44,811 nt of DNA from an uncultured Saprospiraceae bacterium (GTDB lineage Bacteria; Bacteroidota; Bacteroidia; Chitinophagales; Saprospiraceae): NCBI GenBank assembly GCA_937922815.1, contig CALAJP010000193.1, forward strand, positions 1 through 44,811, in the 5' to 3' direction. The translations under genes and the position numbers were made by a program. Shown here one piece after another: positions 1-44,811 of this stretch (position 1 is the stretch's first letter; every line of letters starts with the position of its first letter). Below the pieces are notes generated by a model. That model searched no databases. It was not told where the DNA came from and was given only the letters and a program-made list of their open reading frames with translations.

Positions 1-1
1 A

Positions 2-148
2 AAAAAATTATCTTTCATTTGTCAAGAAATGGGACGTGAAATAAACACACTTGGTTCTAAGGCATATTCTAGTGATTTACAGAAAATTGTAATCAATATG
101 AAAGATGAATTGGAAAAAATAAAAGAGCAAGTAGCTAATACGTTATAA
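2..148 (+). CDS. yicC: YicC family protein, C-terminal end (5' truncated by window)
   Basis: The reading frame is open from the first bases and ends with TAA at 146-148. The 48 visible residues read KKLSFICQEMGREINTLGSK, then a tail ending in EQVANTL. This matches the conserved C-terminus (DUF1732) of YicC proteins, in which CQEMxREINTxGSK is characteristic. YicC is an endoribonuclease-type protein linked to RNA turnover and stress survival. The guanylate kinase gene starts 16 bases downstream, and yicC-gmk adjacency is very common in bacteria, which supports the call. Catalytic activity cannot be judged because almost all of the protein lies outside the window. Confidence 0.8.
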   Translation, partial: KKLSFICQEMGREINTLGSKAYSSDLQKIVINMKDELEKIKEQVANTL

Positions 149-164
149 GTTATTTACAATAAAT

Positions 165-737
165 ATGAATAAATTTTTAATTTTCACAGCACCATCAGGA
201 GGAGGAAAAACTACTATTTTAAAAAAAATAATGTCCTCTTATCCTCAATTAAATTTTTCCATTTCTGCTACTTCAAGACCACCAAGAAATGGTGAAATTA
301 ATGGAAAAGATTATTACTTCTTAAGTGCGAAAGAATTCAAAGCAAAAATTAAAAATGATGAATTTTTAGAATGGGAAGAAGTTTATCAAGACCAATTCTA
401 TGGAACATTAAAGAGTGAAATCAAAAGAATTAATGATAATAATCAAATTCCTGTTTTTGACTTGGATGTAATTGGAGCCCATAACCTACAAGAAAAGTAT
501 AGAGAATATTCAAAATCTATTTTCATTAAGCCTCCTTCTATTGAAGTCCTAAAAGAAAGGTTAATCAATAGGAAAACAGAAGATGAAGAAAGTCTAAACA
601 AAAGACTATTTCGAGCGAAAATGGAAATAGAAAAAGCACCTTGTTTTGATCATGTTATTGTGAACGACAAATTAGAAGTTGCTTTACAGTCAGTAGACAA
701 AATAGTCGAAAATTATTTATCTACTTCAGTACTTTAA
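165..737 (+). CDS. gmk: Guanylate kinase
   Basis: This cytosolic enzyme transfers phosphate from ATP to GMP to make GDP, an essential step in GTP and dGTP synthesis. The N-terminus MNKFLIFTAPSGGGKTT holds the P-loop at residues 9-17, in the APSGxGK form typical of guanylate kinases. It is followed by the GMP-binding segment SATSRPPRNGEINGKDYYF (about 35-53) and an EWEEVYQDQFYGT region for nucleotide contact. At 190 residues the protein has the usual family length. The ATG at 165 directly precedes the P-loop strand, so the start is secure. It lies 16 bases after yicC and 21 bases before apaG, and probably belongs to one transcription unit with both. Confidence 0.97.
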   Translation: MNKFLIFTAPSGGGKTTILKKIMSSYPQLNFSISATSRPPRNGEINGKDYYFLSAKEFKAKIKNDEFLEWEEVYQDQFYGTLKSEIKRINDNNQIPVFDLDVIGAHNLQEKYREYSKSIFIKPPSIEVLKERLINRKTEDEESLNKRLFRAKMEIEKAPCFDHVIVNDKLEVALQSVDKIVENYLSTSVL

Positions 738-758
738 CACAGAAATTAAAATTGCATT

Positions 759-1151
759 ATGTATCAAGAAACAGCCACTACCAATAATGTTGAAATTATC
801 GTTGCCCCCAGATATGTAAAAGAGCATTCAAATATTGAAAATCAAGAATTTACATTCACATACAACGTAACGATAAGAAACCATAGAACATCAAAGATTC
901 AATTGATTAGTCGATACTGGGAAGTTATGGTTGATATTAGTCTAAAACATGCCATAAAAGGAAAAGGTGTCATAGGCAAACAACCAATACTGGCTCCTAA
1001 TGACTCTTATAGTTACGAATCTTGGTCTAAGGTAAATACGGACTTGGCAAATATGGCTGGGTATTATATGATGGTGGACCTTGAATCTAATGAAGAATTT
1101 AAAGTTACGATACCTGAATTTAAGCTAATTCCAGACTTTAAAAACAATTAA
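759..1151 (+). CDS. apaG: ApaG family protein
   Basis: ApaG is a small single-domain protein with an immunoglobulin-like beta fold. It is often annotated as linked to Co2+/Mg2+ efflux, but its molecular role is not firmly established. The 130-residue length is normal. The core signature is present: RYW in the first half, then GKGVIGKQPILAPNDSYSY around residues 67-86, corresponding to the family pattern GxGVxGxQPxxxPGxxFxY. It ends in a fold-closing strand, FKVTIPEFKL. It follows gmk by 21 bases and is probably co-transcribed with it. Confidence 0.93.
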   Translation: MYQETATTNNVEIIVAPRYVKEHSNIENQEFTFTYNVTIRNHRTSKIQLISRYWEVMVDISLKHAIKGKGVIGKQPILAPNDSYSYESWSKVNTDLANMAGYYMMVDLESNEEFKVTIPEFKLIPDFKNN

Positions 1152-1304
1152 AAAAGTTATTTTTGTTTCAGAATGATAAAGTGAAAATTAGTTATCAACC
1201 TTTAACAATACAAGTTAAAAATTAGTTAATCGAAACAAAATGGGTTATTTCAGCACTTTTTTTTCGTTTAAATAACTAAACACTTTACTTTTTAATGGAT
1301 ATAG

Positions 1305-1312
1305 TATTTTTG
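1305..1312 (+). promoter_or_regulatory. Bacteroidota -7 element upstream of first ompH-like gene
   Basis: TATTTTTG fits the Bacteroidota -7 consensus TANNTTTG. It lies 27 bases before the likely ATG at 1339. I see no good TTTG at the expected -33 distance; the nearest candidate is TTTA at 1284-1287 with short spacing. Treat this as a partial promoter match. Confidence 0.45.
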
Positions 1313-1338
1313 TAAAATATTTGAACCTAAAAATTTAT

Positions 1339-1863
1339 ATGAGTATGAAATTTTTCCGATTAGTAATATTAGCTGTAACCATTACTTTTGGTACTATTCA
1401 ATCAATCAACGCTCAAAAAATAGCTGTTGTTGATATCGCAAACCTATTAGATAATATGCCTGATTATTTGGCCGCTCAAAAAACACTTGACGAGCAAGCT
1501 GAATCTTGGAGATCTGAAATAAGTGCAGAAATGAACCTTGTCAAAGGAATGTACAATAAGTTTCAGGCAGAATCTGTATTGATGAGCGATGAAATGAAAA
1601 AGAAAAAAGAAGAATCTATTATTAATAAAGAAAAACAAGTCTATACCAAACAACAAAAATATTTTGGTCAAGATGGAGAGCTTTTCAAAAAAAGACAAGA
1701 ACTTGTTCAGCCTATTCAAGAAAAAGTATACACTGCAATAGAAACTTATGCGACTGAAAGAGGTTATGATATAATTCTGGACAAAAACAGTTCGGCAGGA
1801 ATTATTTTCGCTAACAATAAATACGATAAAACCAATGATATTAAATCAAAATTAAAAATCTAA
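1339..1863 (+). CDS. OmpH/Skp family outer membrane protein chaperone, copy 1
   Basis: This is a periplasmic holdase of the Skp/OmpH type, which in the family binds unfolded outer membrane proteins. The N-terminus has a signal peptide (KFFRLVILAVTITFGTIQSINAQ) with likely cleavage before the Gln. After it comes the family opening IAVVDIANLLDNMPDYLAAQ, then a long charged helical hairpin (about residues 45-120), then the closing motif YDIILDKNSSAGIIFAN. The mature size (about 150 residues) is normal. A TTG at 1321 would add six residues, but ATG at 1339 or 1345 gives a cleaner signal peptide and suits the -7 element at 1305. A paralogue follows at 2005; the 141-base gap with its own -7 element suggests separate transcription. 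Confidence 0.9.
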   Translation: MSMKFFRLVILAVTITFGTIQSINAQKIAVVDIANLLDNMPDYLAAQKTLDEQAESWRSEISAEMNLVKGMYNKFQAESVLMSDEMKKKKEESIINKEKQVYTKQQKYFGQDGELFKKRQELVQPIQEKVYTAIETYATERGYDIILDKNSSAGIIFANNKYDKTNDIKSKLKI

Positions 1864-1970
1864 TTACATAGAATTTTGATTTTGAAAGACTTTTAGATTC
1901 TTATTAATTATATGTGAATTTAATTCAATTTCAAAGCACCAAATATTCTATTTTTTTGATTTAAATATTA

Positions 1971-1978
1971 TATTTTTG
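1971..1978 (+). promoter_or_regulatory. Bacteroidota -7 element upstream of second ompH-like gene
   Basis: TATTTTTG fits TANNTTTG and lies 26 bases before the ATG at 2005. A TTTG at 1955-1958 is too close to be a canonical -33 element, so only the -7 half is supported. Confidence 0.4.
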
Positions 1979-2004
1979 ACATTTTTAAAAAAACTAATAC
2001 ATTT

Positions 2005-2520
2005 ATGAAAACAACTATCAAGTCTATAACACTGATTTTTGCTTTATTTTTACTATCAAACACAACAAGTTACGCACAAAAAATTGCTTACTTAAACTAT
2101 CAAGCTTTAGTAGCTGAGATGCCAGAGGTAAAACAAGCAAGAAGTAGCTTGGAGACTTTCCAAAAACAATTACAAAGCAAGGGACAAAAAATGGTAGAAT
2201 CGCTTCAGGCTGAATACCAAGCTATCCAAGGAAAAGTTGAAAGAGGTGAATTATCTCCAGTACAACAAGAGACAGAAGGTAAAAAACTAGAAACTAAACA
2301 ACGTGAAATTGCTCAATATGAGCAAGAAATGCAACAACAAATCATTCAAAAAGAGCAATCTTTATTACAACCTATCTTAACTCAGGTTAATGATGTAATT
2401 TCTGCTGTTGCTAATGAAAAAGGTTACCAATATGTATTAGACCAAAGTACTGGTGGTATCTTGTTCACAGATAAAACAGGAGATATTACAGCAGAAGTAA
2501 AAGCTAAATTAGGTTTATAA
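2005..2520 (+). CDS. OmpH/Skp family outer membrane protein chaperone, copy 2
   Basis: This is the second periplasmic Skp-like chaperone. The signal peptide KTTIKSITLIFALFLLSNTTSYAQ is cleaved before Gln. It is followed by KIAYLNYQALVAEMPEVKQA, the canonical start of the Skp fold, then a Gln/Glu/Lys-rich coiled-coil arm (about residues 45-120), then the strand-forming end YQYVLDQSTGGILFTD. At 171 residues it is a standard length. It is clearly paralogous to the preceding gene, sharing the same architecture and the same GIIF/GILF ending. It is followed by a strong terminator at 2551-2588. Tandem ompH genes are common in Bacteroidota, often near bamA, which is not visible here. Confidence 0.92.
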   Translation: MKTTIKSITLIFALFLLSNTTSYAQKIAYLNYQALVAEMPEVKQARSSLETFQKQLQSKGQKMVESLQAEYQAIQGKVERGELSPVQQETEGKKLETKQREIAQYEQEMQQQIIQKEQSLLQPILTQVNDVISAVANEKGYQYVLDQSTGGILFTDKTGDITAEVKAKLGL

Positions 2521-2550
2521 ATAATATTTTTATAAAAAAAATTAAGCTGA

Positions 2551-2588
2551 AAGTCTTTTTATACCATTGCGTATAAAAAGACTTTTTT
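2551..2588 (+). terminator. Rho-independent terminator after ompH pair
   Basis: A perfect 14-bp inverted repeat (arms 2551-2564 and 2571-2584, loop CATTGC) runs straight into a T tract. It lies 31 bases after the stop of the second ompH-like gene. Confidence 0.88.
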
Positions 2589-2614
2589 ATTTATATAAAT
2601 AAAGTGATATATTA

Positions 2615-2766
2615 GACATTATTACAAATGAATTCATTTAGATTAAAGTGTTCTTTTTACTTCTCTATTCGTCAAGTACACATTTTAATACTTATGGGTA
2701 TTAGATTACAGGTTTTCCTTGATTGAAATAAAAATTCCTATTTTTTCTCTCATTCGTAATAATCTC
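2615..2766 (-). repeat. MITE-like interspersed repeat, copy A
   Basis: This is one of three related intergenic elements in the window (others at 11318 and 13366). Read on the minus strand it begins GAGATTATTACGAAT and ends in the imperfect complement, GTAATAATGTC, so it has terminal inverted repeats. Both ends are flanked by TA (2613-2614 and 2767-2768), as expected for a TA target duplication. The whole interior aligns with the other copies, including ATTTTTATTTCAATCAA, AATACCCATAAGTATT and TACTTGAC. It has no coding capacity. It fills most of the 330-base gap between the ompH terminator and gldF; the rest of that gap holds nothing I recognise. Confidence 0.8.
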
Positions 2767-2850
2767 TATTTATTTAAAATTATTCGTTGATAATTGAAAC
2801 TCACAAGTATAAATTAAGTAAACAAACCTTTAGTAAATAACTTAAAATCA

Positions 2851-3579
2851 ATGATTTCAATCATTATAAAAGAAATAAATACTTATTTTAGTTCACTTAT
2901 TGCCTATATGGTTATCGGTATATTTCTATTATTCATGGGATTAATGTTATGGTTCTTCCCAGACACAAGTATTATAGAAGGGCAATACGCTAATTTGGAT
3001 AGTTTATTCGAAATTTCTCCCTTAATTTTCATATTCCTAATTCCTGCCATAACAATGAGAAGTTTTGCCGAGGAAAAATCAGAAGGTACTATCGAATTTC
3101 TACAAACCAAACCAATTTCATTGTTGTCTATTGTTATAGGAAAATACCTTGGTGCTTGGATATTAATCACTCTAGCATTAGCCCCTACTCTACTTTATTA
3201 TTATTCTATTTATCAGTTGGGTTATCCCGTCGGAAATATTGATATAGGAAGTACAAATGGTGCTTATATAGGATTGGTGTTATTAAGCGGAGTATTTGCT
3301 TCTATAGGATTGCTGGCTTCTGCATTTACAACGAATCAAATTGTCGCTTTTATATTAGCAGCGTTTTTATGTTTCTTTGTTTTTTGGGGTTTTGACTACA
3401 TCAGTCAACTCCCTGTGTTCTACGGAAAATGGGACGGTTTAGTCCAAATGATAGGTATAGAATATCATTATAAATCTATCAGTAGAGGCGTAATAGATAG
3501 TAGAGATGTAATATATTTTCTATCTATTTCTAGTTTTTTTGTTTTATTAACTCATCAAGTTCTTCAAGAAAAAAAATAA
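2851..3579 (+). CDS. gldF: Gliding motility ABC transporter permease GldF
   Basis: GldF is an ABC-2 type permease of the inner membrane. With GldG and the ATPase GldA it forms a transporter required for gliding in Flavobacterium johnsoniae, though not in all gliders. The protein has 242 residues and about six hydrophobic segments. It begins ISIIIKEINTYFSSLIAYMV and carries the ABC-2 signature MRSFAEEKSEGTIEFLQTKPIS (about residues 70-91), in which the MR..EEK..GT..LL/Q core is typical. gldG follows after three bases, so the two are co-translated. gldA is not in the window, which is common because it is often unlinked. Confidence 0.93.
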   Translation: MISIIIKEINTYFSSLIAYMVIGIFLLFMGLMLWFFPDTSIIEGQYANLDSLFEISPLIFIFLIPAITMRSFAEEKSEGTIEFLQTKPISLLSIVIGKYLGAWILITLALAPTLLYYYSIYQLGYPVGNIDIGSTNGAYIGLVLLSGVFASIGLLASAFTTNQIVAFILAAFLCFFVFWGFDYISQLPVFYGKWDGLVQMIGIEYHYKSISRGVIDSRDVIYFLSISSFFVLLTHQVLQEKK

Positions 3580-3582
3580 GTT

Positions 3583-5289
3583 ATGCTTTCAAATTCTTTT
3601 TTCAAATACATGAAAGCGTATTCCAGACCAATCATTTGGTTTTTTATATTGTTATTCATTAACATCATCGCTTTCTATTTCCCTTTTAAATTTGACTTAA
3701 CAGAGGAAAATCGCTTTACGTTGAGTAAACCAACCGTACAAAAACTCAAAACTATAGATGACGTTGTTCATGTAAAAATATTGCTAGCTGGAGATTTCCC
3801 TTCTGGATTCAAAAGATTACAACAAAATACTATTGAAATTTTAGACGAGTTTAGAAGTATTAATTGGAATATAGAATATGATTTAGAAGATCCATTAATT
3901 GGAAATGTAGACCAGATAAATAATACCATAAAGTCACTTAGCGAAGTTGGGATAAACCCCGTTGACCTTAAAATAAAAAATGCAGATGGGAATAGTTCTA
4001 AATTAATTTATCCCCATGCAGTCATTACTTATCGTCAGAAATCTTACGCTATCAACTTACTTGAGAATCAAACACCTGGAGCGAATGAGCAAATTGTTTT
4101 AAACAATTCAGTTTCTCTATTAGAATACAAGTTTATTGATGCCATTAATAAAATAACACAAGATATAAAGCCTAATATTTTGTTTTTGGATAATAAAGAC
4201 GGGCTAACTCGCTTACAAACGGCTGATTTAAGAAAAACCCTGCTTTCGACCTATAATGTCGGGCATATCAACCTTGATAGTGTCATCCAAATTAAACCCG
4301 AAGTTGATGTTCTTATAATTGCTAAGCCTAGAAAATCTTTCAGTAATCGAGATAAATTTCTAATTGACCAATATGTAATGAATGGCGGGAAAACACTTTG
4401 GTTAATAGATAGAATGAATGTTACATTGGATAGTATGCGGGCAACTAATTCTTTTATTCCTTTCGATTATCCATTGAATATAGAAGACCAATTATTTAAA
4501 TACGGTGTGCGTATTCAGCCCAATTTAGTCTTGGATATGAATAGTACTCGCATTCAGTTATCCATGGGAAAAATGGGAAATGCCGCCAAGTTTGAACTAT
4601 TTCCTTGGCCTTATCACCCTTTAGTTGTTCCTGCGAATGAACATCCTATTACCAAAAGTATTGACCCTGTAGAACTCCAATTCCCCAGCCGAATAGATAC
4701 GGTGAAAACAGCCACTAATATTGAGAAAACAATTTTACTAACTTCTTCTCCGTATTCGCGAGAACAATTCTCGCCTGTTCGCCTCAATTTTGAATTTTTA
4801 AGAACTGATTTAAAGCCTGATAAGTTTAATCAAGGCCCCAAACCAGTCGCCGTTTTATTAGAAGGTAAATTCCCCTCACTCTATAACAATCGAGTTTCAA
4901 CTGATTTTAAAAATATGTTGGATAGTTTGAACCAGCAATTTATACCTATAGGAAAGCCAACTAAAATGGTTGTCGTGTCGGACGGAGATATTGCCAAAAA
5001 CTTAGTTAACCAAAAGACTCAAAAAACTTCGCCTTTAGGGTATAACAAATTTGAAAAATATATATTTGCTAATAAATCCTTTTTAATTAATTCCATAGAG
5101 TATCTTCTAGATGATAATAATTTACTATCAGCTAGATCTAAAGAGGTGAAACTTAGACTAATCGATCAAGTAAAAGCACAAGAAGAAAAGAGTTATTGGC
5201 AGGCTATAAATTTAATTATTCCTGTAATTATTGTTCTTGTTTTTGGTTTACTTTTTTCGATTATTAGGAAAAGAAAATATGCAAACTAA
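3583..5289 (+). CDS. gldG: Gliding motility-associated protein GldG
   Basis: GldG is the partner of GldF in the Gld ABC transporter. The 568-residue protein has an N-terminal membrane segment (about residues 15-35, IIWFFILLFINIIAFYFPF), then the conserved DLTEENRFTLSKPTVQKLK start of the periplasmic region, a large domain of the ABC-type uncharacterised transport family with LWLIDRMNVTLDSM in the middle, and a C-terminal membrane helix (about 540-560) followed by a basic tail RKRKYAN. Length and architecture match known GldG proteins. It lies three bases behind gldF. No terminator is obvious after it, and the next gene starts about 70 bases on. Confidence 0.93.
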   Translation: MLSNSFFKYMKAYSRPIIWFFILLFINIIAFYFPFKFDLTEENRFTLSKPTVQKLKTIDDVVHVKILLAGDFPSGFKRLQQNTIEILDEFRSINWNIEYDLEDPLIGNVDQINNTIKSLSEVGINPVDLKIKNADGNSSKLIYPHAVITYRQKSYAINLLENQTPGANEQIVLNNSVSLLEYKFIDAINKITQDIKPNILFLDNKDGLTRLQTADLRKTLLSTYNVGHINLDSVIQIKPEVDVLIIAKPRKSFSNRDKFLIDQYVMNGGKTLWLIDRMNVTLDSMRATNSFIPFDYPLNIEDQLFKYGVRIQPNLVLDMNSTRIQLSMGKMGNAAKFELFPWPYHPLVVPANEHPITKSIDPVELQFPSRIDTVKTATNIEKTILLTSSPYSREQFSPVRLNFEFLRTDLKPDKFNQGPKPVAVLLEGKFPSLYNNRVSTDFKNMLDSLNQQFIPIGKPTKMVVVSDGDIAKNLVNQKTQKTSPLGYNKFEKYIFANKSFLINSIEYLLDDNNLLSARSKEVKLRLIDQVKAQEEKSYWQAINLIIPVIIVLVFGLLFSIIRKRKYAN

Positions 5290-5359
5290 AGTAGGTTAAC
5301 CTTTTAGAGTCAAATTTCGTACATTTATAGAGTAATTGTATGGATACATAAATTCATTG

Positions 5360-7255
5360 ATGTCGTTAAAAAAACTACTTATATTATTTAGTCTATTATT
5401 CCTATGTAAAACATTCTGTTTTGCACAAGATAGTAGTGAGATAAATAAAGATAAAGTAATAGACCCTATTAGTTATCAAATAGTAGATCATAAAAACAAA
5501 TACAACAAACTAAAAAGAACTAATTTAGATGAAGCATATCTTTTTGCACAAAAAGTCCTGTTAGAGGATTTAATCCCTAATGCTAAGTTCGAAGAGTTTA
5601 ATGAGTTTTCATGGCAGTTTTTAGTAGATATGCAGCAAACGAAATATGAAAACGGGAGTTTGCTGACATTTGGTTATGGTTCTGTTAGGCTGAACAACCT
5701 TGAGTACGAAATCAATTTCAGCGATAATGAATTTACTTTATCTCCTTCATTTAACAAACTTCCTTCTAAAAAAATTGAATCTATTAACAAATACTTATTG
5801 TTATATTCGTTTAAATCGAAGCCTCAACTAGTAAAGGTACTTTTTCCTGATTTAGGTTTTAATAAAGAACAAGAGTTTTATTCAGAAGGGATATTGAGTG
5901 TTTATTGGTTAGAATACGTGTTCAATCACAACTTAAATGTTACCGACTATGACGTTATCATTAACAAGTATCAACTCTTGGAAACTAAAGACACACAATA
6001 TGAATGGGATTATCTACAATTGCTAAATAGGTATATTTTTAATAAAGAAATTGAATTTAGTAGCATTTTTAGCCTATTAGAGAGTAATGGGAACAAACTT
6101 TTAAATTGTAATTTATTAAAACTAATTAACAACAAACACCTAAATACGCCCTTAATAGACAAAAATTTTCTCAATTTATTTTTTGATAAAGTTACTAATA
6201 CGGAATTAAACATTGAAGACAAATTAGTCTATTTGCATACCATATCAGACATATATGAGTCTTTAGGAGATATTCAACAAGCTTTCTCGATTCAATCAAA
6301 CATTTTTGAATTAATTCAACAGTGGAAGAAAAGTTATCCATTACTTGAAAGGTACAAAGAAGTTTCTAAGCAATATGACGAGATGTCTCAATCTATTGAG
6401 CAATTAGAAAGTTCAAAACTAAAGGCAGAAAAACTAAAACAATCAAATCAACAATTTAAAATTACTATAATATTCATTCTACTTATTATAGGCTTATTGT
6501 CCTTTTTTTATTTTTATAAATTCCAAAAGCAAAAAAAATTAAAAAAATTAAACCTGAACCTTCAAGAACATTCTCAGTTCCTAATAGATAAAAATCTAAC
6601 CCTAGATTTATATGCATCTACCATAGTCCATGATTACGGTTCACCGATTCGAACTATAAAAAGTACATTAGATATTGTTCAGATTGAAGGAATTGAACAT
6701 GACAAAAAGGTAGAACTGATTAAAAGAAGTGAAGATGCTAATAATTTTTTAAACAAAATCACTAATGACTTTTCAAATTTTGTAGCTAGAAACGTAGATA
6801 TAAAAGAAACTAGCGTTCATAACCTTTCAACTCCTATAGAAATAGCAAAAAACCACCTTAGTTTAAAGAATGTAAATTGTACAATTAGTAGCGATTTACC
6901 TAATTTGATTTTTCACTTAGACGAAATAGTTATCGTTTTTCAAAATTTATTAAAAAACGCAGTTAAATATTGTCCTCAAGATAGAATACCGCATATTCAA
7001 ATTAATACTGAAGAAGATGCCAATAATTATAAAATTTTTATTATTGATAATGGGTATGGTCTTAAAATGGCAAACATAGAGAAAATTTTTGATCCATTTG
7101 TCAGGTTTACACCATCGAATAGCATTAAAGGTTCTGGCTTAGGGCTTTCAATCGTAAGTAAGATATTATCAAAATATGGTGCCACTATAAATGCTCACAA
7201 TAATTTAACACAGGGAGCAACTTTTGTTATTAACTGGCCTAAAAAAAGTCAATGA
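5360..7255 (+). CDS. Membrane sensor histidine kinase with helical N-terminal sensor region
   Basis: This is a predicted inner-membrane sensor kinase of about 631 residues. ATG at 5360 gives a signal peptide (SLKKLLILFSLLFLCKTFCFAQ); a TTG at 5336 is in frame but adds nothing useful. Residues 25-330 form a mostly helical extracytoplasmic region of unrecognised family, possibly TPR-like. A short coiled coil (about 330-365) leads to one membrane helix (about 366-388). The kinase core follows: an H-box around His424 in HDYGSP, N-box NLLKNAVKY with Asn533, G1 DNGYG at 563, F-box FDPF and G2 GSGLGLS at 591. All catalytic boxes are intact. The next gene is a paralogue that overlaps it by four bases (ATGA). 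No response regulator is adjacent, so the target is unknown. Confidence 0.85.
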   Translation: MSLKKLLILFSLLFLCKTFCFAQDSSEINKDKVIDPISYQIVDHKNKYNKLKRTNLDEAYLFAQKVLLEDLIPNAKFEEFNEFSWQFLVDMQQTKYENGSLLTFGYGSVRLNNLEYEINFSDNEFTLSPSFNKLPSKKIESINKYLLLYSFKSKPQLVKVLFPDLGFNKEQEFYSEGILSVYWLEYVFNHNLNVTDYDVIINKYQLLETKDTQYEWDYLQLLNRYIFNKEIEFSSIFSLLESNGNKLLNCNLLKLINNKHLNTPLIDKNFLNLFFDKVTNTELNIEDKLVYLHTISDIYESLGDIQQAFSIQSNIFELIQQWKKSYPLLERYKEVSKQYDEMSQSIEQLESSKLKAEKLKQSNQQFKITIIFILLIIGLLSFFYFYKFQKQKKLKKLNLNLQEHSQFLIDKNLTLDLYASTIVHDYGSPIRTIKSTLDIVQIEGIEHDKKVELIKRSEDANNFLNKITNDFSNFVARNVDIKETSVHNLSTPIEIAKNHLSLKNVNCTISSDLPNLIFHLDEIVIVFQNLLKNAVKYCPQDRIPHIQINTEEDANNYKIFIIDNGYGLKMANIEKIFDPFVRFTPSNSIKGSGLGLSIVSKILSKYGATINAHNNLTQGATFVINWPKKSQ

Positions 7256-9276
7256 TTGCTAAAATATTATATATTATTACTTTAATTTCTTTTGTAAGTA
7301 CTATTGTCAATGCCAATGGTTTTGATAAAGAAACGTACATTAGAGAGTACTTATATTATTTCCCTGGAGAAAGCTCAGTAAAAAAAGAAGCATTACCTCA
7401 AGAATATAGAGAAAAGTATAAAAATGAAATATTAGAACAAAATTTAAAAGCCTATCAAGAACATATTTCAGATAAAAAATTAGATACCGCATTCTTGTTA
7501 GCTCAAAGAATAATACTAGAGTTAATCCCTCTGAGTAAAGATATTGAAAAACTAGAGTCATTTGCATATGATGCCCATCAAGATTTTAGTGGTCACCCTC
7601 TTGAACCAGGGGTTCTTTTATTTGTATCTAATGCTTATTCACAATTTGATATTTACGAAAAAGATTTTTTTTACACAAAATTAGCCTATCAAAAGGCAGT
7701 AGACAATAATGATTTTTCATATAGACTCCTTTCCGCAAGCTACTTAATGTACACCTATGAAGATCATGATGAAAACGAAGCCATTCAGGATATTCTAAAC
7801 CAAGAGTACCCATATTTATTGCTTCCCGCCAAAACTAAACATGAGAAGCGCAGCCAATGGGTCATTTATAGATTTAAAGCATTACAAGATTTAGGAACTC
7901 CTCGATTAAAGAAAACATTAAATAGGTTTGTTTTTAAAGATGAAACTATTAATGCTCCACTAATAAATAATGAAGTTAAGCTTTTGAAAAAGCTTAATAA
8001 AATTTACTTACAAGATGAGAACTCCATCATAAATACAATTAAAGGGATAAGTGATGTAGATAATTCTATTCTTGGAATTAGTACTCGAAATTATCTCCAA
8101 AAGGCTTATTATGTAGAATTAGTTAAAGCACCAATAGATAGGCTATCTGAGAATGAACTAAATCTATTAATAAAACTGTTGGGTGTTTTATCTAGTAGGG
8201 TGGATATATCTTCTCAGAATGAAATGATCGGGCATACTTTACCCTTGTTAAAAAAATATGGAAGCAAAAATTTATATTTAAAGTATCTCAAACTATATAA
8301 CACTGGAATAGAAAGTGTTTTCCAAAGAAAAAAGTTTCAAAAATTAGAGAATACCCAAAATAGAATATCAGCTATTCTTAAAAACGAAAACGAAAGAAAA
8401 AAAGTAGACTTAAAAAACACCCAACTAGAAGAGAGAAAACTCTTTTTAATTGCATCTTTGTTTTTTTCAATATTACTTATTTTAATATTATTTTACTTCT
8501 ACAGATACCATTCTAAAATCCAACATCATCTAAATAAACTTAACCTAAATCTCAAAAATAAAATTAATGACATCAATAATAAAAATCTATCTTTAGAGGC
8601 TTTTTCACAAAAGCTCTGTTCGATTGAGACCCCTAGTTATCAATCTATCCATAAAATTCTAAATTCACTCAAAGACAAGTCTATAAAAATTGATGATATT
8701 CAAGATGAACTTAGCCAATCTAAACAAAAAATTCAAAAATTAGAGTCTCTCACTCAAGGCTTCCTAAGGTATTCTCAATCTGCCAATAGTCAATTGGTTC
8801 GAAAATTTCAACCTTTTTCTGCCGCTATTAGGTTAGCAACTTTTAATTTAAAAAATAACAAAATAAATATAAATGTTGTCAATGAGGTGCCTAGAATGCA
8901 TTATAATATAGATGATTTCTCTTTGCTAATAGAAAATATTCTTATGAATTCTCAACAGTTTTGTCCACTCAAAGAAAAGCCTTCTATTGAAATTGACTAT
9001 AAGATAGAAGATAACCAATTAATCATTCTTTTCAAAGACAATAGTGTAGGAGTCAAAAATGGAGACATAAATAAATTAGGAACTCCTTTTTATTCTTTTG
9101 ATCAAGGAGAATGTAAAAAAGGTATTGGTCTTGGCGTTTCTACAATCAAAAATATTTTAGATAAGTACAATGCTGAATACCAACTCAAAAACAACCTCAA
9201 TGCACATGGCACAACTTGCTTCATCAAATTTCCAGAGAATATTCTTGAAAATCCACAAGAAAAAATTGCTATATAA
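7252..9276 (+). CDS. Paralogous sensor kinase-like protein lacking the H-box histidine
   Basis: This 674-residue protein has the same layout as its upstream partner: signal peptide, long helical extracytoplasmic region (DTAFLLAQRIILELIPLS here matches DEAYLFAQKVLLEDLIPN upstream), one membrane helix (about 397-421), coiled coil and HATPase domain. The segment aligning with the partner's H-box reads LCSIETPSYQSIHKIL, putting Ser457 where the phospho-accepting His should be. The ATPase domain keeps the N-box Asn566 (ENILMNS) and G2 box GIGLGV at 624-629, but the G1 box is DNSVG (596-600) instead of DxGxG. It may therefore bind ATP without autophosphorylating. The ATGA overlap with the upstream gene implies coupled translation and perhaps a heteromer. 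It is tail-to-tail with the next gene, overlapping by eight bases. Confidence 0.78.
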   Translation: MIAKILYIITLISFVSTIVNANGFDKETYIREYLYYFPGESSVKKEALPQEYREKYKNEILEQNLKAYQEHISDKKLDTAFLLAQRIILELIPLSKDIEKLESFAYDAHQDFSGHPLEPGVLLFVSNAYSQFDIYEKDFFYTKLAYQKAVDNNDFSYRLLSASYLMYTYEDHDENEAIQDILNQEYPYLLLPAKTKHEKRSQWVIYRFKALQDLGTPRLKKTLNRFVFKDETINAPLINNEVKLLKKLNKIYLQDENSIINTIKGISDVDNSILGISTRNYLQKAYYVELVKAPIDRLSENELNLLIKLLGVLSSRVDISSQNEMIGHTLPLLKKYGSKNLYLKYLKLYNTGIESVFQRKKFQKLENTQNRISAILKNENERKKVDLKNTQLEERKLFLIASLFFSILLILILFYFYRYHSKIQHHLNKLNLNLKNKINDINNKNLSLEAFSQKLCSIETPSYQSIHKILNSLKDKSIKIDDIQDELSQSKQKIQKLESLTQGFLRYSQSANSQLVRKFQPFSAAIRLATFNLKNNKININVVNEVPRMHYNIDDFSLLIENILMNSQQFCPLKEKPSIEIDYKIEDNQLIILFKDNSVGVKNGDINKLGTPFYSFDQGECKKGIGLGVSTIKNILDKYNAEYQLKNNLNAHGTTCFIKFPENILENPQEKIAI

Positions 9277-9799
9277 ATTTTAACTTTCGTAATATTTCCC
9301 AAGTCGCAATTCCTAAGCTTACAGAAATATTAAATGAATGTTTGGTGCCGAATTGAGGTATTTCAATAGCATAATCACAAGCCATTAAGACACCATCATC
9401 TACTCCCGCTACCTCATTTCCAAAAACTAGGGCAATCTTTTTTTCTCCAAACTCCACTTTTTCTAAAGAAATACTTTCTGACGTTTGTTCTAATGCACAT
9501 ATCGTATAGCCATTACTCTTTAATTCTTGACAAGCATCTATTGTATTCTCAAAAGACCTCCAATCTACAGAATCAGAGGCTCCTATTGCCGTTTTCAATA
9601 TTTCTCTATGTGGAGGCTTGGGAGTTATCCCACAAAGATATACTCGTTCTACACCCAACGCGTCGGCAGTTCGTAAAGCAGAGCCTACATTAACTCCTGA
9701 ACGGATATTATCCAGCACTAACACGACAGGGAATTTAGAAGATTCTTTATATTCCTCAATGGATTTTCGGTTTAACTCATCAAGCTTTAATTTTCGCAT
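9269..9799 (-). CDS. TrmH/SpoU family RNA methyltransferase
   Basis: This is a SAM-dependent RNA 2'-O-methyltransferase of the SPOUT superfamily, with a deep trefoil knot. All three SpoU motifs are visible: motif 1 LVLDNIRSGVNVGSALRTAD (about residues 27-46), motif 2 ALVFGNEVAGV (about 125-135), and motif 3 IEIPQFGTKHSFNISVSLGI (about 145-165). At 176 residues it consists of the catalytic domain alone, without the N-terminal substrate-binding domain found in RlmB-like members. The substrate (a tRNA or rRNA position) cannot be named from the sequence. It is transcribed against the kinase pair and its stop lies inside the end of the second kinase gene. Confidence 0.92.
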   Translation of the reverse strand: MRKLKLDELNRKSIEEYKESSKFPVVLVLDNIRSGVNVGSALRTADALGVERVYLCGITPKPPHREILKTAIGASDSVDWRSFENTIDACQELKSNGYTICALEQTSESISLEKVEFGEKKIALVFGNEVAGVDDGVLMACDYAIEIPQFGTKHSFNISVSLGIATWEILRKLKFI

Positions 9800-10013
9800 T
9801 TAGATAATTTTTGTGATCAAAGAAACTACTGAAACATGAATGTACAGAATTGAAATAGTACGTTAAATCTACATCAATTTAGAAAATACAATAAATTTAT
9901 TTTTGCAAAATACCTTTATATTAACAAATCAAAATATTTCTATTTTCCGAGGTACAAATCTACAAACAAAAAGGAGCTAAATTTCAAAATAAATGTAAAC
10001 ACTGGTTTTAGGT

Positions 10014-10721
10014 TTATTTACCTACAAACGTCTGGTGAAAACTACATTGAATTTGGTTTTTGGTCCAGTTATCGGTACTTTGTTGCATGATACCCAACTG
10101 TACTTTCATTCCTTTTTTTATAAGGTAGCCTAATGCTGCATAAAACCTATTTCTATCAAATATTTCTACCAAACGATTATCTCCAATTGTACGCTCTCCG
10201 TTGATAAATAATTCATTATAAAACGCTAAATAAAATGTTTTGTCTATCAACTCAGCATTATTCAAAGGGATATTAAGAAATAAATTATACCTATATCGAG
10301 TTCTAAAATCTTGGTTTTCTACAAAACGTTGTTCGTACCGAAACCGATGAGTAGTAAAGATTCTTTTAGCCAATTTAACAGGAAAGATAAGTTCTTGATA
10401 AATTCTGCTTTCTGAAGTAGTAGATTTATCCTCGCCAAAAGCTCCTGTCGTTATATTTCCATAACCCAACGTTATTTTTAGTGGTGTTTCCTTAGGCTTA
10501 TAAGTAATACCCCCACGCAATAGCAATTGTTCTAAGTCGCTGCCTGCGTCCCAGTTTCTTAACTGAATATCGCCTTGGAAACCCCACGATGAATCTTTGA
10601 AGGTATGGTCTATGAAGTACATATACCATGCTCCAGTTTTGGATTCGTCTATTTGCGAAAAAACGCTAATTGTCGATAGCAAAAAGAAAGAGAATAAGAA
10701 AAATAATTTACCAAGTTTCAT
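10014..10721 (-). CDS. DUF2490 domain-containing outer membrane beta-barrel protein
   Basis: This exported protein has 235 residues. The signal peptide KLGKLFFLFSFFLLSTISVFSQ is followed by alternating amphipathic strands rich in aromatic residues, with the DUF2490 features TGAWYMYF near the mature start, RYEQRF in the middle (about residue 125) and RNRFYAALGYLI near the end. DUF2490 proteins are predicted outer membrane beta-barrels of unknown function, widespread in Bacteroidota. The final strand ends HQTFVGK. It stands alone between a convergently spaced methyltransferase gene and a tRNA cluster. Its function cannot be taken further from the sequence. Confidence 0.85.
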   Translation of the reverse strand: MKLGKLFFLFSFFLLSTISVFSQIDESKTGAWYMYFIDHTFKDSSWGFQGDIQLRNWDAGSDLEQLLLRGGITYKPKETPLKITLGYGNITTGAFGEDKSTTSESRIYQELIFPVKLAKRIFTTHRFRYEQRFVENQDFRTRYRYNLFLNIPLNNAELIDKTFYLAFYNELFINGERTIGDNRLVEIFDRNRFYAALGYLIKKGMKVQLGIMQQSTDNWTKNQIQCSFHQTFVGK

Positions 10722-10811
10722 TTAAAGTGCTTTATTTTAATTAGTTATAAAATTGTTAATATAAACACCTAAATAAAATGATTGTTTAGAGATGGGTAAA
10801 AATGAACATAA

Positions 10812-10850
10812 AAAAAACGGTAAACATTAATTAAAATGCTACCGTTTTTT
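10812..10850 (-). terminator. Rho-independent terminator of the Gly/Leu tRNA cluster
   Basis: Arms 10812-10822 and 10840-10850 are an 11-bp perfect inverted repeat (AAAAAACGGTA with its complement). It lies four bases beyond the 3' end of tRNA-Leu on the minus strand, and the arm itself supplies the U run. Confidence 0.8.
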
Positions 10851-10853
10851 AAG

Positions 10854-10938
10854 TACCTCGGGCGGGACTTGAACCCGCACGACCGCAAAGGTCACAGGAT
10901 TTTAAGTCCTGCGTGTCTACCAGTTCCACCACCAAGGC
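10854..10938 (-). tRNA. tRNA-Leu (UAA anticodon)
   Basis: On the minus strand this is an 85-base class II tRNA beginning GCCTTGGTGGTGGAACTGG. The anticodon stem CAGGA/TCCTG encloses loop CTTAAAA with anticodon TAA. A long variable arm (GACCTTTGCGGTC) and the T-loop GGTTCAAGTCC follow. The CCA end is not encoded. It lies 32 bases downstream of tRNA-Gly and both appear to be transcribed from the promoter at 11090-11122. Confidence 0.95.
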
Positions 10939-10970
10939 AAACTTCTCAATTGAAAATGAGAATAAGACAG

Positions 10971-11043
10971 AGCAGAAGACGAGATTCGAACTCGCGACCC
11001 CAACCTTGGCAAGGTTGTGCTCTACCAGCTGAGCTACTTCTGC
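10971..11043 (-). tRNA. tRNA-Gly (GCC anticodon)
   Basis: On the minus strand GCAGAAGTAGCTCAGCTGGT opens the tRNA. The acceptor stem GCAGAAG pairs perfectly with CTTCTGC, the anticodon loop TTGCCAA carries GCC, and the T arm contains GTTCGAATC. It has 73 bases with no encoded CCA. It is the first gene of a two-tRNA transcript with tRNA-Leu. Confidence 0.96.
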
Positions 11044-11089
11044 AAATTTTAATTTCAATTTTGATTGCTTTAACTTTCTAAAAGCGATG

Positions 11090-11122
11090 CAAATATACGC
11101 ACACCACTTTTACTTATCCAAA
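11090..11122 (-). promoter_or_regulatory. Bacteroidota promoter for the Gly/Leu tRNA cluster
   Basis: On the minus strand TTTG (11119-11122) is followed after 21 bases by TATATTTG (11090-11097). This is a full match to the Bacteroidota -33/-7 architecture and lies 46 bases upstream of tRNA-Gly. Confidence 0.8.
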
Positions 11123-11317
11123 CATTTTTCAAAAAAAAATTAAAAAAAATTAAAAAAACATTTCAAGTCCCCTTAAATAAGCAACTTTGGAAAAAGTAAA
11201 AATTTTAAATTTTATTTAAAACAAATATCCCCATCCTTTACGTTAAACATTATAATGAATTTGTAATGCAAAATCGAGATGCCTATTCGTTGGTATATCG
11301 ATTGATATTATAATGAA

Positions 11318-11482
11318 GATATTATTACGAATTATGATTCGTATGAGAGAAAAAACAAGTATTTTTATTTCAACCCGAGGAAAGCACTAAATCTAACCCC
11401 CACAGGTACCAAGATGAGTAATTAACCAAGAGTGAAGTAAAAAGAATATTTTAATCCATATGAATTCATTCGTAATAAGGTC
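11318..11482 (+). repeat. MITE-like interspersed repeat, copy B
   Basis: This is the second copy of the element, in plus orientation relative to the GAGATTATTACGAAT end. Here the ends read GATATTATTACGAAT and GTAATAAGGTC. The terminal repeats extend inwards: ATTCGTATGAGA at the left corresponds to the complement of ATCCATATGAAT at the right. The right flank is TA, while the left flank is AA, a probable point change. The interior keeps ATTTTTATTTCAA, a degenerate central hairpin region and GAGTGAAGTAAAAAGAA. It occupies most of the 485-base gap between tRNA-Gly and the FKBP gene. The remainder of that gap is A/T-rich, with the tRNA promoter and nothing else recognised. Confidence 0.78.
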
Positions 11483-11528
11483 TAATATATTAAGTTTTTT
11501 ATCTCATTAATTATAATTAACAAAAATT

Positions 11529-12185
11529 ATGAAAAGTAGTTTTTTATACGTTCTTTTGTTCTTCATTTCGATGAATGTTTATTCACAAAATTTAAGTACA
11601 AAAATGGATACAGTTAGCTACAGCGTAGGAGTATTAGTCGGAAAAAACTTGCAACAACAAGGAATGGACGATTTGAATTTAGAAGAATTTGCAGCAGCAG
11701 TTTCAGATGTTTTTAATTCTCAAACTAAAATAGATGACGATAAGGCTCAGGCTCTTTTCCAAGGTTATATGAAAGAGAAATCAGCTCAACAATTCTCTGC
11801 TATTAAATCAGAAGGTGAAAATTTCTTAGCTAAGAATGCAGAACGTCCAGAAGTTAAAACCACTGAATCAGGATTACAATACGAAGTAATTACTCCTGGT
11901 ACAGGTGCACAACCAAGTGCTACAAGTAATGTTACTGTTCATTATCATGGTTCATTGATTGACGGAAAAGTATTTGACAGTTCTGTTAACCGTGGTCAAC
12001 CTGCTTCATTTCCTGTTAATGGTGTAATCCAAGGATGGCAAGAAGCTTTACCTATGATGAAAACAGGTGCTAAATGGAAATTATATATTCCTTATAACTT
12101 AGCATACGGAGAAAGAGGTGCTGGTAATGATATTCAACCTTATTCTGCACTTATTTTTGATGTTGAATTGTTAGAGATTAACTAA
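11529..12185 (+). CDS. FKBP-type peptidyl-prolyl cis-trans isomerase, exported
   Basis: This is a periplasmic or outer-membrane-facing proline isomerase and chaperone of the FkpA/FklB/Mip type. Residues 1-19 form a signal peptide ending in NVYSQ. Residues 25-100 are the helical FKBP N-terminal dimerisation domain (DTVSYSVGVLVGKNLQQQGM, then FQGYMKEK). Residues 112-217 are the FKBP catalytic domain, with VTVHYHGSLIDGKVFDSS, the ligand-pocket stretch NGVIQGWQEALPMMKTGAKW, and IPYNLAYGERGAG. The final strand ALIFDVELLEI is complete. It is monocistronic, closed by the hairpin at 12247-12288. Confidence 0.94.
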   Translation: MKSSFLYVLLFFISMNVYSQNLSTKMDTVSYSVGVLVGKNLQQQGMDDLNLEEFAAAVSDVFNSQTKIDDDKAQALFQGYMKEKSAQQFSAIKSEGENFLAKNAERPEVKTTESGLQYEVITPGTGAQPSATSNVTVHYHGSLIDGKVFDSSVNRGQPASFPVNGVIQGWQEALPMMKTGAKWKLYIPYNLAYGERGAGNDIQPYSALIFDVELLEIN

Positions 12186-12246
12186 TTTTCGAAAATAATC
12201 AGTATTTTGCAAACTCCTTTTACATTAAAGGTACTTTGCTGACTTC

Positions 12247-12288
12247 AAATAAATCGGTTTGAATTTCAAGTTTCAAACCGATTTATTT
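12247..12288 (+). terminator. Rho-independent terminator after FKBP gene
   Basis: Arms 12247-12263 and 12272-12288 form a 17-bp inverted repeat (core AAATCGGTTTGAA with its complement) around an eight-base loop, with Ts at the 3' end. It starts 61 bases after the FKBP stop. Confidence 0.82.
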
Positions 12289-12315
12289 CATTTTATGGAT
12301 GTCTAAAATACAAAG

Positions 12316-12813
12316 ATGTACTTAAAAAAATACGAAATACGTTGGAATGATGTTGATGCTAATGGCCATTTGGGCAATTCGGCTTATATGAATTATTGTT
12401 CAAATACGAGAGTTCGTTTCTTGGAAGAAAATGGTTTTGGATTCTATGAATTAAACAAAAAAGGGATTAGCCCTGTGTTGTTGAACGAACAATTTTCGTA
12501 TTTCAAAGAATTTTTACCCCACGAAAAAGTTTATATCTCTTTTGCATTAAATAAAGTTACTCCTGATGGTACTTTTTATGAGTTTCAACACGGTATTTTT
12601 AAAGAAAATGGTGTAGAGGCTGCACGAGCAAAAATTACAGGTTGTTGGTTAGATTTAAATAGTAGAAAAATAGTAGCTCCACCTCCCAAGTTGTTTGATG
12701 TTGTTGATAAAATGCCAAAAACAGAGGCTTATAAGATTTGTAAAAAATCCGAGATTTTAAACCTTATTCGTCCAAGAAAAATAGATATTTCAGACTATCA
12801 CATTGCAACCTAA
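12316..12813 (+). CDS. Acyl-CoA thioesterase, hotdog fold (4HBT family)
   Basis: This is a predicted cytosolic thioesterase that hydrolyses acyl-CoA or acyl-ACP thioesters. The N-terminus KKYEIRWNDVDANGHLGNSAYMNY has the 4HBT/FadM signature: a catalytic Asp in WNDVDANGH near residue 16, followed by N.AY. The rest forms a helix (RVRFLEENGF) and the beta sheet of the hotdog fold. At 165 residues it is slightly longer than the minimal family, with a C-terminal extension after GCWLDLNSRKIVAPP. The substrate cannot be specified. The gene is convergent with a BatD-like fragment only three bases away. Confidence 0.88.
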   Translation: MYLKKYEIRWNDVDANGHLGNSAYMNYCSNTRVRFLEENGFGFYELNKKGISPVLLNEQFSYFKEFLPHEKVYISFALNKVTPDGTFYEFQHGIFKENGVEAARAKITGCWLDLNSRKIVAPPPKLFDVVDKMPKTEAYKICKKSEILNLIRPRKIDISDYHIAT

Positions 12814-12816
12814 TAA

Positions 12817-13347
12817 CTATAAGTGGGTAATCTTACGTTTGTGCTTTTTCTTAATTTCTCTCTGAGGATTTTGTTGATTGAAAAAATCACCAAAAAACGA
12901 ATTCATATCTCTTAAAGACTCTAACTGCTCTTCGTTTTGATTGTATTCATCATCAATCGTAGTACCTTCTTCAACAACTATTGTGAAAGGGTCTGTAATA
13001 TATTCTTCATTTTCGAAAACAATAAACAAGCTCGGTACATTAATATTCATCGCTTCCGTAGCCAACAATTGATATCTTAATGATTTAGTCGAAGATTTTT
13101 CGCCATTAATGAAGGACATCGAAGTAGATTGCATGGGTCCAGCAACGACCTTTAGTCCTTTTAGTGAAGGCATTTCAGGAAAATCTACTTCCTCCGCATT
13201 TTCGATTATAATACTAAACTCAAAAGGCTTGTATGTTTTCACCAATTTAGGTGCTTTAGCTTTGATACTTACCTCTTGTGCAACAACAACCGTAGGTAAA
13301 ATACTACAGATATATAAAATAAAAACCCCAAAGTATCTCATTCTCAA
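12817..13347 (-). CDS. batD: BatD-like N-terminal domain protein (probably truncated)
   Basis: This 176-residue exported protein has a signal peptide (about 1-23, ending VVVAQ). One beta-sandwich domain follows, matching the first domain of BatD: PFEFSIIIENAEEVDFPEMP, then GLKVVAGPMQSTSMSFINGE, closing with TDPFTIVVEEG. The GPxQSTSxxxxNG element is highly characteristic. Full BatD proteins have about 550-600 residues with further domains and a C-terminal membrane helix. Here the frame ends shortly after MNSFFGDFFNQQNP, in a basic tail KKKHKRKITHL. No batA, batB, batC or batE lies nearby. It could be a pseudogene remnant or a genuine single-domain derivative. The start lies 19 bases from repeat copy C. 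Confidence 0.7.
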   Translation of the reverse strand: MRMRYFGVFILYICSILPTVVVAQEVSIKAKAPKLVKTYKPFEFSIIIENAEEVDFPEMPSLKGLKVVAGPMQSTSMSFINGEKSSTKSLRYQLLATEAMNINVPSLFIVFENEEYITDPFTIVVEEGTTIDDEYNQNEEQLESLRDMNSFFGDFFNQQNPQREIKKKHKRKITHL

Positions 13348-13365
13348 TTTTTATAAAAGTTATTA

Positions 13366-13528
13366 GAGGTTATTACGAATTGGATTATATGCGAGAAAAA
13401 AACATGAATTTTTATTTCAATCAAAGAAAGTACTGAATTTAATACCCATAGGTATTAAGATGAGTACTTGACAAAGAGTGAGGTAAAAAAACATTTCTAA
13501 TCCATACAAATTCATTTATAATAATCTC
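13366..13528 (+). repeat. MITE-like interspersed repeat, copy C
   Basis: This is the third copy, in the same orientation as copy B. It begins GAGGTTATTACGAATTGG and ends TTTATAATAATCTC, with TA on both sides (13364-13365 and 13529-13530). Its interior has the best central palindrome of the three (AATACCCATAGGTATT) and the shared TACTTGACAAAGAGTGAGGT. The right TA directly abuts the stop codon of the HAD gene (13531-13533), and the left end is 19 bases from the start of the truncated BatD-like gene. It fills the whole gap between them. Confidence 0.8.
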
Positions 13529-13530
13529 TA

Positions 13531-14181
13531 TCAGTGTTTAATTAATTCTTCGATAGTTAATTGTTCGTAATTGGGAATGAATTTAATAATATTTTCAATG
13601 TTTTCAAAATCGCTTTCTTTGTGTGTTGTCAAAATCACAACAGTTTTAGCACCTGCATTGGCGGCAGCTTTAGCACCTGTTGGAGAATCTTCAAAAACAA
13701 TACATTCCGAAGGATCAATATCTATTAATTTAGCTGCCTTGAGAAAAACTTCAGGGTGTGGCTTACCGTTTTCTACATCTCCGGCATGGACAACACCTTT
13801 AAAATAAGGAGCAATGTCTATTTCTGAAAAAACAAAATCCACGTTTCCTTTCGGAGCCGCAGTACCTATTGCCATAGGGATATTTTTAGCTTTAGCAGCA
13901 TCCAAAAAAGTCTGTAGCCCAGCCAATAATTCAACTTTTCCTTTGAAAACAGTTCTATATTTTTCCTCTTTCTGAAACGCTAGTTCTTTTCGTTCCTCAT
14001 CAGAGTATTTATCTCCGAATAAATTTTTTAGTATTTCTTGATTCACTCCATGAATTTTCTCCATCACTTCTTCCAACGTCATTTCTAAACCCAAATCTGA
14101 CAAATGTTGTTGCCAAGCAGTGTGATGTACCATCATATTGTCAATCATAGTACCATCCATATCGAATAAAAAAGCCTTCAT
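13531..14181 (-). CDS. HAD superfamily phosphatase, beta-phosphoglucomutase-like
   Basis: This is a predicted cytosolic sugar-phosphate phosphatase or phosphomutase of the HAD family. Motif I is FDMDGTMID at residues 6-14, with nucleophile Asp7 and acid/base Asp9. A helical cap of the beta-PGM class spans about 15-85 (HHTAWQQHLSDLGLEMT). Motif II is GTAAP near 105, motif III lysine is in ENGKPHPEVF near 140, and motif IV is CIVFEDSPTGAKAA near 165. At 216 residues the protein is complete. The exact substrate cannot be deduced. It is 21 bases downstream of metH on the same strand and may be read through from it. Confidence 0.9.
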   Translation of the reverse strand: MKAFLFDMDGTMIDNMMVHHTAWQQHLSDLGLEMTLEEVMEKIHGVNQEILKNLFGDKYSDEERKELAFQKEEKYRTVFKGKVELLAGLQTFLDAAKAKNIPMAIGTAAPKGNVDFVFSEIDIAPYFKGVVHAGDVENGKPHPEVFLKAAKLIDIDPSECIVFEDSPTGAKAAANAGAKTVVILTTHKESDFENIENIIKFIPNYEQLTIEELIKH

Positions 14182-14202
14182 TTTTCAATTTTTTAATCAA
14201 AG

Positions 14203-17200
14203 TTAAATATCATAATTCAAAACAGGTGTCAACCAACGTTCCGTTTCTGTAATTTCCATTTCTTTACGGTTTGAATAATTAACTACTTGGTCTTTTCCTA
14301 TTTTTCCTAAACCAAAATACTTCGCCTCGGGATTTGCAAAATACCAACCACTAACCGATGCCGCTGGATACATGGCATAAGATTCTGTCAACTTAATACC
14401 TGTATGTTTTTCGACTGAAAGTAAATCCCAAAGTATTTCTTTTTCTGTATGGTCAGGACAGGCGGGATAGCCTGGTGCAGGGCGTATTCCTCTATAGTTT
14501 TCGTTGATGAATTCATTATTATTTACTTTCTCCTCGCTATATCCCCAATATTTGGTACGTACTTCAAAATGCATATACTCCGCGGCTGCTTCTGCAAACC
14601 TATCTGCTAACGATTTTAATAGAATTGCTTCAAAATCTTGGTTATTTTCTTCGAATCGTTTCACATGTTTTTCGATTCCTATTCCTGCGGTAACCGCAAA
14701 TGCACCTATATAATCTTGTTTTTTCGTTTTCGAAGGAGCAATGAAATCTGACAAACACATATTCGGACGCCCCGCAGCTTTCTTTACTTGTTGACGAAGA
14801 TGGTGGGTTTTTATGGTTCCTGTATCCGTTTTTATCAATATATCATCGTCTTCGGCATTCGCTTCAAACAAACCTATTACGGATTGAGCGGTTAACCATT
14901 CTTCTTTAATAATATTTTTAATCATTTTTTTAGCATCTGCTAATAATTTGGTTGCCTCCTCTCCTACTATTTCATCTTTTAGAATATCAGGATACTTTCC
15001 TGCTAACTGCCAAGACATAAAGAACGGAGTCCAATCAATGAACTTAACCAATTCGTTCAAATCTAAATTGAATGTGTGAACGCCTAATTGTTTGGGTTTG
15101 TCCGCAACAAAATTAGACCAATCAATCTTGAACGTATTTTTTTGAGCTACAGAGAACGGCAAATAAGTTTTGCGAGTTTTCATATTAGCCCGCTGTTTTC
15201 TCGTTAATTCATACAAATCTTTAACTTCATTGATAAAAGTATTTCTAGTTTCATCATTATCAGACAATAAATTACTAGCAACATTTACACTTTTAGAAGC
15301 ATCTAGAACATGAACTACAGGTCCTGAATATTGAGGTTCTATCTTAAGAGCAGTGTGCGTTTTTGAAGTTGTAGCACCTCCTATCAATAATGGCATTTTC
15401 ATTTTCAACCGTTCCATTTCTTTCGCCACATGAACCATTTCGTCTAGAGACGGAGTAATTAAGCCACTCAAACCAATAATATCAACTTTTTCGGCGATGG
15501 CAGTTTCAATAATTTTATTAGCAGGAACCATAACACCCAAATCTATGATTTCATAATTATTACAAGCTAACACTACGCCCACGATATTTTTTCCGATATC
15601 GTGCACATCACCTTTTACGGTTGCCAATAGAATTTTACCCTTAGCAGTCGAGCCCGATTTTGCTTTTTGAGCTTCAATATAAGGAGTTAAATGAGCGACT
15701 GCTTGTTTCATTACACGAGCACTTTTCACCACCTGAGGCAAGAACATTTTTCCAGCTCCAAAAAGGTCACCAACTACACTCATTCCTGTCATCAAGTTAC
15801 CTTCAATCACATTCAAAGGGTTATCAACTTGAAGCCTCGCTTCTTCCGTATCTTCAATGATAAATTCGGTAATTCCTTTCACTAGGGAATGTGTAATTCT
15901 ACCTTGCAAATCCTTTTCTCTCCATGAAAGGTCTTTCTTTTTAACCTTCCCTTTGCTACGAACATTTTCAGCATAAGTAGTTAAAGCCTCAGTGGCATTT
16001 TCAGTTCTATTAAATAAAACATCCTCTACTAAGGTTAATAAATCCTTTGGAATATCTTCGTAAACTTCAATCATACCTGCATTGACAATTCCCATATCCA
16101 TACCCGCCTTAATAGAGTGATATAAAAACGAAGAATGCATAGCCTCACGAACCGTATTATTCCCTCGAAAAGAAAAAGAAATATTACTTACTCCTCCACT
16201 TACTTTGGCACCTGGGCAAAGAGCTTTAATTTGTCGTGTGGCTTCAATGAAATTAATTGCATATTCGTTATGTTCTTCTATTCCTGTGGCAACAGCAAAG
16301 ATATTAGGGTCAAAAATAATGTCATTAGGATTGAAATTAATTTCGTTTACCAATATGTCATAAGCTCTTTTGCAGATATCTACTTTTCTTTCAATAGTTT
16401 CAGCTTGACCTTTTTCGTCAAATGCCATTACAACCGTAGCTGCACCATATTTTTTAACAATCTTAGCTTGTTCCTTGAAGGCTTCAACGCCTTCTTTCAT
16501 AGATATGGAATTTACAATACATTTTCCTTGTACACATTGCAAACCTGCTTCAATAATATCAAATTTTGAAGAATCAATCATTATTGGTAGCTTGGCGATA
16601 TCAGGTTCGGCCATCATCAGGTTCAAGAATCTGACCATCACCTCCTTCGATTCCAATAAGCCTTCGTCCATATTGACATCAATTACTTGTGCCCCAGCTT
16701 CCACTTGTTGCCTTGCTACTTCTAATGCTTCCTCATAAAGCTCATTTTTAATAAGCCTTGAAAACTTTGCAGAACCTGTAACATTCGTACGTTCTCCTAC
16801 ATTAATAAAATTTGTATTGGGCGTAACAATTAAAGGTTCTAAACCAGAATAGGTACTATAAGGAATAGCTGCTGGAATTTCCCGAGTAGGCAATCCTTTT
16901 ACGGCTTCGGCCATGGCTCTGATATGGTCTGGTGTAGTTCCACAACAACCACCAACAATATTCACCAAACCAGCATCCGCAAATTCGCGGATATAATCTT
17001 TCATTTCACTTGCCATCTGGTCATATTCTCCCATTTCGTTAGGCAAACCAGCATTTGGATAAGCTGAAATATTACAATTTGCAATTTTGGATAAACTAAT
17101 CAAATGAGGCCTCATCTCTTTAGCTCCTAAAGCACAATTTAACCCAATTGAAAAAAGAGGTAAATGAGAAAGCGAAATAAAAAAAGCTTCTACTGTTTGT

Positions 17201-17862
17201 CCACTTAATGTTCTTCCACTAGCATCGGTTATCGTTCCCGAAACCATAATTGGTAATTCACGACCAATGTCTTCATGCAATTTACTGATGGCAGCTAATG
17301 CAGCTTTAGCATTTAGGGTGTCAAAAATCGTCTCAATTAGAAAAAGATCCACACCTCCATCTACCAAGCCTTTTGCTTGTTCGTAATAAGCATCCTCTAA
17401 TTCGTCAAAAGTGACGGCTCTATATCCAGGGTCGTTTACATCGGGACTTAGAGAGGCAGTACGGTTTGTTGGGCCAATAGCTCCTGCGACAAACCTTGGT
17501 TTGTCAGGAGTAGAGTATTTTTCAGTTGCCCTTTTAGCTAATTGGGCAGACTCATAATTAATCCTATACGCCAAATGCTCTAATTCGTAATCCGCTTGAG
17601 CAATTTTTGTTCCACTAAACGTATTTGTTTCTACAATATCAGCACCCGCCAACAAGTATTCTTCATGAATACTTTGAATAGTATCTGGTTGGGTAAGAGA
17701 TAAAATATCTGAATTTCCTTTTATATCAATATGATGGTCTTTTAATATTTCGCCACGATAGTCTGCTTCTTCAAACATATGTCGCTGGATCATAGTCCCC
17801 ATCGCTCCATCTAATACTAAAATTCTGTCTTTGGATAAATTTGATATTATTGAATCCTTCAT
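14203..17862 (-). CDS. metH: Cobalamin-dependent methionine synthase
   Basis: MetH transfers the methyl group of 5-methyltetrahydrofolate through cobalamin to homocysteine, making methionine. The 1219 residues cover all modules. The homocysteine domain has zinc ligands in GLNCALG (about 240) and [10 protein letters not shown] (about 302-311). The pterin-binding domain starts near [13 protein letters not shown] (about 350). The cobalamin domain has the cap and the DVHDIGK motif (about 750-756), whose His is the lower axial ligand. The C-terminal SAM-binding reactivation domain runs from about 900, with [12 protein letters not shown] near the end. The full-length form implies a cobalamin requirement and a flavodoxin-type reductant supplied elsewhere. 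I found no cobalamin or SAM riboswitch in the 286-base divergent region shared with rimO. Confidence 0.97.
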
Positions 17863-18107
17863 CTGCTTAATATAAATATATGATACGTAACAACGATTAC
17901 GCTTTGCAAATATCTTAAAAATGAATGGGTTTTATTGATAAAATCGAATAAAATAATCCTATATTTTTAAGATTTATCGCAGCACAGCATTATTAATTTA
18001 ACATTCGAGAGGAATTTGAAATAAAGAATCTATTTCATCTAAGACCAATTCATCAAACAGGACATAAACCAAAATTGAGTTTTAGAATATAATATCTCTA
18101 AATAGTA

Positions 18108-18115
18108 TATCTTTG
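18108..18115 (+). promoter_or_regulatory. Bacteroidota -7 element upstream of rimO
   Basis: TATCTTTG fits TANNTTTG and lies 33 bases before the rimO ATG. No TTTG lies at the expected -33 spacing. It sits in the 286-base divergent region between metH and rimO. Confidence 0.45.
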
Positions 18116-18148
18116 CGGTTCTAAAACTTCTAAACAGTAAAAATCAGT

Positions 18149-19459
18149 ATGAAAACTCGTACTTTCGAAACGAAAAAAGTAAACGTTATTACCCTTGGTT
18201 GCTCTAAAAACTTGGTTGATTCGGAGAACATTCTTACCCAACTTAATGGCAATGGAATTGAGGCAGTTCATGAAGAAGATAACTCGAATGCACCTGTCGT
18301 AATCGTAAATACCTGCGGTTTTATTGATTTAGCTAAAGAAGAATCTGTTAACACCATTCTGGAACAAGCCGATAGAAAAAAAGCTGGTGAAATTGAAAAA
18401 CTTTACGTCACGGGTTGTCTTTCGGAACGATACAAAAACGACCTTGAACAAGAAATTCCAGAAGTAGATGATTATTTTGGGACATTAGAACTACCTGCTC
18501 TTTTACATAAATTTCAAGCTGATTATAAGCACGAATTAATTGGAAATCGTTTTGTTACGACTCCACAACATTATGCGTATTTGAAAATTTCGGAGGGATG
18601 TAGTCGTACTTGTTCGTTTTGTGCGATTCCCTTAATGAGAGGTAAACACATTTCTCAACCTATCGAAGCATTGATAAAACAAGCAGAAGGTTTGGCGAAG
18701 AAAGGCGTTAAAGAATTGATGCTTATCGCACAAGAGTTGACTTATTACGGGTTAGATATTTATAAAGAAAGGTCGTTATCTCGATTACTAAAAGAGTTGT
18801 GTAAAGTTGAAGGTATTGAATGGATACGATTACATTATGCTTATCCTTCAAAATTTCCGATGGATGTTTTAGAAACGATGAGAGATGAACCTAAAATCTG
18901 TAATTATCTTGACATTCCTTTGCAACATGCGAATGACGATGTACTGAAAAGAATGAGGAGGCAAATAACACAAGAAGAAACGAGAGACTTAATCAACCAA
19001 GCTAGAAAAATTGTTCCCGAAATAGCTATCCGTACTACCCTTTTGGTTGGTTTTCCTGGAGAAACAGAGGAAGAATACCAAGATTTGTGTGAATTTGTTT
19101 CTGAAATGGAGTTTGAACGAGTGGGCGTTTTTCAATATTCTCACGAAGAAAACACAATTGCTCACGAATTGGCGGATGATGTTGTTGATGAAATAAAAAA
19201 GGAACGTGCTCAAGGCATTATGGATATTCAAAGAGAAATTTCTTTATCCAAAAATGAAGACAAAATTGATGCTGTTCTTAAAGTATTAATAGACAGGAAA
19301 GAGGGCGAAAATTATTATGGTCGTACCGAATACGATTCTCCTGAAGTAGATAACGAAGTAATCATTGATGCTACAAAATTTTATTGCCGTATTGGTGATA
19401 TGATGGACATCAAAATTATTGACGCTGTAGAATTTGATTTATATGGCGAACCTGCTTAA
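18149..19459 (+). CDS. rimO: Ribosomal protein S12 methylthiotransferase RimO
   Basis: RimO is a radical-SAM enzyme that adds a methylthio group to a conserved aspartate of ribosomal protein S12. The N-terminal MTTase domain (about 10-130) has the extra [4Fe-4S] cysteines in TLGCSKN, VNTCGFID and VTGCLSERY. The radical-SAM domain carries CSRTCSFC (about 151-158), and GFPGETEEEY (about 297-306) is typical of the family. A C-terminal TRAM domain (about 370-434) completes it. LGCSKNLVDSE at the start separates RimO from MiaB. Its 3' end overlaps the next gene by 17 bases if that gene begins at 19443. Confidence 0.97.
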   Translation: MKTRTFETKKVNVITLGCSKNLVDSENILTQLNGNGIEAVHEEDNSNAPVVIVNTCGFIDLAKEESVNTILEQADRKKAGEIEKLYVTGCLSERYKNDLEQEIPEVDDYFGTLELPALLHKFQADYKHELIGNRFVTTPQHYAYLKISEGCSRTCSFCAIPLMRGKHISQPIEALIKQAEGLAKKGVKELMLIAQELTYYGLDIYKERSLSRLLKELCKVEGIEWIRLHYAYPSKFPMDVLETMRDEPKICNYLDIPLQHANDDVLKRMRRQITQEETRDLINQARKIVPEIAIRTTLLVGFPGETEEEYQDLCEFVSEMEFERVGVFQYSHEENTIAHELADDVVDEIKKERAQGIMDIQREISLSKNEDKIDAVLKVLIDRKEGENYYGRTEYDSPEVDNEVIIDATKFYCRIGDMMDIKIIDAVEFDLYGEPA

Positions 19460-20390
19460 ATACCTTTTTTTATTTAAGATATATTTTTTTGCTTCTAATC
19501 TATTCGCACAAGAAGAATTTGATTTTGATATAGGCGGTTTATTCGATTTAGATTCGATAGTTGTTACGGCTTCGGGGAGTCTGAATATTGATGAAATGAT
19601 TGATGTCATGAGAAATGACACTACCTTTTATGAAGCTTTTCGAAGACTGCGAGTCAACGAACATCATGCGGATCACCATATCGAATATCTAAACAAAAAA
19701 GGCAAAACAATTGGCAATCAATATGTTTCCACCCAACAAGTACCTGCTACCAAACCAAATTGTTTTCGTTTAGAAATTACTAAAAACGATAAAGAAGGAA
19801 ATATAGAAAAAAAAGATGGCGAAAATCGATTTCTTTCTCAGAAGGTATTTGCGGAATTATTTATGAATAGTAATGAACTTTATTGTAAAAGTAACCGTAC
19901 TGAAAATCATCAAAATTCATCTATGGTAGACCGATATATTGATAATCTAAAACTATTAATTTTTGCTCCTGGACAACCCATCAATTTGCCTGTAGTAGGT
20001 AAAAAAACGAGAATTTTTAGTAAATCAATGCAAAAATATTATAATTACTCCTTAATTTCCGATACCTATAGCAACGTTAATTGTTATGCTGTAAAAATTA
20101 AAGTAAAACCCAAATACCAAGACGATAAGAATGCAGCCATCATAAGAGAACTGATAACTTATTTTGATAAAACTAACTTTAATATTTTAGGTAGAAAAAT
20201 CGAAATTTGGTATGAAGCCTTCGGATTCAAGGCTATTGGTGATTTTGATTTGAGGCTGACCAAAACCAATGATTCTGTTTATTTTCCGTCGGCATTTAAA
20301 TATGGAGGAATCGGGAAAATACCGTTCAAGAAAATTGAAAATGTTATCTTTACAAGCGATTTTTATTATAAACCCTTAAATTTGAATTGA
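19443..20390 (+). CDS. Conserved exported protein of unknown function
   Basis: This protein has about 315 residues and I do not recognise a named family. ATG at 19443 gives ANLLKYLFLFKIYFFASNLFAQ, a clear signal peptide; an in-frame TTG at 19434 is less likely. A mature acidic N-terminus (EEFDFDIGGLFDLDSIVVTA) is followed by a segment DTTFYEAFRRLR that resembles a motif I associate with uncharacterised exported proteins of Bacteroidota. There is no further membrane helix, so it is probably periplasmic or outer-membrane associated; the C-terminal half is rich in beta-forming segments. It starts inside the end of rimO and is followed after one base by a microprotein gene, so the three are probably co-transcribed. 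Confidence 0.75.
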   Translation: MANLLKYLFLFKIYFFASNLFAQEEFDFDIGGLFDLDSIVVTASGSLNIDEMIDVMRNDTTFYEAFRRLRVNEHHADHHIEYLNKKGKTIGNQYVSTQQVPATKPNCFRLEITKNDKEGNIEKKDGENRFLSQKVFAELFMNSNELYCKSNRTENHQNSSMVDRYIDNLKLLIFAPGQPINLPVVGKKTRIFSKSMQKYYNYSLISDTYSNVNCYAVKIKVKPKYQDDKNAAIIRELITYFDKTNFNILGRKIEIWYEAFGFKAIGDFDLRLTKTNDSVYFPSAFKYGGIGKIPFKKIENVIFTSDFYYKPLNLN

Positions 20391-20391
20391 C

Positions 20392-20526
20392 TTGAAGTAT
20401 ATATTTTGGATCATTGTTCTATATTTTGGGTATCGATATTATTCCTACCAAAAACAACTAAAAAGCCCTAAAGAGACTTCCAAAGATGACGAAATTGGGT
20501 TTACGGATTACGAAGAAATAGACTAA
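20392..20526 (+). CDS. 44-residue membrane microprotein, DUF4834-like
   Basis: This is a short gene starting with TTG one base after the stop of the exported protein gene. It reads MKYIFWIIVLYFGYRYY, a single N-terminal membrane helix, followed by a short basic linker (SYQKQLKSPK) and an acidic tail DEIGFTDYEEID. That layout, and the final DYEEID in particular, is what I recall of the DUF4834 family of small Bacteroidota membrane proteins, although those are usually somewhat longer. The TTG start is inferred from the absence of any in-frame ATG. Tight spacing suggests translational coupling. Function is unknown. Confidence 0.6.
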   Translation: MKYIFWIIVLYFGYRYYSYQKQLKSPKETSKDDEIGFTDYEEID

Positions 20527-20621
20527 AACATTCTTTTATCTATACAAAAGCTCATTTGAACGATTTTTTTGAGGCTATCCGATGAAATACTCCTAGTTTA
20601 GCATTCTCAAATTAAAAACAA

Positions 20622-21851
20622 ATGAATTTTATAGATAACATTATTCAAGCTTTGCGAAGCCTTAGAGCTAATGTAGTTCGGTCTACCCTAACGCTATTCA
20701 TTATAGCCCTCGGATTGGCAGCACTAATCGGTATTCTGACAGCTATTGATGTCACTATATTTTCGTTAACCGATAATTTTTCTCGAATCGGTGGAAATTC
20801 GATTGTTATCAAACCAACGGGCACTGGATTTAATCGTTCTGACGAAAAGAAAGGTCCCAATATTCGCTTCTTACAAGCCTATCAATTACAAAAAGAATTA
20901 GATAAAAATAACTACGTAAGCATTAGCTTACTCGCCAACAGCAGGGGGACCGTAAAATATAAAGATCAAAAAACAAATCCGAATGTTAGGGTCATTGGCG
21001 TAGATAAACACTATGCTACACTTCAAAAATTTGAATTAGAACAGGGGCGAAATTTCTCTGTTCAAGAAACCACAAATGGAGCTTGGAACGCCGTAGTAGG
21101 AGCAGATATTGTAAAAAAGTTATTTGATGGCATTTCAGAAAAAGCCATCAATAAGCTAATTAATGTTGATAATCACAAATTTAGAATCATAGGCGTACTG
21201 AAATCTAAAGGAAATACAATAGGTAGAAGTCAAGACAACCTAGTTTGGGTTCCTTTATCAAATGCTAAATCTGTATTTGCAACTTCAAATTCTAACTATG
21301 ATGTTTCATTAGCACCAAAGGACATCAATAGTGATTTAGCAGAACTTGAAAACAAAACGATAGGTGTTTTTAGAAATATTAGAGGATTGAGGATTGGTCA
21401 AAGTAACGATTTCAAAATTGTCAAAGATGCTGGAATGGAGGGACTTCTTCGTGACAACACCATCGCTTTGCGAATGGCAGCCTTAGCGATTGGCTTTCTA
21501 ACCTTAATCAGTGCTTCTATTGGACTAATGAATATTATGATGGTTACCGTAACCGAACGAACCAAAGAAATCGGGGTCAGCAAAGCATTAGGAGCCACCA
21601 AAAAAAATATCCTCATTCAGTTTCTTACCGAAGCGGTTTGCATTTGTCAACTGGGCGGTCTGTTGGGTATTTTGGGTGGTATCTTGATAGGGAATATTGT
21701 AGTATTACTAATCGGAGGTAATTTCCTCATGCCGTGGTTGTGGGCAACTATTGGGTTTATTATTTGTTTTTTTGTAGGGATTATTTCTGGTTTATATCCT
21801 GCAATGAAAGCGGCAAGAATGGATCCAATTGAAAGTTTAAGACATGAATAA
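20622..21851 (+). CDS. ABC transporter permease, MacB/FtsX type
   Basis: This inner-membrane permease has 409 residues and the MacB-like layout. One helix (about 18-42) follows the amphipathic start NIIQALRSLRANVVRSTLTL. A large periplasmic MacB_PCD-type domain (about 50-270) comes next, with VRVIGVDKHYA and WNAVVGADIV. Three C-terminal helices of the FtsX domain follow, with the coupling sequence RTKEIGVSKALGATKKNI (about 308-325) and the terminal YPAMKAARMDPIESLRHE. Such permeases act as mechanotransmission ABC exporters of peptides, lipoproteins or drugs. No ATPase partner or membrane-fusion protein gene lies beside it, so it must pair with an unlinked ATPase. A terminator follows at once. 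Confidence 0.88.
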   Translation: MNFIDNIIQALRSLRANVVRSTLTLFIIALGLAALIGILTAIDVTIFSLTDNFSRIGGNSIVIKPTGTGFNRSDEKKGPNIRFLQAYQLQKELDKNNYVSISLLANSRGTVKYKDQKTNPNVRVIGVDKHYATLQKFELEQGRNFSVQETTNGAWNAVVGADIVKKLFDGISEKAINKLINVDNHKFRIIGVLKSKGNTIGRSQDNLVWVPLSNAKSVFATSNSNYDVSLAPKDINSDLAELENKTIGVFRNIRGLRIGQSNDFKIVKDAGMEGLLRDNTIALRMAALAIGFLTLISASIGLMNIMMVTVTERTKEIGVSKALGATKKNILIQFLTEAVCICQLGGLLGILGGILIGNIVVLLIGGNFLMPWLWATIGFIICFFVGIISGLYPAMKAARMDPIESLRHE

Positions 21852-21886
21852 AAAAGGCTTTCATATTGAATACAAAAGCCTTTTTT
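21851..21886. terminator. Bidirectional terminator between permease and DHH phosphoesterase genes
   Basis: Arms AAAAAGGCTTT (21851-21861) and AAAGCCTTTTT (21875-21885) pair perfectly. The hairpin lies between two convergent genes and provides T runs in both directions. Confidence 0.82.
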
Positions 21887-21890
21887 ATGG

Positions 21891-22922
21891 TTATTTGACC
21901 CGTAATAATTCTTCTTTATAAACAGGTAGAATTTCTTTAAATTTCTTTAGCGTGGAACTCAAGGGCTGAAAAGAGGCTCCTCCTGAAGCATTTTTATGTC
22001 CTCCACCCCGAAAATAAGATTTCGCTATATTTTCTACCGAAAAGTCTCCTTTACTTCGTAATGACAACTTTACAATTTTAGGTTGCTCGGCAATAAAGGC
22101 CGCAAAAACAATATCTTTCATCTTCAAAAGGTAATTCACAATGCCTTCAGTATCTCCTCGCTGAATATCAAAATCTTCATAATCTTGCTTCGTCAGATAA
22201 ATAATCCCCGTCCTGTATTCAGGTAACAATTCCATTCGGTTAGCCAAACAGTGCCCCAATAATTTTATACTTTTGGTGGGTAAACTATTAAAAATTAGAT
22301 TCTGAACTTTATTGTCATCGACACCTCTTTCTATCAAATCCGCCACAATTCTAAAGACTCTTGGGCTGGTCGAAAATTTGAAAGACCCCGTATCCGTGAC
22401 CAAACCTGTATAAATAGAAGTAGCCACATCTTTAGATATATAGTTTTCCCAGTCCATCATTACCAAAAATTCATAAACCAATTCGCAAGTAGAACTAGCC
22501 GTATCGACAGAGAATATGTATTCTGCAAAATCTTTTGGAGCAATATGGTGGTCTATCATAACCATTGGAATCTTGTTCCTTTTCAGTACATCTCCCAATT
22601 TGTCAATTCTATCTAAGTTATTAAAATCTAAACAAAAAGCCAAGTCGCATTTTTTTGCAAATGCCTCTATCTCCTCTGCTTCGTTATCATAGATTTTAAT
22701 CTCGCTTCCACTTGCCATCCATTCAAAAACACTTGGTTGTTCCGATGGTAGTGTCATCATTATTTCATGCCCCAACTCTCGTAGTGCTAAATATAATCCT
22801 AAAGAAGATCCAATTGCATCACCATCAGGGTTACGATGACTTGTAATGATGATTTTTTTGGGTTCTAATAAGATACTTTTTAATGTATCGACGTGTTTTT
22901 GGTCTAACAGAGATTTATTCAT
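21891..22922 (-). CDS. DHH family phosphoesterase, NrnA-like (oligoribonuclease/pAp phosphatase)
   Basis: This is a predicted cytosolic enzyme that degrades nano-RNA and dephosphorylates 3'-phosphoadenosine 5'-phosphate. The DHH domain has motif I SHRNPDGDAIGSSLG (about 29-43), motif II Asp in CLDFNN (about 98), motif III MIDHH (about 122-126) and motif IV Asp in VTDTGSFKF (about 175). The C-terminal DHHA1 domain ends with the nucleic-acid-binding GGGHKNASGG (about 308-317). The 343 residues are the normal length. The gene stands alone, with the ndk promoter diverging from its upstream region. Confidence 0.93.
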   Translation of the reverse strand: MNKSLLDQKHVDTLKSILLEPKKIIITSHRNPDGDAIGSSLGLYLALRELGHEIMMTLPSEQPSVFEWMASGSEIKIYDNEAEEIEAFAKKCDLAFCLDFNNLDRIDKLGDVLKRNKIPMVMIDHHIAPKDFAEYIFSVDTASSTCELVYEFLVMMDWENYISKDVATSIYTGLVTDTGSFKFSTSPRVFRIVADLIERGVDDNKVQNLIFNSLPTKSIKLLGHCLANRMELLPEYRTGIIYLTKQDYEDFDIQRGDTEGIVNYLLKMKDIVFAAFIAEQPKIVKLSLRSKGDFSVENIAKSYFRGGGHKNASGGASFQPLSSTLKKFKEILPVYKEELLRVK

Positions 22923-23020
22923 TTTATGGATATATAATTTCGAATTTTATTCAAAAACATTAATTTTTAAATATCAAAAGCTATGCTAGTTAATCAGAAT
23001 TCTGAATAATCAATATTTCA

Positions 23021-23052
23021 TTTGAATTATTTATACCGATATAGTATTTTTG
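23021..23052 (+). promoter_or_regulatory. Bacteroidota promoter upstream of ndk
   Basis: TTTG (23021-23024), 20 bases, then TATTTTTG (23045-23052) form a full -33/-7 match. It would give an A/T-rich leader of about 135 bases before the ndk start at 23194. No riboswitch-like structure is apparent in that leader. Confidence 0.7.
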
Positions 23053-23193
23053 TTCGCTTGAGGCTTAACAATATTTAAAAATTCAATATAATTGAAGGAC
23101 TTTTACTAAAAGCTCCAAATATATTAGATTTTTATAAGTTTCATAAATATCATTTTCTATTTTTTTAACAAAAAATTAAAACGTTTTAAAGTA

Positions 23194-23613
23194 ATGAGTA
23201 ATAACAGAACATTTACAATGATTAAACCTGATGCTGTCCAAGATGGTCACATAGGTAACATCATTCATGATATAACAAATGCAGGGTTTAAAATCGTAGC
23301 TATGAAGTTGACTCAACTTTCTTCTGTTAAAGCAGGCGAATTTTATGCCATTCATAAAGAAAGACCTTTTTATGGTGAATTAGTTGAATTTATGTCTTCT
23401 GGTCCTATCGTAGCTGCTGTATTAGAAAAAGAAAACGCAGTTGCCGATTTCCGTACCCTTATCGGTACTACTAATCCAGCTGATGCGGCAGAAGGAACTA
23501 TCCGTGCTAAATACGCAAGAAGCATAGGCGAAAATGCTGTTCATGGTTCTGATAGTGATGAAAATGCTGCTATTGAATCTAGTTTCCACTTTTCAGGTGT
23601 AGAAACATTCTAA
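23194..23613 (+). CDS. ndk: Nucleoside diphosphate kinase
   Basis: Ndk balances nucleoside triphosphate pools by passing the gamma phosphate of ATP through a histidine to NDPs. The start [20 protein letters not shown] is the family N-terminus with the Kpn-loop-side KPDAV. The catalytic His lies in NAVHGSDS (about residues 113-120), and [11 protein letters not shown] closes the domain. At 139 residues it is a normal length and complete. It is monocistronic between a strong upstream promoter and a strong terminator. Confidence 0.97.
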
Positions 23614-23661
23614 GGATTAGAATGTAAAGTTATGACCATTTTGCCAATGGTTTAGTATTCA

Positions 23662-23699
23662 AAAACCCCAATGAAAATAATTTCATTGGGGTTTTGTTT
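23662..23699. terminator. Rho-independent terminator after ndk, probably bidirectional
   Basis: Arms 23662-23676 and 23681-23695 pair over 15 bases (AAAACCCCAATGAAA with its complement) around an ATAA loop, followed by GTTTT. It lies between the convergent ndk and DUF4230 genes. Confidence 0.87.
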
Positions 23700-23730
23700 T
23701 AAAGTTAAAATATTTTTTACTCTATAGTTA

Positions 23731-24894
23731 CTACCTTCTGGCGAAAGATTCTTTAGGCTCTTGAAAACGGACAACTAATTTGTAATTGGCATTCAAGGAA
23801 GCAATAACAGGGTCAAGCATTAATGCAACTAAATCTTTGGCTTGTTCTTTGGCTTTATCGAAAACTAAATCGTCTTTAGCATCTTTCAGAAATGCCTTTC
23901 TCAATAAATTTAAATTTTCATTAAAATCTTCTTCACTAATTTCTCTCATCCAACCAATAGATAATTTTTCGATTTTAGGAAAAACTTCATGGGATAAAAT
24001 TTCTGGCTCGGGAAGTGTAACCAAAATAGATTGACTTTTAGGATAAATTTTTATTTCGAAAAAAGATTTTAAATCAAAACCTATTTTCAAATAACTGATG
24101 GCAGAAATATCAATATCTGTCGAAGAAACAGAATAACGCCATACTTTAGTATCGTTCTTTTTCGTAATTCCTTTTTTGTCTCTCACTTCGAAAACGGCAA
24201 GTTCAGAAATAGCCGTTTCTATTTTTTCTTGCATTAAATTTCGAGAACGACCAAAATCTTCGATGGCAGCCATTTTAGTTAAGCGTTGAACGGTAGGTTG
24301 AAGAGCTTCCGAAAAAGCAATTCCACAAGGTGTTTCTACCTTAGTTCCCGCAGCCATAAAAGAACCGTTATCTGTTTCTATAGCATCGGTTATCGTTTTG
24401 CTAACCATGAAACAAATATACCTACTCATTACTTCATTAAAATGTTCTACCGCTTCGCTAGCATATTGTTCGTACCACGATGCTACGTCAGCAGAACCCC
24501 CGTCTTTCAAAGCCGTAAAATCTTTATAAATCATAGCCGTTAAATTCTCATGATGATGGGCATAAGCTAACGACAAATGGTTTCTTAAAGAATCGCTTAA
24601 GCCCATTCGGTTTCCCAAATGAAGCAATACGTTAAGATTATAATCTTCGACCATTGCATTGAATTCCTTTTCGTAACGAAATGGGTTTTGCAAGACGGCA
24701 AGCATATTTTTATCATCCAAATTGGGTTGAAAAGTAGCATCTTGGTAGAGTACATCAACTTTTTTAGGGATGACCGTAAGAGAACCTGCTTTGCTCAGTA
24801 AGTTGGTGTTTTTAACTACTAATACTCCGGCTACAACAACTAATGATGCAAAAACAACATACATTATTGACTTAAGCATAGAAGATTCTCCCAT
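23731..24894 (-). CDS. Membrane-anchored DUF4230 domain protein
   Basis: This 387-residue protein has one N-terminal membrane helix (about residues 7-27, LKSIMYVVFASLVVVAGVLVV). A helical middle region follows, with no recognised domain. The C-terminal DUF4230 domain (about 225-380) shows the pattern KVWRYSVSSTDIDISAIS, a KIGFDLKSFFEIKI strand and VTLPEPEILSHEV. DUF4230 proteins are widespread membrane-anchored proteins of unknown function, common in Bacteroidota and Firmicutes. The extended helical insert between anchor and DUF4230 is not typical of the shortest members. It stands alone, convergent with ndk. Confidence 0.75.
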   Translation of the reverse strand: MGESSMLKSIMYVVFASLVVVAGVLVVKNTNLLSKAGSLTVIPKKVDVLYQDATFQPNLDDKNMLAVLQNPFRYEKEFNAMVEDYNLNVLLHLGNRMGLSDSLRNHLSLAYAHHHENLTAMIYKDFTALKDGGSADVASWYEQYASEAVEHFNEVMSRYICFMVSKTITDAIETDNGSFMAAGTKVETPCGIAFSEALQPTVQRLTKMAAIEDFGRSRNLMQEKIETAISELAVFEVRDKKGITKKNDTKVWRYSVSSTDIDISAISYLKIGFDLKSFFEIKIYPKSQSILVTLPEPEILSHEVFPKIEKLSIGWMREISEEDFNENLNLLRKAFLKDAKDDLVFDKAKEQAKDLVALMLDPVIASLNANYKLVVRFQEPKESFARR

Positions 24895-24990
24895 TTTATA
24901 TAAATTTTAATAGTAGTTTTTTCAAAATCTGTGATTCGTAATTATCTATAAAGACTTCTTTTATAAGAATTTGTCACAAAGTGAAGCATA

Positions 24991-26616
24991 TTATTTTGCG
25001 TACAATGCCTCTCTTTGTGCTTTTACGTCTTCAGATTTCAAATAATCGTTCCAAGACATCAATTTATCAATAACACCATTAGGCGTAATTTCAACAATTC
25101 GATTACAAACCGTATTCATCAATTCGTGGTCATGAGAATACATCATCAAATTATAACCAAAATCACTCAACCCATTATTCAAAGCCGTAATTGACTCCAA
25201 ATCCAAGTGATTGGTTGGTTCATCTAATACTAAGAAGTTAGGGTTTGCTAACATTAGTTTAGAAAGCATACATCTTACTTTTTCACCTCCCGAAAGTACC
25301 GATGATTTTTTCATTACTTCTTCTCCCGAAAACAACATTCTACCCAAAAATCCTCGAATAAATTGTTCGTCTTTTTCTTCAGAATATTCACGCAACCAAT
25401 CTACTAAATTGACATCTTGGTCTCCAGAGAAATATTCTCCATTGTCATTGGGCAAATAAGCCGAAGTTATTGTTTGTCCCCATTCGATACTGCCGCCATC
25501 GGCTTGTTGTTCTCCAGAAATAACTTCAAAGAATGATGTTACTACATTTGGATCTTTAGAATAAAGGGCAATTTTATCTTTTTTATTGTACATCAAGTCC
25601 ACATTTTGAAAAAGGACTTTTCCTTCAGAATCTCTTTTCGTTAAGCCTGTAACTTTCAAGATTTGGTCACCAGGTTCTCTTTCTGGTTTGAAAGCGATAT
25701 AAGGATATTTTCTTGAAGAAGGCTGTATGTTTTCTATTTTAAGCTTTTCTAATGCTTTTTTACGAGAAGTAGCTTGTTTTGATTTAGAAGCATTCGCAGA
25801 GAAACGTTGAATAAACTCCATCAACTCTTTACGCTTTTGGTCTGTTTTCTTATTTTTATCCGCCATTTGCTTACTCATCAACTGACTTGATTCGTACCAG
25901 AACGTATAGTTACCTGAGTATTGTTTAACTTTTTTATAGTCAATATCCACGATATGCGTACAAACCATATCTAGGAAATAACGGTCATGCGAAACAACAA
26001 TTACTGTGTTTTTGAAATCTGCTAAGAAATCCGCCAACCATGTTACTGTTTCTGCATCCAAGTCATTGGTAGGCTCATCGAGTAAAACGATATCTGGATT
26101 ACCAAACAATACTTGTGCTAACAAGACCTTAACCCTTTGGTTACCTGTCAAATCTTTCATTAACTTGTAATGTTCAGATTCTTTCAATCCCAAATGGCTC
26201 AATAAGGTAGCAGAATCCGTTTCGGCATTCCATCCGCCCATTTCTCCATATTCTTGTTCTAATTCAGCCGCTTTCATTCCATCTGCTTCTGTAGCATCTG
26301 GATCCATATAGATGGCGTTCTTTTCAACCATGATATCGTACATTTTTTTATGTCCCATTATCACCGTATCCAAGGCTGTAAATTCATTATACGCAAAGTG
26401 GTTTTGGCTTAAAACCGCCATTCTTTTTCCTGGTTCTAGACTAACATGACCTTGATTGGCTTCAATTTCACCAGAAAGGATTTTCAAAAAAGTTGATTTA
26501 CCAGCACCGTTCGCTCCAATAATTCCATAACAATTCCCATCTCCGAAACTGATATTTACTTCATCAAAAAGAACACGTTTGCCAAACTGTAGGCTTATAT
26601 CATTAACACTTAACAT
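24991..26616 (-). CDS. ABC-F family ATPase, YbiT/EttA-like
   Basis: ABC-F proteins are soluble tandem ATPases that act on the ribosome as translation factors; some protect from antibiotics. The 541 residues match the YbiT subgroup. NBD1 has Walker A GANGAGKST (about 36-44), an unusual signature LTGNQRVKVLLAQ and Walker B IVLLDEPTNDLD. A P-site-interaction-type linker follows with FSANASKSKQATSRKKALEK (about 275-294). In NBD2 the signature LSGGEKVRCMLS and Walker B FLVLDEPTNHLD are good, but the Walker A position reads IALYSKDPNVVTSFF (about 350) and lacks GxxxxGK[ST]. The second ATP site therefore looks degenerate. It is transcribed alone, with a likely promoter at 26679-26708. Confidence 0.92.
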   Translation of the reverse strand: MLSVNDISLQFGKRVLFDEVNISFGDGNCYGIIGANGAGKSTFLKILSGEIEANQGHVSLEPGKRMAVLSQNHFAYNEFTALDTVIMGHKKMYDIMVEKNAIYMDPDATEADGMKAAELEQEYGEMGGWNAETDSATLLSHLGLKESEHYKLMKDLTGNQRVKVLLAQVLFGNPDIVLLDEPTNDLDAETVTWLADFLADFKNTVIVVSHDRYFLDMVCTHIVDIDYKKVKQYSGNYTFWYESSQLMSKQMADKNKKTDQKRKELMEFIQRFSANASKSKQATSRKKALEKLKIENIQPSSRKYPYIAFKPEREPGDQILKVTGLTKRDSEGKVLFQNVDLMYNKKDKIALYSKDPNVVTSFFEVISGEQQADGGSIEWGQTITSAYLPNDNGEYFSGDQDVNLVDWLREYSEEKDEQFIRGFLGRMLFSGEEVMKKSSVLSGGEKVRCMLSKLMLANPNFLVLDEPTNHLDLESITALNNGLSDFGYNLMMYSHDHELMNTVCNRIVEITPNGVIDKLMSWNDYLKSEDVKAQREALYAK

Positions 26617-26973
26617 ATATGCGTTGTTATTATTTAAATTTCAAATAGGAAAGAAGCCTAATATAAGGCTTAAAAACGCAAATATAACAAGCCTTTTGCG
26701 AAAATAAAGCATTAAGAATAAGTAATTTTTAGGGAAATTGAGATACTTTTTTTATTTGGAATCGAAACGCCTTATTTTTTTGTTTCAAGCAAGTTGTATT
26801 ACAAATGTTTTACTTATTTTCGAGCCCAAATAGAGCCAATTACTATAACCTTGTCCCTATTCCTTTTCATTTTTTTGTAGTACACCCTATTCTAAAGTCC
26901 ATCCACCCCTAATTCAATCCTGTATTTTACAAAAATGTCTTTTAAACTTATTAACCATATTATAATATTAGCT
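26617..26973. other. 357-base intergenic region, largely featureless
   Basis: This A/T-rich gap lies between the ABC-F gene and a lipoprotein gene, both on the minus strand. The only element I can support is a promoter-like sequence at 26679-26708 for the ABC-F gene. A minus-strand ATG ORF of 18 codons occurs in the middle, but it is too short to defend. No hairpin terminator, tRNA or repeat copy is seen. Confidence 0.6.
26679..26708 (-). promoter_or_regulatory. Probable promoter of the ABC-F gene
   Basis: On the minus strand TTTA (26705-26708), 18 bases, then TATATTTG (26679-26686). The -7 half is a full consensus match and the -33 half is approximate. It lies 62 bases upstream of the start codon. 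Confidence 0.5.
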
Positions 26974-27384
26974 CTATAGCCCTGTGTATCCCGTAAGAAT
27001 AATTTTTTGTTCTGAATTAAACCCAAACTCATAGGTTCTCCATTCCTTTAATAGCTCACTCGGGCGTTCTCCATAAATTTCTCTTATCATAGAAGAGTCT
27101 AAAATTAAATGGTTTAAGCTGTCTAGTTCTTGCTTAGTTGTTTTACTTTTAAACATAGGGTCAAATTTTTTAATCCTATTCTTTTTGTAAATTAGTATTG
27201 TAATCGAATCTTGTTGTGTGGAATCGTATTCGTGATATATTTTATCAGGAAACCCAGATTGCCTAATTAAGTAATTAGAATTTCTCTCCATCCATGAACT
27301 CATTCGACGAGATATTACAATGTAGCAAGATTCAAACACAGTTGTAAGTGTTAACAAAATAGCTAACAGTTTTATAAGTTTCAT
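26974..27384 (-). CDS. Small putative lipoprotein, unknown function
   Basis: This 136-residue protein begins KLIKLLAILLTLTTVFESC. That is a short basic start, a hydrophobic core and a cysteine at residue 20 that fits the relaxed Bacteroidota lipobox. After the cysteine comes YIVISRR, with no acidic surface-export signal, so a periplasm-facing lipoprotein is more likely than a surface one. The rest is a charged alpha/beta domain with no family I recognise (TILIYKKNRIKKFDP, ending KIILTGYTGL). It is 42 bases downstream of the DUF5683 gene on the same strand and could be the last gene of the parB transcript. Confidence 0.6.
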   Translation of the reverse strand: MKLIKLLAILLTLTTVFESCYIVISRRMSSWMERNSNYLIRQSGFPDKIYHEYDSTQQDSITILIYKKNRIKKFDPMFKSKTTKQELDSLNHLILDSSMIREIYGERPSELLKEWRTYEFGFNSEQKIILTGYTGL

Positions 27385-27426
27385 TTGAAATACTGTCTAA
27401 TTTGAAATATTTTTTCGCGACTATGG

Positions 27427-28047
27427 TTATGGCCAGATTGGTTGAATATTTTGGCGTGAGGTTTTATTCTCTGATACATTAATACGAAGGCTTAAACCTC
27501 CTATAGGTGTAGTGTTTTGCTGTTGTAAACTAGGGCTGATGTTCATTGTCAAATCATCAGATATTTCAAACTCAAGAAGATGAGCATCTACATAGGCTTC
27601 TATTATTGTAAATATATAGCCTATTGACAAGTATATCCAACTCACTTGTCTTTGTTTATTAAACCTGTTTCTCCTTGAATTTAATGTAGTTTCGGTAATA
27701 GTTGAAGATGGCAACCCTGTTTCTTCAATAATAGTCTCAATCTCTACCCCTTCTAGCAAATCTATATAAGCGTTATTGTACAAATTATATAAATCTGTGT
27801 TTCTATCTATGAAGTATATTCCTGCGGCTATGCCTCCATAAACAATGGGCAGTTTCCAGTATCTACGATTGTAAATCTGCCCTCCTCCAGGGAAAATACC
27901 AAACAAAGCCGCTTTTCGGGGAATAGGCTTAAATTTCTTTTTAGTTTTCACCACCTCTAAGCTATCACTACTCTGACATACGGCTTCTTGGCCCAAGAAC
28001 ATGGAGCATAATAACAGTATAAAAGATACTAATATTTTTCTTGCCAT
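27427..28047 (-). CDS. DUF5683 domain-containing protein
   Basis: This exported protein has 206 residues: a signal peptide to about residue 25, then the DUF5683 signature KAALFGIFPGGGQIYNRRYWK (about 45-65, of which FPGGGQIYN is the hallmark), a hydrophobic segment LPIVYGGIAAGIYFI and a second near SWIYLSIGYIFTIIEAYVDA. The family is common in Bacteroidota and is typically encoded directly after parB, as here. It is predicted to be membrane-associated, function unknown. The start overlaps the parB stop in TAATG, so translation is probably coupled. Confidence 0.85.
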   Translation of the reverse strand: MARKILVSFILLLCSMFLGQEAVCQSSDSLEVVKTKKKFKPIPRKAALFGIFPGGGQIYNRRYWKLPIVYGGIAAGIYFIDRNTDLYNLYNNAYIDLLEGVEIETIIEETGLPSSTITETTLNSRRNRFNKQRQVSWIYLSIGYIFTIIEAYVDAHLLEFEISDDLTMNISPSLQQQNTTPIGGLSLRINVSENKTSRQNIQPIWP

Positions 28048-28955
28048 TAATCTTCTTTAATATGGTCCATTAATTCCAAAATTCGATTCAATTCTCCATC
28101 ATTACCGAAATTAATTACAATTTGACCCTTCCCTTTATCATTTCTTTTTAGATTGACTTTTGTTCCAAAAATTGATTTTAGGTTATTTTGAGCAGCAACA
28201 ATTTCAGGGTTATAGGTGTTTTCAGCAGCAGGTTTAGCAGATATTCCATTTTTAAAATTACGTACTAAGTCTTCAAGTTTACGAACTGACAAACTTTGTT
28301 CAATCGTTTGTTTGAAAAAAGATAATTGCACCGCAACATCATCAACTCTTGTCAATTCGCGAGCATGTCCCATCGAAATTTCTTGTGTTTTTACCGCAGT
28401 TTGGATTTGAGGAGGCAATTTCAAAATACTTAAGTAATTAGAAATAGTAGACCTTTTTTTACCCACCCGTGGTGACAATTTTTCTTGAGTCAAATCACAT
28501 TCATCAATTAATCGTTGATAAGAAGTTGCAATTTCAATTGGGTTTAAATCTTGTCTTTGTATATTTTCTATCAACGCCAATTCTAATACTTCGTGCGATT
28601 CTGCTGTCCTAATATAGCAAGGAATCGTTTCTAATTCAGCTAATTGAGCAGCTCTCCACCTACGTTCACCCGAAATAATCTGATACGATTCAGCACTCAT
28701 TCTTCTGACTGTAATGGGCTGAATAAGACCATGTGTTTTTATAGACTGAGAAAGCTCTGTTAGTTTATCTTCGTCAAAAGCAATTCTAGGTTGCTCCATA
28801 TTTCTTTCTATTAAAGAAAGCTTTAACGATGCAATTTGATTAGAATATTCTCTTTCAAAGTTTTCAGGTTCTTTGCTTATTACTTCTTCTACTTTTTGGG
28901 GCGTTAATAATGCTCGAACACCTAACCCTAAATTCTTTTTATTTACTTTTTTCAT
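28047..28955 (-). CDS. parB: Chromosome partitioning protein ParB
   Basis: ParB is the CTPase/DNA clamp that loads at parS and works with ParA to segregate the chromosome. The 302 residues include the N-terminal LGLGVRALL segment (the ParA-contact motif), the ParB/Srx CTP-binding domain with GERRWRAAQ (about 97-105) and ENIQRQDLNPIE (about 130-141), the helix-turn-helix around LSPRVGKKRSTISNYLSIL (about 158-176), and a C-terminal dimerisation domain. The usual Box II arginines are present. parA, normally just upstream, is not here: gpsA lies upstream instead, and a separate promoter is visible at 29023. I see no 16-bp parS site in the window. Confidence 0.95.
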   Translation of the reverse strand: MKKVNKKNLGLGVRALLTPQKVEEVISKEPENFEREYSNQIASLKLSLIERNMEQPRIAFDEDKLTELSQSIKTHGLIQPITVRRMSAESYQIISGERRWRAAQLAELETIPCYIRTAESHEVLELALIENIQRQDLNPIEIATSYQRLIDECDLTQEKLSPRVGKKRSTISNYLSILKLPPQIQTAVKTQEISMGHARELTRVDDVAVQLSFFKQTIEQSLSVRKLEDLVRNFKNGISAKPAAENTYNPEIVAAQNNLKSIFGTKVNLKRNDKGKGQIVINFGNDGELNRILELMDHIKED

Positions 28956-29022
28956 AAAGCACTTTAGTCAATCAAAATATTTTTGAACTATAATTCTATT
29001 AGTCTATTTACTAAACGGAAAA

Positions 29023-29053
29023 CAAAAATAGGTATTTTTTTAAAAAGGTTAAA
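29023..29053 (-). promoter_or_regulatory. Probable promoter of parB
   Basis: On the minus strand TTTA (29050-29053), 19 bases, then TATTTTTG (29023-29030), located 67 bases upstream of the parB start. The -7 half is a consensus match and the -33 half has one mismatch. It begins inside the short gap after gpsA, so parB can be expressed apart from it. Confidence 0.5.
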
Positions 29054-29072
29054 TTCCTACTTTCTTTAACAA

Positions 29073-30107
29073 CTATAAAAAATCTACATCTACATCATAA
29101 GGATACCTCATCAAATAAGACAACGATTTTTCTAAATCAGCTCCTTTTAATAATACATCATAAATAACGTCCATTATTGGGCAATGTACTTTATAATGTT
29201 TTATCAATACTTTTATAATTTGTATGGTTCGTATTCCTTCGGCTAACTCTGCCATTTCCTCTCTGACTTTATCAAAATCTTTTAACTCTGCCATTCGTTT
29301 ACCGAAAGTGAAGTTTCTACTTTTTTCACTTGTTGCAGTAGCTATCAAGTCCCCGATGCCAGCAGTTCCCAAAAAAGCGATACTATTAGTTCCCATTGCC
29401 TTTCCCAGGGTAATCATTTCGACTAAACCTCGAGTAACAAGCATAGCTTGTATGTTTTTTCCCAACCCAGCTCCCGTCAGCATTCCAGAACCTAAAGCAA
29501 TCGCATTTTTTAATGCCCCAGCCAGCTCTGCTCCTAACATATCATAAGAACCAAAAACATGAAATTTCTTAGAAGCGAGCACTAGTTGTCCTTTTTTAAT
29601 TACTTCTCGATACTTGCTAGCAATAAGTGTTGCTGTTGGCTGACCTTCAAGGATTTCAGAAGCTAAGTTAGGTCCCGAAAGACAGCCAATTCTTAATACG
29701 TCTGTTTCTTCTTTTATTACTTGGCTCATCGTACAAATATCCTTTCGCTCTATATTTCCATCAACCCACTTAGATTCTGGTTGGTCCTTAACATCAAAAC
29801 CCTTGGTTCCATGAATAATAAAATGTTTAGGTTTTAGAAAAGGAGAAAAGTTACGTATCACTTCTCTGAAAACGTCCGATGGAATAATAGGGAAAAGAAG
29901 TTGACATTTGTCTGTCAGGTATTGAGGGTCAGCGGTAAAAGTAATATTATCGGCTATTTCATACCCTAGATGTCTCCTTTCTTCATTGATTTGCGTTGCT
30001 AAATCCGCGGAACGAGTATAAACCAATACATCATTATTTAGAGCTATCAACCTTGCGATTGCAGTTCCGAAACTTCCTGAACCAATAATGCCTGCTGCTT
30101 GAGCCAT
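29073..30107 (-). CDS. gpsA: Glycerol-3-phosphate dehydrogenase (NAD(P)+)
   Basis: GpsA reduces dihydroxyacetone phosphate to sn-glycerol 3-phosphate for phospholipid synthesis. The N-terminal Rossmann domain has GIIGSGSFGTAIA (about 6-18), with the GxGxxG variant of the family. The catalytic region includes ELAGALKNAIALGSGM (about 195-210), with the active-site lysine, and GTAGIGDLIATATSEKSRN (about 248-266). At 344 residues the length is normal. A minus-strand TATCTTTG (30143-30150) about 36 bases upstream may be its -7 element; I see no good -33 half. Confidence 0.95.
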   Translation of the reverse strand: MAQAAGIIGSGSFGTAIARLIALNNDVLVYTRSADLATQINEERRHLGYEIADNITFTADPQYLTDKCQLLFPIIPSDVFREVIRNFSPFLKPKHFIIHGTKGFDVKDQPESKWVDGNIERKDICTMSQVIKEETDVLRIGCLSGPNLASEILEGQPTATLIASKYREVIKKGQLVLASKKFHVFGSYDMLGAELAGALKNAIALGSGMLTGAGLGKNIQAMLVTRGLVEMITLGKAMGTNSIAFLGTAGIGDLIATATSEKSRNFTFGKRMAELKDFDKVREEMAELAEGIRTIQIIKVLIKHYKVHCPIMDVIYDVLLKGADLEKSLSYLMRYPYDVDVDFL

Positions 30108-30230
30108 ACAAAGGGTTTTATAAAAGTGATTTTAATCCAAGGCAAAGATAGTGGCGATTTTCCGATTAAAAAACTGTTCCTATAACAAATCAATATTAAA
30201 GTATGAGCTTGACGTATTTCGTAAAAAACA

Positions 30231-30260
30231 AAAGACTTAAATCTTTCGATTTAAGTCTTT
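30231..30260 (-). terminator. Rho-independent terminator of the Ser/Pro tRNA cluster
   Basis: A perfect 12-bp inverted repeat (30231-30242 and 30249-30260) with a six-base loop. On the minus strand it runs into TGTTTTTTAC and lies 11 bases after tRNA-Pro. Confidence 0.85.
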
Positions 30261-30271
30261 GAATGTTTATG

Positions 30272-30346
30272 TCGGGGTGGCAGGATTCGAACCTGCGACC
30301 CCCTGGTCCCAAACCAGGTGCGCTAACCGGACTGCGCTACACCCCG
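30272..30346 (-). tRNA. tRNA-Pro (UGG anticodon)
   Basis: The minus-strand sequence opens CGGGGTGTAGCGCAGTCCGG. The acceptor CGGGGTG pairs with CACCCCG, anticodon stem CCTGG/CCAGG encloses TTTGGGA with anticodon TGG, and the T arm has GGTTCGAATCC. 75 bases, no encoded CCA. It is second in the cluster after tRNA-Ser. Confidence 0.96.
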
Positions 30347-30361
30347 AAAATATTTTAAGTG

Positions 30362-30450
30362 CGGTGGAGGCGGGATTCGAACCCGCGGTACCCCGTTGAG
30401 AGTACGTCGGTTTAGCAAACCGGTGGTTTCAGCCACTCACCCACTCCACC
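30362..30450 (-). tRNA. tRNA-Ser (GCU anticodon)
   Basis: Minus strand, 89 bases, class II. The acceptor GGTGGAG pairs with CTCCACC, the anticodon loop TTGCTAA carries GCT, and the long variable arm (TACTCTCAACGGGGTA) is followed by T arm GGTTCGAATCC. It lies 15 bases upstream of tRNA-Pro. Confidence 0.95.
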
Positions 30451-30491
30451 TTTAAAAGAAGTTAAATAACCCTTTTATCTTAAAGGCGACG

Positions 30492-30523
30492 CAAAATTAG
30501 TAATACTTTTTTTATTGTCCAAA
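30492..30523 (-). promoter_or_regulatory. Bacteroidota promoter for the Ser/Pro tRNA cluster
   Basis: On the minus strand TTTG (30520-30523), 20 bases, then TAATTTTG (30492-30499) fully match the -33/-7 consensus. It lies 41 bases upstream of tRNA-Ser, matching the placement seen at the other tRNA cluster. Confidence 0.8.
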
Positions 30524-30566
30524 CTTTTTTGAATAAAAAAATAAAAAATTTAATTTTTCTAATTTA

Positions 30567-30574
30567 TATATTTG
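30567..30574 (+). promoter_or_regulatory. Bacteroidota -7 element upstream of purU
   Basis: TATATTTG matches TANNTTTG and lies 38 bases before the purU ATG. No properly spaced TTTG is present. It is back-to-back with the tRNA-Ser promoter. Confidence 0.4.
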
Positions 30575-30612
30575 CATTTCCTATAATTATTAGAAGCAAA
30601 AACATCGACTAA

Positions 30613-31455
30613 ATGCAAGATTCGAATAAGAATATCATTCTCATTAAATGTACCGACCAAAAAGGATTAATTTTTACCATTTCTGAAACTATCACCAAAT
30701 ATGGATTAAATATTGTTGCGAATCGAGAATTTGTTTCTCACGATACGAGTATGTTTTTTATGAGAACAGTAGTCGAAGGTACATTCTCAATGGATGATTT
30801 AAAGAATAAACTGCAAGATGTACTTCCTCTCAACGCAAATGTTGTAATTAAAAAATCTGAACCTAAGAGAATAGTAGTTCTAGCAACTAAAGAATCTCAT
30901 TGCCTTGGCGATTTGTTGATACGACAGTATGCTAATGAAATGAATGCCGAAATTAAAGCTGTTATCAGTAATCATAAAGTACTAAAAAATTTAGTCAAAG
31001 GTTTTGATATTCCTTATCACTTTGTAGATCACAAACATTTTTCGAGAGAAGAACACGAAAATTTAGTCATTCAAATTATAGAACAATACCAACCTGACAT
31101 CATTGTTTTAGCTAAATACATGCGAATACTAACCCCTAATTTCATCAAAAAATTCAATAATAAAATTATAAATATCCACCATTCTTTTTTACCCGCTTTT
31201 ATAGGTGCTAATCCTTATCGACAAGCCTATGACCGTGGCGTAAAAATCATTGGAGCGACTTCGCATTTCGTTACTGCGGATTTGGACGAAGGTCCTATTA
31301 TTGCACAGTCTGTAATACCTATCGACCATACCTATTCTCCAAAACAAATGGCTCAGGCAGGTAGAGATGTCGAAAAGGTAGTACTTGCTAATGCCTTAAA
31401 ACTGATGCTGGATGATAAGATTATCTTAGACGGAAATAAGACTTATATATTTTAA
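30613..31455 (+). CDS. purU: Formyltetrahydrofolate deformylase
   Basis: PurU hydrolyses 10-formyltetrahydrofolate to formate and tetrahydrofolate, balancing one-carbon pools. The 280 residues comprise an N-terminal ACT domain (about 5-85, starting IILIKCTDQKGLIFTISE) that in the family senses methionine and glycine, and a formyltransferase-type domain (about 90-275). The latter has YQPDIIVLAKYMRILTP, NIHHSFLPAFIGANPYRQA (about 191-209, with the catalytic Asn and His) and DLDEGPIIAQ with the catalytic Asp. Complete and normal length. With metH in the same window it touches folate and methionine metabolism, but the genes are not linked in an operon. Confidence 0.95.
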   Translation: MQDSNKNIILIKCTDQKGLIFTISETITKYGLNIVANREFVSHDTSMFFMRTVVEGTFSMDDLKNKLQDVLPLNANVVIKKSEPKRIVVLATKESHCLGDLLIRQYANEMNAEIKAVISNHKVLKNLVKGFDIPYHFVDHKHFSREEHENLVIQIIEQYQPDIIVLAKYMRILTPNFIKKFNNKIINIHHSFLPAFIGANPYRQAYDRGVKIIGATSHFVTADLDEGPIIAQSVIPIDHTYSPKQMAQAGRDVEKVVLANALKLMLDDKIILDGNKTYIF

Positions 31456-31549
31456 TAAAACTTATCTCCCCCCAATATAATTATTACGGGGTCTCATTTT
31501 CAAACATTTATATAATTAAGTCGATAGATGACAAACAACAAAAACTCAC

Positions 31550-32245
31550 GTGATTCAAATTGAGGTTTTATACGAAGACGATTATATACTAGTGGTGAAT
31601 AAACCGAATAATGTTTTGGTTCACCATTCTCATTATGCTCGTAATATCAAAGGCGATTCTTTAGTTCAATTAATACAGAAACAAAAAGGTCTTACTGCCC
31701 ACCCTATCCATCGGTTAGACTACAAGACTTCTGGGGTTTTAATGTTTTCAAAAAAGAAGGAATACGTTTCCCCTTTTCAATCCTTATTCGATGCCAATGA
31801 AATTATTAAAAAATATTTGGCAATTGTTAGAGGTTTTACCCAACCCGAAGGAAGTATTTCTTCTCCCGTTAAAAATCCTGAAACTAAGGTTTATAAAGAT
31901 GCACTCACCGAGTATGTCAGCCTAAATAATACGACAGTAGAAGTTCCTGTTCATCCCTATTCTAATTCTAGGTATAGCTTGATTCAACTGACTCCCATAA
32001 CGGGTCGGATGCATCAATTGCGTATTCATTTGAATAAAATTAGTCATCCCATAGTAGGGGATTATAAATATGGTGATCGTTTCCACAATCGAATGTTTGA
32101 ACAACGATGGAATTGTCATTATCTATTGTTACATGCTCGCACCTTGCAGTTTATGCACCCATTCACAAAAGAAACGCTATCCATCCAAGCCAACATTCCC
32201 AAACATTGGGACGTAATTATGGAGGATTTTAGTTGGCAGGTTTAA
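31550..32245 (+). CDS. RluA-family pseudouridine synthase, TruC-like
   Basis: This enzyme isomerises uridine to pseudouridine in RNA; the TruC group acts on U65 of certain tRNAs. The start is GTG at 31550 (IQIEVLYEDDYILVVNKPN), as no in-frame ATG precedes the first conserved strand. The catalytic motif HPIHRLDYKTSGVLMF (about 49-64) contains the essential Asp in HRLD. ITGRMHQLRIHL (about 152-163) and HPIVGDYKYGD follow. At 231 residues it lacks an S4 domain, as expected for TruC. The substrate assignment is by general similarity only. A second RluA-family gene lies at 40624. Confidence 0.88.
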   Translation: MIQIEVLYEDDYILVVNKPNNVLVHHSHYARNIKGDSLVQLIQKQKGLTAHPIHRLDYKTSGVLMFSKKKEYVSPFQSLFDANEIIKKYLAIVRGFTQPEGSISSPVKNPETKVYKDALTEYVSLNNTTVEVPVHPYSNSRYSLIQLTPITGRMHQLRIHLNKISHPIVGDYKYGDRFHNRMFEQRWNCHYLLLHARTLQFMHPFTKETLSIQANIPKHWDVIMEDFSWQV

Positions 32246-32352
32246 AGTGCTATCTCTCAACTTCCCCCATTGAAAAGGATTGACTTTTTGCTTATTCGGA
32301 ACTATTGCGTAATAAACAGTAATTAAACCAATTTTAAAATATCCCTACCCCA

Positions 32353-33117
32353 TTATTTCACAATAGAAATATTTTCATCCTCGATTAATTCATTATAGGT
32401 CAACTTTAGAAAAATTTGTGTGGTAGCCACCACATCTTTTTCACAATAAGTAGTAATTCTTGCTAGGTCATCTTCCTTCCAATAGACTCCTCCTACTTCA
32501 CTACCATCGATATCGTCTTTGGGAGAAGGGATTCCAAAAAGAGCGGTAAGAACTTTCAGTCCAGTATAATTCTTCACATCACCGAATTTCCACATTTCTA
32601 AGGTATCCAATAGAAATTTTGTTTCCCAAGGCTTTTTTCCTGCCAATTGTAAAATTTCGGGATGCCTTATTTGGTGGACAAGTGCTCGACGACACAAATA
32701 CGGAGCATCAAATTCTTTGATATTATGTCCACATAAAAAGCTTTTTCCAGGTCCAGGTTTTCCATAAACCTCACTATAAGGCTCATTATAACGAGTGTTT
32801 AATAATTCAAAAAAATCAGTAATTAATTTCTTTTCGTCATGATCGGAATATGACTTTATTCTAAGTTTATGGTTATTCACTAGTCCAACTGAGATGCAAA
32901 CTACTTTCCCAAATTCGGCAAAGATTCCAGCTTTATCTTCGTAAGCGGCAGCCGCTTCTTCATCAGAAATTTCTTCTATGCTTTTTCTTAATAATGACCT
33001 ACATTTTAGTTTCCAAAGTAATTGTTTTTCGGGTGAATTTTCCTCGAAAGTTGCAAATTCAGAAACTGTTTCTATATCAAAAAAAAGAATGTGGTTAATG
33101 TAATTATTAATATCCAT
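32353..33117 (-). CDS. DEDD-type 3'-5' exonuclease, PolB-like
   Basis: This is a predicted stand-alone exonuclease of the ribonuclease H-like fold, similar to the proofreading domain of family B polymerases. The acidic motifs are visible: Exo I FFDIET (about 13-18), Exo II GHNIKEFDAPYL (about 130-141) and Exo III YCEKDV (about 224-229) with its tyrosine in the DEDDy arrangement. The 254 residues match the usual length of these predicted exonucleases, which are common in Bacteroidota. The substrate (DNA or RNA) is unknown. The gene is isolated from any replication or repair gene. Confidence 0.87.
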   Translation of the reverse strand: MDINNYINHILFFDIETVSEFATFEENSPEKQLLWKLKCRSLLRKSIEEISDEEAAAAYEDKAGIFAEFGKVVCISVGLVNNHKLRIKSYSDHDEKKLITDFFELLNTRYNEPYSEVYGKPGPGKSFLCGHNIKEFDAPYLCRRALVHQIRHPEILQLAGKKPWETKFLLDTLEMWKFGDVKNYTGLKVLTALFGIPSPKDDIDGSEVGGVYWKEDDLARITTYCEKDVVATTQIFLKLTYNELIEDENISIVK

Positions 33118-33241
33118 TGCACGTAATTTTTATTTTATTATATGTTATTTTGTAGGTTAAAGCTATAAAATTATTGGTTTCAAATAGTAATAATTATGAT
33201 ATGACCATCGTTTTGAACGAAGATTTACAATTTAGTAAAAA

Positions 33242-33255
33242 ATTTACTAGTAAAT
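33242..33255. promoter_or_regulatory. Perfect 14-base palindrome, possible operator
   Basis: ATTTACTAGTAAAT reads the same on both strands. It lies in the 244-base divergent region between the exonuclease gene and the coiled-coil gene, preceded by a related TTTAGTAAA. No regulator can be named. Confidence 0.3.
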
Positions 33256-33361
33256 ACGTATTATTGTCGTGTTGAAATATCTTTCTACGACCAACAAATA
33301 TACTTACTAGCTAAAACTATTATAAGACACTAAAATTTAAAAAACAAAAGAAATTTAAATT

Positions 33362-34348
33362 ATGAGTAATTCAGAAGGAAATAAGGGTAAAATGATGACA
33401 GGTATCATCATTGCATTATTATTATTTGTAGCAATTTTGGGATATAAAAACATTCAATTAAGTAAAGAAGTTGATACTTACACTCAGTCATTGGATGAAT
33501 CTAAACAACTAGAAGAAGAATTGAATTTGAGATATGATGAAGCAGTAGCGGAGTTAGAAGAAATGAAAGGCTCAAATACAGAATTGAATGGTTTGATAGA
33601 TGCTCAAAAAGAAGAATTAGCTAAGCAAAAGAAAAAAATAAGTAGCTTAATCAGAAGTGGAAAAGCGAATAAATCGGAACTTTCTAAAGCAAGAGAAGAA
33701 TTGACACAACTAAGAGGATTGGTAGATACTTATGTTTCTCAAATCAATACCTTGAAAAACGAAAATATGTCTTTGACTGAAAACAACAATATGTTGCAGA
33801 CATTGAAGGCAGAACTGGAAACTAATCTGACGGATGCTACTACTAAAAACGAATCTCTAAATACGGAAAAAGCAGTATTGATGAGTGAAAAACAAGAGTT
33901 AGAAGCGACCAAAAAAGATCTTTCTTATAAGGTAACTAAAGCTTCTGTTATCAAACTAAATGCGATGGAAGTTACAGGTTACAAAACTAGATCTAACGGA
34001 AAATTGGCTAAAAAAAGATACGCTAAAAATGTAGACATTATCGAGGTTTGTTTCAAGACCTCTAAAAACGAAATTGTAAAACCAGGAAATGAAGAATATT
34101 TTGTACGCCTAATTTCACCACAAGGAGTAACGATGGCTATGGAAAATATGGGTTCTGGAATTATTATCAATAATGACAATAACGAAGAAGTAAGATATAC
34201 GGCTTCTATCGCTCAGGAATATGCAAACGATGTTAAAGATGTTTGCCTAAAATGGAAACCTAATGCAATATTAGACCCAGGTTCTTATAAAGTTGAAGTT
34301 TTCAATAAAGGATTTTTAGCAGGCAAAAGTGATTTGATTTTAAAATAA
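33362..34348 (+). CDS. Membrane-anchored coiled-coil protein, unknown function
   Basis: This 328-residue protein has a short cytosolic start, one membrane helix (about 12-27, TGIIIALLLFVAILGY) and a long coiled coil (about 30-195) rich in Glu, Lys and Leu heptads. A compact C-terminal beta-rich domain follows (about 200-328), from LNAMEVTGYKTRSNGKLAK through IIEVCFKT and FVRLISPQGVTMAMENMGSG to YKVEVFNKGFLAGKSDLIL. Its strand pattern suggests an immunoglobulin-like or sensory periplasmic domain. I do not recognise a named family, though such proteins occur in Bacteroidota. It is monocistronic with a strong terminator. A perfect 14-base palindrome (33242-33255) lies 107 bases upstream. Confidence 0.7.
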   Translation: MSNSEGNKGKMMTGIIIALLLFVAILGYKNIQLSKEVDTYTQSLDESKQLEEELNLRYDEAVAELEEMKGSNTELNGLIDAQKEELAKQKKKISSLIRSGKANKSELSKAREELTQLRGLVDTYVSQINTLKNENMSLTENNNMLQTLKAELETNLTDATTKNESLNTEKAVLMSEKQELEATKKDLSYKVTKASVIKLNAMEVTGYKTRSNGKLAKKRYAKNVDIIEVCFKTSKNEIVKPGNEEYFVRLISPQGVTMAMENMGSGIIINNDNNEEVRYTASIAQEYANDVKDVCLKWKPNAILDPGSYKVEVFNKGFLAGKSDLILK

Positions 34349-34370
34349 AAGGTTTATTCACTTTATACAA

Positions 34371-34406
34371 AAAGAGAGGATAGCGTTTGCTATCCTCTCT
34401 TTTTAT
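34371..34406. terminator. Bidirectional terminator after coiled-coil gene
   Basis: A 14-bp perfect stem (34371-34384 and 34389-34402) with a GTTT loop and T run. It lies between two convergent genes and can serve the hybrid kinase on the opposite strand as well. Confidence 0.88.
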
Positions 34407-34433
34407 TTTCGGAAACTTCTTTGCTATTAAAGG

Positions 34434-36677
34434 TTAAATAGCAAATTTTACCAACACTTCTTTTAGCTGGCTTGGTTTATAAGGTTTGGTTATAAAATCG
34501 ACCATCCCTGTGCTATAACTATCTTGCTGAATTTCTTTCAATACTGAAGCAGTCAAGGCTACAATAGGCGTTCCTTTATTTAAATTTTCTGTACTTTTAA
34601 TAATATTAGCCGCTTCGATACCCGAAATACCAGGCATTTGGACATCCATAAAAATTAAATCGTACTTTTTCTTTTTGGCTTGTTCTACCCCTTCACTACC
34701 ATCAGAAGCAATATCAAACTTCACTTTCATTTTACGCAATACAGACGAGATATACTTTTGATTCATAATATTATCTTCAACCACAAGGACAGATAAACCT
34801 TCTAGTGATACGTTATCTAACAACTTGGAATCAGACAACGGCTTTTCTTTGGTTTTTTCAACTATTTCAGGGGCTCTTTGAGATTGCATTAGAGGAATTG
34901 AGAATGTAAATACAGAACCTTCTCCAAACTTGGACTCTACACTTATAAATCCTTCTAACATCTCAATGAGTTGCTTGATAATCGGCAAACCTAAGCCAGT
35001 ACCTGTAACTCCTGCTATATTGTGTTTGACCTGTTCGTAGGGTAAGAATACCGAGTTAATATCAGAAGGTTTGATGCCAATGCCAGTATCTTTAACGGTA
35101 ATAATAAAGGCCTTTTTTTCATTAAACACATCTTGAGTAATATTGATATCGATAGAACCTTTTTCAGTAAATTTGACCGAATTGGATACTAAATTCATAA
35201 GTATTTGATTGAATACCGTCAAGTTTCCGCTTACAGTAATTCCCTCAAATTTCTTATCATAATTAACCGTGAGGTCTACATTCTTTACTTTACACTGCCC
35301 TTGAAAGCCCAAAGTAGCCTCTTTTACAACATTCACTAGATTGAAAGTAGAAGTTTCAGATTCAAAATTTCCGCTACTAATTTTAGCAAAATCTAAAATA
35401 TCCGTTAACAGCCCTAATAAAATATTAGAAGAGTTTTCTAAAAGGTCAAAATACTCCACTTGGTTAGGCTGTTTATTTTGTTCTTTCAGTAAAGTAGTCA
35501 TGCCAATAATAGCATTTAAAGGAGTTCTTATTTCATGGCTCATCGTAGCGAGAAAAGATCTTTCAGACTGTTGAGCCTTGATCGCTTTACGGTTAGCCTC
35601 TAATAGGTTTTCCTCCATTTCCTTTCTTTCTGATAAATCTAATATAAGGTAAATGAATTTTTTTACGCCAACATTCCCATTAGTATAAGAAACACCTGAA
35701 ATCATTCCCCAACAATCCGATTTTTCGTTTTCAACAAGTTTAGTTTCTAGCTTTCCTTTACCATATTTTACGATATTGCTTTTTAATTCAATAAAAGCAC
35801 TTTCGTCTTCAAAATATTGATTGAATGGAATTCCTGTTTTTACTTCGGAGAAAAAAGAATTATGGTGGTTTTTAACTTGTAAAATTTTATTTTGAATATT
35901 TGTTTCTATAATTACGACATCTAGATATTGTATGATGGTCTGATATAAGTTTTCTGCTTCTAATAGTTGCTTTGCCCTATAGTCAATTTTATGTTCAAGG
36001 TTTCTATTCGCCTCTTCCAATGCGTGATATGAATCTAGTATTTCATCGGACTGTTTTCTCAGTTTTATTTTTTGCTCCTCTACTGTAATGAGAGTGTTTT
36101 CTAAAACTTCAAAACTTTTTTCCTTTGAAAAATAAAATAGACAACCGATTCCAAAAAGGAAAATAAAAAAGCATACTTGGCTAATCAAATAAACTTCAGG
36201 GTCTAACAGAATTCTATTAATGTGGAACTCAAGATTTAAATTAGTGACATAAAAAAGTACAATTGAAGATATTATAGCAACGAAAAACCACGCAAATCCT
36301 GAACGAAATCCACTAAAGAAAAGAGCAATAAAAGGAGGGGCCAATATCCACCAAACTCCATCCGCAAATATAGCTCCAACCTGAGGTACAAAAACGATTG
36401 TCGCCATATAGATATTAAGTGCCTGTAAGTTTCCACATATATAAAAGCTACCTGTTTTAGTAAAAATAAAACCTATGATAAGAGCTAAAATAGCAGCTGT
36501 AAAAATATGCATAGGATCTTCTACTGCAAAAAAGTGCGTATAAGAACCAGCTATAAGTCCTAGAGTAAAAACTAAGAAATTTAGCCCTACAAAATATATA
36601 GCTTTCTGGTGAGAAACTGTATTTTGTTTATGCCTTTCGGGGATAGAAAATAATATGGAATTCGTTATCCAGTTCAT
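34434..36677 (-). CDS. Hybrid sensor histidine kinase with receiver domain
   Basis: This is a membrane-bound hybrid two-component kinase of 747 residues. The N-terminus has about six membrane helices (about 25-190) forming an integral membrane sensor. A coiled coil (about 195-245), a PAS-like segment (about 245-365), HisKA with MSHEIRTPLN (His381) and HATPase follow. The HATPase has N-box NLVSNSVKF, G1 DTGIGI and G2 GTGLGLP. A C-terminal receiver has VVEDNIMNQ, phospho-acceptor Asp678 in FMDVQMPG, Thr in ALTAS and Lys in ITKPYKP. All catalytic residues are intact. There is no DNA-binding output, so a phosphotransfer protein elsewhere must carry the signal. It shows no close relation to the kinase pair at 5360-9276. 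Confidence 0.93.
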   Translation of the reverse strand: MNWITNSILFSIPERHKQNTVSHQKAIYFVGLNFLVFTLGLIAGSYTHFFAVEDPMHIFTAAILALIIGFIFTKTGSFYICGNLQALNIYMATIVFVPQVGAIFADGVWWILAPPFIALFFSGFRSGFAWFFVAIISSIVLFYVTNLNLEFHINRILLDPEVYLISQVCFFIFLFGIGCLFYFSKEKSFEVLENTLITVEEQKIKLRKQSDEILDSYHALEEANRNLEHKIDYRAKQLLEAENLYQTIIQYLDVVIIETNIQNKILQVKNHHNSFFSEVKTGIPFNQYFEDESAFIELKSNIVKYGKGKLETKLVENEKSDCWGMISGVSYTNGNVGVKKFIYLILDLSERKEMEENLLEANRKAIKAQQSERSFLATMSHEIRTPLNAIIGMTTLLKEQNKQPNQVEYFDLLENSSNILLGLLTDILDFAKISSGNFESETSTFNLVNVVKEATLGFQGQCKVKNVDLTVNYDKKFEGITVSGNLTVFNQILMNLVSNSVKFTEKGSIDINITQDVFNEKKAFIITVKDTGIGIKPSDINSVFLPYEQVKHNIAGVTGTGLGLPIIKQLIEMLEGFISVESKFGEGSVFTFSIPLMQSQRAPEIVEKTKEKPLSDSKLLDNVSLEGLSVLVVEDNIMNQKYISSVLRKMKVKFDIASDGSEGVEQAKKKKYDLIFMDVQMPGISGIEAANIIKSTENLNKGTPIVALTASVLKEIQQDSYSTGMVDFITKPYKPSQLKEVLVKFAI

Positions 36678-36812
36678 AAGTATATAGTAGATATCACATA
36701 CGACTTAAAGCAATAAAATATAAGAGATTAATCAAATAGATATACTAAGTTATAGTAATACTTACAGAATAATGCCGCTTATAGTTTCAAAAAATGAGTG
36801 AAAAGAATAAAT

Positions 36813-37642
36813 TTAAATCTCTCTTAACCAGATATTTCTAAACTGTACTTTATCTCCATGGTCTTGCAAGATAATTGGCAATTTGGATACATGAGGTATC
36901 ATATACGGCGTCCCAATGTAAGTAGTAGGTCCATTTAGTTTTACAGCATGGTGTATCAACACTCCATTATGAATAGCTGTTATAATAGGTTTTTTAACAA
37001 TTTTACCTTTATTGTCAAAAATAGGAGCCTCGAATATTATATCATAAGATTGCCACTCTCCTGCTGGTTTAGAAGCATTTACCATAGGTGGGTACTGTTT
37101 ATAGATAGCCCCTGCTTGTCCGTTAGAATAAGTGTCGTTTTGGTAAGAGTTGAGGACTTGGATTTCATATAAACCCATCAAAAATATACCACTATTGCTG
37201 TATTTTTGTCCTTTTTTGCCTTCATCTATTGGAGATTTCCATTCAATATGTAACTGAATATTCCCAAAGCTTTGTTTTGTTGCTATTGCACCTTTTCCTG
37301 GAACGACTTCTAAAACGCTATTGTCAACAATTTTCCATTCAATCGGATTACCACTAAAACTAGTATCCAATTGAGGAATAATAGCTTCAAATTGTTCCAT
37401 ACTAGCAACTATAGGAAATTGCGGAGTTTGCCATGTATTGAGAGTACTACCATCGAATAAAATGATGGCATCTTGAGGTAATCCATTTTTGGAAGAAGGC
37501 TTGACTTTTTCTACCGTCGAATATTGTTCACTTAGCAACCAAGGTTTAGATTCTTGCAAAGCATCCCAATCAATTTGAGGAATTTCTTGTGCAAATGCAT
37601 TAGCAACTAAACAAAAAAAAACAAGCTATTTAAGTACTTCAT
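36813..37642 (-). CDS. DUF1080 (3-keto-disaccharide hydrolase) family protein with frameshifted signal peptide
   Basis: This is an exported beta-jelly-roll protein of the DUF1080 family, which includes 3-keto-glycoside hydrolases. The continuous frame (36813-37559) starts inside the mature protein and has AIILFDGSTLNTWQ near its start, EWKIVDNSVLEV, SNSGIFLMGLYEIQVLNSY and a closing VQFRNIWLREI. Upstream, an ATG at 37642 opens MKYLNSLFFF and then hits a stop. Reading one extra T in the nine-base T run (37613-37621) would instead give FFFCLVANAFAQEIPQ, an ideal signal peptide joined in frame to the rest. The gene therefore carries a one-base shortfall in a homopolymer: sequencing error, mutation or slippage-based switching. 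The coordinates span the whole intended gene. Confidence 0.8.
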
Positions 37643-37693
37643 AATTAATACATTTTAGTTATCTATCAATTATTTAAAGGTACAAAAACAATT

Positions 37694-39097
37694 TTACACA
37701 CAATAATTTTCTTCAATCCAATCCGCTAACAAACGTACACCATAACCTGTTGCAGATTTATCTTTCGAGAAAGGGTTATTCCCAAAAGCTACTCCTGCAA
37801 TATCAATGTGAGCCCATTTTGGATGTTCGTCAGTAAAAAATTCAACGAATTTAGCCGCAGTACTAGCACCAGCCATTGGTTTAGCACTTAGGTTTTTAAT
37901 GTCGGCAATATCCGAATTCATTTCGCGACCATATTCTTCCCACAAAGGAAGTCTCCAAATCCTCTCTCCTATCGTTTTGCCTAAGCCATTAAACTGTTGA
38001 AAAAGTTCTTCGTTATCAGAAAAGAATGCTGCACATTCATACCCAAAAGTTCTGACCGCAGCTCCTGTTAAAGTTGCTATATCTATTAATACTTGTGGAG
38101 AATATTTTTTATTGCCATAACTAACTGCGTCAGCCAACAACAGTCGACCTTCTGCATCAGTGTCAATTATCTCTATTGTTTTGCCGCTATAGGAAGTAAT
38201 TACGTCTCCTGGCAATACAGCGTTTCCTGCTACACTATTCTGAGCCATAGGAACCAATCCGACCACATGGGTTTTCAAACCTAACTTGGCAATTAATTCT
38301 ACTGCTCCCAAAACCGCAGCACCTCCTCCCATGTCGCATTTCATAAAATGCATATTTTGGCTTCCTTTGAGAGAAAGTCCACCAGTATCGAAGGTAACTC
38401 CTTTACCGACCAAAAGAATCGGTTTTTCTTTAAAATCAGGATGTTTATATTCCAATTCCAGCATCCCCGTAAACTCCTTACACGCTCGTCCTACGGTTCT
38501 TACAGCCTCCATATTCATAGACTCTAATGCACTGTCGTCATAGTATTGACAAGAGTATCCATAATCTTTGGCAGAAGATTTAGTGGCTTCAGCTAGAATG
38601 GGAGCATTTGCTTTATTCCCTGGAGCATTTATCAAATTCATTACATGATTTTGAGTCATTACTGAATAATTCAGTTTTTGAAGATCAAAATCGTTTTTAT
38701 AATCAACTGTGATATGAAATAATTGAGGGTCTTTCTTTTCTTTATAAAGACCGATATCGTATAAACCAATCCCTATCCCAGACAAAACAGCATCTAAGGA
38801 TTCGTTAGAATAATCTTCTGAAACTACTAAATGCATATCAAAAAACATGCTTTTATTTTCAGCCGTTATCTTACAAAGTTTCGATTTTATTTTATGATAA
38901 GGTAAATGACCTAAATCCACAAACATTACTACTCCATTTAAAAATGGACATAATATTTTTAAATTTTTTTGTTGCCTAAGTACGTCAAAATTTAGGTTTG
39001 GAAATTTCTCTTGCAAGCCTGGGCAATTTAATTCATTACATAGGATAATATAATTAGCCGCATTTTCTCTTCCTAACTCTTTTTTAAATTCTATCAT
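37694..39097 (-). CDS. M17 family leucyl aminopeptidase
   Basis: This cytosolic, metal-dependent aminopeptidase removes N-terminal residues from peptides. The 467 residues comprise a variable N-terminal domain (about 1-160) and the conserved M17 catalytic domain. The latter has VGKGVTFDTGGLSLKGS (about 229-245, metal-binding Lys and Asp), KCDMGGGAAVLG (about 251-262), and the signature DTDAEGRLLLADA (about 314-326). Family members usually have Asn as the first residue of NTDAEGRL; here it is Asp, while the metal-binding Asp and Glu are kept. The C-terminus has DIAGVAFGNN and GYGVRLLADWIE. The gene is monocistronic or nearly so. Confidence 0.93.
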   Translation of the reverse strand: MIEFKKELGRENAANYIILCNELNCPGLQEKFPNLNFDVLRQQKNLKILCPFLNGVVMFVDLGHLPYHKIKSKLCKITAENKSMFFDMHLVVSEDYSNESLDAVLSGIGIGLYDIGLYKEKKDPQLFHITVDYKNDFDLQKLNYSVMTQNHVMNLINAPGNKANAPILAEATKSSAKDYGYSCQYYDDSALESMNMEAVRTVGRACKEFTGMLELEYKHPDFKEKPILLVGKGVTFDTGGLSLKGSQNMHFMKCDMGGGAAVLGAVELIAKLGLKTHVVGLVPMAQNSVAGNAVLPGDVITSYSGKTIEIIDTDAEGRLLLADAVSYGNKKYSPQVLIDIATLTGAAVRTFGYECAAFFSDNEELFQQFNGLGKTIGERIWRLPLWEEYGREMNSDIADIKNLSAKPMAGASTAAKFVEFFTDEHPKWAHIDIAGVAFGNNPFSKDKSATGYGVRLLADWIEENYCV

Positions 39098-39285
39098 AAA
39101 ATTTGTAACATAAATAATAAAAACAGAAGACCAATTTACTACAAAATAAAATAACTTTGATAAAAAACCCTCTATGAAATTGTGGTAAAAAACAGGAACA
39201 ATAGCAATGAATCTAACGTAAACAAGAGGTTAAACCTATTACAAGGTGATTTTTACAAAATCTATAAACAAAAATAAATTTCTAA

Positions 39286-40440
39286 TTAAATTTCAATTCC
39301 TTCTAATTCTTTGATTTTAATAGTGGGGTCTTCAAATGAACCGTAAAATAAAGTTTCAATAGCTTTAGGAAACTCTAGTCCCCAAAAATATTCTTCGTGC
39401 TTTCCTTCATCATTTAATGAAATACGAATTTCGTGATGTGCTGCATTTTTACCATATTTTCGTAATCTTTTTATAAACCTAAGAACATTACTCAAGTGGT
39501 TTTTACTCTCTTTTTTTCCACTATAAAAATACCATTGCATCTTAAAAGGTTCGTAAAAATTCCATTTTGGAAAATCGAACTGAGGTATCGTCCATATTGA
39601 TGGTGAAAAAATTAAAAATTTACCAAATACTTCAGGGTAACTATAAGCCGCAAATATACTTATCAATCCACCTAACGAAGAACCACCAATTGCGGTATTT
39701 TCTCTATCGGGCTTTGTTCTAAACTTCTCGTCAATTTTAGGTTTTAAATGGTCAACCAAAAATCGTAAATATTTTTTTCCTTCTGCTTTTTCTAATTTCG
39801 TACTATTCAGGTTATACTCCTTGGCTCTATCTACCCCTCCATGGTCAATAGCAACTATTATCACATCTGAACGTCGATATTCTGCTAAAGTCGCCAGTTT
39901 ATGGTCTATATTCCAACTGCCATAATCAGAACGGTCACCAAAAAGATTCTGAGCATCGTTCATATAAAGTACAGAATAATCCTTCTCGCTTTCATGGTAA
40001 TCCCATGGTAACAATACCCAAACAGGTCTTTTTCTAGGCAAAGGATACATATCGTACGCTTCGTCTAAAAGTTCAATAATTGGTAATTTTTTGATTTTAT
40101 ATGGCAACCAGTTGTGCCTCCATCGTGGCACATGGTCCGAAACTTTTTGTTCTTTCTCACTAATGAGAAACGTTCGATTAGGAGTAATTTGACTTTCATG
40201 ACCTAATTCAACTTCCGACCAATCTCCTTTTGTGTATTTGTACTCAATCTTTTGAAGATCCGTATTTATCAATTGAAGGTTATAGGTATATCCATCATCC
40301 GTTTTTTGCATTTTATACTTTTGGTCTGATGGTTTCCAATTGTTAAAATTTCCAACCAAAAAGACATCCCTTGTGTCATCTTCAGGCGTTGACAGCGTAA
40401 AATGTATGTTTTTTATATTCATAGAATTGGCTATTTTCAT
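39286..40440 (-). CDS. CBM48-like/esterase (Fes-type) fusion protein
   Basis: This 384-residue protein has two parts. The N-terminal domain (about 8-95) is an early-set/CBM48-like sandwich with RDVFLVGNFNNWKP and EYKYTKGDWSEVE, as in glycogen-binding modules. The second (about 115-375) is an alpha/beta hydrolase of the esterase-D/enterochelin-esterase family: VLLPWDYHESEKDYSVLYM, the nucleophile elbow GGSSLGG (Ser at about 256), SYPEVFGKFLIFSPSIW and a late KHEEYFW that supplies the catalytic His. There is no signal peptide, so it is probably cytosolic. The substrate is unclear: the family includes trilactone, sugar-ester and feruloyl esterases. A Met seven residues into the protein is an alternative start. 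Confidence 0.82.
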   Translation of the reverse strand: MKIANSMNIKNIHFTLSTPEDDTRDVFLVGNFNNWKPSDQKYKMQKTDDGYTYNLQLINTDLQKIEYKYTKGDWSEVELGHESQITPNRTFLISEKEQKVSDHVPRWRHNWLPYKIKKLPIIELLDEAYDMYPLPRKRPVWVLLPWDYHESEKDYSVLYMNDAQNLFGDRSDYGSWNIDHKLATLAEYRRSDVIIVAIDHGGVDRAKEYNLNSTKLEKAEGKKYLRFLVDHLKPKIDEKFRTKPDRENTAIGGSSLGGLISIFAAYSYPEVFGKFLIFSPSIWTIPQFDFPKWNFYEPFKMQWYFYSGKKESKNHLSNVLRFIKRLRKYGKNAAHHEIRISLNDEGKHEEYFWGLEFPKAIETLFYGSFEDPTIKIKELEGIEI

Positions 40441-40562
40441 TTGATTTTCAAAATAAAAAAGGTTTGATGGAATTATTTTAATTCTATGGTTGTTAACAAT
40501 ATGAAATAGTCTACGATACTAGTTTATTGTTTCATATTTGATATTATTAGTACTTATGTTTT

Positions 40563-40608
40563 AAGCAATTTATCGGAGTTGAATGTAATAATTTAACTCC
40601 ATTTGCTT
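40563..40608. other. Two-tier inverted repeat in intergenic region
   Basis: An outer pair AAGCAA/TTGCTT (40563-40568, 40603-40608) encloses an inner pair GGAGTTGAA/TTTAACTCC (40575-40583, 40592-40600). It could fold on either strand. On the minus strand it falls 16 bases after the pseudouridine synthase stop, but no U run follows, so it is not a typical Rho-independent terminator. Confidence 0.4.
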
Positions 40609-40623
40609 ACAAACTCCCACTAC

Positions 40624-41358
40624 TTAATCTTTCATCGCCGCATATTTAGACAATTGTTTGTCTAAAGCTAATAAATCTTTTGGGTAAGGTACTTCAAAAG
40701 TAACTTCTTTTCCAGTTTTAGGATGCAAACAAGTCAATTTTTTAGCATGTAATGTACTTCTGTCAACCAACGGTCTTTCTTCATCCCATTTTCCTTGCGA
40801 GTATCGTCTCTTAATTGACGAAACCATGAATTTATCATGAGGGCTATACAATGAATCTACAACCAAAGGATGTCCAATAGATTGAAAATGTAAACGAATT
40901 TGGTGCATTCGTCCCGTTTCTATTTTTGCTTCCAAAATCGAATACCCATTAAATTTTTTAACCACAGACCAATGCGTAATTGCTTGTTTCCCTTTTTTTA
41001 CAATTCGCATCGCTCCTTGTCTTCTTTCGTCCGGGGCAACACAATTATCTATTATTCCGCTATCTTTAAACGGGACTCCAATGACAAAGGCATGATAAAA
41101 TTTTTCGGTTGTTCTTTCCTGAAATTGTTGTGATAAATGCCGGTGTGATTCTTCATTTTTTGCAAAACAAATCAACCCACTGGTTTCTTTATCTAAACGA
41201 TGAACCGTATATATTTTACCGTATTTTTTATTTAATTCAGCAAAAAGGTTCGGTTTGGTAGCATCGAAGCGATCAGGAATGGTTAACATTCGAGAGGGTT
41301 TATTGACAATAATTAAATCATCATCTTCGTATATAGCTGTTATTTTTGTTTTTGACAT
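40624..41358 (-). CDS. RluA-family pseudouridine synthase
   Basis: This is a pseudouridine synthase of 244 residues without an S4 domain. The N-terminal DDDLIIVNKPSRMLTIPD leads to TVHRLDKETSGLICFAK (about 51-67), whose HRLDxxTSG includes the catalytic Asp. IETGRMHQIRLHFQSIGHPLV follows near residues 146-166. The presence of YSQGKWDEERPL is unusual, and the RNA substrate cannot be assigned. It begins four bases after the cca stop, and with dusB further upstream forms a probable three-gene tRNA/rRNA processing operon. Confidence 0.9.
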   Translation of the reverse strand: MSKTKITAIYEDDDLIIVNKPSRMLTIPDRFDATKPNLFAELNKKYGKIYTVHRLDKETSGLICFAKNEESHRHLSQQFQERTTEKFYHAFVIGVPFKDSGIIDNCVAPDERRQGAMRIVKKGKQAITHWSVVKKFNGYSILEAKIETGRMHQIRLHFQSIGHPLVVDSLYSPHDKFMVSSIKRRYSQGKWDEERPLVDRSTLHAKKLTCLHPKTGKEVTFEVPYPKDLLALDKQLSKYAAMKD

Positions 41359-41362
41359 TTTT

Positions 41363-42805
41363 TTAATCGTTAACTTTTGTAGACTGAATAGGGTGTAAAT
41401 TCAATTTTGCAGCTTCCTCTACCATATATTCAAAAGCTATATTTTTATCATTTTTAATAAGACCATCTAAAATAGCCTCTCTAATCTTGTCTTTTATAAT
41501 CCCAACTTCTTTGGAAGGTTTCAGGTTAAAGGTTTCCATAATCAATGCTCCCGAAATAGGAGGTTGCCAGTTTCTTAGTTGATCTTTCTCCTCTACTTCT
41601 TCCATTCGTTTACGAACAAAACGGTAATTATCTAAATAACGCTTTACTCGATTTGGGTTTTTGGAAGTTATATCCGCTTCACACAACATTAACAAAGATT
41701 CTATATCGTCGCCAGCGTCAAACAACACTCTTCGAACGGCCGAATCTGTAATATTTTCTTTGGTCAATGAAATAGGACGAAGGTGCATCCGTACCATTTT
41801 CTGAACAAAGCGTAATTGTTCTGTTAAAGGTAGCTTGAATTTTTTAAAAATCCGTTTAGTCATATGAACACCCAACACCTCGTGTCCGTGAAACGTCCAA
41901 CCATTTCCTTCTTCAAACTTCTTGGTTTGTGGTTTTGCTATATCATGTAAAATAGCCGCCCAACGTAACCATAAATTATCACTTTTTTTGGATAAATTAT
42001 CTAAGACTTCTAAGGTATGATAGAAATTATCTTTATGTCCAATACCTTTTACCACATCTACTCCTTTCAGGTTAACTAACTCAGGAAAAATCAACGCTAA
42101 TAAGCCTGTTTTGTCCATCAGGTCAAAGGTTTTCGCAGCGTTATCAGATTCAATAATTTTATTTAATTCTGTGGTAATTCTTTCTTGAGAAATAATTCCG
42201 ATACGCTCTTTATTGACCGCAATCGCATTTAGGGTTTGAAAATCAATTTCAAAACCTAATTGAGCGGCAAAACGAAAAGCTCGTAACATTCGCAAAGGGT
42301 CATCGCTGAATGTCTTTCCTGCCTCTAAAGGTGTCTTAATTATCTTATTAGTCAAATCTGACATTCCATTAAACGGATCGAGTAACGTTCCAAAATCCGC
42401 ATCGTTTAAGCTAATTGCTAACGCATTTATGGTCAAATCTCGCCTGTTTTGGTCATCTTCGAGCGTTCCGTCTTCGACAATAGGTTTTCTAGAATCTGAA
42501 CGATAGGATTCTCTTCTGGCTCCTACAAATTCTAATTCATAACCTTTGTACATTAGCATAGCCGTACCGAATCGCTTAAAAACGGTTAATTTAGGCATGG
42601 GGCTAAGCACTTTAGCCATCTGTTTTGCCAATTCTATTCCACTGCCCACACAAACAATATCAATATCACATTTTTTAGAATTGCGTCCCAATATTCGGTC
42701 TCGAACAAAACCACCCACTATATAGGTAGGGAAATTCGTTTCACGAATAGCAATTTTAAGTTTTTCAATAATTTGCTTTTCAATGTCAGTAAATGTAAAT
42801 ATCAA
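41363..42805 (-). CDS. cca: CCA tRNA nucleotidyltransferase with HD domain
   Basis: This class II enzyme adds or repairs the 3' CCA of tRNAs. It is needed here because none of the four tRNA genes in the window encodes CCA. The 480 residues include the head domain with YIVGGFVRDRILG (about 27-39) and the catalytic CDIDIVC (about 46-52), the RRDLTINALA motif (about 120-129), and the neck/body region with PLRMLRAFRFAAQLGFEI. An HD phosphohydrolase domain (about 250-360) contains the HxxxH...HD pattern (DNFYHTLEV, AAILHDIAKP). It lies 54 bases downstream of dusB and four bases upstream of an rluA-type gene. Confidence 0.93.
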   Translation of the reverse strand: MIFTFTDIEKQIIEKLKIAIRETNFPTYIVGGFVRDRILGRNSKKCDIDIVCVGSGIELAKQMAKVLSPMPKLTVFKRFGTAMLMYKGYELEFVGARRESYRSDSRKPIVEDGTLEDDQNRRDLTINALAISLNDADFGTLLDPFNGMSDLTNKIIKTPLEAGKTFSDDPLRMLRAFRFAAQLGFEIDFQTLNAIAVNKERIGIISQERITTELNKIIESDNAAKTFDLMDKTGLLALIFPELVNLKGVDVVKGIGHKDNFYHTLEVLDNLSKKSDNLWLRWAAILHDIAKPQTKKFEEGNGWTFHGHEVLGVHMTKRIFKKFKLPLTEQLRFVQKMVRMHLRPISLTKENITDSAVRRVLFDAGDDIESLLMLCEADITSKNPNRVKRYLDNYRFVRKRMEEVEEKDQLRNWQPPISGALIMETFNLKPSKEVGIIKDKIREAILDGLIKNDKNIAFEYMVEEAAKLNLHPIQSTKVND

Positions 42806-42859
42806 AATTAATAATGAGTTATATCAATGAAATAAAATAATTGCGAAGTAAACAAAAAA

Positions 42860-43843
42860 CTAGGCATTAACAAATTCTAAGTTCTCAATACTGTCTAAAA
42901 CTTCTAATAAATCTTTGGGGTTTTCTAAAGAAACCAATTGCTTCCTTTTTTCTTTGACGCCTACCAATCCTTTAAAATAGTTAGCATAATGCCTTCTCAT
43001 TTCTAAAATTCCGAGCTTCTCCCCTTTCCATTCTATTGATTTCAATAAATGTCTTTTGGCGGCATCTATACGTTCTTCAATAGTTGCAGGTGCTAAATGC
43101 TGTCCCGTTTTTACGTAATGCTTAATTTCTCTAAAAATCCAAGGATTTCCGATACTCGCTCTGCCTATCATCAGGGCATCAACTCCATACTTATTTTTGT
43201 ACTCGAGTGCTTTTTCGGGACTATCAATATCGCCATTGCCGATCACAGGAATATGTAAACGAGGGTTTTCTTTCACTTTCGCAATCCAAGACCAATCCGC
43301 CTCACCTTTATACATTTGTTTACGAGTTCGCCCATGAATAGAAATAGCTTTAACGCCAACGTCTTGTAACCTTTCTGCAACTTCAACTATTTTTATAGAT
43401 TTATCATCCCAACCCAATCGAGTTTTAACCGTCACGGGTAAATTAGTTGACTTGACAATTTCTTTAGTTAATTCGACCATTCGAGGAATATCTTGCAATA
43501 TTCCAGCACCAGCCATTTTGCAAACTACCTTCTTTACAGGACACCCAAAATTGATATCTAATACCTCTGGTTTTGCTTCTTCTACTATCTCAGCAGCTCT
43601 ACGCATACTGTCCATCTCTGCACCAAATATTTGAATTCCAATGGGTCTTTCTTCCTCATAAATATCGAGTTTTTGGACACTTTTATGAGCATCACGAATC
43701 AACCCCTCTACTGAGATAAATTCGGTGTACATCATATCACAACCATTTTCCTTGCACAAAGCCCTAAAAGGAGGGTCAGAAACATCTTCCATCGGGGCTA
43801 AAAACAAAGGAAAGTCATCAAACTGAATATCTGCAATCTTCAT
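42860..43843 (-). CDS. dusB: tRNA-dihydrouridine synthase, DusB type
   Basis: This FMN enzyme reduces uridine to dihydrouridine in tRNA D-loops. The TIM-barrel start has FLAPMEDVSDPPFRALC (about 14-30). The catalytic cysteine lies in DINFGCPVKKVVCKMAGAGI (about 96-115). VKTRLGWDD, SIHGRTRKQMYKG (about 173-185), GNGDIDSPE and GRASIGNPWIF (about 227-237) make up the FMN and substrate site. At 327 residues it is complete. A minus-strand -7-like TATTTTTG (43863-43870) sits 20 bases upstream. It appears to lead the dusB-cca-rluA operon. Confidence 0.93.
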   Translation of the reverse strand: MKIADIQFDDFPLFLAPMEDVSDPPFRALCKENGCDMMYTEFISVEGLIRDAHKSVQKLDIYEEERPIGIQIFGAEMDSMRRAAEIVEEAKPEVLDINFGCPVKKVVCKMAGAGILQDIPRMVELTKEIVKSTNLPVTVKTRLGWDDKSIKIVEVAERLQDVGVKAISIHGRTRKQMYKGEADWSWIAKVKENPRLHIPVIGNGDIDSPEKALEYKNKYGVDALMIGRASIGNPWIFREIKHYVKTGQHLAPATIEERIDAAKRHLLKSIEWKGEKLGILEMRRHYANYFKGLVGVKEKRKQLVSLENPKDLLEVLDSIENLEFVNA

Positions 43844-44009
43844 ACGCTACTTAATTAAGATGCAAAAATAATGATTTTTGGAATGATTTGTTTAATAAGT
43901 GCCAAATCAACTTCCTAAAAAGGTTAAGAAAAGTTTCCCGCAAAACAATAACCCTTCAACTAAATAAAGCGTAAAAAAATTACATCGTAATAACCAAATA
44001 AAATTTGAC

Positions 44010-44811
44010 ATGAAAAAATTACTATTCTTATCTTGTTTATTTACGTTAATCTTTGCTTGTAAAGATGACGAAGAAACACCAATTACTGAACCACCCGTTC
44101 AAACGAGTCTTACGGTCTCTTCTGTAACTCCTACTTTAATAACTATCGGAAATGAAGTTACTTTCACTGTTAACGGTACAAATCTTACCGATAATTTAAG
44201 TTTTTCGGTTACAGATTTGAATAATGTAACTGAAGTTGATGGTGGTACTGCCACAACAAGACAATACAAAGGTCTTGCTTCTGGTGAAGCGGGAGAAAAA
44301 GATGGTACACTTAAAACTAGTACAGGAACTACTATTCACGAATTTAAAGTTTCTTTCATGAATGAAATTGTACCTTCTGTTGATTCTGTTTCTCCAAAAA
44401 CTGCTTTTATTGGTGAAGTTACTACTTTCAATGTGTATGGCAACAATCTTGTAGACAGCCTTCAATTCACTATCAATAACTTAGATAGTATAAAAGAAGT
44501 AAGTGGAGGTAATGATTCTTTAAGAATATTCACGGGTATTAATCGAGAAACGGAAGGTATTCAAAACGGAAGTGTTGTGACTAATGAAGGAGATACTTTA
44601 TTGAATTTTGAAGTAAATTTTTCTGTTAATCCGAGTACTGTGATGAAAGCAGATTCTGTAACTCCTAAAAAAGCGTTTTTAGATGAAGAAGTAATCTTCT
44701 CTATTCATGGGCAAAACTTACCTGATGATTTAGCTTTCAATTTGAATAATCTTGAAAACATAACTTCGGTTGCTTCAGAAGCTACTAATCTTAAAATGTT
44801 TAAAGGTACTC
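44010..44811 (+). CDS. Surface lipoprotein with IPT/TIG-like repeats (3' end beyond window)
   Basis: The gene opens at ATG 44010 and runs off the end of the window with 267 codons read. MKKLLFLSCLFTLIFAC is a lipoprotein signal with the lipid cysteine at residue 17. The next residues KDDEE match the K-D/E-D/E surface-export signal known from Bacteroidota lipoproteins, so surface exposure is likely. The rest is built of repeats about 88-90 residues long. They start at SVTPTLITIGNEVTF (44121 on), SVSPKTAFIGEVTTF (44385 on) and SVTPKKAFLDEEVIF (44655 on), and each continues with a G.NL.D.L.F segment. The pattern resembles IPT/TIG immunoglobulin-like domains. Function, ligand and total repeat number are unknown. 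Confidence 0.75.
   Translation, partial: MKKLLFLSCLFTLIFACKDDEETPITEPPVQTSLTVSSVTPTLITIGNEVTFTVNGTNLTDNLSFSVTDLNNVTEVDGGTATTRQYKGLASGEAGEKDGTLKTSTGTTIHEFKVSFMNEIVPSVDSVSPKTAFIGEVTTFNVYGNNLVDSLQFTINNLDSIKEVSGGNDSLRIFTGINRETEGIQNGSVVTNEGDTLLNFEVNFSVNPSTVMKADSVTPKKAFLDEEVIFSIHGQNLPDDLAFNLNNLENITSVASEATNLKMFKGT

Follow-up and report, generated by a model that had tools for sequence, protein, structure and literature searches.

A sensor histidine kinase gene overlapping that of a His-less paralogue in a Saprospiraceae genome, within a family that has repeatedly lost the acceptor histidine

Bacterial sensor kinases are usually seen as homodimers with one cognate regulator each. In group A Streptococcus, FasB and FasC, which function with FasA, form a heterodimer by two-hybrid analysis, and FasC is a proposed pseudokinase (PMC12675982). 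The ChrS pseudokinase forms heterodimers with intact HrrS (PMC9491836), and in the RetS/GacS multikinase network of Pseudomonas heterodimer formation lets one sensor kinase adjust another (PMC12189002, PMC5992135). DivL of Caulobacter is a pseudo-histidine kinase with retained boxes and Tyr550 in place of His; it binds DivK-P, and the surface near the acceptor typically serves receiver recognition (PMC4211667).

The window analyzed here spans positions 1 to 44,811 of contig CALAJP010000193.1 (forward strand) of an uncultured Saprospiraceae bacterium (GCA_937922815.1). The initial annotation described an intact kinase followed by a His-less paralogue, the genes overlapping in ATGA; both open reading frames, termed winA and winB, were confirmed, and the overlap was read directly. 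The features are as follows.

2851..5289, + strand: gldF and gldG, the context immediately upstream, ending 70 bases before winA
5360..7255, + strand: winA, 631 aa, active-looking sensor histidine kinase, ATG start; signal-peptide-like start, helical ectodomain, one transmembrane (TM) helix, DHp with His424, HATPase
5414..6421, + strand: winA ectodomain, residues 19-354, with the lowest profile score among the 15 core family members
6464..6532, + strand: winA membrane helix, placed by eye at about residues 369-391
6629..6631, + strand: winA His424 codon, the predicted phospho-acceptor
7046..7060, + strand: winA G1 box DNGYG, residues 563-567
7252..7255, + strand: ATGA overlap, winA stop and winB start
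7252..9276, + strand: winB, 674 aa, His-less paralogue laid out as winA
7309..8412, + strand: winB ectodomain, residues 20-387, nearer the family than the winA ectodomain
8437..8508, + strand: winB membrane helix, placed by eye at about residues 396-419
8620..8622, + strand: winB Ser457 codon, the position aligned to the acceptor His
9037..9051, + strand: winB G1 box DNSVG, residues 596-600
9121..9135, + strand: winB G2 box GIGLG, residues 624-628, kept

Given the 70-base gap, gldFG and winA/winB possibly form one operon. An in-frame TTG lies at 5336, upstream of the winA ATG, and the reading frame is open there too. Two terminator-like sites were found, at 7598-7615 inside winB, and none in the gldG-winA gap. 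Promoter-like sites (29 found, 23.9 expected) and a Bacteroidota motif (76 found, 70.2 expected) were near expectation, so neither scan is informative on the operon. Thirty gldG loci from 60 genomes were examined, this one included; at all 29 others a winA/winB match was absent within about 1.5 kb on either side. No orthologous winA-winB pair, and no winB orthologue, was found in the genomes searched.

The DHp helix of winA carries His424 followed by Asp425, as in HisKA-type sensor kinases, and its ATP boxes are complete (N529 and N533; D563-N-G565-x-G567; F577 and F580; G591-x-G593-L-G595), as initially described; the Pfam HisKA model gave no match to winA at E 0.1. At the winA H-D position winB has S457-I458, and the phospho-acceptor His is absent. 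Its G1 box reads D596-N-S598-V-G600, with the first glycine lost, and the first F-box Phe is replaced by Gly610; the N-box residues N562 and N566 and the G2 box G624-x-G626-L-G628 are kept. Pairwise, family-wide and HMM alignments concur on the acceptor loss, and a profile of 13 His-bearing relatives places the acceptor His on S457 (131 bits), so the earlier description of winB stands. The His of winB closest to the acceptor position is H467, which follows Ser457 by ten residues and falls within the same predicted helix. Beside Ile458 in place of the Asp, winB has Ser462 for the Pro at His+5 and a Pro at +4. Both proteins scored above the Pfam HATPase_c cut-off of 26.4 bits (winA 70.8, winB 39.1). 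Predicted structures were too poor for use (mean pLDDT 44 for winA and 43 for winB), which ruled out fold searches from the models.

A layout common to both proteins had also been proposed. It held for the TM helix, DHp and HATPase, which a BLASTP match spans in 261 columns with 27% of residues identical (E 5e-19), but between the ectodomains the resemblance is marginal (15% identity when the family is aligned; a single 48-residue BLAST match, E 4e-4). Across the TM-DHp stretch the two agree at 46% of 24 columns, each ranking second of 17 for the other. In the DHp helices the partner ranks 13-15 of 17, most other paralogues being more alike to each. The tree joins winA and winB at 55/11 support with both branches long, and the winB ectodomain is nearest that of C150b; with these two results, plain tandem duplication is unsupported as the origin of the pair.

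The arrangement resembles FasB/FasC in that two sensor-kinase-like proteins, one a proposed pseudokinase, are encoded at one locus. In Fas, the proposed pseudokinase carries the presumed phosphorylated His, and the locus includes the response regulator (PMC12675982), whereas winB is without the His and a linked regulator is absent. ChrS/HrrS likewise parallels the proposed pair as a kinase-dead paralogue with an intact one, but the ChrS pseudokinase arose in laboratory evolution by a frameshift in the CA domain (PMC9491836). DivL shares with winB a kinase layout in which the acceptor His is replaced, and regulates another kinase's pathway; it keeps its other boxes and occurs across alphaproteobacteria, whereas winB is altered in G1, the F-box and the DHp face and is without an orthologue in the genomes searched (PMC4211667). 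RetS, a hybrid kinase (PMC12189002), is likened to winB for the heterodimer and not for loss of the His. On the best reading, winB may work as FasC does in FasB/FasC or RetS in RetS/GacS. The RetS gene lies apart from the GacS gene.

winA and winB belong with further paralogues of the same genome, a family invisible from the window alone. Fifteen core members have a common ectodomain, the full-length form of which was not found elsewhere; the family consists of paralogues seen in this genome only. Pfam assigned the 15 ectodomains to no known family, any one model matching at most two members (TPR_12 at E 0.11 at best; Foie-gras_1 at 5e-4 in one member). The acceptor position is Ser, Asn, Lys or Phe in four of the 15, and eleven, winA among them, bear the His. 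A single clade for the four was rejected (p-AU 1.3e-5), and with it one ancestral loss; the core losses comprise at least two separate events. Two of these proteins, C3 and C295, are without a paralogue on their own contigs.

Of 39 HATPase_c matches in the genome, 33 were counted as HisKA-type after exclusion of C117, a kinase of another DHp class matching Pfam His_kinase, and of five proteins judged by eye from their residues to be no such kinases: relatives in appearance of GyrB on C158, GyrB/ParE on C32, MutL on C182 and HtpG on C71, with C181 adding a short anti-sigma-like ATPase. Two further kinases outside the core are His-less, giving 6/33 against 0/27 HisKA-type kinases examined in relatives (p 0.022, a rough value as the rows are related). 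An excess limited to the family was rejected: a first count of 5/18 against 0/14 other kinases of the genome was undone by the C181 kinase, which has Gln at the acceptor position and was found among the last seven matches, and the core does not differ significantly from the rest (4/15 against 2/18, p 0.24, again rough with related rows).

Five His-less proteins (winB, C150a, C3, C295 and C122b), all full-length open reading frames, were aligned to 13 His-bearing kin, and core positions were defined as hydrophobic in at least 12 of these 13. In the His-less proteins hydrophobic residues fill 34/40 core cells against 19/100 surface cells in alpha1, 30/40 against 15/101 in alpha2 and 119/132 against 49/323 in the CA domain. 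Kinase-to-ectodomain branch ratios were 0.56-2.34 in His-less and 0.11-0.94 in His-bearing members (one-sided U-test, p 2.3e-4, with C3 and C295 sisters, C122b within the His-bearing range and many terminal branches long). The higher ratios suggest an ectodomain retained under relaxed catalysis, and the disarmed sisters indicate that chemistry was lost with receptor shape kept more than once. These five proteins look like retained pseudokinases rather than debris.

On the observed gene layout, residues lost and kept, and family context, winB is read, at about even confidence, as a regulatory subunit that dimerizes with winA and feeds a second signal into the winA kinase. winA would be an active orphan sensor kinase, and winB a retained pseudokinase that has lost the acceptor and much of the surrounding surface but in which the receptor layout survives, as do the DHp and CA cores for the most part. 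Overlapping translation, if coupled, would place the two at the membrane in matched amounts, where they would most likely dimerize through the DHp and TM bundle. Input at the winB ectodomain may then raise or lower winA autokinase or phosphatase activity, and winA alone would trade phosphate with an unlinked response regulator. This reading is supported by the gene overlap, the common layout and the agreement of three kinds of alignment on the lost acceptor; by the kept hydrophobic cores, the higher branch ratio, the repeated His loss and the full-length frames; and by the likeness of the TM-DHp stretch and the precedents of FasB/FasC and ChrS/HrrS. It is weakened by the low DHp partner ranks, and exclusive pairing is weakened by solitary C3 and C295, by the poor sister support and by the failure to find an orthologous pair in the genomes searched.

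winB may possibly act more widely, in trans on several orphan kinases or by binding a regulator like DivL, the overlap then serving common timing. No response regulator gene lies near winA/winB, as the initial annotation stated; the sole receiver match on the contig is in a hybrid kinase (34434-36677), and among contigs of the eleven His-bearing core members only that of winA has any. Several regulators lie on contigs without a HATPase_c match; they include a PorX scoring 801 bits and two genes that come closest to PhoB but stay below the PhoB cut-off. These orphan kinases, the solitary His-less C3 and C295, and DivL with its Tyr550 and DivK-P binding (PMC4211667) are consistent with such a role. 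However, overlapping genes favour amounts matched with winA, and a DivL-like binder should keep the DHp face past the acceptor. The Arg at His+7, a position we take to be a receiver contact, is present in 12/13 His-bearing kin and lost in winB, C150a, C3 and C295 (kept in C122b).

It is improbable that winB is half an enzyme, an ATP-binding helper whose CA domain phosphorylates winA His424 in trans. The HATPase_c score of winB would suit such a role, as would its intact N-box Asn, the Asp and second glycine of its G1 box and its G2 glycines, and likewise C3, C122b and C181, in which most ATP-box residues are kept and the His is gone; but in winB the first glycine of G1 and a Phe of the F-box are missing, and hardly any ATP-box residues survive in C150a and C295, which makes the boxes appear dispensable in the family. 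That winB is a decaying, now functionless duplicate is quite unlikely: its kinase motifs show erosion and faster divergence, and conservation is seen in no orthologue, but 674 codons remain open despite deep divergence, the hydrophobic cores are largely intact, its ectodomain branch (1.93) is shorter than that of winA (2.78), and other His-less members are full-length. Phosphorylation of winB elsewhere, as at Ser457 or at His467 in the same helix, is very improbable, with the adjoining Asp and the His+5 Pro replaced and four different residues at the acceptor site in the core, so that no single one is under selection.

The regulatory-subunit reading of winB may extend to the family. Speculatively, orphan kinases and pseudokinases with one ectodomain family would form a private lineage network, likened to eukaryotic receptor pseudokinases, and mix as heterodimers; ectodomains would diversify sensing, His-less members would provide allosteric input, and output would converge on a few unlinked regulators. 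As gldFG adjoins, PorX, of type IX secretion, is perhaps one of these. Kinase-pseudokinase pairing is already known; what is new is repeated disarming inside one private family. One genome holds a natural series in which the His is lost with the ATP site mostly intact, partly lost or nearly wholly lost, and this series gives access to two questions: the purpose of a sensor that is kinase-dead, and whether duplicates turn into obligate partners.

The initial annotation described two tandem sensor kinases of shared layout, encoded by overlapping genes, the first intact (winA, acceptor His424) and the second lacking the acceptor histidine (winB). This description was borne out by the open reading frames, BLASTP, alignments and a profile, which all agreed.

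Features of the winA-winB locus
1321-2520: tandem pair of OmpH-like genes, upstream of gldF
Upstream of winA, same strand, ending 70 bases before it: gldF and gldG (curated models)
5360-7255: winA ORF, 631 aa
7252-9276: winB ORF, 674 aa
Downstream, opposite strand, convergent: SpoU methylase gene, its 3' end overlapping that of winB by 8 bases (9269-9276)

The winA and winB ORFs overlap in ATGA. Both proteins have a signal-peptide-like start (judged by eye), a region predicted to be helical from poor structure models, and a single membrane helix followed by a C-terminal HATPase_c domain; BLASTP aligned them across the membrane helix, the dimerisation domain (DHp) and the ATPase domain (CA) (E 5e-19). 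All catalytic boxes are present in winA. In winB the acceptor His is replaced by Ser457, the next Asp by Ile458, the first G1 glycine by Ser598 and the first F-box Phe by Gly610; N562/N566, D596, G600 and the G2 glycines are retained, and the same alignment was obtained with a profile built on 13 His-bearing relatives. In a search of 60 genomes, the two kinases were absent from the ~1.5 kb examined around gldG in 29 other loci, which suggests that the pair was added at this gldG locus.

In the source genome (3.88 Mb in 308 contigs, completeness 97%, contamination 3%), winB had 21 matches and winA 24 at E <= 0.1. Eighteen proteins of similar layout were aligned, one of which (C119b) is truncated near the C-terminus by its contig end. 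A profile of 15 ectodomains, the core of the family, matched exactly those 15 in this genome at E <= 1; they had built the profile, and the informative part is that no additional matches appeared. The other three proteins (C216, C122a and C122b) have the family layout yet were unmatched. In 398 genomes from the taxonomic family, with at most five candidates per genome scored, full-length ectodomain matches were confined to this genome; 107 others had matches, the best (E 5e-8) at profile positions 44-155 of 368 and the widest at 34-257. A profile of six close members had no match beyond this genome among 396 genomes of the order (E 1e-6). With whole winB as query, 19 of 99 relatives matched at E 1e-10, every match starting at residue 312 or later. 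Two scans of genome contig collections, which cover no other genome of the genus and may omit very near genomes, returned no relative, and Pfam named no ectodomain family. Within the genomes searched, the family is private to this lineage. Its least diverged members are intact core kinases that form two tandem pairs, on C119 (L047:1-4553) and C280 (L048:4674-9390); each pair runs to a contig end, and further copies beside them may have been cut off or collapsed in assembly.

The acceptor column holds His in 13 of the 18 aligned proteins; the others have Ser (winB), Asn (C150a and C122b), Lys (C3) and Phe (C295). Most ATP-box residues survive in C3 and C122b; winB has lost some of them, and C150a and C295 almost all. 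A check of the last unclassified HATPase_c matches added the C181 kinase (L181:922-3102), unmatched by the core ectodomain profile, with Gln at the acceptor, the N, G1 and G2 boxes retained and one F-box Phe lost. His-less proteins thus number 6 of the genome's 33 HisKA-type kinases, 4/15 in the core and 2/18 elsewhere (C122b and C181), a difference that is not significant (p 0.24, rows related). The acceptor His was present in 27 of 27 relatives' loci examined, from 29 matches to winB outside this genome (own genome versus relatives, p 0.022, rows related). The best tree of the 18 proteins needs four changes at the acceptor, and two are forced by its starred branches; C3 and C295 are sisters (support 100/100). 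Placement of the four core His-less cases in one clade was rejected (p-AU 1.3e-5). On C150 (L046:5399-11917), His-less C150a is first in a row of three core paralogues and ends 45 bases before an intact one; on C122 (L055:4632-9210), a kinase is followed after a 295-base gap by C122b, a second kinase-pseudokinase neighbourhood. Repeated His loss in one paralogous bacterial family was undescribed in the titles and abstract openings of the matches listed from open-licence PMC literature.

Judged from their sequences, the His-less members look retained, not decayed. In the five aligned, sites hydrophobic in His-bearing members were still hydrophobic in 34/40 cells of DHp helix alpha1 (surface 19/100), 30/40 of alpha2 (15/101) and 119/132 of CA (49/323). 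Of 45 positions common to at least 12 of the 13 His-bearing members, they retain 16 to 26 (winB 24). On a fixed tree, the ratio of kinase-part to ectodomain evolution was higher in them (0.56-2.34 versus 0.11-0.94 in His-bearing members, one-sided p 2.3e-4), the C122b value of 0.56 lying within the His-bearing range. On the same tree winA has a fast DHp (3.34), a fast ectodomain (2.78) and a conserved CA (0.72), and winB values are 4.00, 1.93 and 1.74, respectively; the DHp is therefore strongly diverged in both. A private interface would fit this divergence; loss of constraint on one protein with drift of the other would fit equally. The DHp domains of winA and winB resemble each other no more than they resemble those of other paralogues.

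Among 29 receiver matches in the genome, none is on the contig of a core kinase other than winA, and the sole one on winA's contig lies within a hybrid kinase (34434-36677). Of the peripheral kinases, C216 has the nearest one, a lone receiver ~4 kb away. Contigs without an HATPase_c match carry, among others, regulators that by best model are nearest PhoB (two), RprY (one) and MctR (two), all below the model cut-offs, and the T9SS response regulator PorX (801 bits, cut-off 300; C223, L169:1497-3047).

The favoured reading is that winB is a regulatory subunit of winA: it would be produced in step with winA and dimerise through its retained bundle core, and its own ectodomain would set winA activity. 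The nearest working model is FasB/FasC (PMC12675982); another is RetS/GacS (PMC12189002). Alternatively, winB may act in trans across the family, since two solitary pseudokinases (C3 and C295) are retained and an adjacent partner is evidently not needed for retention. The Arg at acceptor+7, which we take to be a receiver-contact position, occurs in 12 of the 13 His-bearing members and is gone from winB and three other core cases, whereas C122b retains it. Because of this loss, binding of a regulator by winB in the manner of DivL (PMC4211667) is less likely. The pair is a sound observation of an arrangement of an already known kind, and its setting is larger and more interesting than the initial annotation could see.
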